The notes below the pieces were generated by a model. That model had not been told where the DNA came from, did not search any database, and saw only the letters and a list, made by a program, of their open reading frames with translations. Shown piece by piece: positions 1 through 62,267 of a stretch of 62,267 nt of DNA (positions are counted from its first letter, which is position 1; each line of letters opens with the position of its first letter). Location: the NCBI GenBank assembly GCA_027450045.1, contig DAIDKM010000006.1, forward strand, positions 1 to 62,267, written 5' to 3'. This stretch comes from Paludibacter sp. Lineage in GTDB: Bacteria > Bacteroidota > Bacteroidia > Bacteroidales > Paludibacteraceae. Both the position numbers and the translations under genes were made by a program.

Positions 1-303
1 TCTTTGCCGACACTGGGCATTCATCATAGCAACAAGTACAATGCCTATTGCCTGGCCGACGACATTATGGAACCCTACCGCCCTTATGTGGATAACGTCG
101 TATGCAGCATAGTAGAGAGCGGTTATTCTTATCAGGAATTGACCAAAACATGGAAAGAAAAGTTACTGCAAATACCCACATTCGATGTGTTTATTGATGG
201 CGAACGCAGTCCGTTAATGGTAGGTGTCCAACACACAACCGCTTCGCTTTATAAATGTTTTAGTGGTGAAGGAAGAAAAATAAGCTATCCAACGATGGAT
301 TAA
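1..303 (+). CDS. cas1: CRISPR-associated endonuclease Cas1, C-terminal part (cut by window edge)
   Basis: The reading frame is open to the left edge, so this is only the last ~100 residues of Cas1, the metal-dependent integrase that with Cas2 inserts new spacers into CRISPR arrays. The visible part carries the family's C-terminal active-site region: [16 protein letters not shown], followed by [10 protein letters not shown]. It includes the catalytic His and the acidic cluster, so the part seen looks intact. The wording of this block is typical of Cas1 from type II (II-C-like) systems of Bacteroidota. That subtype is an inference, because cas9 would lie outside the window. The stop at 301–303 is 13 nt before cas2, consistent with one transcript. 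Confidence 0.9.
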
Positions 304-316
304 ATACAGGAATACC

Positions 317-649
317 TTGGATAGGTTTAACGAATATAGAATCATGTGGGTGATGGTTTTTTTCGATTTGCCGACAGAGACAAAAAAAGACCGCAAAATC
401 TATACGGATTTTCGAAAGAAAATGATGAAAGACGGCTTTGCCATGTTTCAGTTTTCCATCTATCTACGCCATTGTCCAAGCCGTGAGAATGCAGATGTTC
501 ACATAAAACGGGTCAAGGCCTCATTGCCTGAAAAAGGAAATATTGGTATCCTCACAATTACCGATAAACAGTTTGGGATGATGGAGCTGTTTCAGGGTAA
601 AACAGTGAAAGCCGTGGATGCGCCCTACCAACAATTAGAGTTGTTTTGA
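317..649 (+). CDS. cas2: CRISPR-associated endoribonuclease Cas2
   Basis: Complete Cas2 of 110 residues, the small ferredoxin-fold partner of Cas1 in the adaptation complex. The N-terminus reads [20 protein letters not shown], with the conserved Asp in FFDLP on the first beta strand. The end (QQLELF) is also as expected for type II-associated Cas2. The only start that gives the usual family N-terminus ([11 protein letters not shown]) is a TTG at 317; no ATG fits. It lies 13 nt after cas1. In type II-C loci the CRISPR array normally follows cas2, but here no direct repeats are present and decayed genes follow immediately. The protein looks intact; whether it still has an array elsewhere cannot be judged. 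Confidence 0.93.
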
Positions 650-655
650 ACCCCG

Positions 656-922
656 AACTACGGCGGTATAGCCAAACCTTGTTTCAGTGATGGTTACATT
701 GATTCGTGGGAGCGTGGCATTATTTGAATTTTATTGGAATGCAAGGAAACTGGTTTCAAAACGCCGAAATGGTCTGATAATAATATTCTCCTACTTGCTT
801 TTCCCGGAGTTTCACACCTTGTAAATGAGGGTATAACCGTAAATAATGAGGGTTTTATCAGTAAGAGTAATGCTACACAACTAAGAGCCGAGCGACAGTT
901 GCCAACTACTATGCAAAATTAA
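656..922 (+). pseudogene. Remnant of RecG/AlbA_2-type ATP-binding protein, C-terminal end
   Basis: In one frame the sequence reads GGIAKPCFSDGYIDSWERGI, an in-frame stop (TGA, about 725–727), then LLECKETGFKTPKW. This follows the C-terminal pattern of AlbA_2/HATPase_c_4 (RecG-like) ATP-binding regulators, where a segment like NPxIAxxxFxxGYIDSWGRGIxxIxxxCxxxGxxxPxW is usual. The tail PGVSHLVNEG also recalls the Gly/Val/Asn-rich spacer of that family. Everything upstream of this short segment is missing and a stop interrupts it, so it is a dead 3' fragment starting right after the cas2 stop. Assignment is by motif memory only; it sits where the CRISPR array would be expected. Confidence 0.62.
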
Positions 923-931
923 ATTGGTTTT

Positions 932-1117
932 ATGAGCAGTTACCTCCACCTGAACAGCTATCCTGTACGCGAAGGTGTAGGAAAAATAAGCAAAGAACGG
1001 GCTGATGAAAAAGCTTTGCGCGAGCACTTAAAATCCCGGGAAATTCAAGGCCATAATTACGAAAGCGACATCGAGAAAATGCTCAAAACCATTGATAAGA
1101 AATGGAACAAAAAATGA
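932..1117 (+). pseudogene. Remnant of RhuM-family protein, C-terminal end
   Basis: An open frame of 61 residues with an ATG start. It contains VGKISKERADEKALREHLKS and then REIQGHNYESDIEKMLKTI. This matches the last ~60 residues of RhuM-family (virulence-associated, often defence-island) proteins, which have a pattern like AGKISxxxAxxxAxxExxxxRxIQDxxYxSDFD. Full RhuM proteins are around 330 residues, so about four fifths are missing, and a stop lies just upstream in frame (920–922). It is most likely a truncated relic, although the short frame could still be translated. Confidence 0.6.
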
Positions 1118-1153
1118 ACAACATGGATGAATTAATACAACAGCTTAACCCAT

Positions 1154-1273
1154 GATTATGCAACCGAATACCTATCGCAACAACAATTCGACAGCCTAAA
1201 TGCCGATGCCGTTGAAATTATAAAACTAATCACCAGCATCATCAAAACCGCCAAATCAAACCTTAACCATTAA
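1154..1273 (+). pseudogene. Remnant of four-helix-bundle (S23-like) protein, C-terminal end
   Basis: The frame from 1154 reads YATEYLSQQQFDSLNADAVE and continues IIKLITSIIKTAK to a stop at 1271–1273. It resembles the final helix region of the small four-helix-bundle proteins that are common and often mobile in Bacteroidota (pattern LGYLSxxxFxxLxxxxxEIxKMLxxLIKSxK). Only about 40 of roughly 120 residues remain. A short ATG frame upstream (near 1114) is out of register with it. The stop codon lies inside the heptamer repeat array that follows. It is the third decayed gene end in a row between cas2 and the Argonaute gene. Confidence 0.5.
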
Positions 1274-1304
1274 CCATTGATCATTAACCATTAACCATTA
1301 ACCA
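1263..1304. repeat. Heptamer tandem repeat (TTAACCA)6 upstream of pAgo
   Basis: Six head-to-tail 7-bp units: 1263, 1270, 1277 (variant TTGATCA), 1284, 1291 and 1298, followed by TTAAATC and the Argonaute start at 1314. Such simple heptamer runs can change copy number by slippage. Because the run ends only 9 nt before the ATG it replaces any normal ribosome-binding site. Confidence 0.9.
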
Positions 1305-1313
1305 TTAAATCTC

Positions 1314-3485
1314 ATGTCCGAATCTCTTTTTCTCAACACCCTCGCTTTCGAGTTTCCCACTGAACCCAAGATCTTCTATTTCTCACTTACCGACCGGGAA
1401 GATAAGTCACTCACCAAACTCAGCCACCAATTATTCCCGAACAACATCAACGATATTTTTCCCGAAATAACCAATGGAGACACCCTATACACCTCCTTTG
1501 GTCGGGAATTAGAAGGCCTTATCCTTCTTGAAATAAACTTCGCCACCGAAAACTTTGCCCTTATCAAACGCTATTACAACCGAGAAATAAGGCATTATTT
1601 TACAAAAATGGATAAGCTCGTAGAGCCTACATTTATCAAGGACAACCAAATCTGGTTGCGCAATACCCGCGATAAAGTACCTAAAGGTTGCGCCCTTTAT
1701 GATAAATACACCTTAAAAGTCAACTTCAACCATTTTACAAACACGCCCGAATTGGTTCTGTCGTATGATCGCAAGGCGAAAGTATTGGTGAAATCTGTCG
1801 CCGCTTTCTTATCCGATGAAGAAACAGCTACAGCCGACCTGTTCAATAGAGTAGTCCATGTAGAATATTTTCAGCATGAAAACAAGAAAATAACAAAGAG
1901 TTGGATTACAAAGTACAAATACCTTCAAGAAAAAGAGGACATTGATTACAACCATGTATATCCCATTGTTGGCAGAAAATTAACCGCTTTCCTGGGTATT
2001 GACGATGACGAAGACGAACTGTCCAATGTTTTTAAACCCACAAACCGCTATACCAAATATTTGAGTAAGATAACTGGTTTTTATAATCAGTTTCTGAACA
2101 ATGATGATTTCCGTAAAGTGATTCCTGTTTCAGAAAAGGGGTTCGACCAAGCGCACGTGTTGCAAATCGGCCAGACATCCTCCCAAAGCAAGAGGCTTAT
2201 TTTTGGGAAAAAACAAACCGATGTCATTCCACAACGAGGCGTAAATCATGGACCTTTCAAACGAGCTGACCACAACAATATCCAACTCCTTTTTATCACA
2301 TATAAAGAACATGTGATACACACAAATAATCTTTCAGGTTATCTGAAACAAGGATATAAGATATTCAAAGGCTTGATGCAATACACAAATGTTCCCATCT
2401 CAAATGCTCCAAAAGGGTTCAGTATTGCATTCTCTGATTTACAGAATCCTCTTCCCGAAATAGAATTGGCTCTCGAAAACAAAGAATGGGATCCCAATGT
2501 AAAATACATTGCCATATACCTCACACCCATTGGTAAATACGCACAAGACAAGGAGCAACGTAAAATCTATTATCAAGTCAAAGAGAAACTGTTGATGCGT
2601 AACATCACATCGCAATGTATCGAATCCGACAAGATGATAAAGGTACTCGATGATGACAAAAAAATTAATATGAACGGCTATGCCAAAAGCAACTTTGCTT
2701 ATACCCTGCAAAATATAGCCATTGCCATAAACGCCAAACTGGGGGGTATTCCGTGGCGTATCGATATCCCTTTACAAAAAGAGTTAGTCGTGGGTGTTGG
2801 CGCGTTCAAAAATATTGACACTGACATTCAGTATATTGGTTCAGCTTTTTCGTTCGACAATAACGGAGCGTTCAACTCTTTCGACTACTTCCACAAAGAC
2901 CAGACATCCGAACTCGCCGGCTCTATTGAAGAAGCAATCATTCGATATGCCAGTATAAACGAAAAACCCAATCGGCTCATAATCCATTTTTATAAAGAGA
3001 TGAGCGAAAATGAAATTCAACCTATTGAAAACGCGTTGCATAATTTAGGACTTGACATCCCTGTGTATGTCGTTACAATCAATAAAACCGAATCCGAAGA
3101 CTTTGTCGTTTTCGATGAAAACTCTAAAGAACGGATGCCTTACAGTGGCAGGTATATCAATCTTGGTAACAAAACCTATTTGCTTTGCAATAATACACGG
3201 TACGAAGGAGACAATTTTAAATTCAATGCAATGGACGGTTTTCCATTCCCTGTAAAACTCAAGATAGATTGTCCGTCAGACACCACCCGTCCAATCGACA
3301 CAAAAATCATTAAGGAATTAATCGATCAGGTCTATCAATTCTCCCGTATCTATTGGAAATCCGTCAAGCAACAAAACCTGCCCGTAACCATTAAATACCC
3401 CGAAATGGTGGCACAAATCGCGCCCCATTTCACCAATGGCAACATCCCGACAAACATTGGAAATGATAACCTCTGGTTTCTATAA
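1314..3485 (+). CDS. Long prokaryotic Argonaute, predicted catalytically inactive
   Basis: A 723-residue protein, the usual length of long pAgos, with room for N, PAZ, MID and PIWI domains (roughly 1–120, 150–280, 360–485, 486–723). The MID domain has the full 5'-phosphate-binding set Y419, K423, Q434 and K475 (the last in NAKLGG), with the Y–K–Q spacing seen in 5'-phosphate-dependent pAgos. The PIWI domain begins at ELVVGVGAF: the position of the first catalytic Asp is Gly496. The second Asp region reads LIIHFYKEM, with Tyr560 where HRDG-type proteins have Asp. The closing motif PVTIKYPEMVAQIAP is PIWI-like but lacks the usual final catalytic residue. The protein should therefore bind guide and target without cutting, as in long-B pAgos, which usually act with a partner effector. 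No such partner is visible: upstream are gene remnants, downstream repeats and tamL. The frame is intact throughout, which suggests it is still selected. The N and PAZ assignments are by position only. Confidence 0.9.
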   Translation: MSESLFLNTLAFEFPTEPKIFYFSLTDREDKSLTKLSHQLFPNNINDIFPEITNGDTLYTSFGRELEGLILLEINFATENFALIKRYYNREIRHYFTKMDKLVEPTFIKDNQIWLRNTRDKVPKGCALYDKYTLKVNFNHFTNTPELVLSYDRKAKVLVKSVAAFLSDEETATADLFNRVVHVEYFQHENKKITKSWITKYKYLQEKEDIDYNHVYPIVGRKLTAFLGIDDDEDELSNVFKPTNRYTKYLSKITGFYNQFLNNDDFRKVIPVSEKGFDQAHVLQIGQTSSQSKRLIFGKKQTDVIPQRGVNHGPFKRADHNNIQLLFITYKEHVIHTNNLSGYLKQGYKIFKGLMQYTNVPISNAPKGFSIAFSDLQNPLPEIELALENKEWDPNVKYIAIYLTPIGKYAQDKEQRKIYYQVKEKLLMRNITSQCIESDKMIKVLDDDKKINMNGYAKSNFAYTLQNIAIAINAKLGGIPWRIDIPLQKELVVGVGAFKNIDTDIQYIGSAFSFDNNGAFNSFDYFHKDQTSELAGSIEEAIIRYASINEKPNRLIIHFYKEMSENEIQPIENALHNLGLDIPVYVVTINKTESEDFVVFDENSKERMPYSGRYINLGNKTYLLCNNTRYEGDNFKFNAMDGFPFPVKLKIDCPSDTTRPIDTKIIKELIDQVYQFSRIYWKSVKQQNLPVTIKYPEMVAQIAPHFTNGNIPTNIGNDNLWFL

Positions 3486-3554
3486 TGAACTAAATCCCCA
3501 TTCCCTAAAAGTGAAGATTTTGGGGACACAGAGGAAACAGCGGATATGGAAATA

Positions 3555-3589
3555 CCCAATTTCCTCCAATTCCCCAATTTCCTCCATTT
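3555..3589. repeat. Short direct repeat, period 18
   Basis: Two near-identical 17-bp copies, CCCAATTTCCTCCAATT at 3555–3571 and CCCAATTTCCTCCATTT at 3573–3589, in the pyrimidine-rich tail after the Argonaute stop. No function is evident. Confidence 0.75.
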
Positions 3590-3726
3590 CTTATAAAGTT
3601 AAAATCCTATTGAAGACACATAACTAATCTTTCAAAGCAATGATAAATAATTCAACTTTCGCATGTGTATTTTGCTGAATTGCTGTAATATATAAATTTA
3701 TATCATATCTCTCAAAAACTATTTTC

Positions 3727-3797
3727 CCTATTTCCTTCTCCCAAAATACAAATTCCTATTTCCTTCTCCAAAAAATTAAATTCCTTTTTCCTTCTCC
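3727..3797. repeat. Tandem array, period 28, pyrimidine-rich
   Basis: CCTATTTCCTTCTCC occurs at 3727–3741 and 3755–3769, and CCTTTTTCCTTCTCC at 3783–3797: exactly 28 bp apart each time, separated by 13 nt of AT-rich sequence. The third copy's CTTCTCC is the left arm of a hairpin with GGAGAAG at 3802–3808, the start of the next array. Confidence 0.85.
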
Positions 3798-3802
3798 ATT
3801 TG

Positions 3803-3892
3803 GAGAAGGTGCCCGTAAGGGCGGATGAGGTCGAGAAGGTGCCCGTAAGGGCGGATGAGGTCGAGAAGGTGCCCGCAAGGGCGGATGAGATC
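3803..3892. repeat. Three tandem 30-bp units with hairpin core
   Basis: Units at 3803–3832, 3833–3862 and 3863–3892. The first two are identical; the third differs at two positions. Each contains a small hairpin: GCCC GTAA GGGC in the first two, GCCC GCAA GGGC in the third. Both loops fit the stable GNRA tetraloop class. The start (GAGAAGGTGCCCG) resembles dispersed repeats I recall from many bacterial genomes, but this is unchecked. Together with the preceding array it fills the 474-bp gap between the Argonaute gene and tamL; no gene is seen there. Confidence 0.9.
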
Positions 3893-3959
3893 AGAAAGAT
3901 TTAATTTTAATAGCTCTCAATGAAATTGGGGGAGTAAAAATAACCGGAATACCTACAGA

Positions 3960-6251
3960 TTAAAAAGGATACCCTATGGCAATATTCAACACCAGGTTAT
4001 TGCTTCTCCATTCAGGGCTTGCAAAATCTATCTGATTTATCACCCAGCGATGATTATTTTCTAACCAGGGTTTCCGTAATGGCATGGCTAAATCGAACCG
4101 CAACACAAAAAACGAAACATCAAATCTCAATCCTGCTCCTGCTCCTACTGCCATTTCATTCATAAAAGTTCCAATTTTAAATGGAGTTCCAATGTTGTCG
4201 GGATTGGATTTTTGCAACCAGACATTTCCGGCATCTACAAACAAAGCCCCTTTTAAAAAGCGATATATTCCAAAGCGATATTCTCCATTCATTTCCAATT
4301 TTATATCGCCACCCAATTGCAAGAAACCATTATTATTCACCGTCTGATGATAGGTGCCGGGGCCAAGTGAATTAATTTGAAAAGCCCTGATGCTATTAGG
4401 TCCACCACTGAAAAACTGCTTGCTATAAGGCAACGTGGATGAATTTCCATAAGAATACGCATCGCCCGCAAAAAACCGAAACGCCAGTTTATTATCTTTC
4501 GTAAAATTGTAATAGGCACGCCCATCTACACTCAATTTTGCGAATTGGGAATAGACAGAGCCAACAATCTTTGAAGGATTATCGGGCGATGGCTTATGAC
4601 CTGCAATCAATTCAGCCAATGAAAGAAGATTTCCTGCCGTTTCCGCTGTGAAATGGAAATAATATTGCAGCTTTTTCCCTTGAATAACCTGTTCGTTATA
4701 GGTAAATGAATAATTTCCCCCGACAATAAATTGTTCTTCATAGCTTTTTTTCAAAAAAGGATTGGCATCCAACAAGGCTATAAATGCCGGCGATTGGTTC
4801 CCAAGAGAAGTGTAACTTATGCTTACCGGGGTTAATTCATTTTCTGTAAGGAGATTCTCTTTCCACTTAAATCCATATCCAAACTGAAAAGTATTCATAT
4901 CAAAGTAGTTGATTCGTTGCAAAAAATTGTACGAAAGGGTGAAATTGGTTTTTGGAATATAAATACTGTTTGATGGTTTTATCTCAAAAGGAGTTATAAA
5001 TCGGGGAAAAGTCAATTCAACCTGTGGGTTAAGGGAATAAGAGAATGAATTATTATGTTGCCCCAATTGTGCTTCGAAAGATCCGGCCATCGTCAGATTC
5101 AAAAGTTCAGCGCCTTTAAACGCGTTTCTGTTCAACATGCTCAGATTTATGCGTGGGCCGGTATAATTATTTGATTTAGAAATTAAATCAAGTTCAGCCT
5201 GAAAGGTGTGATTCGTCATAGGCGTCATTAAAATGGTGGCATCCAAATAACCACGTGCAGCCGTATCGCTTTTGGTAAAGTTCACTTGTACAAATTTGAA
5301 AGTACCCATAGACATCAATCGATTCAACGTAATATCATAATTTGCACTCGAATAGATTGCATCTTTATGCAGATAAACCGATCTCAAAATTACTTTCGGG
5401 TGGATGTTCATATCGGATTTCTTTCCCAAAAACAGCACGTTTTGATACATAATAGTGTCTTGGCTACTATCACGAACTCCATTTCTCAACGAATAATTTT
5501 GATCGATAAACACATTATGAATGCGGTAAACAGTCACTGCACTGACAGGAATACTATCTTTCAACGTAAGTTTCAATGAAATGGTGTGATTTGCAGCAGA
5601 AGTATCGGCTTTAAAAAGCAAATAATCGGGATTGAAATAAAAATAGCCTTTGTTTTTTAATAAAGCATCAATGCGTATCCTTTCCGCTTTTAGTTTATCA
5701 AGACTGTAATCTTCGCCTGTTTTTATCAGTGAATGATCTTTATCGGAAACGATCAAATGACGTAAACTATCATCTGCAATGTCGTAAGCAATCCCTTTCA
5801 CCGTGTAAGGTTTCTGCACGTAGCTGCTGTAAATAACGCTGGCTCTACGCTTCTTTTCAACTATTTTGAACTCCGTATGACTATCGAAATATCCCATATT
5901 GAATAATTTTGCATCAATCACCGAAGCAGTAGCTGCCGGATTGACACTACTCATCAATACCGGCGCTTCCCCAGTTTTCTTAAGCCATTTTTTAAATTTG
6001 CTTTTGGGATTTTCTCCGGCAATCAGGTATAGCCACAATTGAGGTTGCAATCCTAAATAACTTTTATTTGGAAGAGGACGAACAGAAGCCTGAGCAGCAG
6101 TTTTAATCGTTCCTTTATCAACTTTATCGGTTGAAACAATCTTTATTTGAGCGCCGGTATAAAGCGTATCGCCGGCGGAAAGATGCTTTGTAACGTTACA
6201 TGCTGCCAGAAGCAGAACGATAAGGAGTAGAAAATATTTAGTTGAATTCAT
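3960..6251 (-). CDS. tamL: TamL: BamA/TamA-family outer-membrane lipoprotein
   Basis: A 763-residue Omp85-superfamily protein. The N-terminus MNSTKYFLLLIVLLLAAC is a lipoprotein signal with the lipidated Cys at residue 18, the feature that distinguishes Bacteroidota TamL from TamA. POTRA-like segments follow (about 90–330), then a C-terminal beta barrel. The barrel carries GGPNSIRAFQ, the counterpart of the RGF/RGY loop that plugs Omp85 pores (here RAF). The last residues (NIAIGYPF) end in Phe, as outer-membrane barrels do. It follows tamB by 72 nt on the same strand, so the two are very likely co-transcribed and form the inner-to-outer membrane assembly module for envelope proteins or lipids. 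Confidence 0.88.
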   Translation of the reverse strand: MNSTKYFLLLIVLLLAACNVTKHLSAGDTLYTGAQIKIVSTDKVDKGTIKTAAQASVRPLPNKSYLGLQPQLWLYLIAGENPKSKFKKWLKKTGEAPVLMSSVNPAATASVIDAKLFNMGYFDSHTEFKIVEKKRRASVIYSSYVQKPYTVKGIAYDIADDSLRHLIVSDKDHSLIKTGEDYSLDKLKAERIRIDALLKNKGYFYFNPDYLLFKADTSAANHTISLKLTLKDSIPVSAVTVYRIHNVFIDQNYSLRNGVRDSSQDTIMYQNVLFLGKKSDMNIHPKVILRSVYLHKDAIYSSANYDITLNRLMSMGTFKFVQVNFTKSDTAARGYLDATILMTPMTNHTFQAELDLISKSNNYTGPRINLSMLNRNAFKGAELLNLTMAGSFEAQLGQHNNSFSYSLNPQVELTFPRFITPFEIKPSNSIYIPKTNFTLSYNFLQRINYFDMNTFQFGYGFKWKENLLTENELTPVSISYTSLGNQSPAFIALLDANPFLKKSYEEQFIVGGNYSFTYNEQVIQGKKLQYYFHFTAETAGNLLSLAELIAGHKPSPDNPSKIVGSVYSQFAKLSVDGRAYYNFTKDNKLAFRFFAGDAYSYGNSSTLPYSKQFFSGGPNSIRAFQINSLGPGTYHQTVNNNGFLQLGGDIKLEMNGEYRFGIYRFLKGALFVDAGNVWLQKSNPDNIGTPFKIGTFMNEMAVGAGAGLRFDVSFFVLRFDLAMPLRKPWLENNHRWVINQIDFASPEWRSNNLVLNIAIGYPF

Positions 6252-6323
6252 AATTCACAATTCATAACGCCACAAAGTCACTAAGTAGAGATAATCACGA
6301 AACACGACATTATATGGTTCTTA

Positions 6324-9300
6324 TTACTTAGCTGTTTGCTTTTTCGGTTTTAGAAAAAAATCTTTCCATTTATTGAAATCACGTATGTAAACTGCTCCGA
6401 CTCCGGTTTCAATTAGTTGGCCATCGATAGGATCTTCGTACAGATTATGTCTGAACCCTTTTAAAAGATAACGACCATCTTTGGTCAATTTGTATTCTAT
6501 TGTAATATCACTTGTCACGTTACTTGCTGAATTTTGTTTTGCAGCTGCCCCTTCTACATCCACAGAGCCTCCAAGTTGTACCGTTAACCGGTCATTGAAG
6601 AGTTGCTTCTTCAACCCTATTTCCACTTGGGTTCTTCCTTGTGCTTGTGCTGTTTGATAATCATTATACGATTGAATATCAAAGTTCAATCCTACCCCCG
6701 GTATTAATTTTGAACTCAACTGATTTAATTGAGTTGATAAAAAATTAGCAACCGTTGAACGAATCAGGGTGGAAGTCTGACCTGTTTCAGTTTGCAACGG
6801 ATTGTCCTGAAGAAATCTTCCCAAAACCAGTAAAGCTAAGACCTGTTTATTTAATGATGACGGGTCTTCATTCAGCATGTTCAGTTTTTGATTGACAGCT
6901 CCTCCCAAAATTCCTTTATCTTCGGGTGATAATTGTATTTCAAAACTGATTTCCGGTTTTAAAATGGCTCCCCGCAAGTGCAATAGTAACAGAAATGGAT
7001 ACGTTTGTTTATATCCGCTTTGATCGGCAGTACTTAATCCCGCCATTTGATTCGCCAACAGATCATAGGGTGCAGCACGAACCGAATAACTGGCATTGAT
7101 AGCTATTTGAGCATCCATCGGATCGCCATTCCAGGTAATTGTACTTCCGGCAATTATGTTGAATTTCCGTTTTATAACAGATTCAAGCGACATCATATAG
7201 CTTCCATTATTCAAATTGTATGCTCCTGTCAGACTCATTTTACCACTATGATCCATCGTAAAACTTAATGCGGCATCTCCTCTGACTACCAATGAATCAG
7301 TGGAAGTGGGATCCATCAATAAACGCAATGTAGCTTCTTTATCAATTTGAATAAAAGAGGAAAGGACAAAGCCTGAAAAACGTGATTTTTCAATCACTTT
7401 TTTATCTGTCTTGTATAATATCGAATTGAGATTCTGTTTTGAACTAAATTCAACAACCCCTTCTCCTTTGTCGGTAGTAAGCTTGTCTTCGGGAACCGCG
7501 AAAGTAAAGTTTGAACCTTTTTTTATTTTCAGTTTTGCATTTACTATGGGCAATGACATAGGCCCTTTTACATCAATTTTACTATCGATAATCATCCGCC
7601 CGTAAAACTCTTTGTTCTCTTTAGCCGTAGTATTGAAAAGCAAAAAATCGTTTGTATTGATTTGCAACCCGAAATTAAAATGGGAGAATTGTTTCATTTT
7701 AACCATGCCGTCAATGACAGCTTTGTGTTGATTGGCATCCAACAATGTAAATGTATTAAAATAGATTCCATCCGTTTTTAATTGAACGGTTTCATGTTTT
7801 AATTCATATCGGTTATTGAAATAAGCAGGATTCAAAAAGACATTATTGAAGGTAAGTTCCCCCGTTATTTCAGGTGCATTGGTCATTCCGGACAGTAAAA
7901 TGTTTCCATTTACTGTTCCGGAGGCATCTGAGATTTGTCCCATCGAAAAAACCTGAACAGTTTTCATCGAAAGCGATTGAATATTCGTTTTAATATTCAA
8001 TGAATGAATGCCGCCATTCGGTATAAAATAACCGGTTGCTGTCAGGTTGTTATTAGCTCCCGATAATGTTGCATTTATATTAAACCGCTCTGCTGTAGGA
8101 TTTCCGGCTTCCAAAGCTAAATTTCCAATGGGCACATCGCGAACAAACAAGTTGGTTATGGTTGCATCGGCAATGATTCCATACGAGTTATTGATTCTTT
8201 TCAACAAGACATTTCCATCCACACTTCCTTTCACTAAGCTGCTGTCTTTTTCTACAATTTCGGAAATGTCTTCCAGTTTAAAATTTTTGATGGCAATATT
8301 CAAATCATCATGAAAGGTATCATGTACTGAAGCTATATTCAATTGGCTTTGAACATTATTCAAGAAAAGATGATGAATCAAAAATCCCTGTTTTCCAAAT
8401 TCAACATAATTATCGGCGGCAATACTCCAACGGTTATTCATCAGATAAAACTCTTTGGGATCAATCGTAAGTTTGTAGTTGGTTTTATCTTTCACAATCT
8501 GAGTCCGAATTACCAGCTTTTTATTTTTGTTGTTATCAATCGATGATAAATTGGCCATTATTTTATTGTCAGCCATTTTACCATCAAACAACACGTTGGA
8601 AAAATTGATTTGCGCGTTAGAAATGCCGGAACTTGAAATGCTGTAATTCAATGCCGTAGAATCTGCGTTCACGTTCATCGAAAGATCATTGATTTCGGTA
8701 GCGCCATAGACAATCCTTTTCATATTGGCATGTAGTTTCAATTCGTTTTTCCGACTGTCAAAACTGCCGGTAATCATACCGGGTTCAAAGTCTTTCAATT
8801 GAGGTAAAAGCACTTCCGACCAAACAGGATGATTGTGAAGTTGTATCTCAAAATTAAAATTTGAAGGTGCGCCTGGGTTCTTTTGTGGTTTGGTATCCGT
8901 AAAAGGAAAATACGAATCGATGTATTGAGTCAGTACGGTTGGGAGTGAAGCCGGTGAAAGAGTACCGTTGTACTTTAAATCGATAAGTGCACTGCTAAAA
9001 TTAAATTCACGCTTATTCGGTTGGTTTATAGAGGCAACTAACACAGAATCGAGCACCTGTTTCTTGCCGTTATGCACCAGTACCAAATTCATAATTCGGG
9101 CAGTTCCATTTAATTTGTCAACCGTCCCTCCTTTTAAATCGACGGTTGCATTCATTCCTATTCGCAGATCATCGTTGCTGATATGCAGTTTTTGAAGATC
9201 GGCTCCCTGAACATTCAACTGAAACTGATATTGTTCCTGATTGGGAGTCATATTCACAAGGCCATTAAAATTCATCACAGCATTTTTGTCATTCAAATTT

Positions 9301-11270
9301 ATTTTCCCTGTAAATTCCCGACCCCTGACAGCTCCATCGACCAATAAATTATGATACACATAGTTGTTCAGGTAAATCTGCGAAACATCCACTTTTAGCT
9401 GCGCCTTCATTGTTTTTGCATCCAATCCCTGTCCATCAACCTGAGCTGTCATCGATACAGGACCATACATGGTTTTGTTTTTCAGCAAACTTCCCATATC
9501 GAAATCAACAAGTTGCATGTTACCGCTAAAATGATTCAGTGAATCGATTGTTGCCACAAGATTAGCGTTACCATAACTGCTGTTCATGCCCAGTGTTGTT
9601 TCAAATGCCGTTATTTTTCCCTTAAAATGAATACGCAACGTGATATCCTCCGGCAAATTTATACTTGATGGAATAGCTGAACCGGCCATCATTTCTAAAT
9701 CTTGTTTGCCCGAAACAAGTTTCATATTGGGGAAAACAAAATAAGCAGTCTGAACATTGGGCAACCCGACGATAGTAAAATCCGTTTTCAAAACCGTTTT
9801 TTCACCGGTACGTATCCTCAGATTTTTTCCTTTCAGGTTGTTTACACGCCCGTTTACCTGACCGGAGATGGTGGTGATGTTCGTCTTGTTTTTGAAGAAT
9901 GCCTGCGAGCCAAGTTGCGGATTAAAATAGAGTATATCAGAGTTTTTGAAACCGGCTTTTTTCAATTTGATATTCAACATCACGAGTGGCAACGAGCTTT
10001 TCAACGATTGCAAGGAAGCATACCGAATATTCACATCACCGTCTATATACGAATTCGACGTGTTAGCTTTCAGGTTTTTAGCCGTAATGGAATGATTATC
10101 CATACTAAAATCCATTTCAAATCGGGTTATAGCAAAGTTGTTTTGATCGATGGCGCTGAATTTATTAACCGAAACTTTTGTCAGATTGGTTGAGTAGTAT
10201 AAATCTTTAGCTGCAAGTGTAACATGCTTATACGTGAGGTTGGAAGCATCAAAAGTTGTTGTAGTTTTCGGTTTGTTTCCGACTTGATATGCAAGCGTGT
10301 TATTTTCCAAACCGATTTGATGAATGGTAACTTTCCAATCATTTGGCGAAGCTGAAACAGGCGTTGAAACCGGTGATCCGGTGAGAATATCAGCGCTTGC
10401 AAGGTATCGAATTGCACTTTCAGCCAACGTGATTTTGTCTAATGTTAGCAGATCATGTTGCAAATCGATTGAACCGTTTCTCAATTCTAACTGCTTTATG
10501 AAAGCAAATACAGATTGCTTTTGCATGGCATCGTCAAAAGTTACGGTTGAACTTTTAATCTGAATCTTTTTGGCAGAGATTTTTGGGAAAGCATTGTTGG
10601 CCTTTTTAATCGTTGGCTTTCCTGATTCGTTTATCTGCACGTTGGCTTTTAATTTCTCAACCGACAAATCGTTAATCTCAAACATGGAATTCGGTAGGTC
10701 GATCTTATCCATCTTCAGATTTAACTTTCCGAGCGTTGCAAACACATGCATTCCTCCATATTCATCATCGTAACGGAGACGAATATTTCTCAAACTCACC
10801 TTATCAATCGTAATTTTCCACTTTGAAGGCCTCTTTGCTTTCGTTGTCGTACCGGCAAAGGCAGCTATCAAAAAATTATAATTGAACAATGAATCCGTTT
10901 TTGTGTTATACACGTTCAAATTCATATCTTTAACGGCAAATGAATTTACATTGATCTTATTGAACAGTAAATCGTAGAGCGCAATGTTTACGCTTACTTT
11001 ACCCGCATAAACCAACGTGTCTTTTTTCAAATCTTCCAGATAGAGACCTTCGATAACAACCGATTTAGGAAAAGAGATACTGACATTTCTGATTTCAACC
11101 CGTGTATGCGTTTTGTTGCCAACAAAGCTGGTAGCTGCACGCACAATCTTGTTTTGTACAGCCGGAATCTGAATAATGCCTGCAATCATCAGAAACAAAA
11201 GCACAAAAATAACAACCACCCATAAGATAGCTTTGAAAGTCTTCTTTAAAATGGGAAGCGCTTTATTCAT
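6324..11270 (-). CDS. tamB: TamB: translocation and assembly module / AsmA-like inner-membrane protein
   Basis: A 1648-residue protein with one N-terminal membrane anchor (about 12–35, rich in V, F, L) and a very long periplasmic region of repeated beta-strand segments, as in TamB and other bridge-like lipid-transfer proteins. The C-terminal ~350 residues hold the conserved TamB (DUF490) domain, recognisable around ILYKTDKKVIEKSRFSGFVL through to LDIQSYNDYQ-like strands and a final membrane-targeting segment. The start MNKALPILKKTFKAILWVVV gives a clean positively charged anchor. The partner tamL lies immediately downstream. A TATCTTTG promoter element is found 73 nt upstream. Confidence 0.9.
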   Translation of the reverse strand: MNKALPILKKTFKAILWVVVIFVLLFLMIAGIIQIPAVQNKIVRAATSFVGNKTHTRVEIRNVSISFPKSVVIEGLYLEDLKKDTLVYAGKVSVNIALYDLLFNKINVNSFAVKDMNLNVYNTKTDSLFNYNFLIAAFAGTTTKAKRPSKWKITIDKVSLRNIRLRYDDEYGGMHVFATLGKLNLKMDKIDLPNSMFEINDLSVEKLKANVQINESGKPTIKKANNAFPKISAKKIQIKSSTVTFDDAMQKQSVFAFIKQLELRNGSIDLQHDLLTLDKITLAESAIRYLASADILTGSPVSTPVSASPNDWKVTIHQIGLENNTLAYQVGNKPKTTTTFDASNLTYKHVTLAAKDLYYSTNLTKVSVNKFSAIDQNNFAITRFEMDFSMDNHSITAKNLKANTSNSYIDGDVNIRYASLQSLKSSLPLVMLNIKLKKAGFKNSDILYFNPQLGSQAFFKNKTNITTISGQVNGRVNNLKGKNLRIRTGEKTVLKTDFTIVGLPNVQTAYFVFPNMKLVSGKQDLEMMAGSAIPSSINLPEDITLRIHFKGKITAFETTLGMNSSYGNANLVATIDSLNHFSGNMQLVDFDMGSLLKNKTMYGPVSMTAQVDGQGLDAKTMKAQLKVDVSQIYLNNYVYHNLLVDGAVRGREFTGKINLNDKNAVMNFNGLVNMTPNQEQYQFQLNVQGADLQKLHISNDDLRIGMNATVDLKGGTVDKLNGTARIMNLVLVHNGKKQVLDSVLVASINQPNKREFNFSSALIDLKYNGTLSPASLPTVLTQYIDSYFPFTDTKPQKNPGAPSNFNFEIQLHNHPVWSEVLLPQLKDFEPGMITGSFDSRKNELKLHANMKRIVYGATEINDLSMNVNADSTALNYSISSSGISNAQINFSNVLFDGKMADNKIMANLSSIDNNKNKKLVIRTQIVKDKTNYKLTIDPKEFYLMNNRWSIAADNYVEFGKQGFLIHHLFLNNVQSQLNIASVHDTFHDDLNIAIKNFKLEDISEIVEKDSSLVKGSVDGNVLLKRINNSYGIIADATITNLFVRDVPIGNLALEAGNPTAERFNINATLSGANNNLTATGYFIPNGGIHSLNIKTNIQSLSMKTVQVFSMGQISDASGTVNGNILLSGMTNAPEITGELTFNNVFLNPAYFNNRYELKHETVQLKTDGIYFNTFTLLDANQHKAVIDGMVKMKQFSHFNFGLQINTNDFLLFNTTAKENKEFYGRMIIDSKIDVKGPMSLPIVNAKLKIKKGSNFTFAVPEDKLTTDKGEGVVEFSSKQNLNSILYKTDKKVIEKSRFSGFVLSSFIQIDKEATLRLLMDPTSTDSLVVRGDAALSFTMDHSGKMSLTGAYNLNNGSYMMSLESVIKRKFNIIAGSTITWNGDPMDAQIAINASYSVRAAPYDLLANQMAGLSTADQSGYKQTYPFLLLLHLRGAILKPEISFEIQLSPEDKGILGGAVNQKLNMLNEDPSSLNKQVLALLVLGRFLQDNPLQTETGQTSTLIRSTVANFLSTQLNQLSSKLIPGVGLNFDIQSYNDYQTAQAQGRTQVEIGLKKQLFNDRLTVQLGGSVDVEGAAAKQNSASNVTSDITIEYKLTKDGRYLLKGFRHNLYEDPIDGQLIETGVGAVYIRDFNKWKDFFLKPKKQTAK

Positions 11271-11630
11271 TTTAAATGCTGATTATCACCATCAGACAAA
11301 TAAGACAAGAAGTCGGTTGATCGTGATTATTTTTGTTGAAAACAAAGATAAGGAGGATATAGAAGATCGGTGTTACACAAAATTGAGAATAACTTACATG
11401 ATTCTCACTTTTTGGAAGGAGAAAACGGGTACTGCATTCTTTGAAATCCTTATTATTCTTCTGCTTATATGCAGGAACGGAAGGTAATGAATCGGGCAGA
11501 TGCAAGCTTACACCATTCCAGATAATCTGGCGGTGGCAATAGGTATTTAAATAGTAGTATAAAGCGGACGCGATACCGCTGCTATTCTTTTAATAGAAAT
11601 CCTGATGCAATGAAAATTATCCCCAAGCGT
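11271..11630. other. Intergenic region, 360 bp
   Basis: Upstream of tamB and downstream of the PH-domain gene, both on the minus strand. It holds the TATCTTTG-type element described separately and a small hairpin AGCGG/CCGCT (about 11563–11580). No gene is supported. Confidence 0.6.
11343..11350 (-). promoter_or_regulatory. Promoter -7 element for tamB–tamL
   Basis: CAAAGATA on the plus strand, i.e. TATCTTTG on the minus strand, matching the Bacteroidota TAnnTTTG -7 box. No TTTG at the ideal distance is present, so the assignment is tentative. Confidence 0.45.
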
Positions 11631-12143
11631 CTATCTTATTCCTATTTTTCCTTTTATGTTTTCAATGATGCTTTGATCATCGGGCGTGATGATGAATTTC
11701 AATCCTTGCTTTGTCTCAATTAAAATCCTGTTTTTTCGCTGTGTAGCGTAAAGATTTACATTGCCGATTTTGGGATAATAGTATTTCCCGAAATAACCGA
11801 ATAGTCCGCCGTTTCCGAACGTGCGTATGGCTCCTAACATTTCACTGTTTTCAACCGGTCTGATTACCTCTATGTCAGAGAGTTTTATTGTTTTGTTGTT
11901 TGCAGGCCGTACAATGATCAGGTTATTATTCTCCACCCTGTAATAGTGAGGGGCAAAAAGATAACAACCAAGCAGCAGCGCGATGAATAGCAAAAGCACA
12001 CCGCCGTGTATCAGCATGGCAGTTGTGTTACCCTGCGAAAGCATCAGTACTTTTATGCTTCGGTATCCAAGAAACAAAAACAAAATGATTGTTCCGGCAG
12101 TAATTATTTTTGCTACCGTGTCAAGGGATGCTTTGTATTCCAT
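11631..12143 (-). CDS. Small membrane protein with bacterial PH-like domain
   Basis: A 170-residue protein with two predicted membrane helices (about 12–30 and 43–65), followed by a cytoplasmic domain. That domain starts at YYRVENNNLIIVRPANNKTI and continues with LSDIEVIRPV and RILIETKQGLKFIITPDD. This arrangement of strands ending in a helix is that of bacterial PH (bPH-type) domains, which act as membrane-associated scaffolds of mostly unknown function. It is probably expressed separately from the SBBP gene 92 nt upstream on the same strand. No specific function can be assigned. Confidence 0.65.
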   Translation of the reverse strand: MEYKASLDTVAKIITAGTIILFLFLGYRSIKVLMLSQGNTTAMLIHGGVLLLFIALLLGCYLFAPHYYRVENNNLIIVRPANNKTIKLSDIEVIRPVENSEMLGAIRTFGNGGLFGYFGKYYYPKIGNVNLYATQRKNRILIETKQGLKFIITPDDQSIIENIKGKIGIR

Positions 12144-12235
12144 AGCTTCTATTATTTAGTTGTTTGTTAATGTGGTTTCTGTGTTTCCATTCATGAAGTG
12201 GCTCGCCCATTCGTCCTGAGAGTTATATTTCTATT

Positions 12236-13504
12236 TTAATGAGACATTAAATCATTATCCAATTGCAATTTAACTAAGTATAGATTATGGCCGCCGGTTA
12301 ACGTGCCAAACAGATTTGAACCTGTAAGACCCAATTGATAAATAGTGCCTTTATCATCCATACTGACGTCTTTCCCTGATGCGTCACACCCTTTATGGTC
12401 ATCAATTAAGTTCTTTTCCCACAGTAAACTCCCGTCTTTTTTATACATCCTGATAAATGCTTGTGCCGGAGGTAAATTTAAAAGGCCGCTTACAAGAATT
12501 TTATCCGATATTTTATCATTCAAGGTAACGCTTCGAATGCCATCATGATTTTTTGTTCCAAACTGTTTGGTCCATAAAACCTCCCCTTTATGATTGATTT
12601 TTGTCAGGAAACAATCTCCTTCCCCTAATGGTTGACAACCTAGATTTCCGGAAGTTGTGCCACCTACATACATATTCTTATCTTTATCTACCTTTAAATC
12701 CATAGCAATATCAACACCTTCACTGCCGAATTGATTAAATCGCACAAGATTTCCTTCATCATTAAATTGCCCTGTGAATACATCGATAAGGCCTTTATTC
12801 TTTGCCCCAAGATCACCCCACGTCGAACCACATACATAAATGTTGGAATTGTTGTCTCCGGTTATGGCATAACTCTCGTCATCGCTTTCTGTGCCGAATT
12901 GATCGGTGAACAATTGATTACCATCACTATCTAATTTCATAATAAACCCATCGGATTTGCCAAAAGAAGATTTTCCCAATCTCCCTGTGGTCATGCCTGT
13001 TATATATACATATCCTTTATTGTCCACATAGATACCTTTTCCAATATCAGTGCTGTCGGTGCCAAATTGTTTTGACCATATCATCTGTCCATCAGGATTA
13101 TATTTTACAACAAAAACATCTTCCTTTCCGAAGTTTTTATCTTTCAATGCACCGGTTGTAGAACCTGTAATATAAACACACCCTTTATTGTCAATTGCCG
13201 ACCATTGAACGTTTTCATCTCCGCTTGTTCCAAATTGTTTTGACCATTTGATCTTTCCCAAACTATCAATTTTAATAATAAATCCATCGTTTTGGCCAAG
13301 ATTTTTACTTTCCATATCACCCGTTGTTTTGCCGGCTATATAAATATTTCCATTTTGATCAACAACATGGTTAAAAGCATATTCTTCCTTGTTAGTTCCA
13401 AATTGCTTTCCCCAGATAAAATGAATCTGAGATTGCGAATTAAATATCGGAGTTGACAATAAGACCACAACAATCATTGCACTTTTATAGATAAATGTTT
13501 TCAT
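12236..13504 (-). CDS. Exported SBBP-repeat beta-propeller protein
   Basis: About 422 residues. A signal peptide (MKTFIYKSAMIVVVLLSTPI, to about residue 25) is followed by roughly seven repeats of ~50 residues. Each carries versions of WSKQFGT, then a VDxxGxxYxxGxTxG segment and FxxKxxxxG, the SBBP (seven-bladed propeller) pattern. Such proteins are surface or secreted, with unknown ligands. The open frame extends 6 codons further, to an ATG at 13522, but those codons contain GGAGGGGAG, a strong Shine-Dalgarno, ending 7 nt before the ATG at 13504. The latter is therefore the better start. No C-terminal sorting domain is seen. Confidence 0.8.
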   Translation of the reverse strand: MKTFIYKSAMIVVVLLSTPIFNSQSQIHFIWGKQFGTNKEEYAFNHVVDQNGNIYIAGKTTGDMESKNLGQNDGFIIKIDSLGKIKWSKQFGTSGDENVQWSAIDNKGCVYITGSTTGALKDKNFGKEDVFVVKYNPDGQMIWSKQFGTDSTDIGKGIYVDNKGYVYITGMTTGRLGKSSFGKSDGFIMKLDSDGNQLFTDQFGTESDDESYAITGDNNSNIYVCGSTWGDLGAKNKGLIDVFTGQFNDEGNLVRFNQFGSEGVDIAMDLKVDKDKNMYVGGTTSGNLGCQPLGEGDCFLTKINHKGEVLWTKQFGTKNHDGIRSVTLNDKISDKILVSGLLNLPPAQAFIRMYKKDGSLLWEKNLIDDHKGCDASGKDVSMDDKGTIYQLGLTGSNLFGTLTGGHNLYLVKLQLDNDLMSH

Positions 13505-13520
13505 AGATGTACTCCCCTCC
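13505..13520 (-). promoter_or_regulatory. Strong Shine-Dalgarno of the SBBP gene
   Basis: On the minus strand GGAGGGGAG precedes the ATG at 13504 by 7 nt. Most genes in this window lack such a site, as is usual in Bacteroidota. It decides the start codon against the upstream in-frame ATG at 13522. Confidence 0.7.
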
Positions 13521-13699
13521 ATTTTGTTTGATTGTTTATAAGCTTAAAGCTTATACTTTGCTGCATATTTGAAATATATTCAGTTATTCAATCACAAAGT
13601 AACTTGTTTTTTCGAATAACATATCTTTATATTCCTTTCCGTCGTCGGATGGAAAGATTCACCGGGACGGGTAGTCTTCACTTTGTAATCTTCATACCT

Positions 13700-14923
13700 T
13701 TATTCCGGCTTTGCCCAAAAAATAGTTGGATTCGTTGTGGCGAAACTTTCATACGTGGATGATTTTCTGGTAATCTTTTGCTCTCGCTGTTTATTCCCTT
13801 TGTAATCAAGCGGGCATAAATAGAGGTATTTGAATATTTTCCCTTTCGCATAGGTTTCGTAATCATACTCGCTATTGATCGGACTTTCTAGCATATACAG
13901 ATTCTTAGCCATGTAATGATAAAGATACGCATCTTTATCTTCCGTAAATTTACGGTTCCAGTTTGCTTCAGGACTAAGTATAAGAGGCTTCCCTTCAACA
14001 AGCCGTTCTCTTACTTCCTGAATACTTAGCAATGCCCCTTTCCGGTTCATGACGTACGCGTTAAACGTCGGGTCGAGCCATAACCATTTTTTTAGCGTAG
14101 CCGAATATGCAGTGACAATGACATGGCAATCCATATCAGTTGAATCTTTTGGCAAGCATCGAACATAACGGGATTTATACCCTAATGCCAAATAGCATTC
14201 ATTTAAAACTACGGAGAGCCCCCAGCAGTTTAATCCACGTTTTTCGTTTTGACAAACTGGTATCATACTCATGGCATTCATTACCTTGGGGTTACGAATA
14301 TTTCCATCATGTGGAATTAAGTAATGCACCCAATGAAGCACGTTTAATAGTCTTGATACGTCATTCCCAGTACCGGCAATCGAATCAAGCTTATAAGTAT
14401 CTCTCAGTTTCTTTAGATTCGTATTATCACTTGATTGATAGGTAAACTTGACCTTCATCCTGTTATCCAGATCGTTGTATTTTGCTGATTTCTTTAGGGT
14501 GTTCAGATAAGCAAGCGAACAGGATTTCGCATATTTCAAACACGCTTTGAATCGTGATTCATTCCTGATAGAAACTAAATCAGGATCAGTCGATAGATGC
14601 TTATAATCGGAGTACTTAGACTTTTCTAAATATTTCAGAGCTTTCGCTTTATCTCCCAAAAGCGCATATAAACAAGCAAAGTTGTAATAATCATTCAGTA
14701 AGTGTGCTTGATACATCTTTCTGGAGTTATTGTCAAGCGCATTGTACTTTGCTAAAAAGGAATTCAGTGTGGCGTTAAATGCTACGGCATCTCTTTTTTC
14801 ATACGCTTTTATCATGATACTATCTTGCATGGAAGCATATTTATCAAAATCGGAATGGACTTGAGATTTCAATGCTGAACCGGAACAAATCAATAAACAC
14901 AACACTCCAATTTTGATTTTCAT
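13700..14923 (-). CDS. Exported transglutaminase-like protein with TPR segment
   Basis: A 407-residue protein. A signal peptide (MKIKIGVLCLLICSGSA) is followed by a helical region with a TPR-end-like motif (YNFACLYALLGDKAKALKYL). Then comes a transglutaminase/papain-like core. The likely catalytic Cys is in RGLNCWGLSVVLNECYLALG, the His in DMDCHVIVTAYS, and the Asp in WLWLDPTFNAYV. The triad order C–H–D fits transglutaminase-like cysteine peptidases, which in bacteria usually cleave rather than cross-link. The protein is predicted to act in the periplasm or outside the cell. It ends 196 bp before the SBBP gene start, same strand. The substrate is unknown. Confidence 0.75.
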   Translation of the reverse strand: MKIKIGVLCLLICSGSALKSQVHSDFDKYASMQDSIMIKAYEKRDAVAFNATLNSFLAKYNALDNNSRKMYQAHLLNDYYNFACLYALLGDKAKALKYLEKSKYSDYKHLSTDPDLVSIRNESRFKACLKYAKSCSLAYLNTLKKSAKYNDLDNRMKVKFTYQSSDNTNLKKLRDTYKLDSIAGTGNDVSRLLNVLHWVHYLIPHDGNIRNPKVMNAMSMIPVCQNEKRGLNCWGLSVVLNECYLALGYKSRYVRCLPKDSTDMDCHVIVTAYSATLKKWLWLDPTFNAYVMNRKGALLSIQEVRERLVEGKPLILSPEANWNRKFTEDKDAYLYHYMAKNLYMLESPINSEYDYETYAKGKIFKYLYLCPLDYKGNKQREQKITRKSSTYESFATTNPTIFWAKPE

Positions 14924-15752
14924 ACGAATTTGTTTTATTCTTTATGCTATTAACACCCGGAGCTTATCCCGATCATCTGAACTCGTTTCATACTATTTAG
15001 TTTCCATGTAACATGCTTCCTGAACCTTGATCTCAGGTATTCTCTTAGTCAGTATGCGATTTTATTAGCCAAAGGTCACTATTATTTTTTTAACTTCCAA
15101 ATAGTTGAATCGCTTTTTTTGTTTCAAACTGCACTTTTTTGAAAAAGAGACTTCAATAAAGGCAAAAGAAGCATTTCACGAGATAGAGATGGCTAATAGA
15201 GGTTGATCCATCACTGAACGCTCTCTGTTTTTAAGTCTTTCGCCTCAGAGAAACAAAAACATCGCGACGTGTAATACAGGAGTTTCATTCGATGTTGATT
15301 CGCTTTTTGCTCGCAGTTGATTCGTAGCTTGATTTAAGATTATGCTTATATAACACATAGATAATACTTATATAAGACTTATATAAGACTTATATAAATA
15401 GATATATTTTATCTATGTATTATGTATATGTTAGTATCAACTTTATAATATCTATACCTCAATGAAGCTACGAGTATGAAGCGAAAATGCACCGAATGAA
15501 TAACGGTGTAGCAATGTATCATTGCTCTGAAGTCCGCTTGAACGTTCATTTATAGGAAACATACCGTATTCAGGGGTTATCGATAAAAATATCTTTTTCG
15601 TGATGACTCTCTTCGTCCCATTTTGTAGTACTTTTGTGTGGCATTCGTGTAAAACGAAGGGAAGGCACCCCATTTTGCGTTTCTCATATAGGTTGTCGAG
15701 ATTATCAGAAAATGTGGGTTTTTATGGCATCGTAAATTTATAACTATTTGAT
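14924..15752. other. Intergenic region, 829 bp
   Basis: Separates the divergent transglutaminase-like and antiporter genes. It is AT-rich and contains the 11-bp periodic array at 15344–15398 with a flanking inverted repeat, and a TACTTTTG element (15629–15636) that could serve as -7 box for the antiporter. A 73-codon minus-strand frame (15452–15673) shows no family features. No gene is supported. Confidence 0.6.
15344..15418. repeat. 11-bp periodic palindrome array inside an inverted repeat
   Basis: ACTTATATAAG occurs at 15366–15376 and 15377–15387, with ACTTATATAAA at 15388–15398. A diverged copy, GCTTATATAAC, lies at 15344–15354, exactly two periods before the first. The core CTTATATAAG is a perfect palindrome. 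The array is framed by ACATAGATAA (15355–15364) and its reverse complement TTATCTATGT (15409–15418). The period is near one helical turn, which would suit cooperative protein binding or DNA curvature. Confidence 0.85.
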
Positions 15753-17906
15753 ATGCTTGATTTTTTCAATCAGTTACAGCATCAATTCATCTTGCCGTTG
15801 AGCAATCCGATTTTAATCTTTTCGTTGATTTTGTTTATCATCCTTTTGTCGCCTATTTTGCTCAAAAGGTTGCATATTCCCAGCATTATCGGTTTAATTA
15901 TTTCAGGAGTCATTATCGGACCTCATGGACTGAATATTTTGAGTCAAAGTTCGGCAATTGATCTGTTTTCTACCATTGGATTGTTGTACATTATGTTTGT
16001 TGCCGGCCTTGAGTTGGATTTGAACGAATTCAAAGTAAACCGGCATAAGAGTGTGACGTTTGGTTTTTTGACCTTTATCCTGCCTTTATCCATTGGTTTT
16101 CCGGTTTGTTATTATGGGTTAGGGTACGATTTTAATGCCAGTTTTCTGACTGCGAGCATGTTTGCGACACATACGCTGCTAACATACCCCATTGTCAGTA
16201 AATTTGGATTAGTGAAGAACCAAGCTGTAGCAATCACCGTGGGAGGCACCATTCTGACGGATACCGCCGTACTGATTATTTTATCGATCATCAAAGAAAA
16301 TCAACTTGGGGCGTTGAATCATGGCTTTTGGATTCGGATGGGCGTTTCAATGATTATTTTTTCAGCCATTCTTTTCATTGTGATTCCCCGTGTGGCAACT
16401 TGGTTTTTCCGCAAGTTAGAGAGTGAGAAATATGCTCACTATATTTTTGTGTTGTCCGTTGTCTTTTTTGCCGCTTTTCTTGCCTCAGTGGCCGGGCTTG
16501 AACCTATTATCGGAGCGTTTGCCGCCGGTATTGCTCTCAACCGGTTGGTGCCTCATTCGTCGGCCCTGATGAATCGGATTGATTTCATTGGAAATACGTT
16601 GTTTATCCCCTTCTTTTTGATTTCTGTCGGCATGTTGGTCGATATTCATGTAATCTTTTCAGGCCCGATGGCTATCATTATTGCGCTGACGCTTTCGGCA
16701 GTAGCTATTTCGGGTAAATGGCTGGCTGCCTGGTTTACACAACTTATTTTTCATTATTCCAAAAATCAACGGCAAATGATTTTCGGATTGAGCAGTGCAC
16801 ATGCTGCAGCCACATTAGCCGTTATCATTGTTGGTTATCAGGCGGGGATTATAGATCAAAATATCCTGAACGGAACCATCATTTTGATTCTGATTACATC
16901 GATCGTGGCATCGTTTGCTACTGAGCAAGCGTCTAAGCGTCTTGTCATTAGTGGTGAATCAGACCAGTTGGATGAAGTTTCGTTGGAAGGAATGAAAAGC
17001 GAGCACATTCTGTTGCCGGTTGCCAATGTAGACAATATGAACAAATTGCTCGAATTTGTTGTTCTTATCAAAGACAAGAAATCAGTCCATCCTGTGTCTG
17101 TTCTTTCGGTGGTTCCCAATAACAACGAGGCTGAAATCAATATGCTCAAATCGAAGAAGATGCTGGAAGAGTATGTGAAACAAGCTTCTGCCGCTGAAAT
17201 TAGGACCAATGTCATTGCCACCATTGATCTTCATGCGTTGAGTGGTATTGCCCGCATTGCCCGCGAAATTATGGCGGATATCATTGTGGTGGGATGGCCA
17301 CAACGTTCGGGTTTCTTTGCAAAATTTATGGGCGAAAAAACGGAAAACCTGATCAATTATACGGATAAAAATGTGTTTGTCTGCCAATTTGTGCATCCAT
17401 TGATTATTCACAAAAGAATGGCACTTTTGGTGCCACCGTTGGCAGAACTGGAAAGCGGATTTGAGTTGTGGGTAAAGAAAGTGAGTGTCATGGCCAATGA
17501 ATTGACGGTGCCGGTTGATTTCTATGGAGATGAAAAAACGTATGATGCCTTTCATAAACTATTGAAAAACAGAAGCGAACATATACTGATTTCGTTTCAT
17601 GCTTTTGAGGATTGGGAAGATTTTCTCGTATTAAGCCGGCATATTAAGGAAGATGATTTATTGGTATTGGTAGCCGCCCGTAAAGGATCCGTTTCTTATC
17701 TCTCTTTTTTAGATACGATTGTGATGAAAATCAATAAGTATTTTCAAATAAACAGCAAATTAATCATTTACCCACAACAATATGATCGTTCTGATAAGTT
17801 GGAAAGTTATGAAGAAGTTTCGTCAGAACCGTTAGTCAAAAGTATGGAAGCCTTCGAGAAATTAGGAAGGGGAATTGGAACGCTATTGAAAAAAGGCAAA
17901 GAATAG
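15753..17906 (+). CDS. Cation:proton antiporter (CPA2 family) with C-terminal USP-like region
   Basis: A 717-residue inner-membrane protein. The first ~390 residues form about 12 membrane helices typical of the CPA2 Na+/H+ (or K+/H+) exchangers: RLHIPSIIGLIISGVIIGPH near the start, then GLLYIMFVAGLELDLNEF and FAAFLASVAGLEPIIGAFAAG. From about residue 415 a soluble region begins (HILLPVANVDNMNKLLEFVV) that contains a universal-stress-protein-like fold, including ADIIVVGWPQRSGF and NVFVCQ; a second related half may follow. This tail probably senses nucleotide or stress and gates transport. The ion specificity cannot be read from the sequence. It stands alone, 74 nt ahead of the Msr gene. Confidence 0.85.
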   Translation: MLDFFNQLQHQFILPLSNPILIFSLILFIILLSPILLKRLHIPSIIGLIISGVIIGPHGLNILSQSSAIDLFSTIGLLYIMFVAGLELDLNEFKVNRHKSVTFGFLTFILPLSIGFPVCYYGLGYDFNASFLTASMFATHTLLTYPIVSKFGLVKNQAVAITVGGTILTDTAVLIILSIIKENQLGALNHGFWIRMGVSMIIFSAILFIVIPRVATWFFRKLESEKYAHYIFVLSVVFFAAFLASVAGLEPIIGAFAAGIALNRLVPHSSALMNRIDFIGNTLFIPFFLISVGMLVDIHVIFSGPMAIIIALTLSAVAISGKWLAAWFTQLIFHYSKNQRQMIFGLSSAHAAATLAVIIVGYQAGIIDQNILNGTIILILITSIVASFATEQASKRLVISGESDQLDEVSLEGMKSEHILLPVANVDNMNKLLEFVVLIKDKKSVHPVSVLSVVPNNNEAEINMLKSKKMLEEYVKQASAAEIRTNVIATIDLHALSGIARIAREIMADIIVVGWPQRSGFFAKFMGEKTENLINYTDKNVFVCQFVHPLIIHKRMALLVPPLAELESGFELWVKKVSVMANELTVPVDFYGDEKTYDAFHKLLKNRSEHILISFHAFEDWEDFLVLSRHIKEDDLLVLVAARKGSVSYLSFLDTIVMKINKYFQINSKLIIYPQQYDRSDKLESYEEVSSEPLVKSMEAFEKLGRGIGTLLKKGKE

Positions 17907-17979
17907 GGATTTTAGCGTGATAACCGATCAGATGATTCAAAATCATCCGATCAAGATAGAACTATAAATTAAACAAACT

Positions 17980-18936
17980 ATGCAACTTGAATTTCTTATA
18001 GGATCATTGTTTTTACTGGTTATGAGCGCTTTTGCTCAAAGTGAGACGCCAGTGGATACGTTGAAGGAGATCCACAATCCGGCACAGTATATTCATTTGA
18101 CGCCCGAAGAAGCGCAAGTGATGCTGCATCGCGGGACGGAAGCTCCTTTCGTGGGACAATATGATACCACTACACAACGAGGCACCTATTACTGCAAAAG
18201 ATGCCATGCCCCGTTGTTCCGTTCATCGGATAAATTTGCCTCTTCATGTGGCTGGCCTTCGTTTGACGACGCCTTTAAAGGCGCTTTGAAATTTCAGCTT
18301 GATCCCGATGGAAAACGCATTGAGGTCACTTGTGCCAATTGCGGGGCGCATCTGGGTCATCTTTTCATGAATGAAGGATTTACTCCCAAGGAAAAGCGTT
18401 ATTGTATCAATTCGATTGCCATGGTGTTTGTGCCAGATGTCAGGCCAATGTTGAAAACAGCCTATTTTGCAGAAGGTTGTTTTTGGGGAGCCCAGTATTA
18501 TTTTTCGCAAGAAAAAGGAGTGGTAAAAACAACTGTCGGATACATGGGCGGGCATGTGAAAAACCCTACGTATGAAGAAGTAAGCGCTCATAAAACAGGC
18601 GATTTTGAAACCACCAAGGTGGTGTATGATCCGCGTGTCACTTCGTACGATGCGTTGGTGAGACTCTTTTTTGAAACACATGATTTCACCCAAACAAATG
18701 GACAGGGTGTGGATATCGGGCCGCAATACCGTTCGGTGATTTTTTATTCTTCACCCGAACAAAAAGCCATTGCTGAAAAATACATCCATTTATTGACCAT
18801 CAAAGGCAACACGGTGGCCACGATGTTGATTCCGGCTTCTACGTTTTGGAAAGCGGAAGCTTATCATCAAAACTATTATGAAGTGCAGGGTGTCATGCCT
18901 GACTGCCATCGCAGGAATGATGCTCTTTTTAAGTAA
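17980..18936 (+). CDS. msrBA: Exported peptide methionine sulfoxide reductase, MsrB–MsrA fusion
   Basis: 318 residues: an N-terminal signal peptide (MQLEFLIGSLFLLVMSAFAQ), then MsrB (about 35–155), then MsrA (about 160–318). MsrB shows its two zinc CxxC pairs (CKRC, CANC) and the catalytic Cys in RYCINSIAM. MsrA shows the catalytic Cys in EGCFWGAQYYF and the usual SVIFYSSPEQ segment; a Cys near the end (PDCHRR) may resolve the disulfide. Together the domains reduce both sulfoxide epimers of methionine. The signal peptide places the enzyme in the periplasm, where it would repair oxidised envelope proteins. The electron donor is not encoded nearby. Confidence 0.93.
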   Translation: MQLEFLIGSLFLLVMSAFAQSETPVDTLKEIHNPAQYIHLTPEEAQVMLHRGTEAPFVGQYDTTTQRGTYYCKRCHAPLFRSSDKFASSCGWPSFDDAFKGALKFQLDPDGKRIEVTCANCGAHLGHLFMNEGFTPKEKRYCINSIAMVFVPDVRPMLKTAYFAEGCFWGAQYYFSQEKGVVKTTVGYMGGHVKNPTYEEVSAHKTGDFETTKVVYDPRVTSYDALVRLFFETHDFTQTNGQGVDIGPQYRSVIFYSSPEQKAIAEKYIHLLTIKGNTVATMLIPASTFWKAEAYHQNYYEVQGVMPDCHRRNDALFK

Positions 18937-19017
18937 ACACGGGCATGTTCGTGAAACAAGAATAAGACCGGGATTGACATGCAAAAACCGGTCAGAGACA
19001 GCTTAATTATTTTACCT

Positions 19018-20421
19018 ATGAAGATTCAATTTTTTGGCGCTGCCCGCGAAGTGACCGGCAGCAAACACTTGATTACAACCAACGAAGGGAAGCGCATTTT
19101 GCTCGATTGCGGCATGTTTCAGGGCAAAGGGATGGAAACTGATGCGATGAACCGTGATTTGGGCTTCGATCCGTCCACCATCGATCACATCATTTTATCC
19201 CATGCTCACATTGATCATTCGGGATTGATCCCGTATGCCTATAAGCTGGGATTTCGCGGTTCGGTGATTTGTACCAATGCCACACGCGATTTGTGTTCCA
19301 TTATGCTGATTGATAGCGCCCATATTCAAGAGTTGGATGTGAAATGGTTTAATAAAAAACGCGAACGCCAAGAGTTGAATCCTGTTGAACCGATTTATGA
19401 TCAGACAGATGCTGAAAAGTGCATGGAGCTTTTTATCGGCGTTCCAAGTGAACGTCGCTTCTACATCAACGATAAGATCAATGTGAAGTTTACCAATACC
19501 GGACATTTGCTTGGCGGTGGTGTGGTCAATTTGGAAATCAATGAGAATGGAAAAAAAATCCATGTAGCTTACACCGGTGACATCGGGCGTCAGCATAATC
19601 GGCTTTTGCGTTCTCCCGATCCATTTCCACAATGCGATTACCTGATTACTGAATCAACCTACGGAAACAGGCTGCACCCTGCTGAAAGCGAAACATCCGG
19701 CGATTTGTTGCGAGTCATTAACGAGACGTGTGTAGAACGTGGCGGTAAAGTGATTATCCCGTCTTTTGCCATTGGCCGTACACAAGAAATAGTTTACATC
19801 TTGGATAAATTTTATAATGAAGGAAAATTGCCGAAGATTGATGTGTATGTTGATAGCCCTTTGGCAGTCAATGCTACCGATATTTACCGGTTACATCCGG
19901 AATGTATGAATGATGACGTGAAACACACTATTGCATACGATCCAGATCCGTTTGGATTTAACGGCTTACACTACATAAAGAATGTGGAAGATTCCAAGAA
20001 ACTGAATGATCTGAAGAAGCCGTGCATCATCATTTCGGCATCGGGCATGATGGAAGCCGGTCGCATCAAACATCATGTGGCCAATAATATAGAAGATCCT
20101 AAAAACACCATTCTGATCGTTGGCTATTGTACGCCTTCGTCACTTGGCGCGCGCATTCAAACAGGAGTAAAAGAGATTTCAATTTTTGGCGAAAGACACC
20201 CTATCAATGCACATATCGAAAAAATAGAATCATTGTCAGGACACGGAGATTACAACGAAATGAAACAGTTCCTGAGTTGTCAGAATCCGCAAAAGATTAA
20301 GAAAACGTTTTTAGTACACGGTGAATATGCAACGCAGCAATTTTATGAAAAAGAGTTAGAGAAAGTGGGCTTTCATGATATTCAAATTCCACAAAAAGGA
20401 GAAGCTGTGGAAATTGATTGA
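19018..20421 (+). CDS. Metallo-beta-lactamase/beta-CASP ribonuclease (CPSF-73-like)
   Basis: About 467 residues from the ATG at 19018. The frame is open further upstream to 18979, but MKIQFFGAAREVTGSKHLI is the standard family start. The metal site is in LSHAHIDHSG, with later ligands in TNTGHLLGGG and YTGDIGR. The beta-CASP part carries IIPSFAIGRTQEIVYIL, SASGMMEAGRIKHH and FLVHGE. These enzymes (archaeal/eukaryal CPSF-73 relatives in bacteria) cut or trim RNA; substrates in Bacteroidota are not well known. It is convergent with the next gene, with a hairpin terminator between. Confidence 0.88.
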   Translation: MKIQFFGAAREVTGSKHLITTNEGKRILLDCGMFQGKGMETDAMNRDLGFDPSTIDHIILSHAHIDHSGLIPYAYKLGFRGSVICTNATRDLCSIMLIDSAHIQELDVKWFNKKRERQELNPVEPIYDQTDAEKCMELFIGVPSERRFYINDKINVKFTNTGHLLGGGVVNLEINENGKKIHVAYTGDIGRQHNRLLRSPDPFPQCDYLITESTYGNRLHPAESETSGDLLRVINETCVERGGKVIIPSFAIGRTQEIVYILDKFYNEGKLPKIDVYVDSPLAVNATDIYRLHPECMNDDVKHTIAYDPDPFGFNGLHYIKNVEDSKKLNDLKKPCIIISASGMMEAGRIKHHVANNIEDPKNTILIVGYCTPSSLGARIQTGVKEISIFGERHPINAHIEKIESLSGHGDYNEMKQFLSCQNPQKIKKTFLVHGEYATQQFYEKELEKVGFHDIQIPQKGEAVEID

Positions 20422-20451
20422 CAAGAAGGGAGTCGTTTTCAATGATTTTTT

Positions 20452-20494
20452 ACAAGCAGAAGTGTCTCAAATAGATATTTCTGCTTGTTTGTTT
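20452..20494. terminator. Hairpin terminator between convergent genes
   Basis: Stem ACAAGCAGAA (20452–20461) / TTCTGCTTGT (20479–20488), 17-nt loop, followed by TTGTTTT. It can serve the plus-strand beta-CASP gene. Confidence 0.65.
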
Positions 20495-20498
20495 TCCA

Positions 20499-21734
20499 TC
20501 AATCTTTTTGAGAAGTCAGAAAAGAGGAAAACTGGTTGAATGTCCAACGAAAAGCAGCATCCACCTTCTCGCGCACGGTTTCATTCAGCAAGAAAGGCGT
20601 TTCGTGGGTGTATGCATAATCAAAATCAGCGATAGTGACTTTGGTTGGAATTTTATGCGAAGCTCCCTGTAGCGTGCTGACGACATCATAAGAAGGTATC
20701 ACTCTGTCATTTTCTAATATTATGGCGAATATGTCTTTGCTGTACTGTTGAAAAAGCGCTTCCCGTTTCAATCTGTTATACTTAAAATTCAACATCATAC
20801 GGAAAGATTGTCCCTCGGGATGTTCTTCCATGAAATGATGAAACCTCTTCTCGTGTTGAAGATGGCTCTCAAAATGTTCGATCAGATAGGAATATAGCGC
20901 TAAATTGGCTTCGCTGTCAATGATGGTTTTTGATACAGGAGTCAATCGGTTAAAAGTAGCCCCACCACAAAAAGCACACAGTTTCGCGTTGGTAAAATAG
21001 CCTTGAGGATTCGTAATCTTCACTATTTCTGCTAAAAAAGTACCTATGGAGTAGGTGAAGAAATGAAATTGCGTGCCCGGTGCAATCGGAGGAAAGAATC
21101 CTTCATGACATTGACGGACGAATTGCACCACGTCGTAATAAGTTTGTAGACCAGACCAGATAAGTCGTTGTGGTTTAGCCTGAAGGCGAGCGCTAATGGC
21201 TACATTGGAGAATGAAGATGCTAATAAATCAGGAAATTCTTGCTGCCGTTCGCGGCTAATGACGTGCATGAGACGTTTGTCGCTCCATGCGGGCAAAGCG
21301 CGATTCATGTGAAAGGCGATGGGGAAAAGCACTACACATTGATGGGTTTGTTTGGCAAGTTGATATGCCCAGGGGAAGTATTTATCCCACGATTTTTCGT
21401 TGAATCCATGCATCAACAGAATGGCGTCAGTGTTGCTTTTCTGATGTTTTGGAACAAAAATATGAATCAGAAAACGTTTGTTTTCATTCACTTCAGAATC
21501 AATTACATCCAACCCTTCTTCAGGATGTTTCAGTGCTGTATGAAATATTTCATCGCAAAACTCAAGTTGGTGTTCTTTGCAGTGTAAATAGGGATGCCCT
21601 TGTAAGATTTCACAATTTTCAGATTCAAACAAATGGTTGCGAACCGACACTTCACTGTCTATCTCAATCTCCAAGACATTGGTCGATACTTTGTTTTTAA
21701 GTAACGAATAAAGTTCAATGTAGTCCATATTCAT
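20499..21734 (-). CDS. Alpha/beta-hydrolase-like protein (possibly DUF6051)
   Basis: About 411 residues from the ATG at 21734. A longer frame begins with GTG at 21764 and another ATG lies at 21728; the true start is uncertain. The N-terminal ~110 residues are of unknown fold. From FLIHIFVPKHQKSNTDAILL, the HGFNEKSW segment looks like the oxyanion-hole loop of alpha/beta hydrolases, and HFFTYSIGTFLAEI like a nucleophile elbow with Ser (YSIG, a GxSxG variant). ENDRVIPSYDV could hold the acid and DFDYAYTHETPF the His. It resembles the Bacteroidota DUF6051 family as I remember it. No signal peptide is seen, so it is cytoplasmic; the substrate is unknown. Confidence 0.6.
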   Translation of the reverse strand: MNMDYIELYSLLKNKVSTNVLEIEIDSEVSVRNHLFESENCEILQGHPYLHCKEHQLEFCDEIFHTALKHPEEGLDVIDSEVNENKRFLIHIFVPKHQKSNTDAILLMHGFNEKSWDKYFPWAYQLAKQTHQCVVLFPIAFHMNRALPAWSDKRLMHVISRERQQEFPDLLASSFSNVAISARLQAKPQRLIWSGLQTYYDVVQFVRQCHEGFFPPIAPGTQFHFFTYSIGTFLAEIVKITNPQGYFTNAKLCAFCGGATFNRLTPVSKTIIDSEANLALYSYLIEHFESHLQHEKRFHHFMEEHPEGQSFRMMLNFKYNRLKREALFQQYSKDIFAIILENDRVIPSYDVVSTLQGASHKIPTKVTIADFDYAYTHETPFLLNETVREKVDAAFRWTFNQFSSFLTSQKD

Positions 21735-22050
21735 TGAGATACATTTAATTAGAAGAATTTGCACTAACCCCGATGAACATTATAAGTTCAACTTACCGAA
21801 GTGTTACATTTGAGTACAAAGATAGAGATATTTTCATCTCATACTCTTTGCAAAACCTCACTTTTTGACCATTCAAAAGGCATATTCGGAAATCCAGAAA
21901 AAGCATTTGGCCGGCTGCTCATTGACTGTGTTCATGGAATGTTTCAAAGGCAAGTCATAAGGATTTTTCATTGAGTGGAAAAATAGTGCTATCTTTGCAT
22001 GTAGATACGCTTTGAACTGGTTTGTAAGATGAATATATAATGAGTTGGTA
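21735..22050. other. Divergent intergenic region, 316 bp
   Basis: Between the hydrolase-like gene (minus) and the M23-like gene (plus). It holds outward promoter elements: CAAAGATA at 21817–21824 (TATCTTTG for the minus gene) and TATCTTTG at 21990–21997 for the plus operon. Nothing else is seen. Confidence 0.6.
21990..21997 (+). promoter_or_regulatory. Promoter -7 element for the M23–dxr–rseP operon
   Basis: TATCTTTG matches the Bacteroidota -7 consensus TAnnTTTG, 53 nt before the ATG at 22051. A T-rich stretch with CATTG (21969–21973) lies near the -33 position, but the spacing is short, so the upstream box is uncertain. Confidence 0.55.
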
Positions 22051-22998
22051 ATGAAGAAGGAACAAGAAGATGTGCACTCTGATTCATCTCATGCTTTCAT
22101 GCTTCGTTTACAGGCAACTTTTAACCGCATTTGGCTAAGCATAAAAGCCTTTTTTAATGCGTTTCGTTTTAAATACCGCTTGTTGATTGTTAGTGAAAGT
22201 ACCCTTGAGGAAGTTGTTTCCGTTCAACGGTCAGGTTTCTCGTTTGTTTGGTATTTGCTTGGATTAGTGGTAGCTATCTTTATTATTACTTCGCTTTTGA
22301 TTAATTTTACCTCGTTGAGACACGTTTTACCCGGGAATGAAGATGCTTTGTTAAGGGCGCAAGTCGAAAAACAGATGCTAAAAACAGACTCACTGCAAAG
22401 ACAATTCAATGTCAATCAACTTTATTTGAACAATTTACAAGCTATTTTGAATGGAAATGTTGCTGTGCAGGCAACCCATGTTGGACAAAAGAGTCTGACG
22501 CTCAAAATGAAGCCCGTGAATGCTAAAATTGGTCAGAAATCGCAAAGAGAAAAAGCCTTTGACAATCAATTTGAACAGGATGAGAAATACAATTTGAATA
22601 TGATTACGAGGCGTTCGGCTAACAATCTGAGTCCTGTGTTTTCAAATCCCTTAGCAGGCGTCATTTTACAACATGTTGATTTTTCGCGGGCTACTTTTGA
22701 TGTTTCTATTGCAGCCGTGTCAAATCGTACGGTAACCGCCGTGTCGGATGGAGTGGTTGTTTTTGCCGGTTTTACTTCCGATGCACACTATGTCATCATT
22801 ATTCAACACAAAGGTGAGCTTTTGTCGATTTATAAAAACATGGATTATTTGCTCAAAACGATTGGTGATCGCGTACATGCAGGCGAGGCGATTGGCATGT
22901 TGCAGAAATCGACAAAGCCCGATCAAAAAGAGTTTTTGCGCTTTGAACTTTGGAAAAACGGGGTTCCTATGAATCCTGAAGATTATATTGCTTTTTGA
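22051..22998 (+). CDS. Membrane-anchored M23-like (LytM) protein, degenerate active site
   Basis: About 315 residues from the ATG at 22051; a TTG two codons earlier is less likely. One membrane helix (about 70–92), a coiled-coil-like stretch (RAQVEKQMLKTDSLQRQF) and a C-terminal LytM domain starting near AVSNRTVTAVSDGVVVFAGF. The domain keeps the lysostaphin-type fold pattern (VIIIQHKGELLSIYKNM, GDRVHAGEAIGML), but the metal-binding HLH near the end is replaced by FLRFELW and the YAH motif by YKNMD. It should therefore not hydrolyse peptidoglycan; by analogy with EnvC/NlpD it may activate an amidase or act as a scaffold. It stands 3 nt before dxr as first gene of the operon. Confidence 0.8.
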   Translation: MKKEQEDVHSDSSHAFMLRLQATFNRIWLSIKAFFNAFRFKYRLLIVSESTLEEVVSVQRSGFSFVWYLLGLVVAIFIITSLLINFTSLRHVLPGNEDALLRAQVEKQMLKTDSLQRQFNVNQLYLNNLQAILNGNVAVQATHVGQKSLTLKMKPVNAKIGQKSQREKAFDNQFEQDEKYNLNMITRRSANNLSPVFSNPLAGVILQHVDFSRATFDVSIAAVSNRTVTAVSDGVVVFAGFTSDAHYVIIIQHKGELLSIYKNMDYLLKTIGDRVHAGEAIGMLQKSTKPDQKEFLRFELWKNGVPMNPEDYIAF

Positions 22999-23001
22999 TG
23001 T

Positions 23002-24183
23002 ATGATAAACCATAACAATACGTTACAGCCAAAACAGATAGCCTTGTTGGGATCAACAGGATCAATTGGCACACAAGCTTTAGATGTTATTGCAGCTCAT
23101 CCAGAACAGTTTGAGGTGTATGCGCTTACCGCTAACAACAATGTGGATTTGTTGATTCAACAAGCGCGACGTTTTAATCCGGCAGTGGTTGCCATTGCTA
23201 ACGACGTGCACTATTTTGTGCTTAAAGAAGCGTTGCGCGATTTGCCGATTCATGTTTTTTCCGGCATCGAAGCCATTGCTCAAATTGCCGCTATGGAATC
23301 GGTTGATATCGTGCTAACGGCAATGGTGGGGTACTCCGGGTTGCTTCCGACATTGGCCGCCGTGAAAGCCGGAAAGACAATTGCTCTGGCTAATAAGGAA
23401 ACATTGGTGGTGGCGGGTGAATTGATCTATTCGTTGGTCAAACAACATCAATCGGCTATCATTCCGGTTGATTCGGAACATTCCGCTATTTTTCAATGTT
23501 TAGTTGGCGAAGGCGATAATCCGGTGGAGAAAATTATTCTGACAGCATCGGGAGGTCCATTTAGAACCACGAATAAGGAACAATTGATTACGATTACAAA
23601 AACAGAAGCATTACGACATCCCAATTGGACGATGGGAGCAAAGATCACCATCGACTCTGCCACGATGATGAATAAAGGATTTGAGGTTATTGAAGCTAAA
23701 TGGCTCTTTGGACTTGATCCGAGTCAAATTGAGGTGCTGGTACATCCGCAATCCATTGTTCATTCCATGGTGCAATTTGTCGATGGAAGCGTGAAAGCGC
23801 AAATGGGGCTGCCTGATATGCGATTACCGATTCAGTACGCTTTTTCGTATCCAAACCGATTACACGCTCCCTGGCCACGTCTCGATTTCGGCGTCTATTC
23901 GCATTTGACTTTTGAACAACCTGATTACTATAAATTCCGAAATTTATCGCTTGCTTTTGAAGCGCTCAAGCGACAAGGAAATGCTCCTTGCGTGCTGAAT
24001 GCTGCTAATGAAGTGGTGGTGGCGGCTTTTCTCCGGGATGAAATAGGGTTTTTGCAAATGTCGGATGTTATTGAATCCACATTGCAAAAAGTGACTTTCT
24101 TATCGCAACCTACTTATGATGACTACGTGGCTTCGGATGATGAAGCGCGTTCCATTGCCATGGAGTTTGTTGCAAATCTGTAA
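23002..24183 (+). CDS. dxr: 1-deoxy-D-xylulose 5-phosphate reductoisomerase
   Basis: 393 residues, the normal family length. Dxr converts DXP to 2-C-methyl-D-erythritol 4-phosphate with NADPH, the committed step of the MEP isoprenoid pathway. Visible motifs: NADPH-binding GSTGSIGTQALDVI at the start, ANKETLVVAG, PVDSEHSAIFQ and TASGGPFR (metal and substrate binding), and MMNKGFEVIEAKWLFG. The start is 3 nt after the M23-like gene, with rseP 30 nt downstream; the dxr–rseP neighbourhood is widely conserved in bacteria. Confidence 0.97.
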   Translation: MINHNNTLQPKQIALLGSTGSIGTQALDVIAAHPEQFEVYALTANNNVDLLIQQARRFNPAVVAIANDVHYFVLKEALRDLPIHVFSGIEAIAQIAAMESVDIVLTAMVGYSGLLPTLAAVKAGKTIALANKETLVVAGELIYSLVKQHQSAIIPVDSEHSAIFQCLVGEGDNPVEKIILTASGGPFRTTNKEQLITITKTEALRHPNWTMGAKITIDSATMMNKGFEVIEAKWLFGLDPSQIEVLVHPQSIVHSMVQFVDGSVKAQMGLPDMRLPIQYAFSYPNRLHAPWPRLDFGVYSHLTFEQPDYYKFRNLSLAFEALKRQGNAPCVLNAANEVVVAAFLRDEIGFLQMSDVIESTLQKVTFLSQPTYDDYVASDDEARSIAMEFVANL

Positions 24184-24213
24184 TATGAGTATTAATAAAC
24201 AATTATTTGAATA

Positions 24214-25698
24214 ATGGAGACTTTTTGGATTAAAGCGGCCCAATTAATTTTGAGTTTGTCAATTTTGGTGTTCCTTCATGAGTTGGGACATTTTACTTTT
24301 GCACGTATTTTCAAGACACGAGTCGATAAATTTTACCTGTTTTTCAATCCTTATTTTTCCCTGTTACGTTGTAAAAGAATCAACGGAAAATGGCAGATTC
24401 GTCTTTTTGCATCGAATGTTCCCGATATGTATCGTAAAATGGTGGATTCAGACGGAAACGTGGTGAAAGATGAAAAGGGAAAAGCAAAGATGGAAGAAAT
24501 TCCCATCAATGATTTACCGAAAGATGATTGGCGACGTTTCAATGAAACCACCGAGTGGGGAATCGGGTGGCTGCCTTTAGGGGGATATTGCAAAATCGCG
24601 GGCATGATCGATGAATCGATGGATACCGAAGCTCTGAAAAAACCGGCTCAACCCTGGGAATTTCGCAGCAAAACGGCTTGGCAGCGGTTGTTGATTATGG
24701 TGGGCGGTGTAACGGTAAATTTCTTTACTGCTCTGGTGATTTATGCCATGATTTTATTTGTCTGGGGACAAGAATATCTGCCCTTGCAAAATGCACGTTT
24801 AGGCATGCAATTTTCAGAGATTGCCTTGAAGAATGGGTTTCATAATGGGGATATTTTACTGTCAGTCAACAATAAACCTGTCGATGAGACAAGCGATGCC
24901 GTAGGGAAGATTCTGATTGATGGCGCCTCAACGGTAACTGTACTACGAGATGGGAAGACAGTGCAAATGGCGTTACCGACTAACTTTGCAGAGCAAGTTA
25001 TTGGCGCTCATGAAAAACAGTTTATGGCACCTCGCGTTCCATTTGTGATCGATCAGGTAGTAAATGGTTCGCCTGCTCAAGCCGCAGGGTTAGAGAAAGG
25101 AGATAGCGTGGTGGCAGTGAATGGAAAAACCATGTTTACGGCACAAGACATAATGCCTTTCTTGTCAGATAACAAAGGCAAAATGATTTCATTGACGTTT
25201 GTGAGAGCCGGAAAGCCAATGACAAAGCAGGTGACAATCGATCCTTCAGGAAAATTGGGAGTAGGCTTGGTGCCATTCACGCAATTTTTCAAGACAAAAA
25301 GCATTCGATATGGTTTGTTAGCTTCCATTCCTGCCGGTATTAGTATGGGGGTTGATAAACTGTCGTCGTATGTCAAACAGCTCAAGTTTGTGTTTACCAA
25401 AGAAGGTGCAAAACAAATTGGTGGCTTTGGCACCATTGGTTCTCTTTTCCCAAGCGTATGGGATTGGCAAAGTTTTTGGGCATTGACGGCATTTTTATCG
25501 ATCATTCTTGCTTTTATGAATATTCTTCCTATTCCGGCTTTGGATGGCGGTCATACTCTCTTTTTGCTTTATGAGATGGTCACGGGACGAAAACCAAGCG
25601 ATAAGTTTCTTGAGTATGCACAAATGGTAGGTATTGCTCTTTTGTTCGCCTTGCTTCTTTATGCAAATGGGAACGATCTGTTTCGTCTTTTCAGGTAG
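24214..25698 (+). CDS. rseP: RIP metalloprotease RseP (site-2 protease family)
   Basis: 494 residues. The zinc-binding HExxH is in LSILVFLHELGHFTFAR near the N-terminus, and the second metal-binding segment is NILPIPALDGGHTLF near the C-terminus, each in a membrane helix. Two PDZ-like modules lie between (LKNGFHNGDILLSVNNKPV; PAQAAGLEKGDSVVAVNGK). The enzyme cuts membrane-embedded anti-sigma factors or signal-peptide remnants. An insertion of about 60 residues after the first helix (MVDSDGNVVKDEKGKAKME) is usual for Bacteroidota RseP. Same operon as dxr. Confidence 0.95.
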   Translation: METFWIKAAQLILSLSILVFLHELGHFTFARIFKTRVDKFYLFFNPYFSLLRCKRINGKWQIRLFASNVPDMYRKMVDSDGNVVKDEKGKAKMEEIPINDLPKDDWRRFNETTEWGIGWLPLGGYCKIAGMIDESMDTEALKKPAQPWEFRSKTAWQRLLIMVGGVTVNFFTALVIYAMILFVWGQEYLPLQNARLGMQFSEIALKNGFHNGDILLSVNNKPVDETSDAVGKILIDGASTVTVLRDGKTVQMALPTNFAEQVIGAHEKQFMAPRVPFVIDQVVNGSPAQAAGLEKGDSVVAVNGKTMFTAQDIMPFLSDNKGKMISLTFVRAGKPMTKQVTIDPSGKLGVGLVPFTQFFKTKSIRYGLLASIPAGISMGVDKLSSYVKQLKFVFTKEGAKQIGGFGTIGSLFPSVWDWQSFWALTAFLSIILAFMNILPIPALDGGHTLFLLYEMVTGRKPSDKFLEYAQMVGIALLFALLLYANGNDLFRLFR

Positions 25699-25754
25699 AA
25701 GGGTTTTATGACTGGATAAGTTATTGAGCATTTAAATTTTAACCGACATGTAAT

Positions 25755-26066
25755 ATGAAACGATTTTGGGTAAAACTGAGCAAACCTTTCATTCGTTTGC
25801 ACCATTATAAATATTGGTTGGTGGCAGGATTTTTCTTGATTCTCATGTCGTTTTTTGATGAAAATAATTTCGTTAAACGTATTGAGAATGAGCAGGAAAT
25901 TCATCGATTACAAGATCAGATTGATGCGTATAACAAAACCATACAACATAATCTTGAACAAATTAATGAACTAAAGACGAGTAATGCGAATTTGGAGAAA
26001 TTCGCTCGCGAGACTTATGGAATGAAACGGGCGAATGAAGATGTCTATATAATTAAAGAAAAATAA
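25755..26066 (+). CDS. Septum formation initiator, FtsB/DivIC-like
   Basis: 103 residues: short cytoplasmic start, one membrane helix (about 23–40, YWLVAGFFLILMSFF), then a coiled coil (IHRLQDQIDAYNKTIQHNLE) and the conserved end EKFARETYGMKRANEDVYII typical of the FtsB/DivIC family of divisome proteins. It probably binds an FtsL-like partner to regulate septal peptidoglycan synthesis. It sits 56 nt after rseP and 5 nt before the next gene. Confidence 0.85.
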   Translation: MKRFWVKLSKPFIRLHHYKYWLVAGFFLILMSFFDENNFVKRIENEQEIHRLQDQIDAYNKTIQHNLEQINELKTSNANLEKFARETYGMKRANEDVYIIKEK

Positions 26067-26071
26067 AGCAC

Positions 26072-26422
26072 ATGCAGTGGAATGAATCGAAGAGAATGCT
26101 GATTTTGAAGGGGATTTACGGGCTGGGATATGTTCTGTTGATATTAGGAACCATTTTCTATTATGAAAAAATGCCGGTAGCTCCCTTTTTGTTTTCGTTG
26201 GGCGCTTTGTTTTTGCTTGTAGTTCGTGTAGTGCTACCTATTGATTCCGCAAACTATAAAACCAAACGATTGAATATGATTCATGCATTTTCGACTTTGG
26301 TGTTGCTGGCATCAGCCTATGGCATGTTTGTGCACTATTATTTGTGGATTGCAGGCTTGCTTTTATCCACATTGATCGACTTGTACGTGAGCTTTCGCCT
26401 GCCTAAAAAGGAAGAAGAATAG
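26072..26422 (+). CDS. Small integral membrane protein, four helices
   Basis: 116 residues with four predicted membrane helices (about 14–32, 36–54, 68–86, 90–106) and a charged C-terminus. I do not recognise the family. It starts 5 nt after the divIC-like gene and is the last gene before a strong terminator, so it belongs to this operon, which points to an envelope role only by context. Confidence 0.7.
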   Translation: MQWNESKRMLILKGIYGLGYVLLILGTIFYYEKMPVAPFLFSLGALFLLVVRVVLPIDSANYKTKRLNMIHAFSTLVLLASAYGMFVHYYLWIAGLLLSTLIDLYVSFRLPKKEEE

Positions 26423-26438
26423 AGAGCGTAACCCAAAT

Positions 26439-26479
26439 AAAAAAAGCAACGGTGAAATATTCAACCGTTGCTTTTTTTT
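26439..26479. terminator. Strong bidirectional intrinsic terminator
   Basis: Perfect stem AAAAAGCAACGGT / ACCGTTGCTTTTT around the loop GAAATATTCA, with A- and T-tracts on both sides. It ends the plus-strand operon and also the minus-strand 91-residue gene. Confidence 0.9.
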
Positions 26480-26481
26480 GA

Positions 26482-26757
26482 TTAATGATGAGAGAGGTGT
26501 GCCAGCTCCATATGTTCGTCAATAATGCGTAATGCAGCGTCTAAAATAGTAGTGTCATCTAACATTACTAACCCACCATCCGGCCCGGGTTCAATATGAA
26601 TGCCGCAACTTTTTCCATCTTTAAAATTATGGCCCCCAAAATAGTTTCGTACTGTTTCATCAGTAAGGCCTAATTCTAGAGCAATTTTGCTCACACTACC
26701 CGATGGCAGGCTATCCTTAACTCTTCTCAATTCGTTAAAAGTGATCGTTCTTGTCAT
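26482..26757 (-). CDS. Small HTH DNA-binding-like protein
   Basis: 91 residues. The segment VSKIALELGLTDETVRNYFGG reads as a helix-turn-helix (recognition helix around ETVRNYFGG), preceded by a helix LRRVKDSLPSGS. The C-terminal half (IEPGPDGGLVMLDDTTILDA) is short and acidic. I recall similar conserved proteins in Bacteroidales without a known role. It lies downstream of dnaA on the same strand, but dnaA has its own terminator between them, so it is probably a separate unit. Confidence 0.6.
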   Translation of the reverse strand: MTRTITFNELRRVKDSLPSGSVSKIALELGLTDETVRNYFGGHNFKDGKSCGIHIEPGPDGGLVMLDDTTILDAALRIIDEHMELAHLSHH

Positions 26758-26942
26758 AATGGTGGGATATTATAAGGTTAGAAACACGTTATAAATTCAT
26801 GGCCTAAATGTAGTGTTTTCTGTTTGGAGATGCAAGCCATTTTCGTTTTTTTTAAAAAACAATTTTTCAGTCAGTAGTTCGCAAAGGAAGTTATTCCTCT
26901 TTGAATTAGAGATTGATTCTGCATTTATTTACTTGGTATTGA

Positions 26943-26990
26943 ACAAAAAAAGAACATGATGACTTTGAAAGTCAATCATGTTCCTGTTTT
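26943..26990 (-). terminator. Intrinsic terminator of dnaA
   Basis: On the minus strand the stem GAACATGATTGACTTT / AAAGTCATCATGTTC (one bulged base) is followed by TTTTTTTG. Position and orientation fit termination just after the dnaA stop. Confidence 0.85.
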
Positions 26991-27011
26991 GAAATAGAAG
27001 ATAAAGATAGG

Positions 27012-28409
27012 TTACGCGTTGATTTTTTGCTGAATCTCCTCGATGCACCCTTTATACGACTTATCAATCTCCATTAAATCGGCAACTACCTTGCATGCAT
27101 GCAACACAGTTGCGTGATCACGTTTTCCAATGGTTGCTCCAATAGCGGATAATGAATGCTGTGTAAAGTTTTTTGCCAGATACATGGCAATTTGTCGTGC
27201 TTGAGCTAATTGTCTATCTCTGCGTTTCGAGAGCATCTCTTCAATTTTCAAACCAAAGTGGTCGCACACAACATCGCGGATGTGTTCTATGGTAATGGTT
27301 TTTGGTTTGATATTTACAATGCCGGAAATAACTTTCTCGGCTAATTTCAGATCAATGGAGCAATTGGTGAGGGTAGAATGGGCTAACAAGGAGATAATGA
27401 CACCTTCCAAATCGCGGATATTATCCACAACGTTTTTTGCTATATAATTGACCACTTCGTCTGAAATTTCCAACCCATCTTTGTAAATTTTATGTTTCAA
27501 GATAGCTTTGCGAAGCTCAAAGTCGGGTTGACTGATCTCTGCTGACAATCCCCATTTGAAACGGGTAAGAAGTCTTTGCTCCAACCCTTGCAATACAACA
27601 GGTGATCGGTCGGAAGTCAGCAAAAGTTGTTTTCCATTTTGATGCAGATGATTGAAAATGTGGAAAAACGTATTTTGCGTTCCGTTTTTTCCGGCAAATT
27701 CATGAATATCATCCAGAATCAACACATCAATAGTTTGATAGAAGTTGAGAAAATCATTCACGGTGTTGTTGCGTACGGCATCCGTGTATTGTATCTGAAA
27801 AAGATTGGCTGAAACGTAAAGCACTCTTTTTTCAGGATGCAACTGTTTTGTTTGTACCCCGATTGCATGCATTAAATGGGTTTTACCAACGCCGGAAGCT
27901 CCATAAATGAACAGTGGATTGAAAATAGTAGTTCCCGGATCTTTGGTAATGCTAAGGCCTGCAGTACGTGCCAATTTATTGCTACTTCCTTCAATAAACG
28001 AATTAAAGTTATAAATCGGATTCAGTTGTGGATCAATATCTTGTACTTGGGAAGGACGTGTAAACGGATTTTCTTTTCGGGTAGGCGCGGTTGCAAAGGG
28101 TTTTACTTTTTCGTCGCTGGGAATGGTGGTACTGGTACCAGCATTGCGATCCATCAACACGCGATACATCAATTTTGTCTCTTCGCCCACTTCACGATGA
28201 ATAGTCATGCGCAAAAGATCAACAAATGTTTCTTCGATGTACTCGTAAAAAAATTGGCTTGGAACTTGCAGGGTGAAAATATGATTTTCGTAAGAAAGTG
28301 GAATGATAGGGGCAAACCATGTTGAAAAAGTTGTTTCCGAAACATTGTCTCGAATAACTTGTGTGCATCGTTGCCACAATTCATTGGCACTATTTGTTTT
28401 CATCTTCAT
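27012..28409 (-). CDS. dnaA: Chromosomal replication initiator DnaA
   Basis: 465 residues, four-domain DnaA. Domain I (about 1–85) starts NELWQRCTQVIRDNVSETTF; a variable linker follows. The AAA+ domain has Walker A GASGVGKTHLMHAIG, Walker B DVLILDDIHEFAG and the sensor region LLTSDRSP. Domain IV shows the signature RDHATVLHACKVV that reads DnaA boxes. The protein opens the replication origin. No cluster of DnaA boxes was seen on either side and dnaN is not adjacent, so this locus is not clearly oriC. A start two codons later (28403) is also possible. Confidence 0.97.
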   Translation of the reverse strand: MKMKTNSANELWQRCTQVIRDNVSETTFSTWFAPIIPLSYENHIFTLQVPSQFFYEYIEETFVDLLRMTIHREVGEETKLMYRVLMDRNAGTSTTIPSDEKVKPFATAPTRKENPFTRPSQVQDIDPQLNPIYNFNSFIEGSSNKLARTAGLSITKDPGTTIFNPLFIYGASGVGKTHLMHAIGVQTKQLHPEKRVLYVSANLFQIQYTDAVRNNTVNDFLNFYQTIDVLILDDIHEFAGKNGTQNTFFHIFNHLHQNGKQLLLTSDRSPVVLQGLEQRLLTRFKWGLSAEISQPDFELRKAILKHKIYKDGLEISDEVVNYIAKNVVDNIRDLEGVIISLLAHSTLTNCSIDLKLAEKVISGIVNIKPKTITIEHIRDVVCDHFGLKIEEMLSKRRDRQLAQARQIAMYLAKNFTQHSLSAIGATIGKRDHATVLHACKVVADLMEIDKSYKGCIEEIQQKINA

Positions 28410-28785
28410 CCTGATTTATCAATTTCGTTGGACAAATATCACCAACATTTTTCACAATAAAAAGGGGTGTTTTTATCTATTTTACCGCTATTCGCTTATA
28501 CCCTTTGATTTCAGGTATTTATTATATAAGGTTATTTGTCAACTATATATGATATTCAGGTTCAATAATATCCTTTTTATCAGTGCACTAAAGACATAGT
28601 TAATAATACTTATTTCTTGTTTATCGCCTCTTTTTGATTCCAAAAATGAAATTTTTGTGTTTGAATCGTTGGCAAAGGATGTTTTACAACATTTTTTTTG
28701 ATCATTTTTCTCTTTTTTCTGCTTTGATTTTTGGTTTAAATATGCCAACTTTACACGCTCAAACTTCAACCTAAAATTATATGAT
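28410..28785. other. Divergent intergenic region, 376 bp
   Basis: Very AT-rich spacer between dnaA (minus) and ald (plus). I see no DnaA-box cluster, no convincing TAnnTTTG box, no repeat and no gene. Confidence 0.6.
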
Positions 28786-29871
28786 ATGAAAATTGGAACA
28801 CCGAAAGAGATTAAGAATAATGAGAATCGGGTTGGTTTAACACCGGCAGGTGTTGCCACGTTAGTCAAACAAGGTCATATTGTTTACATTCAAAAGGATG
28901 CCGGTGTAAGCAGTGGCTTTTCAGACGATTTGTACCGTGCTGTGGGTGCACAGATTTTGCCAACCATTGAAGAAGTCTATGCTGCTTCAGATATGATTGT
29001 AAAAGTAAAAGAGCCAGTTGAATCGGAGTATAAATTAATCAAAAAAGAGCAACTACTTTTTACTTATTTTCATTTTGCTTCGGATGAACAATTAACTCGT
29101 GCCATGATTGAAAGTGGCGCTGTTTGTTTGGCTTATGAAACGGTGGAACGCCCAGATCGTTCATTACCTTTATTGATTCCTATGTCAGAGGTAGCCGGTA
29201 GAATGTCGATTCAAGAAGGAGCAAAATATTTGGAGAAACCCAAAGGTGGAAAAGGAGTACTTTTAGGTGGAGTGCCGGGAGTGAAACCGGCTAAAGTACT
29301 TATCCTTGGAGGAGGCGTTGTAGGAACTCAAGCTGCATGGATGGCTGCCGGCTTAGGCGCTGATGTGACGTTGGCTGATATTTCTTTGCCTCGCTTACGT
29401 TATTTGTCAGAAGTATTGCCTCCAAATGTGAAAACTTTAATGTCATCTCCGTATGTTATTGCCGAAGAGGTGCGTAATGCCGATTTAATTATTGGGGCGG
29501 TACTTGTTACCGGAGCTAAAGCGCCACATTTGGTAACAAGAGAAATGCTTAAAACAATGCAAGCAGGAACCGTTATGGTGGATGTCGCTATTGATCAAGG
29601 TGGCTGTTTTGAAACCTCTCACCCTACCACACATGCTGAAGCAACATATACGATTGATGGGATAGTTCATTACTGCGTGGCTAACATTCCGGGTGCCGTG
29701 CCTTATACTTCAACCTTGGCGCTTACAAACGCAACGTTGCCTTATGCAGTGATGTTGGCGAATTTAGGTTGGGAAAAAGCCTGTGAGATGACGCCTGAAT
29801 TGAACAAGGGCTTGAATATTGTGAAGGGTGATATTGTGTACGCCGCAGTACGTGAAGCTTTTGGCTGGTAA
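28786..29871 (+). CDS. ald: Alanine dehydrogenase
   Basis: 361 residues. MKIGTPKEIKNNENRVGLTP is the standard start of Ald, which interconverts L-alanine and pyruvate plus ammonia with NAD. The nucleotide-binding segment is KVLILGGGVVGTQAAWMAAG, and the catalytic His lies in the conserved YFHFASDEQ segment. The end PGAVPYTSTLALTNATLPY is also diagnostic. It is a single-gene unit with a terminator right after. Confidence 0.95.
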   Translation: MKIGTPKEIKNNENRVGLTPAGVATLVKQGHIVYIQKDAGVSSGFSDDLYRAVGAQILPTIEEVYAASDMIVKVKEPVESEYKLIKKEQLLFTYFHFASDEQLTRAMIESGAVCLAYETVERPDRSLPLLIPMSEVAGRMSIQEGAKYLEKPKGGKGVLLGGVPGVKPAKVLILGGGVVGTQAAWMAAGLGADVTLADISLPRLRYLSEVLPPNVKTLMSSPYVIAEEVRNADLIIGAVLVTGAKAPHLVTREMLKTMQAGTVMVDVAIDQGGCFETSHPTTHAEATYTIDGIVHYCVANIPGAVPYTSTLALTNATLPYAVMLANLGWEKACEMTPELNKGLNIVKGDIVYAAVREAFGW

Positions 29872-29908
29872 TAATTAATCCTGAAAGATAGGATTTATAC
29901 CCGATCTA

Positions 29909-29953
29909 AAATGAAAAACCACTTGCAGTTAATCTGTAAGTGGTTTTTCATTA
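29909..29953. terminator. Bidirectional intrinsic terminator
   Basis: Long stem AATGAAAAACCACTTGCAG / CTGTAAGTGGTTTTTCATT with a short loop, between the convergent ald and SPFH genes. Confidence 0.85.
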
Positions 29954-29973
29954 TGCCGAACATCGTAACTTCG

Positions 29974-30840
29974 TTACGACTCTTTCTTTTTCCGATCCAA
30001 AGGCACAACGCCAGCCATTTCTCCGATAATGTTGACTAACTCGCTTCCGGTTGGAATTACAATTTTGGCATTGTTTTCTAACGAGGCTTGCAGTGTATCC
30101 AATTTTTTCAGCAATTGCGCATTGCCGATAAAATATTTGTCGGCGGCTTCATTCACCAAGCGAATAGCTTCGGCTTCACCTTCGGCATGTAAGATTTGTG
30201 ATTGCTTATACCCTTCGGCTTCTTTAATCTTAGCGCGTTTCTCTCCGTCGGCCACTGTTTCGCGAGCAGAAGCAAAGTCAATGGCGGCAATCTTTTCGTT
30301 TTCGGCTTTCACCACCTTGTTCATGGTTTCCTGCACATCACGTGGAGGATCAATTTCTTTCAGTTCGGTACGAACAATTTCAATGCCCCACGTTTGGGTT
30401 TCGAAAAGCAACGTGCGATGGAGTTCAGCATTGATTTTTCCACGTTCGCTATTGGCAGATTTTAAAGTTAAGGTACCAATAATGTTACGAAGGGTAGTGC
30501 GGGCAAGGTTTACAATTTGCCATCTGTAGTTATTCACATTATAGATTGACCCCTTCACACTTTCTTCGTCTTCCTTTACCTTAAAATAGACTTGAGCATC
30601 CACACTTGCATTCAAGTTATCATTGGTTATAATCTCTTGCGGATCAGCATTGACCATTTGTTCAGTAATATTCACGGGATACATACGTTCAATAATCGGA
30701 ACAATCCAGTGAAACCCCGGGTTCGCAAAACGATGATACTTACCCAACCGCTCTATTAGCCCACGATGTGTAGGACGAATAATACGGACTCCCCAGAAAA
30801 ACACAATCACGACGACTACAATTAAATACAGATAATTCAT
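29974..30840 (-). CDS. SPFH/band-7 (stomatin-like, QmcA-type) membrane protein
   Basis: 288 residues: an N-terminal membrane helix (YLYLIVVVVIVFFWGV), then the SPFH domain (RPTHRGLIERLGKYHRFANP; GFHWIVPIIERMYPVNITEQ; RTTLRNIIGTLTL), then a long Ala/Glu-rich coiled coil (about 180–250). Such proteins form large ring-shaped membrane scaffolds, often beside an NfeD partner or a protease. No nfeD gene is present here. A very short C-terminal charged tail (DRKKKES) follows. Confidence 0.9.
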   Translation of the reverse strand: MNYLYLIVVVVIVFFWGVRIIRPTHRGLIERLGKYHRFANPGFHWIVPIIERMYPVNITEQMVNADPQEIITNDNLNASVDAQVYFKVKEDEESVKGSIYNVNNYRWQIVNLARTTLRNIIGTLTLKSANSERGKINAELHRTLLFETQTWGIEIVRTELKEIDPPRDVQETMNKVVKAENEKIAAIDFASARETVADGEKRAKIKEAEGYKQSQILHAEGEAEAIRLVNEAADKYFIGNAQLLKKLDTLQASLENNAKIVIPTGSELVNIIGEMAGVVPLDRKKKES

Positions 30841-31390
30841 AATGATTCCCTTTCATTTTTATGTTAAATGCATGGCATGCACCTAACTTGGTGTGACAAT
30901 GAATATGATTAATAATCAGGGTGAGGCAGCATATCCTCACGTACTTTAGACAAGCAAACAACGCACCCTAACTGGCTGCATCCATTGCCCGAGGATCAAG
31001 TCACATCCTTTCTTCAACATAAACAGCTAAACGTAAAAGAGTAGGTTGTTGAAAAAGGATTTTGTACAAAGTAACAAGATAATTTTGAGATTCCAATAAT
31101 TTTAATGGTGATTTTGCTTATTTATTTATCCCATGTACCCATTCATCATTGCAGTAACCAGATGCCGTCAAATCATTGTAAATGTGCATAATAACAAAAC
31201 AAGACACAGATTAGTCAAATTTTTTATCACAAAAGCTGACAAAAACTCTACATGAACTTAGCAAAACAATTAATATGCAGACAGACGACGCTCTTCTTTA
31301 TATCAGAATATATCGAAATGAGTTAACTTTGTGCCATCAAGGGAAATTGACCAAATAGAAAACAAAGGCAATCATGAGGATTGACTGCGA
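30841..31390. other. Divergent intergenic region, 550 bp
   Basis: Between the SPFH gene and the SDR gene. Apart from the TAACTTTG element at 31324–31331 nothing definite is seen; a 73-codon minus-strand frame overlapping the SPFH start is a shadow. Confidence 0.6.
31324..31331 (+). promoter_or_regulatory. Promoter -7 element for the SDR/5-alpha-reductase pair
   Basis: TAACTTTG, a match to TAnnTTTG, 60 nt before the start at 31391. No well-spaced TTTG box upstream. Confidence 0.45.
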
Positions 31391-32401
31391 ATGATTGGAA
31401 ACAGGGCTTCATTGCAACATATTGCCGTTACAGGCGCAAATGGACATTTGGGAAACGTTATTTGCCGCACGCTTCTGGGACAGGGTTTTTCTGTTTCAGC
31501 GTTCTGTCATTCAGACAACAAAGCATTGAAAGGATTGGCTATGAAACGTGTTCAGGGGAATGTTCTCAATCAAAATGATCTTGAAACGTTATTACGCGAT
31601 TGCGATGCAGTGATCCATTGTGCCGCACTGATCAGTTTAAACGGCGATCCAACGGGTATCGTTTACAAGACAAACACCGAAGGCGCCAGAAACGTGGCGG
31701 AAGTTGCAAAACGACTTGGGCTGAAAAAGATGATTCATATCAGCAGCGTTCATGCGGTTGTTGAGAAACCTTTTGATGAAAAATTCGATGAAACACGGCA
31801 ATATAAAACGGAAAGTTCTCACATATACGATTATTCAAAAGCATTGGGAGAGCAAATGGTTTTTGAAACACTAAAAGATAGCAATACGCAACTTGTCGTG
31901 ATTCGTCCCAGCTCCATTCTCGGCCCTTTTGATTTCAAGCCATCTGAAATAGGAAAAGCAATGCTCATTTTATACCGGGGGAAACTGCCTTTTATTAGTG
32001 CAGGAGGATATGATTTTGTCGATGTACGTGATGTAGCGACATCAATTGTTGTAGCTTTGGAAAAAGGGAGAAACGGCGAAATTTACCATTTGACAGGGCA
32101 TTACTGCACCTTGAAAGAGTTTGTACACATCGTGAAGAAAATAACAAGAAAAAAAACACCTACTGTCGTTTTGCCTTTTTGGTTACTGAAAATCATGATA
32201 CCGTTGCTTCGCATTCAAAGTAACTTTATGAGGATGACACCCATCTTCACTCACGCAATGTTGGATACCCTTCGCAATGGGCATCCCAATATGAGCAGCG
32301 ATAAAGCTCAAAAAGAATTAGCCTACCAATGTCGTCCATTGGAAGAAAGTATTGCCGATTTTTACGCCTGGCAAAAAAGCTCAAAAGGAGATAACTCTTA
32401 A
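31391..32401 (+). CDS. NAD(P)-dependent epimerase/3-beta-HSD-like extended SDR
   Basis: 336 residues, extended short-chain dehydrogenase. Cofactor motif TGANGHLG at the start, then DAVIHCAALIS, the Ser in HISSVHAV, the catalytic YxxxK in YDYSKALGEQ, and RPSSILGPFD. The overall pattern fits the 3-beta-hydroxysteroid dehydrogenase/dihydroflavonol reductase branch rather than sugar-nucleotide epimerases, but sequence alone does not fix the substrate. It lies 11 nt ahead of a steroid-5-alpha-reductase-family gene, so the two probably act on the same lipid or steroid substrate. Confidence 0.8.
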   Translation: MIGNRASLQHIAVTGANGHLGNVICRTLLGQGFSVSAFCHSDNKALKGLAMKRVQGNVLNQNDLETLLRDCDAVIHCAALISLNGDPTGIVYKTNTEGARNVAEVAKRLGLKKMIHISSVHAVVEKPFDEKFDETRQYKTESSHIYDYSKALGEQMVFETLKDSNTQLVVIRPSSILGPFDFKPSEIGKAMLILYRGKLPFISAGGYDFVDVRDVATSIVVALEKGRNGEIYHLTGHYCTLKEFVHIVKKITRKKTPTVVLPFWLLKIMIPLLRIQSNFMRMTPIFTHAMLDTLRNGHPNMSSDKAQKELAYQCRPLEESIADFYAWQKSSKGDNS

Positions 32402-32412
32402 AACAAAATCAC

Positions 32413-33177
32413 ATGTCTCTGCAAATGCTTCTTTTCATAGCCTATATCTGGCTCGCCATTGCCATCGTGGTTCACATCACCATGTTCTATATCACTGCGC
32501 CATTTGGCAGGCATACATCCGGAAAATGGGGATTGATGGTCAACAACAAGGTTGGATGGGTTGTCATGGAATGTCCCTCTCTTTTGCTGATGCTTTATTT
32601 TCTTTTCTGGGGAGAAAGCTCGTTTCAATCCAATGTTTGGATTTTGTTTGTCTTGTGGATTACACATTATGTCAATCGATCGTTGATCTATCCTGCACGA
32701 ATCAAATCCACCCCCAAGAAAATGCCATTATTCATTGTGCTGAGCGCCATTTTTTTCAATCTGGTAAATGCGGGATTAAATGGGTATTACCTCAGCGTCT
32801 TTGCTTCTGTAAAAGATTACGATGCAAGTTGGTTTCACACGCCTCATTTTATTATCGGGATAACTTTGTTTATTGCAGGAATGGCAATAAACTGGAAATC
32901 AGACAACATGCTGATACATTTGCGAAAACAGGGTGAAACAGGGTATAAAATACCGCAAGGATTCTTATTCGACTTTATTTCATCTCCAAACCTGTTTGGA
33001 GAAATCGTAGAATGGACTGGATTTGCCATTATGGCATGGAACTTACCTGCTTTCACATTTATGGTTTGGACATTTGCCAACCTTGTGCCCAGAGCGAAAA
33101 ATCACCACGATTGGTATCTTAACCAGTTTTCCAACTATCCCAAAAACAGAAAGATTGTTTTCCCCTTTATTTTTTGA
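32413..33177 (+). CDS. 3-oxo-5-alpha-steroid 4-dehydrogenase (SRD5A)-family membrane enzyme
   Basis: 254 residues with about six to seven membrane helices. The C-terminal half has the family signature: GYKIPQGFLFDFISSPNLFG, EIVEWTGFAIMAW, and the closing NHHDWYLNQFSNYPKNRKIV, as in eukaryotic steroid 5-alpha-reductases (pattern YxIPxGxxFxxVxxPxYxxEIxEWxG; final RAxxxHxWYxxxFxxYPxxRKxxIPF). These enzymes reduce the C4–C5 double bond of 3-oxo-steroids using NADPH. Related genes occur in gut Bacteroidales. Pairing with the SDR suggests steroid or sterol-like lipid conversion. Confidence 0.85.
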   Translation: MSLQMLLFIAYIWLAIAIVVHITMFYITAPFGRHTSGKWGLMVNNKVGWVVMECPSLLLMLYFLFWGESSFQSNVWILFVLWITHYVNRSLIYPARIKSTPKKMPLFIVLSAIFFNLVNAGLNGYYLSVFASVKDYDASWFHTPHFIIGITLFIAGMAINWKSDNMLIHLRKQGETGYKIPQGFLFDFISSPNLFGEIVEWTGFAIMAWNLPAFTFMVWTFANLVPRAKNHHDWYLNQFSNYPKNRKIVFPFIF

Positions 33178-33193
33178 AAAATGATCGCATTGC

Positions 33194-33997
33194 TTATTTG
33201 TGCACAATTTTTCCATGACCACTGTGAGAAACCAGGCGAACAGTTGGTGTGCCAAGATAAATCACTGAGCCATGACCTAACGCATGAATGGCTAAATGAT
33301 CACTGGCATTCACAACTGTATCGCCATGTCCACGACTTAACAATGTAACCCGTGCTGCAAGAAATGCATCCGCATTTACATCGCCGTGTCCCGAGTTAGC
33401 TACGTTCAACGACGATCCATTCCCCGAAAGAAACAAATCACCATGCCCTTCCTGCACCAACTCAACCTGTTCCACTTCAATATTCAAACGGGAATCTCCA
33501 CTGCTAATATTGTTCATTTCCAATTTTTGACCACGAAAATGCAATGAAAAATCACCGTGATTCGTAGCATTTATTTTCATCTCCGGTGCACTAACATCAA
33601 ACATAGTATCGCCATGACACACCATTTTGAGCACAAATGCGTGTGATAAAATCAGTGGCGAATACGTGGAAACATCCCCATGAGTCGTCATGTAAATAGC
33701 TTCCAATTGACGAAAATAGATCGTAATTTTCCCCTGTGTAAATGTGGGCACGTGAATCCTCTTTTTGGAATTCACATAAAGAGCGTGGGTGGCATTATCA
33801 ACGTTGATGGAATCGATCAGATTGTCGTCCATTTCGATCACTACTTTTTCTTCATCCGACTGCACTAATGCTACATTGCAATTGGTATAAAGATGCAATT
33901 GTGTGAAAGGAAGCACATTTATGGTTTTTATCACGACGTTCCCCGAACCTTTTTCAGCTAATATACGCCGCCATTTTTTGACCGTAACTCTCATCAT
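33194..33997 (-). CDS. GIN-domain (DUF2807-like) beta-helix protein without signal peptide
   Basis: 267 residues. After a basic N-terminus (MMRVTVKKWRRILAEKGSG) the protein is a ladder of ~20-residue beta strands. Nine rungs carry a variant of HGD: THGDVS, CHGDTM, NHGDFS, SSGDSR, GHGDLF, GHGDVN, GHGDTV, GHGSVI and GHGKIV. This is the pattern of the head-GIN/DUF2807 right-handed beta-helix proteins. Most family members are exported, but no signal peptide or lipobox is present here, and an in-frame stop just upstream excludes a longer ATG start. It is convergent with the 5-alpha-reductase gene, 16 nt away. Function is unknown. Confidence 0.75.
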   Translation of the reverse strand: MMRVTVKKWRRILAEKGSGNVVIKTINVLPFTQLHLYTNCNVALVQSDEEKVVIEMDDNLIDSINVDNATHALYVNSKKRIHVPTFTQGKITIYFRQLEAIYMTTHGDVSTYSPLILSHAFVLKMVCHGDTMFDVSAPEMKINATNHGDFSLHFRGQKLEMNNISSGDSRLNIEVEQVELVQEGHGDLFLSGNGSSLNVANSGHGDVNADAFLAARVTLLSRGHGDTVVNASDHLAIHALGHGSVIYLGTPTVRLVSHSGHGKIVHK

Positions 33998-34751
33998 AAT
34001 GTTTTTAGTTTCCGGAATTTATTCGAAAATATACGTATTCACTCATGGAATCAAAGTAACTCCGCATGAAACTCTGCTGATTCTTTCATCAACTTATGTG
34101 AAGGTTATCTCGCAAGAATTACCCCCGAAAAGTTTCATCTAATTCGGGGTGACAAAGATAACAGTATTTTGATCAAAAAAAATTAACCGATAGAAGAATA
34201 AATCGATTTTATAGATGCATTTTATGTCGAACAGTGAATGTCAGGATAATTACCACCTATAACTCGCTGTCAATGTATACAGAAAGTATAATAAACCGCA
34301 ATTTAACACATCATCCTCTACAAAAAAAGCGAATGAACATGGCGTCATCATGGCTGAATGATTTATTTTAGACATTTTGGACAATCAACCATTTGTATCA
34401 ATATTTCGTTGAATGAAAACAATTAAAACTCTATAAAACAATAACTTCAGCAAAAGTGATTTTAGGCATCCATACTGCATTTTGCTATATCGACACGACA
34501 ATTCCACCACCAAAAATTATTAAAACCAACTATAAGCGAGAAAGTCGTCAAAGACATTCCAAGATATTTCCTCTATATTTGTTCCACAGAAACATTGTCA
34601 AAAACCGAAAAAAGACCATGTCCCGATGAGCACATTTCCATAGGCAGGATTTTGCCAGCATCAATCATAAAACCCGCTTGCCAAAATCCGTCATTAAAAC
34701 GTGACATTTTCTTATCCTAACTTTAATCATCAACCAAAAACATCTACACAA
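33998..34751. other. Divergent intergenic region, 754 bp
   Basis: Long AT-rich spacer between the GIN-domain gene and the NlpC/P60 gene. CAAAGATA at 34153–34160 (TATCTTTG on the minus strand) may be the -7 box of the GIN gene, and TATATTTG at 34574–34581 that of the NlpC/P60 gene. No RNA gene or conserved frame was recognised. Confidence 0.55.
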
Positions 34752-36938
34752 ATGCGTCACTATCTTTTTTTATTGCTTTGGGTAAATGTGATGGCGATTT
34801 CGGCTCATACATTTCAGCAGAATATTGAGTTGCGCGATTCACTTGTCCAGTATGCCAAAACATTGCTAAACACGCCTTACCGATCGGGTTCCAAAGGACC
34901 GAATGGCTTTGATTGCTCGGGGTTTACTCATTATGTTTTTCAACGATTCGGAGTGCCACTGGGAGAATCATCTCGCGATCAAGTATATGATGGCCGTGAA
35001 GTAGCAACCGATCAGCTAAAAAAAGGAGATTTAGTCTTTTTCAAAGGTAGCAATAGTAGAAGAGATCGCATCGGGCATGTGGGTATTGTTATCGGACATA
35101 ATCCTGATGGCGGCTTCAATTTTATTCATGCAGCCTACGATGGAGGCGTACGCATTGACAACAGTTTAGAAAATTATTATGCAAAAAGATACGTTACAGG
35201 ATGTTGTGTTCTTGCGCATGATAGTCTGTATCATTACCATGCCGTCAATATCCCTGAATCATACAATTCTTACGATAACACATCGGAGCCAGTACAATTT
35301 GCAGATGTGATAGACCATCGGGTCAAAAGAGGAGAATCGTTATATCTTATTGCGCGAAAATATCATATAAGCGAAAAGAAACTCAAAGAGTTGAATCATC
35401 TCACATCCAACGATATAAAGCCAGGTCAAAAACTCATTCTCGATGAACCTAAAACCCGGCACAACATTGCTTCAAACGAAAACACACCGGAACAGGAAAC
35501 CAGATCAATTGAAACTACCCACCGCGTTAAACGTGGAGAATCGCTTTATACCATCGCTCGAAAATATCATGTAAGTGAGAAAAAACTCAAAGGATTGAAT
35601 CATCTTTCTTCGAACGACATACAACCAGGTGAAAAACTTATTGTCAAGATTTCTGAAAAGCATTACACAGTAGCGCCAAGGCAAAAAGACGAAACAACTA
35701 ATGCGGATAATCAGGATTTCACTTCAAAAGAGATGATTCATGTTGTCAAATCGCGTGAGACATTATTATCAATAGCTAAGAAATATCACATCACAACCCG
35801 TAAACTCAAAGAATGGAATCACTTGTCCACAAATCATTTGAGAAAAGGTACAAAACTCATCATCAAACTTGCTGAAAAGCAATCCAACAATAATTTCTCT
35901 ACAGCTGCGACCAAAAATAACGAACAGGAACAGGTTGCAAAGAAGACTACGTCAGTGACAAGAACAGTGACAACAAGACAAACCCATCGCATTCGTTCGG
36001 GAGAATCTCTCTATACCATTGCCAGAAAATATCATACCAATGTTGCTGCACTGAAACGCCTGAATCATTTAACTTCGACTAATTTAAAACCAGGAAAAAT
36101 CATTACAGTCAGCGTGAGAAAAAAGGAAATCACATCTGAAGTAAAGGAAGCCTCACCTACAACTAACGTCAATGAACTTCAAACAGAACCGAAAACTGTT
36201 GCTGCTGAAAATATCCCAATACAACCAAATGCTAAACAAGAAGAACCCGACAATGCAACATACTCGACGCTAAAACTGAAAAATGCCAAAGAAGTTGTGC
36301 CAAAAAACGTTCAACTTGACACATTGTATTCCTCATACCTCACAACCGAGAAACACATCGTACAACCAGGTGAAACATTTGCATCAATAGCCTACAAATA
36401 CAATGTGACAGAACAAGATATTAAAGCATGGAATGGCATTCCCCGCAGACAAAAGACGATAGAGCCTGGTAAGGGACTTTTACTACAAGTAACAAAAAAA
36501 GCATTTGTAGTCGTTTCCAAACCCATTCGCGAAAAGGTAACTGAAACCAAAAAAACAACTCAATCTATTCAAAATAAAGAAAATAAAACCGACTCAAATA
36601 CTAATCAAAAACATATTGTAAAAAAGGGAGAATCTCTCTATTCAATTGCAAATCAACATCATCTTACGGTGGAACAATTAAAATCGTACAACCAACTTGG
36701 AGCCAAAGAAAAACTCAAAGAAAATCAGGTGCTTCAATTAACGCCAAACTCAGCGGAAATTGCAAAAAAAGACACAACCACAACGCAAGAATATATTGTA
36801 AAACCGGGTGATACATTATCTTCGGTTGCCAAAGCATATCATGTTACAGTAGAAGAACTAAAACAAATTAATCAACTGCTAAAAGACGATTTAAACATTG
36901 GGCAACGGCTTACCATTCCGGTTTATCCTGCTAAATGA
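34752..36938 (+). CDS. Secreted NlpC/P60 endopeptidase with seven LysM repeats
   Basis: About 728 residues from the ATG at 34752. The frame is open to 34701, but the later start gives a proper signal peptide (MRHYLFLLLWVNVMAISAH). The NlpC/P60 (C40) domain comes first, about 25–165. Its catalytic Cys is in NGFDCSGFTHYVF, its His in RIGHVGIVIGH, and its third polar residue in NFIHAAYDGG. Seven LysM modules follow, each starting like HRVKRGESLYxIARKYHxS, separated by Thr/Lys/Glu-rich linkers. It should cut peptide stems of peptidoglycan while the LysM tail binds glycan. Placing the enzyme N-terminal to many LysM repeats is less common than the reverse. Its stop overlaps the truA start. Confidence 0.9.
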   Translation: MRHYLFLLLWVNVMAISAHTFQQNIELRDSLVQYAKTLLNTPYRSGSKGPNGFDCSGFTHYVFQRFGVPLGESSRDQVYDGREVATDQLKKGDLVFFKGSNSRRDRIGHVGIVIGHNPDGGFNFIHAAYDGGVRIDNSLENYYAKRYVTGCCVLAHDSLYHYHAVNIPESYNSYDNTSEPVQFADVIDHRVKRGESLYLIARKYHISEKKLKELNHLTSNDIKPGQKLILDEPKTRHNIASNENTPEQETRSIETTHRVKRGESLYTIARKYHVSEKKLKGLNHLSSNDIQPGEKLIVKISEKHYTVAPRQKDETTNADNQDFTSKEMIHVVKSRETLLSIAKKYHITTRKLKEWNHLSTNHLRKGTKLIIKLAEKQSNNNFSTAATKNNEQEQVAKKTTSVTRTVTTRQTHRIRSGESLYTIARKYHTNVAALKRLNHLTSTNLKPGKIITVSVRKKEITSEVKEASPTTNVNELQTEPKTVAAENIPIQPNAKQEEPDNATYSTLKLKNAKEVVPKNVQLDTLYSSYLTTEKHIVQPGETFASIAYKYNVTEQDIKAWNGIPRRQKTIEPGKGLLLQVTKKAFVVVSKPIREKVTETKKTTQSIQNKENKTDSNTNQKHIVKKGESLYSIANQHHLTVEQLKSYNQLGAKEKLKENQVLQLTPNSAEIAKKDTTTTQEYIVKPGDTLSSVAKAYHVTVEELKQINQLLKDDLNIGQRLTIPVYPAK

Positions 36939-37699
36939 TGGAAAAACAACGCTATTTCTTGTGGATTGCTTACAATGGAAGTGGATACCACGGTTGGCAA
37001 ATACAACCTAACGGGCTTTCCATTCAGGAAGAAATCGAAGACGCGTTAGCTATTTTATTTGGTGAACCCATTGAAATTGTTGGAGCTGGTAGAACAGATG
37101 CCGGCGTACATGCCCGTCAAATGGTTGCGCATGTGGATTTACCTTCAGTGGATAACATTCAGCTCTTGATTAAACAACTCAATGGCATTTTACCTCCAGC
37201 CATTGCCATTCAACAAATACAACCTGTATCTCAAAATGCACATGCTCGTTTTGATGCCATAAGCCGCACGTATGAATATTGGATTGTTACACGCAAGAAT
37301 CCCTTTTTTGCGCAAACAACTGCCGCCATTTACGCTCCATTAGATTTTAATGCAATGAATCGAGCTGCATCCATCTTGTTAGAATACAAAGACTTCACCA
37401 GTTTTAGCAAATTACATACTGATGTAAAGACCAATGATTGTGACATTCAAGAGGCCTATTGGGAACAACGTGACGAACATTGGGTGTTTACCATCACAGC
37501 CAATCGGTTTTTACGAAACATGGTACGCGCCATTGTAGGAACCTTAATTCAAGTTGGACGAGGAAAATTGACTGAAAATGAATTCAGGAATATCATTGAA
37601 TCAAAAGACCGGAGCAAAGCAGGTGCATCAGTTAATCCAAACGGATTATACTTAGTTCAGGTACGATATCCAAAACATCTATTTGAAGTAAACCAGTAG
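36935..37699 (+). CDS. truA: tRNA pseudouridine(38-40) synthase TruA
   Basis: 254 residues. The catalytic Asp lies in GAGRTDAGVHARQMVAHVD; other TruA landmarks are YNGSGYHGWQIQPNGLSIQE at the start and FLRNMVRAIVGTLIQVGRGK near the end. It isomerises U38–U40 in the anticodon arm of tRNAs. The start ATGATG (36935 or 36938) overlaps the stop of the NlpC/P60 gene, so translation is probably coupled. Confidence 0.95.
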   Translation: MMEKQRYFLWIAYNGSGYHGWQIQPNGLSIQEEIEDALAILFGEPIEIVGAGRTDAGVHARQMVAHVDLPSVDNIQLLIKQLNGILPPAIAIQQIQPVSQNAHARFDAISRTYEYWIVTRKNPFFAQTTAAIYAPLDFNAMNRAASILLEYKDFTSFSKLHTDVKTNDCDIQEAYWEQRDEHWVFTITANRFLRNMVRAIVGTLIQVGRGKLTENEFRNIIESKDRSKAGASVNPNGLYLVQVRYPKHLFEVNQ

Positions 37700-37716
37700 G
37701 TTATCGTAAACGATTG

Positions 37717-38139
37717 TCAAAAACAACTCTTTAAATCATTTACCATGTCATTCAGTCCTTTTTCTGTCATATAAACCTTATTGGGATTTATTACGAAGGA
37801 CTTTCCCCATGAAGCTTTATCAATATATTTTGGAACAATGTGAACATGCAAATGCGGTAATTTGTCTGAGAAAAAACCAAAGTTAATCTTGTCTGGGTGA
37901 TACAAATCAGTCAGGACATTGGCTACTTTTGACACATCATTCATGAACAAATTCCGATTTTCTTCACTTAATTCGTAAAACGAATTTACATGATCTTTAT
38001 ACGCTAACACACAATGGCCTCGATAACTTTGTTCTTTAAACAAAAAGAGCATAGATACACCAAAATCAACAACCTCTAACATCAAATCTTTTTGTTTGTT
38101 ATTCCGACTACAATACAAACATTCTTCCTCTTCTTTCAT
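37717..38139 (-). CDS. HIT-family nucleotide hydrolase/transferase
   Basis: 140 residues. The histidine triad is in LPHLHVHIVPKY (HxHxH), and CLYCSRNNK at the start is a possible zinc-binding CxxC. HIT proteins cleave dinucleotide polyphosphates or nucleoside phosphoramidates; this subtype cannot be told apart by sequence alone. Its 3' end is 17 nt from the truA stop, convergent. Confidence 0.88.
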   Translation of the reverse strand: MKEEEECLYCSRNNKQKDLMLEVVDFGVSMLFLFKEQSYRGHCVLAYKDHVNSFYELSEENRNLFMNDVSKVANVLTDLYHPDKINFGFFSDKLPHLHVHIVPKYIDKASWGKSFVINPNKVYMTEKGLNDMVNDLKSCF

Positions 38140-38251
38140 AATTTAATCGTAATGTGAATTTTAAATCGAACCTTTCACTTTCTTCAAAATGACAAACTCC
38201 ATATTTTTTCAAAAGCAGAAAAGCAATCGCTACACCCTTACAATGGATGTG

Positions 38252-39025
38252 TTATAAAAAACGACGGATTGCTCGCAATGTGTGCGAATAAGTTCCCGTA
38301 TATACAGAACGAATGCCATAATGATCGATAGTCGCAATGTGCACTTGCCCCGAAGCATGCAATACTTCATGATCATTGAGCAAAATACCCACGTGGCTGA
38401 TGTGACCATCTTCGTGATCAAAAAAGACTAAATCACCTCGTTCGGCTTCGGACAAAAAATTCACCGGCTTCCCTATCATCACTTGTTGGCGCGCGTTTCG
38501 CGGCAGTAATACGCCACACATTGAAGCAGCTACCTGAACTAATCCCGAACAATCGATGCCCATCACATTTTTCCCACCCCAAAGATATGGTGAATTTAAA
38601 TAGCGAAGTGCAAACGATACAAAATCTTCCTTTTTAGGAGCTTTGGCAATATTGTCGATGGGAAACCTGAAATGCTTTCCTGCTATTATCATCGTTTCTT
38701 TGCCCAAATCATAAAAAGGCAGTATGGCTCCTCCCGGCAATGGCATTTGCTCACCAGTGGCGGTGACAGCATAAGAAAAGGGTGCACACGACACAATTTG
38801 CAAATTATCACAAAGTTGTTGAAATGTATCCGCATCAATCGGTGTCATCATTTTGCGATCAATCCAACCACGCTCGCCATCACGCACATTTTCTATATGA
38901 ACCCATTTGTCCAACCACTCATCAACAAGAAAATATTCACCAAATAGTAGTTGTGTCAATTGTTCGCTCTCTTCCGACGCTTCACTCCTAAGAGGAAGAA
39001 CGCTCATCAAATTAATTCCGTACAT
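38252..39025 (-). CDS. C40 (NlpC/P60) peptidase with N-terminal SH3-like region
   Basis: 257 residues. The N-terminal ~120 residues hold two SH3b-like segments (LPLRSEASEESEQLTQLLFG; WVHIENVRDGERGWIDRKMM). The C40 domain follows, with catalytic Cys in GIDCSGLVQVAASMCG, His in DGHISHVGILL and HASGQVHIATID as third site. The architecture is that of the YkfC-like gamma-D-glutamyl-diamino acid endopeptidases that recycle cell-wall peptides. No obvious signal peptide is seen, which would fit a cytoplasmic recycling role. A TACCTTTG element lies 29 nt upstream (39054–39061, minus strand). Confidence 0.85.
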   Translation of the reverse strand: MYGINLMSVLPLRSEASEESEQLTQLLFGEYFLVDEWLDKWVHIENVRDGERGWIDRKMMTPIDADTFQQLCDNLQIVSCAPFSYAVTATGEQMPLPGGAILPFYDLGKETMIIAGKHFRFPIDNIAKAPKKEDFVSFALRYLNSPYLWGGKNVMGIDCSGLVQVAASMCGVLLPRNARQQVMIGKPVNFLSEAERGDLVFFDHEDGHISHVGILLNDHEVLHASGQVHIATIDHYGIRSVYTGTYSHTLRAIRRFL

Positions 39026-39147
39026 ACTGCTTTTTTAATAGGATAAGAGATTACAAAGGTAAAAAACTCCCATAAACTCCCCATTTTTGCTAAAAAATGA
39101 GCTTCAATTAATGGTGAAACATATCGAGTTATAGAATATTCTCATTA

Positions 39148-39879
39148 TTAACACTTTAACAACACACGCAAATCGGCTAAATCATGGATAATATATGTTG
39201 GAGAAGGAGAAAGCATTGTTTTATCAAAAGACTGCTGATAAGGCATATAATACACTTGATCCATACCAGAATTCATAGCGCCTTCAATATCAACCTCGTA
39301 ATTGTCACCAATCACCAAACAATCATCTTTCAAAGCACCTAACTCGTGCAACACTGCATCAAAAAATTCAGGTTTGGGTTTGTGATATCCAATAGTCTCC
39401 GACAAAAAAACATGCGAAAAATAGGTTGATAACCCCGAACGGTTCAATTTTGTATATTGAACTTCTCCAAATCCGTTTGAGATAATAGATAACTCGTACT
39501 GTGAACGCAAATATTCAAGTGTTTCTATGGCATGAGGCATTGTTATCGTTTTCTCAGCACAACGATTTAAATATGCAGTTCCCATTTCGCCCGCCAATGA
39601 GGTATCTAAAATACCAAAAGGTCGCAATGGAGCCAAAAACCGTTCTACATGTAAAAACGATTTTGTAATTTGCTGCGTTCCATATAATCGCCATAATGAC
39701 TGGTTATGCTCTTCATAGCGTTGAAAATAATCATCAAACGTGGGATAATAATGCTTTAAATTATATTGATCAAAAATATCCGCTAAAGCAGCTTTTGAAT
39801 TTTCCTTGAAATTCCACAGCGTATCATCCAAATCAAACAACAAAAATTTATAAGGCAGTGTATTATGTTTATTCATCAA
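39148..39879 (-). CDS. YjjG-family HAD nucleotidase
   Basis: 243 residues, HAD superfamily. Motif I FDLDDTLWNF with the nucleophile Asp, motif II SNGFGE, motif III Lys in YHKPKPEFF, and motif IV VIGDNYEVDIEGAMNSGMD. This combination, including LWNF, is that of the YjjG group, which dephosphorylates non-canonical pyrimidine nucleotides. It lies 20 nt after coaE at the end of the nusB operon. Confidence 0.85.
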   Translation of the reverse strand: MMNKHNTLPYKFLLFDLDDTLWNFKENSKAALADIFDQYNLKHYYPTFDDYFQRYEEHNQSLWRLYGTQQITKSFLHVERFLAPLRPFGILDTSLAGEMGTAYLNRCAEKTITMPHAIETLEYLRSQYELSIISNGFGEVQYTKLNRSGLSTYFSHVFLSETIGYHKPKPEFFDAVLHELGALKDDCLVIGDNYEVDIEGAMNSGMDQVYYMPYQQSFDKTMLSPSPTYIIHDLADLRVLLKC

Positions 39880-39899
39880 GAAAATTTATAGATACAAAT

Positions 39900-40481
39900 T
39901 TATTCAATAGATAGTTCTTCAATTACCTTGGCGACTTGTTCAATAATAGAACGGGTATCATCATTGATAATCACATAATCAGCCATTGAGACTTTTTTCT
40001 CATCTGACCATTGATTTTTTAAGCGTTGCAAAACATCTTCTTTGGTTACTCCATCACGCTGAATTATACGACTAATACGCAACTCCAATGGGGCAGTTAC
40101 AATCATGACTTTATCCATTAAAAGAGAAAATGCACTCTCAAACAAAATAGCCGATTCTAAAAAAACCATGGGAGAATGTTGCCGATCTGCCCAAATTAAA
40201 AAATCAGTTTTAACAGCCGGATGCACCAAATGGGTTAACGTATTCAAACGATCCGGCTTATCAAAAACTAATGACGAAAGGTATTGACGATTCAAACGGT
40301 CATTGATGTAAATAGACGATCCAAACTCAGTCACTAAACTTTCGCGTAACGATTGATCGTTTTGCATCAGCTGTTTAGCACGCCAATCTGAATCATAAAC
40401 AGGAAAACCTCTTATTTCTAAAAAATGGGAGACAACTGATTTGCCACTACCCATCCCCCCTGTAAGTCCAACCTTTTTCAT
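39900..40481 (-). CDS. coaE: Dephospho-CoA kinase
   Basis: 193 residues. P-loop GLTGGMGSGKSVVSHF at the start, then FPVYDSDWRAKQLM, ESAILFES and the lid segment RIIQRDGVTKEDVLQRL. It phosphorylates dephospho-CoA at the 3'-OH, the last step of CoA synthesis. It sits 3 nt after the cdaR-like gene in the same operon. Confidence 0.95.
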   Translation of the reverse strand: MKKVGLTGGMGSGKSVVSHFLEIRGFPVYDSDWRAKQLMQNDQSLRESLVTEFGSSIYINDRLNRQYLSSLVFDKPDRLNTLTHLVHPAVKTDFLIWADRQHSPMVFLESAILFESAFSLLMDKVMIVTAPLELRISRIIQRDGVTKEDVLQRLKNQWSDEKKVSMADYVIINDDTRSIIEQVAKVIEELSIE

Positions 40482-40484
40482 GTC

Positions 40485-41477
40485 TTAATGTTTAGTTTCA
40501 AGCAGATAATCCACCGACTCTGGAATTACCCGACAGTGTTTCAACACAGATTCAGGTGCAAGAAGCGTCACACGGGCTTTGCGATTTTCTTTCTGAGGCA
40601 ACATGTTATAATCGACCACTACACGCAAATCATCAGCTTTCAATTGATTAAAATGTGATATTCCGACCAGGCAGACCACTTTCACGGAAGCGGGAAAAGT
40701 TCGCAATAGTAAGTTCTTGGGCATATTAATAGCCACAATGGGTACTTCAATGCTTTTTTCCGTAAAGGGTTCTACAAACGCTTGAAGAATAACAAATGGA
40801 GGATCAACCCGTAATGTAGCAGGTACACGTAACTGACATTTCATGTTGATAGAATCCTTGATATCTTTCAAAAACAAAGGAGCTGTATAAACTGCCGTCA
40901 TTGTATCAAGAGCGCTCTTAGACCCAAAGACTGCGACTTCATTCGGAATGAGTTGTATGGAGTCAGAAAGCATAAATTGACGGGCAAGCTGAATATTCCC
41001 TGAAAAACGAACAGGAAGTCGTTTAGCATACAATTTGGTGTACGACACAACTAATGTATCCGGAGATAATGAAAGAGAGCCTGCGGAAGATCGTAAATGA
41101 GAAAACACCTCTTTCTCATAATAGTGCGTGAGAAGAAATATCTTTCCATTTGCAGAAAAATGATGGGACAAATCAATGGTAATAGGAGGAAGCTTTTGCC
41201 CAAGCATATAGAAAAAAAGGGAAGATCCTTTATCTTTAAACGTAGCTATTAAATGGGTCGGTAATGACTCATCCATTTGCACGTCAGCAGGAATTCCCTG
41301 ATAAACAACAGGTACATTCAAGTGTACTTCCTGCCATTGACTGGTTTTATAGAGAAACCACATCAAAGTAGACAAGATAAAAAAAAGCAAAAAAACAAAC
41401 ACTTCTTTGGTAATAAAAGAAGCTTTTGCTTTTTTGCTTAAGCGAATTATCTGCTTTTTTAAGTAATTAGCAGACAT
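40485..41477 (-). CDS. YbbR/CdaR-like domain protein
   Basis: 330 residues: a basic N-terminus, one membrane helix (about 27–45, VFVFLLFFILSTLMWFLYK), then a periplasmic region of repeated YbbR-type beta modules (NVPVVYQGIPADVQMDESLP; LPVRFSGNIQLARQFMLSDS; PNEVAVFGSKSALDTM). In Firmicutes CdaR controls the diadenylate cyclase CdaA, but no cdaA is present nearby, so that role is not implied here. It lies 11 nt after yajC. Confidence 0.85.
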   Translation of the reverse strand: MSANYLKKQIIRLSKKAKASFITKEVFVFLLFFILSTLMWFLYKTSQWQEVHLNVPVVYQGIPADVQMDESLPTHLIATFKDKGSSLFFYMLGQKLPPITIDLSHHFSANGKIFLLTHYYEKEVFSHLRSSAGSLSLSPDTLVVSYTKLYAKRLPVRFSGNIQLARQFMLSDSIQLIPNEVAVFGSKSALDTMTAVYTAPLFLKDIKDSINMKCQLRVPATLRVDPPFVILQAFVEPFTEKSIEVPIVAINMPKNLLLRTFPASVKVVCLVGISHFNQLKADDLRVVVDYNMLPQKENRKARVTLLAPESVLKHCRVIPESVDYLLETKH

Positions 41478-41488
41478 AAATTCTCTTC

Positions 41489-41818
41489 TTATTTCGTATT
41501 CTGTGTGTCTGCAGCAGTTGCAAAAACAGAATTTTTATCCACACGAACACGTACATTCTCGTCGATTTCGAGCAACACAGAGTCGTCGTGAATTTCTTTA
41601 ATGCGACCATAAATACCACCGGAAGTAATCACTTTATCCCCAATTTTCATGGAAGAGCGAAAGTTTTTGATCTCTTTCTGCCGTTTCGATTGTGGACGAA
41701 TCATGAAAAAATAAAAAACGACAAAAAGCAAAACGATCATGATGATGCCCGAAAAATTCCCCATACCTGATGGGCTACTCGTAGCGGCTGCTTGTAAAAT
41801 AATAGCTAAAGTACTCAT
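41489..41818 (-). CDS. yajC: Sec translocon accessory subunit YajC
   Basis: 109 residues. One membrane helix (FSGIIMIVLLFVVFYFFMI), then the signature RPQSKRQKEIKNFRSSMKIG, DKVITSGGIYGRIKEI and VLLEIDENVRVRVDKNSV. It is part of the SecDF–YajC complex that assists protein export. It lies between nusB and the cdaR-like gene. Confidence 0.95.
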   Translation of the reverse strand: MSTLAIILQAAATSSPSGMGNFSGIIMIVLLFVVFYFFMIRPQSKRQKEIKNFRSSMKIGDKVITSGGIYGRIKEIHDDSVLLEIDENVRVRVDKNSVFATAADTQNTK

Positions 41819-41879
41819 AAATCTACTAATTAATGGGTTATAATTTACACGAAAAATATCTTTTACACTGTTCAGGAGA

Positions 41880-42809
41880 TCAACTAACCTTGATCAATTT
41901 TCCCTCTTGGCGCAGGTGCTCTACAATCTTATCTAACACGCCATTGACAAAGGTAGCACTTTTTTCTGTACTATATTGCTTGGCGAGTTCAATATATTCA
42001 TTTAGCGTAACATTGATCGGAATAGTTGGAAATCCCTGCAATTCAGCAAGTGCCACCATCATGATGACCACATCCATGTAAGCTATTCGATCCAGCTCCC
42101 AATTCTTCGTAAACTCATCAATCAATTTTCTGTTTTCTTCTCCATGCGTAATGGTATCAGAAAAAAGCTTTTGAGCAAATTCTTTGTCATCCTCATGATT
42201 GTACATGGGCAACAACGGTTGTGATGCACCGTTACCTTGATCAAAGCGTTTAATCGTTTTCAATATAAAACTAACCACAAAGTCCAGTTCTGTACACCAA
42301 TAAATATTTTGCTCCTCAAGGGTTGACTCCAGCAAATCACTGGTTAAAATATCCTGCCGAAAGAACTTACGCCAAAGCTCTTTGTCTTCTTCATAATTAT
42401 TGGCTTCTTGCTGCATGTAAGATTCATACAAAGAAGAATTGATCATGACATCATATAAGGATTTGATTACTTCCGAATGGTCCGTCCAACTTAATTTTTT
42501 GGCTGTCACATACCGATTAAAAGTTTCATTTTGTTCTAATTGCGAAATGAACAAGTTATTTGCAAAACGACGATTCGGATCTAATTCCTGATCCGTTGGT
42601 CGATACTTATGCAAAGCATTGTCTATGCGTAACCGCGCAAAACGAGTAACCTCTACTGCTAATAATAGCAAGTAAAAATACAACTCATACGTTTTCTCAA
42701 TACTGTGAAATAACTCCTTTTCGGCAATCCTGTATTCTTTTTCTCCACTTTTGTAATATGCAAATACAAGTTGGACGATTTTTATACGGATCAAAATCCT
42801 ATTAATCAT
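41880..42809 (-). CDS. nusB: Transcription antitermination factor NusB
   Basis: 309 residues. The C-terminal ~130 residues are the conserved NusB fold (NWELDRIAYMDVVIMMVALA; INVTLNEYIELAKQYSTEKS; ATFVNGVLDKIVEHLRQEGK). The long N-terminal helical part is normal for Bacteroidota NusB, compared with ~140 residues in Escherichia coli. NusB binds boxA RNA with NusE in antitermination of rRNA operons. First gene of an operon behind a consensus promoter. Confidence 0.93.
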   Translation of the reverse strand: MINRILIRIKIVQLVFAYYKSGEKEYRIAEKELFHSIEKTYELYFYLLLLAVEVTRFARLRIDNALHKYRPTDQELDPNRRFANNLFISQLEQNETFNRYVTAKKLSWTDHSEVIKSLYDVMINSSLYESYMQQEANNYEEDKELWRKFFRQDILTSDLLESTLEEQNIYWCTELDFVVSFILKTIKRFDQGNGASQPLLPMYNHEDDKEFAQKLFSDTITHGEENRKLIDEFTKNWELDRIAYMDVVIMMVALAELQGFPTIPINVTLNEYIELAKQYSTEKSATFVNGVLDKIVEHLRQEGKLIKVS

Positions 42810-42838
42810 ATTCGTAGCGCTTCTACTATTTTCTATGA

Positions 42839-42870
42839 CAAAGATAATACATTAATGGAAGAGTACCAAA
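42839..42870 (-). promoter_or_regulatory. Consensus Bacteroidota promoter for nusB–yajC–cdaR–coaE–yjjG
   Basis: Read on the minus strand: TTTG (42870–42867), 20-nt spacer, TATCTTTG (42846–42839). This is an exact match in both boxes and spacing to the primary-sigma consensus of the phylum, 30 nt before the nusB ATG. Confidence 0.75.
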
Positions 42871-42937
42871 CCGATTATGATGACAACAGTCAATCATAGA
42901 GCCTGTCGCACATCATAATATCACCAGTGTAAAACGC

Positions 42938-44134
42938 TTATTTACTTATACTCCTCAATATTAGCACAGAAATTTCAGGTGGCATTCCCATCCGTATCGG
43001 TACGCCCACGTACCCTAACCCCCTATTCACATAAAGATATTTTGTTTGATAACGGTACAATCCATCCCACTGTTTAAACATCCATTCAGCTGGCGACCAA
43101 TGCAACCCAAAACGATTAATGCCCATTTGCATAGCATGAGTGTGACCCGACAGAGTTAAAAAAATCGTCGGATAGTTCACAGCCTGCGCCATCCAATGAT
43201 TTGGATCGTGAGTCAACAACAACACAAACGGGAAACGCTCAATTCCCTGCATGGCTTTTGGCAAATTGCCATAACAATGAAAAGGTGGTTTACTCCAGTT
43301 TTGAACACCCGCAATAGCAATGCTATCCCCAGCCCTGACTACAAAAACATGCTCGTCTAATAGCAGCCTAAATCCCATTCGTCGTTCACGTTGTTCCAGA
43401 CTATCCAAATTTGCTCTTTTTGCAGTAAGCGATGACCATCGAGTATAATCACCATAATCGTGATTCCCAAGAATGGCAAATTTTCCAATTGAAGCATGGA
43501 GTTGGCTGAAAAGGGCAATGTCATGCGGAGTCACTTCATTGGCAAAATTGTTCATCATGTCGCCTGTCATTACAATAATATCCGGGGTTTCCGCATTCAC
43601 CTTATTCACAATGCTTTTCCAGAAAAGCGGTTCATGCCCAAAATTCCCCAAATGCAAATCGGATATTTGCACAATCTTCAAACCATCGAACGCTTTTGGT
43701 AATGCCACCAAAGGAATTTCAACATGAGTTGTCTTAACATCGAAACGGCCACGCATAGCCCCGTACAAAAAGCCAACAAAAAGCAAGGAAGCAAGAAACA
43801 ATCCCACGTAAGTAAGCGTATTTTGCAAAAAAGGCAGTACCTTTTGGAGAAGTCGGTTAAGCAACAAGAAGATGGCAAAAATGAATTTTGGAATATAAAT
43901 AAGCAACAATAACCAATTAAACCACATAAAAAGCTGTAACTGCCCTTCATCATGTGATGAGCGGATAAACAGGAATAGCGTAAAGATACCTACAAGAAAA
44001 AAAATGGTGCTTGCCCAATGTAACACTTTGAGCCAACTTTTTCGCACATGTTTTCTGATTTCCTGATATATCACTAAATCGGGCAATACAATAATTATCA
44101 ATAAAATAGCTGTGAAAAGCAGAGATGTTCTCAT
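42938..44134 (-). CDS. Membrane-anchored metallophosphoesterase
   Basis: 398 residues: four or so N-terminal membrane helices (to about 130), then a calcineurin-like phosphoesterase domain. All metal-binding blocks are visible: QISDLHLGNFG, VMTGDMMN, ILGNHDYGD, LLLTHDPNHW and TLSGHTHAMQMG. The layout resembles YkuE/YaeI-type enzymes, some of which act on lipid-linked phosphates such as UDP-diacylglucosamine. The exact substrate is not determinable. A TAACTTTG element lies upstream at 44211–44218 (minus strand). Confidence 0.88.
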   Translation of the reverse strand: MRTSLLFTAILLIIIVLPDLVIYQEIRKHVRKSWLKVLHWASTIFFLVGIFTLFLFIRSSHDEGQLQLFMWFNWLLLLIYIPKFIFAIFLLLNRLLQKVLPFLQNTLTYVGLFLASLLFVGFLYGAMRGRFDVKTTHVEIPLVALPKAFDGLKIVQISDLHLGNFGHEPLFWKSIVNKVNAETPDIIVMTGDMMNNFANEVTPHDIALFSQLHASIGKFAILGNHDYGDYTRWSSLTAKRANLDSLEQRERRMGFRLLLDEHVFVVRAGDSIAIAGVQNWSKPPFHCYGNLPKAMQGIERFPFVLLLTHDPNHWMAQAVNYPTIFLTLSGHTHAMQMGINRFGLHWSPAEWMFKQWDGLYRYQTKYLYVNRGLGYVGVPIRMGMPPEISVLILRSISK

Positions 44135-44287
44135 ACCTGAAAATTATTTGAAACGCGAAAACAATATTCTTCAAAGAATGAATGAGCAAAAGTTCGTTTC
44201 ATTAGTAGCACAAAGTTACGCAAAAAATTGAAAATCAAACATTGAGTGATTTTTCAATTGAAAAACGATGCAATCCCAATTACCACA

Positions 44288-44325
44288 AAAAAAGCCACCT
44301 CTTTTAGAAGTGACTTTTTGAAAAA
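44288..44325 (-). terminator. Intrinsic terminator after rprY-like gene
   Basis: On the minus strand AAAAAGTCACTTC pairs with GAGGTGGCTTTTT throughout if G·U pairs are counted, followed by TTTG. On the plus strand the same bases would give C·A mismatches, so it acts for the minus-strand rprX–rprY transcript. Confidence 0.75.
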
Positions 44326-44340
44326 GAAATACTTTGAAAA

Positions 44341-45042
44341 CTATTCTTCTGTTTTAGGAGCAATTAATTTGTAGCCCTTTCCATGAATGTTGATAATACC
44401 TACATCTGGATCGTCTTTCAACAATTTTCTCAGTTTAGTGATATACACGTCCATGCTTCTTGCATTGAAATAATTATCGTCAATCCAAATGGTACGCAAA
44501 GCAAAATTACGTTCAACCATTTCGTTTACGTTGGCAGCCAATAATGTCAATAATTCAGTTTCTTTTGTGGTCAATTTAATTTGGCTGTCAGCGATTGACA
44601 AAATCTGACGTTGTGTGTCAAAGGTATATTTACCCAGATAATAGGTGTCTTTTTCTTTGACTTTTTTGCCTTTCGTACGACGCATAATGGCTTCAACGCG
44701 GAAAATCAATTCTTCCATACTAAAAGGCTTCGAAATATAATCATCAGCGCCGGCTTTGAAACCTTCCAAAATATCTTCTTTCATCGTTTTAGCAGTCAAG
44801 AAGATAATTGGGCAATCTGAATTTAGATTTCGAATATCCTTTGCCAATTCAATACCGTCTTTTTTAGGCATCATGACATCCAATACGCAGATATCATATT
44901 TTTCTTTTGTAAAAGCCTTATAGCCGGCTTCGCCATCGGGAGCTAAATCGGTATGATACCCTTTTGCTTGTAAATACTCCCGCAACAACATGCTAAGATT
45001 TTCGTCATCTTCGCACAACAGAATTTTCGTTTTTTCGTCCAT
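44341..45042 (-). CDS. rprY: RprY-like response regulator
   Basis: 233 residues, OmpR-type. Receiver domain 1–120 with acidic pocket CEDDEN, phospho-acceptor Asp55 (CVLDVMMPKKDG), Thr in IIFLTAK and Lys in ISKPFSMEEL. The winged-helix DNA-binding domain spans about 135–230 (LTTKETELLTLLAANVNEMV; ARSMDVYITKLRKLL; GIINIHGKGYKLI). The sequence closely fits the conserved Bacteroidota RprY group. It follows the sensor kinase by 2 nt. Confidence 0.88.
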   Translation of the reverse strand: MDEKTKILLCEDDENLSMLLREYLQAKGYHTDLAPDGEAGYKAFTKEKYDICVLDVMMPKKDGIELAKDIRNLNSDCPIIFLTAKTMKEDILEGFKAGADDYISKPFSMEELIFRVEAIMRRTKGKKVKEKDTYYLGKYTFDTQRQILSIADSQIKLTTKETELLTLLAANVNEMVERNFALRTIWIDDNYFNARSMDVYITKLRKLLKDDPDVGIINIHGKGYKLIAPKTEE

Positions 45043-45044
45043 GA

Positions 45045-46544
45045 TTAATTGTTTTTTAGAGTTGGTAATGTAATGATAAACTTGGTGCCAATGTTCACTT
45101 CGCTTTCCACTTTAATTGTTCCATGATGAGCATCAATTATTTGTTTTACGTACGCAAGTCCTAAACCAAAACCCTTCACATTGTGAACATTACCTGTGGG
45201 AACTCGGAAGAACTTGTCAAAAATACGTTTTTGATATTCTTTTTTGATACCTACGCCGTTATCTTGTATGGAAATACACATATTCCCTTTCTCATTCCAC
45301 GTTTTTACTGTCAACACCAAATTGGAAGGTGTATATTTTACCGCATTATCCATTAGGTTGTACAACACATTTGTAAAGTGTGTTTCATCCACCAACACAA
45401 AGGGATCAGTTGCTTGAATTTCTGTTCTGAGTTGTCCATGTTTAGCATGAACTTTGACCCAGAAATTATCTAATATCATGTTCAACAACTCATTAACATC
45501 AGTTTCAGTTAGTTTTAGATTGCCATTACCACGTTCAAAAGTGGACATCTGTAATACTTTCTCTATATGAAAACTAAGACGTTTTGTTTCATCAACAATG
45601 ACCCGTGTGTAATATTTCAAGGTATCCGCCGTTTTTGAAACTGAAGGATCGCCTAACATTTGAGCTGCCAATGAAATAGTTGAAACAGGCGTCTTTAATT
45701 CATGAGTCATGTTACTTACAAAATCATTTTTAATTTCGTTCAAACGTCTTTGCCTAAAAATCAATATAATGGACAAAACACATGAAAGCAACAAAATAAG
45801 AGATAGGATTGCCCATGGAAAAAGTAAAGTCATCGAATTAAGCAACATACTCTTTTTGGTCGGAAAGTAAACGGTCAAAAAGGCTTCATGAGCATTAGCA
45901 GGATCATTCGGGAAAAGTCGTTGTGTAAAGCCACTTTTATCAGATTCTGTAGCATCACTGTCAGAACTTTGATAGATCACTTTTCCTTTACGATCTGTAA
46001 TCTTAAAATGATATGGAATCGTTACCGAGTTGTTTGAGAACTCTTCCTGAATCATCGCTGACAACAGATCCATATTAATACGTTGCGTTATATCTTCCGT
46101 AATCGCATCTCTCATCCAACGCCAAGCTACTACATCAACCACCTTTTTCGTATGCAGAAAAGCATCTGCAAAGCGATTCTGATACATTTGCGAAGTAGCT
46201 TGAATGGACGAAGAAGCACCTGAAATGGAAACCTTTGGTTCAGACTGTAAGGAAGTTGTATCCAACGTATCCTGAACTGTCTGCATAGAATCGGTTAGCG
46301 CAGCAAGTGGTGATTTTAGCAAATTAGAGATTCCGCTCGTACCCATTTCTTGCTTCAAATATTTGGTTGCTTCCGCCTCTTCCAAATCACGCGATACCTG
46401 ATATAGACTTCTTTGCACGTTTGTGTCAAATTGACGCTCCATCAATTGTGACATCTGCAAAATATAACGAAATTGGATGATGACTAACCCTACAAAAGTC
46501 AAACTCATGATAGCCAATAACACCCAAATAATCGTTTTTTTCAT
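45045..46544 (-). CDS. rprX: RprX-like sensor histidine kinase
   Basis: 499 residues. Two membrane helices (about 5–27 and 240–265) flank a periplasmic sensor region of ~210 residues. The kinase core follows: phospho-acceptor His281 in NMTHELKTPVSTISL, N-box NVLYNLMDNAVKYTP, G-boxes QDNGVGIKKE and VKGFGLGLAYVKQI. First gene of the rprX–rprY pair; the signal is not evident. Upstream 270 bp to uvrA hold no gene. Confidence 0.88.
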   Translation of the reverse strand: MKKTIIWVLLAIMSLTFVGLVIIQFRYILQMSQLMERQFDTNVQRSLYQVSRDLEEAEATKYLKQEMGTSGISNLLKSPLAALTDSMQTVQDTLDTTSLQSEPKVSISGASSSIQATSQMYQNRFADAFLHTKKVVDVVAWRWMRDAITEDITQRINMDLLSAMIQEEFSNNSVTIPYHFKITDRKGKVIYQSSDSDATESDKSGFTQRLFPNDPANAHEAFLTVYFPTKKSMLLNSMTLLFPWAILSLILLLSCVLSIILIFRQRRLNEIKNDFVSNMTHELKTPVSTISLAAQMLGDPSVSKTADTLKYYTRVIVDETKRLSFHIEKVLQMSTFERGNGNLKLTETDVNELLNMILDNFWVKVHAKHGQLRTEIQATDPFVLVDETHFTNVLYNLMDNAVKYTPSNLVLTVKTWNEKGNMCISIQDNGVGIKKEYQKRIFDKFFRVPTGNVHNVKGFGLGLAYVKQIIDAHHGTIKVESEVNIGTKFIITLPTLKNN

Positions 46545-46814
46545 AAATTATTGTCCCTCAATAATCCGTTCCACTCAATGATTTATTTTCTTCAACAAAA
46601 ATAATGTCAAAATTCACGATTGATTTTTACTTAACAAGATTTAACTGGACTCGGATTTAACATCTCGAATTCAGAGGGTTTTGAATTAACTTTTTAACGG
46701 GATTTAATGTTAAAAGGAGGAATTAGTGTTAAATTCAGGGCTTCCTGTTAACAATTTGAGAAGTGAGAAACCAAATATTTCTCCCAAAAAAGAGGGGCAA
46801 AAGCAAGATTTTTC

Positions 46815-49646
46815 TTACAACAACTCATGACGTAAAAAAATAGCCGTTGCACCTACTCCTTTTTCGACTATTTCTTCCGGAGTACCACAGACTATCACTT
46901 TACCACCTTCTTTGCCACCTTCGGGACCCATGTCAATAATATAGTCAGCCGATTTTATCACATCCGGGTTATGTTCAATCACCATCACAGAGTTTCCTTT
47001 TTCAACGAGTCGATTCAGAACATCAAGCAGCACTTTGATATCTTCAAAATGAAGGCCGGTTGTGGGTTCGTCTAAGATATAAAGGGTGTTTCCTGTGTCT
47101 TTTTTAGCTAATTCCGTCGCCAATTTAATGCGTTGACTTTCTCCGCCTGACAGTGTGGATGATGGTTGGCCCAGCTGTACATAGCCCAATCCAACGTCAT
47201 GCAACACTTTCAATTTCGGTAAAATAGAAGGGAATGAGTCGAAAAAATCCAACGCTTGATCAATCGTCATATTGAGAACATCGGCAATGGATTTTCCTTT
47301 GAAACGCACTTCGAGAGTTTCGCGATTGTAGCGTTTCCCCTGACATGCCTCGCACAAAACCAAAACATCAGGTAGAAAATTCATTTCAATAGTCTTATAT
47401 CCATTCCCCCTGCACACATCACAACGACCTCCCGGGACATTAAATGAAAATCGTCCGGGTTTATAGCCTCGTATTTTTGCTTCAGGCAATGAAACAAACA
47501 AAGAACGAATATCAGCAAAAATCCCTGTGTAAGTTGCAGGATTTGAGCGGGGAGTTCGGCCGATAGGCGCCTGATCTACTTCAATCACTTTATCAACATG
47601 CTCCAATCCTTCCACCGAATCATAAGGCAACGGGTCTTGCAAGGAATGATAAAGCAATTGGCTTAAGATAGGCTGCAACGTATCATTGATCAAAGACGAT
47701 TTACCACTACCTGAAACCCCCGTCACGCAAATGAACAATCCCAACGGAAAAGAAACATCGATTTTTTTCAGATTATTTCCTGCAGCGCCATTCAGTCTCA
47801 GAAAATTGCCATTGCCAGGACGTCTATTTTCTGGAACTTCTATTTTTCTACGACCATTCAAATAATCAGCCGTTAATGTGGAAATGGTCTTCAACTCCTC
47901 GGGAACTCCTGCAAAAACCAACTCGCCACCCAAACGACCTGCGAGTGGACCTAAATCAATCACATAGTCGGCGGCAAGCATCATATCGCGATCATGCTCC
48001 ACTACAATAACGGAATTCCCGTTATCACGCAATTGTTTCAGCGACTTAATAAGCCTTTCGTTGTCCCGTTGATGCAAGCCGATGCTTGGTTCGTCAAGAA
48101 TATAAAGTACATTCACTAATTGAGAACCTATTTGCGTTGCCAGACGAATGCGCTGACTTTCGCCGCCGGAAAGCGACATGGAACTCCGATTGAGTGATAA
48201 ATAACCCAAGCCGACATCCAATAAAAACCGGAGGCGGGAACGGATTTCTTTCAAAATTTCAGCTGCAATAGTTTTTTGTCTCTCGGAAAGCGCCGGCTCA
48301 ATTTCCAAAGTCCACTGATACATATCAACAATATCAATTTCCGCCAATTCGGAAATTGTTTTGTCTCCAACCCGATATTGACGGGCTTCCTGATTAAGAC
48401 GAGTACCACCGCACTCAGGGCATACCGTAGTTTTAACAAATTGTGATGCCCATTTTTGTTCAGATGCTGACGCATCGCTATCGCGCTGTAATTCAATGTA
48501 CTTGATAACTCCTTCAAAAGTAGCAAAATAGTTTGATGTACCCAATGCAGCGTTTTTAATCGTTAATGGCTCATTACTGCCATTTAATATCTCATCCAAT
48601 GCTTCATCGGAAATTTCGGATAAAGGAGTTTTTTCGTCAAATCCATATTTTTCTCCAATGGCATCAATTTGCCAAAAAATCAATGAATGCCTGGATTTTC
48701 CTAATGGAATAATTCCTCCTTGAGCAATGCTCAGCGACCGATCAGGAATAATTTTGTCAATATCCATTTGATGCACATACCCCAATCCTTTACATCTGGG
48801 GCAAGCTCCCTGAGGCGAATTGAACGAAAAGTTATGCGGAGCAGGTTCACTATAAGAAATACCCGATGTAGGACACATTAGCTGCTTGCTAAAATGCCGC
48901 ACTTCGTTGGCAGCATAATCCCAAAGCATAATATCACTGCTTCCTTGCTGCATTCCCGTGGCTATGGAAGCTTTTAGGCGACGATCATCGTCAGCCGACA
49001 CTACCAATTTATCAATCACCAATTCAATGCTGTGATTTTTATAGCGATCGAGACGTATATTCGGCATCAACTCTTTTATTTCACCATCGACGCGTACATG
49101 CAGGTAGCCTTTTTTGCGTATTTGTTCAAACAGCTCTTTATAGTGACCTTTCCGGTTGCGCACTAGCGGGGCTAAAAGATAGATTTTCTTCCCTTGGTAG
49201 AGTTGCATGATGCGCTCCAAAATTTCATCATCGGTAAATTTCACCATCTTTTCTCCGGTCACATACGAATACGCCTCTCCCGCGCGCGCGAAAAGCAACC
49301 GTAGAAAATCGTAAATCTCGGTCGTTGTTCCCACGGTAGAACGAGGATTCTTGTTGGTGGTTTTCTGTTCAATGGAAATAACAGGGCTTAAACCGGTAAT
49401 AATATCGACATCCGGACGCTCTAAATTGCCCAGGAAGTTCCGTGCATAGGCTGAAAACGTTTCAATATACCGACGTTGCCCTTCGGCAAAAATGGTATCG
49501 AAAGCTAACGATGATTTTCCACTCCCACTTAATCCGGTGATTACAACCAGTTTATTGCGTGGAATAATTACATCAATGTTTTTTAGATTGTGAACACGAG
49601 CACCATACACTTCAATTTGCTCGTTTTCAAATATATCGTGTTGCAT
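46815..49646 (-). CDS. uvrA: Excinuclease ABC subunit A
   Basis: 943 residues. Two ABC ATPase halves: Walker A at residues 38–46 (GLSGSGKSS) and again in [14 protein letters not shown]; signature loops [19 protein letters not shown] and [19 protein letters not shown]; zinc modules with [17 protein letters not shown] and [11 protein letters not shown]…[10 protein letters not shown]. It is the damage-recognition subunit of nucleotide excision repair. It follows the HEAT-like gene by 33 nt, so it may be co-transcribed with mnmD. Confidence 0.97.
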
Positions 49647-49679
49647 ATTAAAAATCAGAAATAGTGATAAACATCAAAT

Positions 49680-50186
49680 CTAAATTATCTTTCTTGCCAC
49701 CGAGCATATTGCCGGCGAACTGTCATTCTCGAGTAATAGTTGTACGCATAGTTTCAGCTCAGTCATCAATTCCAATTCACGCTGACACACGCGTTGCAAA
49801 TAATAAATACTGGCTACTTTCACTGCAATAGGTGTCTTCACGAACAATATCCATTCAAAACAGCTGTTTATCAATGCTATCGGTAAATCATCAGGTAAGT
49901 TAGCAAATGAAATGATATTGAGGAGTAATCGTCTGATACTTTCGTTATTTGTATTTATTATTTTGTCTGATAGATGGTTGAGTATATTTTGTTGAAAATG
50001 TTCAGGATACTTTTCAAACAGTTTTTCAAGAGCCCATGCTGCATGCCAAGCCAATTGCCGGTTAGGATGATCAAGTAAAGCGAGCAGTTCACTGAGGCGT
50101 TCAGGGGTGGCATCTACCTCTTCGGCAAAAGAAACGATTTCTTTACGAGATAATGTCCGTGAAAGGAAAGTTTCAAAATCAATCAT
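49680..50186 (-). CDS. HEAT-repeat-like protein of unknown function
   Basis: About 168 residues from the ATG at 50186. The frame is open to an ATG at 50261 that overlaps the mnmD stop (ATGA), but the extra 25 codons look like untranslated spacer; this start is undecided. The protein is all helical, with HEAT-like pairs (LSELLALLDHPNRQLAWHAA; WALEKLFEKYPEHFQQNILN; ESIRRLLLNIISFANLPDDL). No catalytic motif is seen. It lies between mnmD and uvrA on the same strand. Confidence 0.65.
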   Translation of the reverse strand: MIDFETFLSRTLSRKEIVSFAEEVDATPERLSELLALLDHPNRQLAWHAAWALEKLFEKYPEHFQQNILNHLSDKIINTNNESIRRLLLNIISFANLPDDLPIALINSCFEWILFVKTPIAVKVASIYYLQRVCQRELELMTELKLCVQLLLENDSSPAICSVARKII

Positions 50187-50257
50187 CACAGCTGATCTAC
50201 AGTCGCCTACCGCTTTTAAGATGAAAAAAAATATAATCTGTAAAGTTAGCCAAAAGA

Positions 50258-50923
50258 TCACACAAAGAATTTGCGGCCCCGCAACATTTCTTGTTTACCG
50301 GGAGGTCCAAGTAAACGTTCGACGTGAAACCCGACCTGCTGCATCATTCTTCTTACGGCTCCTTTTGCACTGTAAGTCACCAATATACCCTCGTTTTTTA
50401 AACTATGAAACAAGGTATCGAATAATCCTATTTGCCACATATCCTCTTGTTTGTTGGGCGCAAAAGCATCAAAATAAATCACGGAAAATTGATTTTCAGG
50501 CAATTTCATTTCAGTAAAATCAGCATGAATTTTGTGCAAATAAAAATAATCGTTGATTTGAATCCGTTCATTCCATGACGCTTCATGCAATTTCTGAAAC
50601 AATGAGGTATCACCAAGCAATTCAGGATAGTTTAAACGTAAAGCATTATCAAGCGATAACGGATACAGCTCAACGGCCATATACTCGCAAACACGTTTCT
50701 GTTGAGTTGCCGCCAACGCAGTAAGTAACGCATTCAAACCGGTTCCAAAACCCACTTCAAAAACCTGCCAATTTTCCAAAGGCGAAACAAACAAGCCGGC
50801 ATTCAAAAATACATGATTTGATTCCTGAATGGCGCCATGAATGGAATGATAATGCTCGTCCATTTCCGGCAAAAAGAAGGTATTTGAGCCATCCTCAGTA
50901 AGTTGTAAAACGAAAGATTGCAT
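50258..50923 (-). CDS. mnmD: tRNA U34 5-methylaminomethyl-2-thiouridine methyltransferase MnmD
   Basis: 221 residues, Rossmann-type methyltransferase. TEDGSNTFFLPEMDEHYHSI and HGAIQESNHVF are the family start, WQVFEVGFGTGLNALLTALA is the SAM-binding loop, and VIYFDAFAPNKQEDMW the catalytic D-A-F-A-P block. It performs the last methylation of mnm5s2U34; here it stands alone without the MnmC oxidase half, as usual in Bacteroidota. A TACTTTTG element lies 25 nt upstream. Confidence 0.9.
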   Translation of the reverse strand: MQSFVLQLTEDGSNTFFLPEMDEHYHSIHGAIQESNHVFLNAGLFVSPLENWQVFEVGFGTGLNALLTALAATQQKRVCEYMAVELYPLSLDNALRLNYPELLGDTSLFQKLHEASWNERIQINDYFYLHKIHADFTEMKLPENQFSVIYFDAFAPNKQEDMWQIGLFDTLFHSLKNEGILVTYSAKGAVRRMMQQVGFHVERLLGPPGKQEMLRGRKFFV

Positions 50924-51062
50924 AGAAACCGATTCAATTTAAATAGACAAAAGTAACCATTAAATAGATCGGTTTTTCATGTTCGTCAAGAACGACATCA
51001 AAGAACATAGATAAAACAACTTTTTTTTTAGAAAGACAACATGAAGATGGGTTGGGAATAAC

Positions 51063-51070
51063 TATCTTTG
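51063..51070 (+). promoter_or_regulatory. Promoter -7 element for pyrE operon
   Basis: TATCTTTG on the plus strand; would give a leader of ~215 nt before pyrE. No properly spaced TTTG box is seen, so it is tentative. Confidence 0.4.
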
Positions 51071-51131
51071 CAAAACAATTAGAGCATGAATTTTCGCAAC
51101 AAAATATTTCTTCAAATAGCATGTCAATGAG

Positions 51132-51162
51132 CTATTTAAAAACTATTTAAATGCTATTTAAA
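51132..51162. repeat. 11-bp periodic CTATTTAAA array
   Basis: CTATTTAAA at 51132–51140, 51143–51151 and 51154–51162, with 2-nt spacers: exact 11-bp spacing. It lies in the leader of the pyrE operon, about 130–160 nt before the start. Confidence 0.85.
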
Positions 51163-51292
51163 TACCCATTTAACAAAGAACCATTTTGTTACATTACCCC
51201 CACCAGACAAAGACACGCATAAGATTCAACACAGAGAATAAATTAGTATGCGAGTTCCTTGTATTCTTAATGAAAAAATAAAATAAATCCAC

Positions 51293-51946
51293 ATGAAACA
51301 ATTAGAATATCTTATCGCTGAAAAATTGCTCAAGGTGAAAGCCGTAAAGTTACAACCCAACAATCCTTTCACATGGGCATCAGGTTGGAAATCACCTATT
51401 TATTGTGATAATCGAAAAACATTATCTTATCCTGAAATTCGCAACTTCATTAAGATTGAATTAGCTCGTATCGTTCGTGAAAAATTTGATCAGGCAACGG
51501 TTATAGCCGGCGTTGCCACGGGAGCTATCGCACAGGGCGCTATGGTAGCCGAAGAACTGGGTCTTCCGTTCATTTATGTACGTTCCAAACCGAAAGATCA
51601 CGGATTAGAGAACCTTATTGAAGGGGACTTACCACCGGGCAGCAAGGTATTGGTCATTGAGGATTTAATCTCTACCGGAGGAAGCAGTCTTAAAGCTGTC
51701 GAAGCCATTCGTAATGATGGCAGCGAAGTAATCGGCATGTTGGCCATTTTCACTTATGGATTTTCCGTTGCCGAAAAGCAAATGCACGATGCCAAAGTAG
51801 AATGCGTCACACTAAGTAATTACGAAGCCATTCTCCGCGTGGCTCTGGAAACTGACTATATTGCAGAAAGCGATTTAAAAACACTCCAGGAGTGGCGCCA
51901 CAACCCATCAAAATGGCATCCAACAACTAACAAATTAAATCCATGA
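51293..51946 (+). CDS. pyrE: Orotate phosphoribosyltransferase
   Basis: 217 residues. The PRPP-binding motif is VLVIEDLISTGGSSLKAVEA, and the flexible catalytic loop is RSKPKDHGLENLIEG. It joins orotate and PRPP to OMP in pyrimidine synthesis. The stop overlaps the next start (ATGA at 51943), indicating coupled translation with the SRPBCC gene. Confidence 0.95.
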   Translation: MKQLEYLIAEKLLKVKAVKLQPNNPFTWASGWKSPIYCDNRKTLSYPEIRNFIKIELARIVREKFDQATVIAGVATGAIAQGAMVAEELGLPFIYVRSKPKDHGLENLIEGDLPPGSKVLVIEDLISTGGSSLKAVEAIRNDGSEVIGMLAIFTYGFSVAEKQMHDAKVECVTLSNYEAILRVALETDYIAESDLKTLQEWRHNPSKWHPTTNKLNP

Positions 51947-52359
51947 CTCTATTCAAAAGCGACATAAAACGGATTGCATCCTCACCCGAAATAGTTTACG
52001 AAACATTATCCGACTTACGTAATTTAGAAAATTCTCGCCATTTAATTCCTGAAAATTCAATTCAAGATGTTGAGTTTCATGAAGACAAATGTTTCTTTTC
52101 CATTCCTCCATTAGGTAAAATAGAACTTTCCATTCGCGAACGAGTTCCAGTATCCTCCATTCAATTTAGTTCTGAAGATGCTCCAATTGATTTTCATCTA
52201 ATCATCCAACTACAACCTTTAGACGACGGAAAACATACCCATCTGCAAGTTGAAGTCCATGCCGACATACCTCAAATGGTAAAAATGATGTTTGGAGGAA
52301 AGATTCAACAATTTGTCAATCAATTTGCAACCGCTTTGGAAAGTATTCATTATAACTAA
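51943..52359 (+). CDS. SRPBCC-fold protein
   Basis: 138 residues with the START/SRPBCC helix-grip pattern: an opening strand (FKSDIKRIASSPEIVYETLS), LRNLENSRHLIP, paired beta strands, and a long C-terminal helix (QQFVNQFATALESIHYN). Such proteins bind hydrophobic ligands; which one is unknown. It is translationally coupled to pyrE and followed by argH after 21 nt. The same arrangement is common in Bacteroidales as I recall it. Confidence 0.75.
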   Translation: MTLFKSDIKRIASSPEIVYETLSDLRNLENSRHLIPENSIQDVEFHEDKCFFSIPPLGKIELSIRERVPVSSIQFSSEDAPIDFHLIIQLQPLDDGKHTHLQVEVHADIPQMVKMMFGGKIQQFVNQFATALESIHYN

Positions 52360-52380
52360 TTGATTCATTACTTTTAGGTT

Positions 52381-53727
52381 ATGGCAAAAAAACTATGGGA
52401 TAAAGGGATAGCAACCAATAAAGAAATCGAACGATTCACTATCGGTCATGATCAGGAATTGGATATGCAACTTGCGCCTTACGACGTGTTAGGCTCCATG
52501 GCACACATCATCATGCTTGAAAAGATTGGGTTGTTGGAAAAAAATGAACTGAAACCCTTGCTTCAATCATTGAAAACCATTTATCTCCAGATTGCACAAG
52601 GCAACTTCACAATTGAACCGGAAGTAGAAGACGTGCATTCCCAAATCGAATTACTGCTCACCCGCTCTTTGGGCGATTTAGGCAAAAAAATTCATAGCGG
52701 ACGTTCCCGCAACGATCAGGCTTTGCTCGATTTGAAACTGTTTGCACGTCATCGCATAGAAATTACCGTTGAACTTATTCAACAACTAATTGATACTTTA
52801 TTAGAACAAAGCGAACGCTACAAGAAAGTGTTGATGCCGGGTTACACGCATCTTCAAGTAGCCATGCCATCATCGTTTGGCCTTTGGTTTGGAGCGTATG
52901 CCGAAGGGTTAACTGATGACCTTCAACTACTGCTGGCAGCCTATCGCATTGCAAACCGCAATCCACTCGGCTCAGCAGCAGGTTATGGCTCATCATTTCC
53001 CCTCAACCGGCAAATGACCACGGATTTACTTGGATTCGATTCGATGAATTACAACGTTGTTTATGCACAAATGGGGCGGGGAAAAATGGAACGTATCGTC
53101 ACCACAGCCTTGGCTTCCGTCGCCGCAACTTTGTCGAAATTAGCCTATGATGCCTGCCTGTTTTCGAGCCAAAACTTTGGATTCGTTCAATTGCCTGACG
53201 CCTTTACAACCGGTTCGAGCATCATGCCTCACAAAAAAAATCCAGATGTTTTTGAGCTGACAAGGGCAAAATGCAATAAGCTGCAAGCTGCTCCACAGCA
53301 AATCTCTCTCATTATAAACAATTTGCCATCCGGATACTTCCGTGATATGCAAATTACAAAAGAGTGTTTCATTCCTACATTTGAAGAATTGGATGATTGC
53401 CTTCGTATGACAACCCTGATAATGCCACAAATCACAATCAATCAATCAATTCTTGATGATTCACGGTACGATTTAATGTTTAGTGTCGAAGCTGTCAATG
53501 ATTTAGTCCAACATGGGATGCCGTTTCGCGACGCTTATAAAAAAATTGGCGACGACATTGCCGCCGGTGCTTTCCATCCCACAAAAACGATTCATCACAC
53601 GCATGAAGGCAGCATTGGAAACCTTTTCAACGATGAAATCCGCCGGCTTAAAAATGATCTGATTGCAGCATTCCATTTTGAAAAAAGAAGTGAAGCAGAA
53701 AGCAACTTGTTGTCAATGGCAGAATAA
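52381..53727 (+). CDS. argH: Argininosuccinate lyase
   Basis: 448 residues. Signature GSSIMPHKKNPDVFELTRAK (catalytic Ser loop), plus HSGRSRNDQALLDLKLFARH and MPGYTHLQVAMPSSFGLWFG. It splits argininosuccinate into arginine and fumarate. It is the third gene after pyrE; its stop is 4 nt from the comEC stop on the other strand, with no terminator between. Confidence 0.95.
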   Translation: MAKKLWDKGIATNKEIERFTIGHDQELDMQLAPYDVLGSMAHIIMLEKIGLLEKNELKPLLQSLKTIYLQIAQGNFTIEPEVEDVHSQIELLLTRSLGDLGKKIHSGRSRNDQALLDLKLFARHRIEITVELIQQLIDTLLEQSERYKKVLMPGYTHLQVAMPSSFGLWFGAYAEGLTDDLQLLLAAYRIANRNPLGSAAGYGSSFPLNRQMTTDLLGFDSMNYNVVYAQMGRGKMERIVTTALASVAATLSKLAYDACLFSSQNFGFVQLPDAFTTGSSIMPHKKNPDVFELTRAKCNKLQAAPQQISLIINNLPSGYFRDMQITKECFIPTFEELDDCLRMTTLIMPQITINQSILDDSRYDLMFSVEAVNDLVQHGMPFRDAYKKIGDDIAAGAFHPTKTIHHTHEGSIGNLFNDEIRRLKNDLIAAFHFEKRSEAESNLLSMAE

Positions 53728-53731
53728 TTCC

Positions 53732-55762
53732 TCACAAATCAATTCGCACAGCACCCGTCTTTTTCATATCGATGCACACAATACCCAACGAATCACACGA
53801 TTGTTGAATGTTGCGGCTATACCACGGTGAAATGGTTTGATCAATAATCACATTTTGGGGATCAACGAAACGACACAACCGTTCAAAAGTAATTCGTGTT
53901 TTGTTTCCAACAATCAGATAATCAACTTTTATCCGTCGTGATGTCTTTTTATTTCTGAATAACGAATCATTTGTTACCAAGAAATGTCGCCCTTCAAACG
54001 AAGCAAAAGATTGGACTAAATACCTTGGCGCATGTACTCGTTTTTTCAAATAAAAAGCTTTCTCCATTTCATTCAACGACGCACTATCGGATGTGATGGC
54101 ATAATGTCGGGACCCAAGCAGAAAATCGACATGCGTATGCTGATTATCCGCCAAAACTATCACTTGGTGATGCACATAACCGTCGTACGTTCTCCAAAAC
54201 GAATCGGACAAAAACAATACAACCGCACTTAGTCCCACAGCCAAAAACAGAAATCGTTTTGATGAAAAATAGGCTGTAAAGGCAATGATCACGACAAAGG
54301 AAAGATAAAGCTGATATTCATCAATCCAACAATTATATGCAGCTGACGGCAACTGCTCGATCCACCTAATAGTGCCATTCATAAGAATCAACATCCATTT
54401 CAACACAAAAGCAACTACCGAAGCCACCACCGGAAAAGGAGATACGGCTAACAGTGCCATTGCCATATACATAATCCACCCGGCAGCCGGAACCACCACC
54501 AAATTTCCCAGCCAAAAGAAATTTGCAAAACGATGAAAATAAAAAACACCCAATGCAGAGGTACCCAATTGTGCAGCGACGGAAACACATAATAAACCCC
54601 AAAGCCATTTTAAGGGTTTGCTCTTGATATAAACCAAGGTTCTGAATTTTGGTTCAAAATAAACAATGCTCACCACTGCAATGTAGCTCAATTGAAATCC
54701 CACATCAAAGAAATAGGCAGGCCTAATAAGCAGCATCACAAAAGCCGAGAAAAACACCGTATTCATTATCTGAGGCTTGCGTAACAACACAAAACCAAGC
54801 GCTACTAAAGAAAACATCAACGTGGCTCTTACCACGGCAGGTGACATTCCGGTCAATAAGGCAAAGCCCCACAATAGCAAAATAATCAGTAATTGTTTGA
54901 TCACAAATAATTTCCTGTTCTTGTCCATAAAACCTAACAAGAAATAAAAGACAGCATAAATCACAGCCACATGCAACCCCGAAACAGATAGCACATGCAA
55001 AGTGCCTGAAACACTATAACTATCACGCAATTCTCGTGATAAGGCATCGTTATATCCCAACATCAACGCCGAGACTACCGCAAATTCATCGCCATCAATA
55101 TGATACTGACGGTACACATTCAACAATTTTGCACGTAGATGCGATGATGACGCATAAAGAGAAAACCCGGTTCCCTTTTTCACCAAGCGGAATTTACCTG
55201 CTGAAACATAACCGGTGGCCGAAATTCCATGATGTTGAAGATAACGATTGAAATCAAATGTTTCGGGGTTCCCTGATGAACGCACAGGAGCAAAAATGGT
55301 GGAAACTAACAATTGATCGCCAAAATCAAACAGTGGATGCAACGAATCTTTTGCAACATACAAAAAAGCATGTTTGCTGATTACTTGTTGCGCTGTGTCA
55401 TGATACCAACGAAGAATATCCACTTGATACAAAGTCGATTTCGCTTTTTCAATCGGAGCGCCACTGATTTCCACCAAAAACACGCCTTTCATTCCTTCTT
55501 GAGGGAAAGCTACTTGCTTTTGGTCGGACTCCATCCGCCACATTCCAAGAATAACGAGCAATCCCATGACACTTATACCAAACAACCAACGAAATCGAAA
55601 TTGTTCAATAAACAACCAACTCAACACAATGCCAAGAATGCAAGCCGACGCCATTATTATCAAGACAACTGAAGAAAAAGCAACTTGATTGGCCAGCACG
55701 ATACCAACAATCAATGCAAACAGAATACGAAAAAATGGTGTTGTATGAACAAATTGAATCAT
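53732..55762 (-). CDS. ComEC/Rec2-family DNA-uptake or membrane transport protein
   Basis: 676 residues. N-terminal membrane helices and a DUF4131-like extracellular domain (about 30–200), then the competence domain with many helices; VSGTLHVLSVSGLHVAVIYA is its signature, and LTGMSPAVVRATLMFSLVAL another. The last ~150 residues occupy the place of the metallo-beta-lactamase domain but lack the HxHxDH motif, so the nuclease-like part is degenerate. In competent bacteria ComEC forms the inner-membrane DNA channel; competence of this organism is not shown by the window. Confidence 0.88.
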   Translation of the reverse strand: MIQFVHTTPFFRILFALIVGIVLANQVAFSSVVLIIMASACILGIVLSWLFIEQFRFRWLFGISVMGLLVILGMWRMESDQKQVAFPQEGMKGVFLVEISGAPIEKAKSTLYQVDILRWYHDTAQQVISKHAFLYVAKDSLHPLFDFGDQLLVSTIFAPVRSSGNPETFDFNRYLQHHGISATGYVSAGKFRLVKKGTGFSLYASSSHLRAKLLNVYRQYHIDGDEFAVVSALMLGYNDALSRELRDSYSVSGTLHVLSVSGLHVAVIYAVFYFLLGFMDKNRKLFVIKQLLIILLLWGFALLTGMSPAVVRATLMFSLVALGFVLLRKPQIMNTVFFSAFVMLLIRPAYFFDVGFQLSYIAVVSIVYFEPKFRTLVYIKSKPLKWLWGLLCVSVAAQLGTSALGVFYFHRFANFFWLGNLVVVPAAGWIMYMAMALLAVSPFPVVASVVAFVLKWMLILMNGTIRWIEQLPSAAYNCWIDEYQLYLSFVVIIAFTAYFSSKRFLFLAVGLSAVVLFLSDSFWRTYDGYVHHQVIVLADNQHTHVDFLLGSRHYAITSDSASLNEMEKAFYLKKRVHAPRYLVQSFASFEGRHFLVTNDSLFRNKKTSRRIKVDYLIVGNKTRITFERLCRFVDPQNVIIDQTISPWYSRNIQQSCDSLGIVCIDMKKTGAVRIDL

Positions 55763-55916
55763 AGATACTCTACTTTGGAGTTAATCATGCTTTATCATCT
55801 ATTTTTTTGATTTCACTTACTGGCTGAATTCGTATATTCAATGCCGAATAGAACTGATTTGACTTCTGTAACTTCTTATCTTCTCTAACTTCCATTCATT
55901 TTTGAAATCACATAAG

Positions 55917-56639
55917 TCATACTGAAGATTCGGCATCTTGACTATCATCATTTCCTTCTTTAAAAGTCTCCTCTTCAAGCCCATATTTCATAGCTAATCG
56001 GGTCAAGTCGTCATCTTCTTCATCTGGCAACGTGGTTTCTTCATCATCAGAATGATACGCTTTTGCTCGTCGAAAAATGAATGCAGCCAACGAACCTGCA
56101 ATAGCACCCGAAAGATGCCCTTCCCACGAAATGGTTTCATTGGGTAGAAAAGGAAACATATCCCACACCATGCTACCATACCAAAAAACGACAACCAACG
56201 ATATAGCCGTCAATGCAACCGAAGGAGTAATCAACCCGCTCCAAAAAAGGAAAAAAGCCAATCCGTAAATAATGCTGCTGGCTCCGATATGATAGCTTTC
56301 CCTCCCGATGATCCAGAGCAAAACGCCGGTTATCAACCAAATAACGATCAGAATACGATGTGCATCAACGTGATAAAAATAATAAAGCGCTGTCGAAAGT
56401 ATAAAAAAAGCAGGCAAATTATTGCCTAAATGACTCCATCCTTCATGAACAAAAGGATGAAACAAAATACCCCAAGCGCCGGACAACGTTCGGGGATAAA
56501 TCCCGAAACGATAAAGATTCCATCCCAGGCCAAGTTGTAATAAAAGCACCAGCAACATAACCAACGAAAGCAACGAAGGAATCACCAAGGCATGAAGCAA
56601 TCGCCGGCGTTCTGCCGACATGGAAGGAGAAAATATCAT
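55917..56639 (-). CDS. Rhomboid-family intramembrane serine protease
   Basis: About 240 residues from the ATG at 56639 (the frame is open 14 codons further, to 56681). Six membrane helices. Landmarks are HEGWSHLGNNLPAF, the catalytic Ser in YHIGASSIIYGLAF and the His in WEGHLSGAIAG. An acidic C-terminal tail (DDEETTLPDEEDDDL) follows. Rhomboids cleave transmembrane substrates within the bilayer; the target is unknown. Confidence 0.88.
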   Translation of the reverse strand: MIFSPSMSAERRRLLHALVIPSLLSLVMLLVLLLQLGLGWNLYRFGIYPRTLSGAWGILFHPFVHEGWSHLGNNLPAFFILSTALYYFYHVDAHRILIVIWLITGVLLWIIGRESYHIGASSIIYGLAFFLFWSGLITPSVALTAISLVVVFWYGSMVWDMFPFLPNETISWEGHLSGAIAGSLAAFIFRRAKAYHSDDEETTLPDEEDDDLTRLAMKYGLEEETFKEGNDDSQDAESSV

Positions 56640-56736
56640 CCGCAATTTTTCCACAAATATAAATACTTTTAAACAAAACATACCTTCCCGAACAAATTTA
56701 TGGTGTAAAAACGCATAAAGTGTAAGGAATAAAACG

Positions 56737-56744
56737 TACCTTTG
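56737..56744 (+). promoter_or_regulatory. Promoter -7 element for recA
   Basis: TACCTTTG, a match to TAnnTTTG, ~110 nt before the preferred recA start. No SOS-type operator was recognised. Confidence 0.45.
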
Positions 56745-56854
56745 ACCAACGAACTGATAAAACGGTTGTAAACCAAAACCAGCCGTATTTCCACGCGCAA
56801 AAGCTTATTATGAACACAAAAGACAAACGATCAAACTCTCTAAAAGAAACCATT

Positions 56855-57877
56855 ATGTCAGAAGAAGTAAAACAACCCACCACCGAAAAACTGAAAGCCT
56901 TACAATTGGCTATGGAAAAAATAGACAAAGATCATGGCAAGGGAACCATCATGAAAATGGGAGATAATCGCGTGGAAGAGGTATCGGTCATCTCCACCGG
57001 ATCCATAGGATTAAATGCTGCACTGGGTGTCGGAGGATTACCTCGCGGACGAGTCATTGAAATCTTTGGACCTGAATCATCAGGAAAAACTACGTTAGCC
57101 ATTCATGCAATTGCTGAAGCTCAAAAATTAGGAGGAATAGCCGCCATCATTGATGCAGAACACGCATTCGACCGTTTTTATGCTGAGAAATTAGGCGTAG
57201 ATATTGCCAACTTGCTCATTTCGCAACCTGATAATGGAGAACAAGCGCTCGAAGTTGCCGACCAACTGATTCGTTCGTCTGCCGTTGACATTGTAGTAAT
57301 TGACTCAGTGGCTGCACTCACACCAAAAGCCGAATTAGAAGGCGATATGGGAGATTCAAAAATGGGTCTTCAGGCACGTTTGATGTCGCAAGCATTGCGT
57401 AAATTGACTGCCAACATCAGCAAAACAAATACCTGCTGCATTTTCATCAACCAGCTTCGCGACAAAATCGGCGTGATGTTCGGCAGCCCCGAAACCACCA
57501 CCGGCGGAAATGCACTGAAGTTCTACGCATCTATTCGCTTAGATATTCGCCGCATTGGTCAAATCAAAGAAGGTGAAGATGTGATGGGTAATCAAACACG
57601 CGTTAAAGTAGTCAAGAACAAAGTGGCGCCACCCTTCCGCAAAGCTGAATTCGATATCATGTTTGGTGAAGGCATCTCACGCGTAGGTGAGATCGTTGAT
57701 TTAGGTGTTGAGCATAACATCATCAAGAAAAGTGGTTCATGGTATAGTTACGGCGATACAAAAATCGGACAGGGACGCGATGCCGCCAAAAACTTACTCA
57801 GAGATAATCCCGAACTTGCAGCGGAACTTGAAAGCAAAATTGCAGAGGCTCTGAAAATCCCTAAAACAGCGAAATAA
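56855..57877 (+). CDS. recA: Recombinase RecA
   Basis: About 340 residues from the ATG at 56855; an upstream in-frame ATG at 56810 would add 15 residues not typical of the family. Walker [19 protein letters not shown]-like [11 protein letters not shown], Walker [22 protein letters not shown]2-region [20 protein letters not shown]. It forms filaments on single-stranded DNA for homologous recombination and SOS signalling. Confidence 0.97.
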
Positions 57878-57975
57878 TAAATAACGCGCATCATTTCATT
57901 CCAAATCTCTCTATCAATGGGATGTCAGCAGATGTTCGTTCTTTCTTGTAGTAAACTCAGCAAAAAACTTTGATC

Positions 57976-59178
57976 ATGGGAAAAGTAATTATTATTGGCG
58001 CTGGTGGTGTCGGTACGGTAGTTGCCCACAAAATAGCACAAAACCACGCGGTATTTACCGGGATTTTATTAGCCAGCCGCACAAAATCAAAATGTGATGT
58101 CATCGCAGCCGATGTCAAAAAGCGTACCGGAGTCGATATAAAAACTGCACAAGTCGATGCCGACAATGTCAATGAGTTGGTTGCATTATTTCAGGCTTTT
58201 CAACCCGAGTTAGTGGTCAATGTCGCCCTACCCTATCAAGACTTAACCATCATGGACGCTTGTCTTGCAACTGGCGTAAACTATTTGGATACGGCAAACT
58301 ATGAACCCAAAGACGAAGCGAAATTTGAATATAGCTGGCAATGGGCCTATCAGGATAAATTCAAGGCAGCCGGACTCACAGCAATCTTAGGTTGTGGCTT
58401 CGACCCGGGTGTAACCAGCGTATTTACGGCTTACGCAGCTAAACATCATTTTGACGAAATGCATACGCTCGACATTGTCGATTGCAATGCCGGCGATCAT
58501 GGCAAAGCCTTCGCCACCAACTTCAACCCCGAAATCAACATTCGCGAAGTAACCCAAAAAGGCAAATATTGGGAAAACGGGCAATGGGTCTGGACAGAAC
58601 CGCACGAAATCCACCAGCCTCTCCATTATCCGAATATCGGTGCAAAAGAGTCCTATCTCATTTATCACGAAGAATTGGAGTCATTGGTCAAGAATTTTCC
58701 CACACTGAAACGCGCTCGTTTTTGGATGACTTTTGGACAAGAATACCTGACTCATCTGCGTGTGATTCAAAATATCGGCATGGCACGCATCGACGAGGTT
58801 GAATACAACGGGCAAAAAATTGTGCCTATTCAATTTCTGAAAGCCGTTTTACCAAATCCGGGCGATTTAGGCGAGAACTACACAGGATGGACCTCCATCG
58901 GATGCCGCATTGCCGGAACAAAAGATGGAAAACCGAAAACCTACTATATTTACAATAATTGCAGCCACGAAGCAGCGTATAAAGAGACCGGCACACAAGC
59001 TGTCAGTTACACGACAGGGGTTCCCACTGCCATTGGCGCCATGATGTTTATCACAGGCGAATGGCGTAAACCGGGCGTTTATAATGTGGAAGAATTTAAT
59101 CCCGACCCTTTCCTGGAACAACTGACTAAACAAGGCTTGCCTTGGAAAGAGGTTGTCAACGGAGATTTGGAAATATAA
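57976..59178 (+). CDS. Carboxynorspermidine synthase (saccharopine-dehydrogenase family)
   Basis: About 400 residues from the ATG at 57976 (a TTG two codons earlier is less likely). N-terminal Rossmann motif VIIIGAGGVGTVVAHKIA, then LASRTKSKCDVIAADV, NVALPYQDLTIMDACL and LGCGFDPGVTSVFTAYAAKH, as in carboxy(nor)spermidine dehydrogenase. The enzyme condenses aspartate semialdehyde with a diamine (putrescine or diaminopropane), making carboxyspermidine or carboxynorspermidine. Its partner decarboxylase gene is ~1.6 kb downstream, separated by a DUF4143 gene; a terminator directly follows this gene. Confidence 0.92.
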   Translation: MGKVIIIGAGGVGTVVAHKIAQNHAVFTGILLASRTKSKCDVIAADVKKRTGVDIKTAQVDADNVNELVALFQAFQPELVVNVALPYQDLTIMDACLATGVNYLDTANYEPKDEAKFEYSWQWAYQDKFKAAGLTAILGCGFDPGVTSVFTAYAAKHHFDEMHTLDIVDCNAGDHGKAFATNFNPEINIREVTQKGKYWENGQWVWTEPHEIHQPLHYPNIGAKESYLIYHEELESLVKNFPTLKRARFWMTFGQEYLTHLRVIQNIGMARIDEVEYNGQKIVPIQFLKAVLPNPGDLGENYTGWTSIGCRIAGTKDGKPKTYYIYNNCSHEAAYKETGTQAVSYTTGVPTAIGAMMFITGEWRKPGVYNVEEFNPDPFLEQLTKQGLPWKEVVNGDLEI

Positions 59179-59185
59179 TTGCTAC

Positions 59186-59225
59186 AAGAAGAGGCGTTGG
59201 AAACAATGCCTCTTCTTCTTTTTAT
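59186..59225 (+). terminator. Intrinsic terminator after carboxynorspermidine synthase gene
   Basis: Stem AAGAAGAGGC (59186–59195, first base weak) / GCCTCTTCTT (59208–59217), followed by CTTTTTA. It separates the synthase transcript from the DUF4143 gene. Confidence 0.75.
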
Positions 59226-59235
59226 ACCTACTGCT

Positions 59236-59294
59236 GACATTCAATTCCAATTTTTGGCGTAAAAACAGACATTCAATTCCAATTTTTGGCGTAA
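59236..59294. repeat. Two identical 27-bp direct repeats with 5-bp spacer
   Basis: Copies at 59236–59262 and 59268–59294, each beginning GACATTCAATTCC and ending TTTTTGGCGTAA, separated by AAACA. They lie directly upstream of the promoter of the DUF4143 gene. Two copies only, with a constant short spacer, so not a CRISPR array. Confidence 0.9.
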
Positions 59295-59296
59295 TA

Positions 59297-59328
59297 TTTG
59301 GAATTACTGGAAAAGCATAGTAACTTTG
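59297..59328 (+). promoter_or_regulatory. Consensus Bacteroidota promoter for the DUF4143 gene
   Basis: TTTG (59297–59300), 20-nt spacer, TAACTTTG (59321–59328). Both boxes and spacing match the phylum's consensus. Transcription would start about 125 nt before the ATG at 59458. Confidence 0.7.
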
Positions 59329-59457
59329 TCCCGTTAAAGTGACAAAGATCTCCAAGTGACGCAAAAATGAAACGAGCATGTCAATTACTTACATCCAAGA
59401 GTATGAGCATAGTTGACATGCGAGTTCCATACACCCTTAGTGTAGAAAAATAAATGT

Positions 59458-60705
59458 ATGAAAAACAGGAAAATAGCACCCGTTCTTTTGCAAAAAAGCA
59501 TGTCAAAATTCGGGAGAATTTTGGTATTGACAGGCGCCCGACAAACAGGCAAAACTACATTGGTACGACGCATATTCCCTGATTATCAATACCTATCAAT
59601 TGAAGATCCTGTTTTACAAAATAGCTACCTGCAATTAAGCGCTTCTCAATGGGAAACTCTTTATCCAAAAGCAATTCTTGATGAAATTCAAAAAGAACCC
59701 CAATTAATAGAAAGTATTAAAGCCACCTACGACCAATGGGAAGAACCCCGTTACATCTTGTTAGGTTCCAGTCAACTCTTATTAATGGAGAAAGTTCGGG
59801 AGAGTTTAGCCGGACGATGCACTATTTTTGAGATACTCCCACTCACCTTGCCCGAGCTGAAAACAATGAACTGGGATGAATCTGTATCCGATTCACTCTT
59901 TCAGCAAGGCTTAAAAAATGCGTTTGACGGAGATTACACCCCTTCGTTTTTGTTAGATAAAAACTACGCGGAAAAGATGCAAGCTTATCACCACTATTTA
60001 CATTTTGGCGGTTATCCGGCTGTGAGTGGTGAAGACGAAACCGAAGATGAAAAATTCGATTGGCTGCATAACTATGTCCGCACGTATCTCGAACGTGATG
60101 TACGCGATTTGGCTGCCTTTCGCGATTTGGAACCATTTGTGCAATTGCAACACTATCTGGCACTAAACACGGGAAATCTGATTAATGCCTCTTCCATTGC
60201 CAAACAATTGGGTGTCACTTCAAAAACGGTGCAACGATATATCAAATATTTCGAAATGAGCTATCAAGCCATTGTCTTACCTTCATGGTCAAAAAACCAA
60301 AACAAACGATTGGTCAAATCTTCCAAAATTCATTACATGGATCAGGGAATTGTACAAGCTGTTTTAAATAAACGGGGAGGCATGACCGGAAATGAATACG
60401 AAAGCGCCATCATTGCTGAAATTTACAAACAAGCAAAAAATGCGCAATCAACCGTTCAATTTTATTTTCTTCGAACATTTGACAACAAAGAAGTGGATCT
60501 TCTGTTAGAATTTCCTGATTACTACTTGGCTTTTGAAATAAAAATGGCAACCAAAGTAACCCAGACAGATGCGAAACACCTGATGGCATTGCAAGAAATC
60601 ATAGACAAACCATTGAAAAAAGCATTTATCCTTTCCAACGATGTTGAAACAAAACATTTTGACGAAAAAACAGTGGCTCTTCATGCTGCCATGTTCTTAG
60701 GATAA
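59458..60705 (+). CDS. AAA ATPase with DUF4143 C-terminal domain
   Basis: 415 residues. Walker A LTGARQTGKTTLVRR, Walker B ILDEIQKEPQLIESI, sensor-like RYILLGSSQLLLMEKV: the AAA_14 pattern. A winged-helix-like middle (NASSIAKQLGVTSKTVQRYI) and the DUF4143 end follow. The end contains NKEVDLLLEFPDYYLAFEIK, which looks like a PD-(D/E)xK nuclease-fold core. These ATPases are abundant and mobile in Bacteroidota; function is unknown, with toxin or defence roles proposed. It has its own promoter and sits between the two polyamine genes, from which it differs in transcription. Confidence 0.88.
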   Translation: MKNRKIAPVLLQKSMSKFGRILVLTGARQTGKTTLVRRIFPDYQYLSIEDPVLQNSYLQLSASQWETLYPKAILDEIQKEPQLIESIKATYDQWEEPRYILLGSSQLLLMEKVRESLAGRCTIFEILPLTLPELKTMNWDESVSDSLFQQGLKNAFDGDYTPSFLLDKNYAEKMQAYHHYLHFGGYPAVSGEDETEDEKFDWLHNYVRTYLERDVRDLAAFRDLEPFVQLQHYLALNTGNLINASSIAKQLGVTSKTVQRYIKYFEMSYQAIVLPSWSKNQNKRLVKSSKIHYMDQGIVQAVLNKRGGMTGNEYESAIIAEIYKQAKNAQSTVQFYFLRTFDNKEVDLLLEFPDYYLAFEIKMATKVTQTDAKHLMALQEIIDKPLKKAFILSNDVETKHFDEKTVALHAAMFLG

Positions 60706-60759
60706 TGCTAGTTAAGTTATAACTTTTTGAATATTACAAACAATACATTCTCCACAAAT

Positions 60760-61899
60760 ATGATCGATTACGCTCAAATACCCTCTCCTTGCTTTGTGCT
60801 CGATGAAGAACGTTTGCGTAACAACTTAGCGCTGATTCGTTCCGTGAAAGAACGGGCTAATGTGGAAATAATTCTGGCTTTCAAGGCTTTTGCCATGTGG
60901 AGCATATTTCCCGTTGTGCGCGAATACATCCGTTACTCCACTGCCAGCTCGGTAGCCGAAGCGCAATTGGCATTCGAAGAGATGGGTAATCCGGCTCATA
61001 CCTATGCACCTGTTTATTCCGATAAGGAGTTTCCGGCTATTTTGAAATACAGCAGCCACATCACCTTCAACTCGCTTGCCCAATTTGAGCATTTCCACCC
61101 GCAAACAAAGCAAGCCGATCATGCCATTTCATGCGGATTACGCGTCAATCCTGAGTTTTCATCCGTCGGTACCGATCTGTACAACCCATGCTCACTTGGC
61201 TCTCGTCTTGGCATCACGGCTGATCAGTTAGGCGATCGGCTGCCCGAAGGTATTGAAGGATTGCATTTCCACACGTTGTGCGAATCGCAATCGACGGATC
61301 TCGAACAAACACTCATCGTAGTGGAAGAGAAGTTTGGCCGCTATTTCGATCAAATCAAATGGCTCAACATGGGCGGCGGACACCTGATGACCCGTAAAAG
61401 CTACGATGTGGAGCATTTGATTCATCTTTTGAAAACCTTTCGGTCAAAATACCCGCACCTGCAACTCATTCTCGAACCCGGCAGTGCCTTTGCATGGGAA
61501 ACAGGTGAGTTGGTATCAACGGTACTTGATATAGTTGACAATAAAGGCATCGTAACCGCCATGCTCGACGTCTCTTTTGCCTGTCACATGCCCGACTGCT
61601 TAGAAATGCCCTATAAACCTGCAATTCTTGGTGCTACCGATCCCATCGCAGGCAAACCCACCTATCGCATGGGCGGCAACAGTTGCCTTTCCGGCGATTT
61701 TGTCGGCGATTGGTCTTTCGACAAACCTTTACACATCGGCGATCGCGTTGTGTTTTGGGACATGATGCACTACACAATGGTTAAAACCACCTATTTCAAT
61801 GGAGTGACACACCCTTCCATCGGCGTATGGACGCGTGAGAACCAATTTCGATTGATACGCGAGTTTGGATATGAAGATTACAAAAACCGGCTTTCATAA
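60760..61899 (+). CDS. nspC: Carboxynorspermidine decarboxylase
   Basis: About 379 residues from the ATG at 60760 (a TTG at 60727 would add 11 residues). Fold-III PLP enzyme: ILAFKAFAMW carries the PLP Lys, LHFHTLCESQ the His region, and LEPGSAFAWETGELV the Gly-rich phosphate loop. FACHMPDCLEMPY holds a likely substrate-binding Cys/Asp. It removes the carboxyl group from carboxy(nor)spermidine to give the polyamine. It should work with the synthase encoded at 57976–59178. Confidence 0.94.
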   Translation: MIDYAQIPSPCFVLDEERLRNNLALIRSVKERANVEIILAFKAFAMWSIFPVVREYIRYSTASSVAEAQLAFEEMGNPAHTYAPVYSDKEFPAILKYSSHITFNSLAQFEHFHPQTKQADHAISCGLRVNPEFSSVGTDLYNPCSLGSRLGITADQLGDRLPEGIEGLHFHTLCESQSTDLEQTLIVVEEKFGRYFDQIKWLNMGGGHLMTRKSYDVEHLIHLLKTFRSKYPHLQLILEPGSAFAWETGELVSTVLDIVDNKGIVTAMLDVSFACHMPDCLEMPYKPAILGATDPIAGKPTYRMGGNSCLSGDFVGDWSFDKPLHIGDRVVFWDMMHYTMVKTTYFNGVTHPSIGVWTRENQFRLIREFGYEDYKNRLS

Positions 61900-61963
61900 T
61901 CAAATCTCAAAACAGGGAACCGAGGCCACAAAGCGCATTCTTCCTCAAAAAAGCAGTAAAGAG

Positions 61964-61994
61964 TTTGGCCGTTCTGAAAAAAAACCTATCTTTG
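61964..61994 (+). promoter_or_regulatory. Consensus promoter of the tRNA genes
   Basis: TTTG (61964–61967), 19-nt spacer, TATCTTTG (61987–61994), 58 nt before tRNA-Gly. Exact match to the Bacteroidota primary-sigma consensus. Confidence 0.75.
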
Positions 61995-62052
61995 CAGTCG
62001 CAAAAAATCATTGTCTTTAGGCATGTTCTTTGATTGTTAGCACGACAAAATT

Positions 62053-62125
<73 letters not shown>

Positions 62126-62129
62126 CGCA

Positions 62130-62151
62130 AAGGCGCATCTCGCCTCTTTTT
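62130..62151 (+). terminator. Small hairpin with T-tract between the two tRNAs
   Basis: AGGCG-CATCT-CGCCT followed by CTTTTT. It could end part of the transcripts after tRNA-Gly or mark a processing site; the stem is only 5 bp. Confidence 0.45.
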
Positions 62152-62156
62152 AGTCT

Positions 62157-62240
62157 GCCCGGATGGCGAAATTGGTAGACGCGTTAGTTTCAGGGACTAG
62201 TGGTCGAAAGGCTGTGCAGGTTCGAGTCCTGTTCCGGGCA
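62157..62240 (+). tRNA. tRNA-Leu (CAG)
   Basis: 84 nt, class II with long variable arm. Acceptor GCCCGGA / TCCGGGC with discriminator A, D-loop with TTGGTAGACGC, anticodon CAG at 62191–62193 in loop TTCAGGG, variable arm around TGGTCGAAAGGCTG, T-arm CAGGTTCGAGTCCTG. CCA is not encoded. Confidence 0.95.
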
Positions 62241-62267
62241 CAACATTTTGTGATATTTACCCAGGTG

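Follow-up and report, generated by a model that had tools for sequence, protein, structure and literature searches.

Introduction

Sato et al. 2021 reportedly described a 5AR-5BR-3-beta-HSDH gene cluster in gut Bacteroidales, and gut 5AR clusters with 3-beta-HSDH are also presented in the available text of a second report (PMC10382948). The catalytic and cofactor residue positions of SRD5A are given in the accessible part of the PbSRD5A paper (PMC7815742). Two pathways use one SDR on either side of a saturation step: in gut cholesterol conversion, the available sections of one source assign the first and last steps from sterol to stanol to a single SDR, SpiR (PMC13079761), and in dolichol synthesis, DHRSX is described, in the text available, as acting on either side of SRD5A3 (PMC11607601). 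In soil and sediment, 5-alpha-stanols are biomarkers, and the accessible portion of a further source treats them as environmental microbial products with stanones as intermediates (PMC5217961).

No paper assigning genes to the environmental 5-alpha-stanol step was found in the open-licence literature, nor was any description of the SDR-SRD5A gene pair considered here. The available text of a review lists 5-alpha-reductases of Saprospirales and Chitinophaga, citing Han et al. 2023 (PMC12789469), and environmental Bacteroidota reductases are therefore not wholly new.

Results

Layout of the Locus

The window (the whole 62,267-nucleotide stretch analyzed) was the start of a contig from a Paludibacter genome of 2.96 Mb that was 98.8% complete. 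An extended SDR gene (31391..32401, + strand, 336 aa, ATG start) was followed, after a spacer of 11 nt (32402..32412, +), by a gene for an SRD5A-family (PF02544) membrane reductase (32413..33177, +, 254 aa, ATG start). Both ORFs and the gap lay exactly where a preliminary description had placed them. The neighboring Band 7 gene was divergent from the pair (29974-30840, −), and the DUF2807/GIN gene just past the reductase was convergent (33194-33997, −); therefore, the SDR and the reductase formed a stand-alone two-gene unit, which may be co-translated.

The DUF2807/GIN protein cluster was also found directly downstream of the reductase in loci L065 and L070, although the reductases there were just 46-50% identical and the co-placement may be due to chance. 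At 34701-36938 (+), the window encoded an NlpC/P60 protein whose seven LysM stretches make it unusually rich in repeats for a wall enzyme. One match to the Bacteroidota -7 box (TAnnTTTG) occurred at 31324-31331; as the window held 80 such matches against 72 expected, the match was no evidence for a promoter.

A larger operon was tested by clustering neighbor proteins over the reductase loci. The reductase cluster covered 79 loci, the SDR cluster 33, and the Oxidored_FMN cluster, which belonged to gut-type homologues, 15; no other cluster exceeded 8 loci, and the clustering gave no sign of a larger operon around the pair. Nothing else was conserved beside it in this clustering, with no transporter, isomerase or catabolic gene among the conserved neighbors. 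Genes flanking the reductase at loci that lacked the SDR showed no apparent mutual relation. In two of these (L057 and L061, Saprospiraceae), the protein downstream of the reductase looked by eye like a flavin-containing monooxygenase.

The Reductase

Residues 102-254 of the reductase matched PF02544 over positions 1-150 of 150 (173.7 bits against a cut-off of 22.6, E 3e-51), and a genome search returned this protein as the single PF02544 match in the whole Paludibacter genome. With phmmer, the reductase retrieved PbSRD5A at 1.3e-55 and human SRD5A2 at 1e-41, and a 49-row reductase profile gave 294 bits to PbSRD5A, 223 to human SRD5A2 and 90 to the enoyl-CoA reductase art-1. The AlphaFold2 model (pLDDT 94.2) contained seven long predicted helices, corresponding to the SRD5A seven-helix fold, with a TM score of 0.93 to PbSRD5A (7c83; Z 34.1, rmsd 1.6, 251 residues) and 0.84 to human SRD5A2 (7bw1; Z 30.2, rmsd 2.1, 242 residues). 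The next fold after the SRD5As was delta14-sterol reductase (Z 12.7), and ICMT methyltransferases reached Z 10-12 versus 30-34. The methyltransferase or enoyl-reductase grouping that the preliminary description had set against its own assignment was absent, and either identity was ruled out by score and fold. Judged by its sequence, active site and predicted fold, the protein is a true member of the SRD5A family, in agreement with the original family call. It is closely related to the human enzyme that forms dihydrotestosterone.

Residues were mapped through an alignment with PbSRD5A numbering, anchored on the N-x3-D-x6-R stretch. The catalytic Glu and Tyr (E57 and Y91 of SRD5A2) were present as E53 and Y86; among Bacteroidota rows with a letter at these positions, the Glu occurred in 79/79 and the Tyr in 79/80, the exception, L081, being a fragment. 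Nearly all NADPH contacts of PbSRD5A were retained (N159, D163, R170, Y177, N192, E196, T219, N222, R226 and H230, and also R34 and W50), while Y32 was changed to F, Y193 to L, F94 to Y and M98 to I.

The Gln of the "QEY" signature was replaced by Met (M52). The same Met occurred in 77 of the 79 related Bacteroidota rows with a letter there, Gln appearing in L058 and L060 only, and in all 20 gut-type rows, among them L079 (titled uncultured Parabacteroides). In human SRD5A2, activity was lost in Q56A and Q56L, according to the part of the source available (PMC7815742), and disruption of the P. merdae 5AR is described in the accessible text of PMC10382948 as stopping alloLCA formation. Provided that the P. 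merdae 5AR is of the gut type with Met, this residue would be compatible with steroid reduction.

The SDR

In Pfam, the SDR scored 112.7 bits against Epimerase and 78.2 bits against 3Beta_HSD (PF01073, cut-off 22), and 3-beta-HSD was therefore rejected as its best-matching family. NCBIfam scores fell under their cut-offs for both HpnA (TIGR03466, 186.9 of 367.65 bits) and the SdmB sterol demethylase protein (NF052578, 175.4 of 600 bits), and OleD-type 2-alkyl-3-oxoalkanoate reductases gave 79.7 bits against a cut-off of 580. With its score under the cut-off and no PF13243 hopanoid cyclase in the Paludibacter genome, HpnA proper was rejected as well. The motifs TGxxGxxG (TGxxGH) and S118/S119-Y146-K150 were present, and T14, G15, G18, S118, Y146 and K150 were invariant across 31 aligned SDR orthologues.

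The best full-length solved relative was Gox2253 (3wj7), at 203 bits with the SDR profile and 29% identity, against 81 bits for sterol-4-alpha-carboxylate 3-dehydrogenase 6jkg, which is presumably NSDHL. Gox2253 was also ranked first by Foldseek for the SDR model (pLDDT 92.5, TM 0.83). In a second structural comparison (VIA-align), it was tied at the top with cinnamoyl-CoA reductases, and no further steroid enzymes were among the matches listed, whose top rows were tied. Thus, from the earlier label of a 3-beta-HSD/DFR-type SDR, the extended SDR part stood, while the 3-beta-HSD part did not; the protein is closer to HpnA/Gox2253-type enzymes than to 3-beta-HSD, and "3-beta-HSD-like" fits in a wide sense only.

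Conservation of the Pair

Scanning 84,980 species genomes for reductase relatives yielded 67 loci, 57 of which were testable, with 950 nt or more of upstream sequence and a reductase N terminus that was nearly complete. An orthologous SDR was immediately upstream of the reductase in 30 of these 57, so that the pairing seen in the preliminary description was recurrent and not a chance neighborhood. The proportion varied with reductase identity, from 25/34 at 60% or above to 4/10 at 50-60%, 1/7 at 44-50% and 0/6 at 30-44%. The SDR was also present at four loci outside the testable set, L020, L032 and L065 (contig-end cut) and L084 (late-starting match, with a spacing value that is an extrapolation artefact). 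The ORFs overlapped by 4 nt in 12 of 33 pairs, the window pair being counted among the 33; in most relatives the two genes overlapped in this way or stood a few nt apart, and the window's 11 nt was within the common range. Identity distances of SDR and reductase were correlated (r 0.91, n=31 pairs), a value reached in 0/5000 permutations and to which shared organism history contributes.

Across the phylum, the reductase was detected at E <= 1e-40 in 9/392 sampled genomes, the window genome counted, and a further 9/392 had weak matches alone (E 5e-5 to 1e-3); the family had been called rare in bacteria, which holds for Bacteroidota. With no more than five candidates scored in each genome, SDR orthologues at E <= 1e-45 occurred in 3/392: the window genome; G480, in which SDR and reductase are side by side; and G370, in which both the SDR and a C-terminal fragment of a reductase sit at contig ends. 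We also queried 26 genomes with a reductase but without an intact adjacent SDR, including those of L020, L054 and the relic-bearing G004. Only the L054 genome had an SDR orthologue elsewhere (53% identity), with SDR and reductase both at contig ends; the other 25 had SDR paralogues of 25-33% identity or none under E 1e-25. No SDR orthologue clearly away from a reductase was seen in the 392 phylum genomes or in the 26 with unpaired reductases.

The SDR was absent from 9 of the 34 close reductase relatives (at least 60% identity) and from the same-genus genome G007, and it is therefore not obligatory: the SDR goes with the reductase, but the reductase can occur without the SDR. As a conserved unit, the two genes recur in many uncultured environmental Bacteroidota.

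Phylogeny and Turnover

A maximum-likelihood reductase tree with a midpoint root was built from 79 rows gathered by similarity to the window protein, with reference rows on long branches; short rows (L054, L069, L081, L083, L084), copies (L001, L002) and fragments or other proteins (L016, L017, L019) were omitted. The window reductase was sister to that of congener G007 (96/93), in a clade of 33 rows (96/93) inside 38 rows supported at 100/99. Relatives of 60-75% identity belonged to uncultured Bacteroidota of several orders, with the titles Crocinitomix, Chitinophagaceae, Saprospiraceae, Flavobacteriales and uncultured Bacteroidetes; a few of the 67 locus titles point to a habitat, for example groundwater or bog. 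The nesting of this Bacteroidales reductase among rows from other orders suggests horizontal transfer.

Within the genus, the reductase of G007 was 69% identical and had the Band 7 gene alongside as in the window, with no SDR orthologue. Congener G004, whose Band 7, alanine dehydrogenase and DnaA proteins were 98% identical to those of the window, carried a 32-residue reductase relic between its Band 7 and LysM/NlpC genes (L088, G004:C128, 10595-10691) and no SDR; the relic at the same place indicated that the pair was lost there. No counterpart of the pair was found in five of seven congeners, with a weak match (9e-5) in G006, and an SDR orthologue was found in none of 60 relatives, the best other match having 30% identity (E 2.9e-41). 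The SDR-reductase module is dispensable within the genus.

Gut-Type Homologues

The gut-type reductases, 34-42% identical to that of the window, formed a separate clade of 20 rows (100/99). At loci L074, L075, L079, L080 and L082, the reductase was followed by two successive protein clusters, which in L074 were Oxidored_FMN (PF00724) and then a classical SDR (adh_short); the window-type SDR was upstream in 0/6 gut-type loci with enough upstream sequence. H230 was replaced by I, L or V in 20/20 gut-type rows and Y177 by H in 19/20, and both residues were retained in the window clade. These replacements (e.g., in L074 and L079) may mark altered cofactor binding. In L074 (8789-10843), and also in L075, a 685-aa protein without a Pfam match followed the 5AR, flavin reductase and SDR genes. 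The OYE of the Paludibacter genome was on a contig other than that of the window, and its presence was uninformative because 13/14 control genomes had one. With a separate clade and a different operon, the window pair is distinct from the gut 5AR/5BR/3-beta-HSDH cluster, having neither the adjacent NADH:flavin oxidoreductase nor the classical SDR, and the link that had been drawn from this locus to gut Bacteroidales steroid reductases proved indirect.

Discussion

Substrate Supply and Proposed Reaction

A triterpene cyclase (PF13243) was absent from the Paludibacter genome, which ruled out hopanoid or endogenous sterol synthesis in it. The same search over 33 genomes, the window genome and 32 pair genomes, several of them incomplete assemblies, found 3 with a full-length match (E < 1e-50) in frames some 750-800 aa long and 4 more with a weak one. 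Most pair carriers thus probably cannot make sterols, and any steroid substrate would come from outside the cell.

We consider it about evenly balanced whether the pair is a two-gene lipid-saturating module whose likeliest reaction would be the conversion of an exogenous sterol or steroid to a 5-alpha-stanol. The SDR would oxidize a 3-hydroxyl lipid to an enone, presumably with isomerase activity, and/or later reduce the saturated ketone. The SRD5A-family enzyme would use NADPH to reduce the enone C=C, with hydride passing to C5, a proton coming from E53 and the carbonyl held by Y86; its substrate would be flat and hydrophobic, a 3-oxo-delta4 steroid being the likeliest. Overall, an exogenous sterol (or steroid) would pass through a 3-oxo-4-ene and a 5-alpha-3-ketone to a 5-alpha-stanol. 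This reaction was ranked first, ahead of polyprenoids and other enone lipids, because of the precedents for oxidation, C=C reduction and re-reduction and the occurrence of environmental 5-alpha-stanols. The matches of the reductase to two characterized steroid 5-alpha-reductases in family, fold and active site, the conserved pairing and the correlated distances of the two proteins also speak for it. We counted against it the Met in place of the QEY Gln, the HpnA/Gox2253-like SDR, the relatives without an SDR and the lack of a conserved transporter, isomerase or catabolic neighbor. More tentatively, and on the unlikely side, the pair may be a module that moves horizontally and lets free-living Bacteroidota turn algal, plant or animal sterols into 5-alpha-stanols via 3-keto intermediates, its SDR being of the HpnA type and without relation to the 3-beta-HSDH of the gut.

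Action on another enone lipid, own or imported (e.g., a 2-alkyl-3-oxo compound or a terpenoid), with the SDR reducing or forming its ketone, is improbable but carries some weight. It would suit the similarity of the SDR to OleD-type reductases (79.7 bits) and HpnA (186.9 bits) and a neighborhood without steroid genes; however, no conserved biosynthetic partner adjoins the pair, and the best matches of the reductase are steroid enzymes.

Less probable again is polyprenoid saturation of the DHRSX/SRD5A3 kind, in which the SDR would oxidize a polyprenol to an enal, the reductase would saturate the alpha C=C and the SDR would reduce the aldehyde, yielding a dolichol-like lipid. The same SDR and SRD5A logic has been demonstrated for dolichol, as the available text of PMC11607601 describes, SDR and SRD5A are paired at the window and related loci, and the substrate would be endogenous, so that no sterol supply would be needed. 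The reductase is nevertheless rare, patchy (9/392) and subject to loss inside the genus, a pattern unlike that of a core envelope lipid, and it is close to SRD5A1/2-type enzymes in the PDB comparison, where SRD5A3 was not among the matches.

Modification of steroid hormones or bile acids in the animal gut, as by the 5AR/5BR/3-beta-HSDH cluster, is very improbable: the reductase family is the same, and Bacteroidota with the 5AR cluster convert 3-oxo-delta4-LCA in the portion of PMC10382948 available, but the gut-type homologues differ in clade, identity and downstream genes, none of the six gut-type loci with enough upstream sequence has the window-type SDR, and the close relatives come from records such as groundwater, bog and Crocinitomix MAGs.

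If conversion of sterols to 5-alpha-stanols is the true reaction, the pair would explain at the gene level how 5-alpha-stanols form in the environment, and its compact, conserved form makes that gene assignment directly testable. The pair also extends bacterial 5-alpha-reductases beyond the gut, and the two operon types, one with an extended SDR upstream and the other with the gut Oxidored_FMN and classical SDR, should not share an annotation. If the substrate is a polyprenoid, the pair would represent a bacterial parallel to dolichol synthesis.

Comparison with Known Systems

PbSRD5A and human SRD5A2 share with the window reductase PF02544, the seven-helix fold, the catalytic Glu and Tyr and the NADPH contacts. 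By structural alignment, the window reductase is 37% and 34% identical to them, respectively, and it differs in having Met for the QEY Gln and a conserved SDR partner. Gox2253/HpnA-type extended SDRs are the closest full-length match of the window SDR (model TM 0.83), but at 29% identity, with a score under the HpnA cut-off (186.9 of 367.65 bits) and in a genome without a hopanoid cyclase.

The gut 5AR cluster, like the window, combines an SRD5A-family reductase with a neighboring dehydrogenase in Bacteroidota, whereas its classical SDR and Oxidored_FMN lie downstream and the extended SDR of the window pair lies upstream; the gut clade lacks H230 and mostly Y177, and the window clade has both. 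DHRSX and SRD5A3 follow the proposed order, in which an SRD5A enzyme saturates the C=C between an oxidation and a carbonyl reduction that both fall to the SDR, but in the source's available text they are eukaryotic and act on polyprenol, unlike the bacterial window pair. The SpiR/IsmA pathway likewise relies on a single SDR at both the start and the end of the route from sterol to stanol, whereas its product is 5-beta (coprostanol), its hosts are Acutalibacteraceae and the accessible part of its description names no SRD5A-family enzyme.
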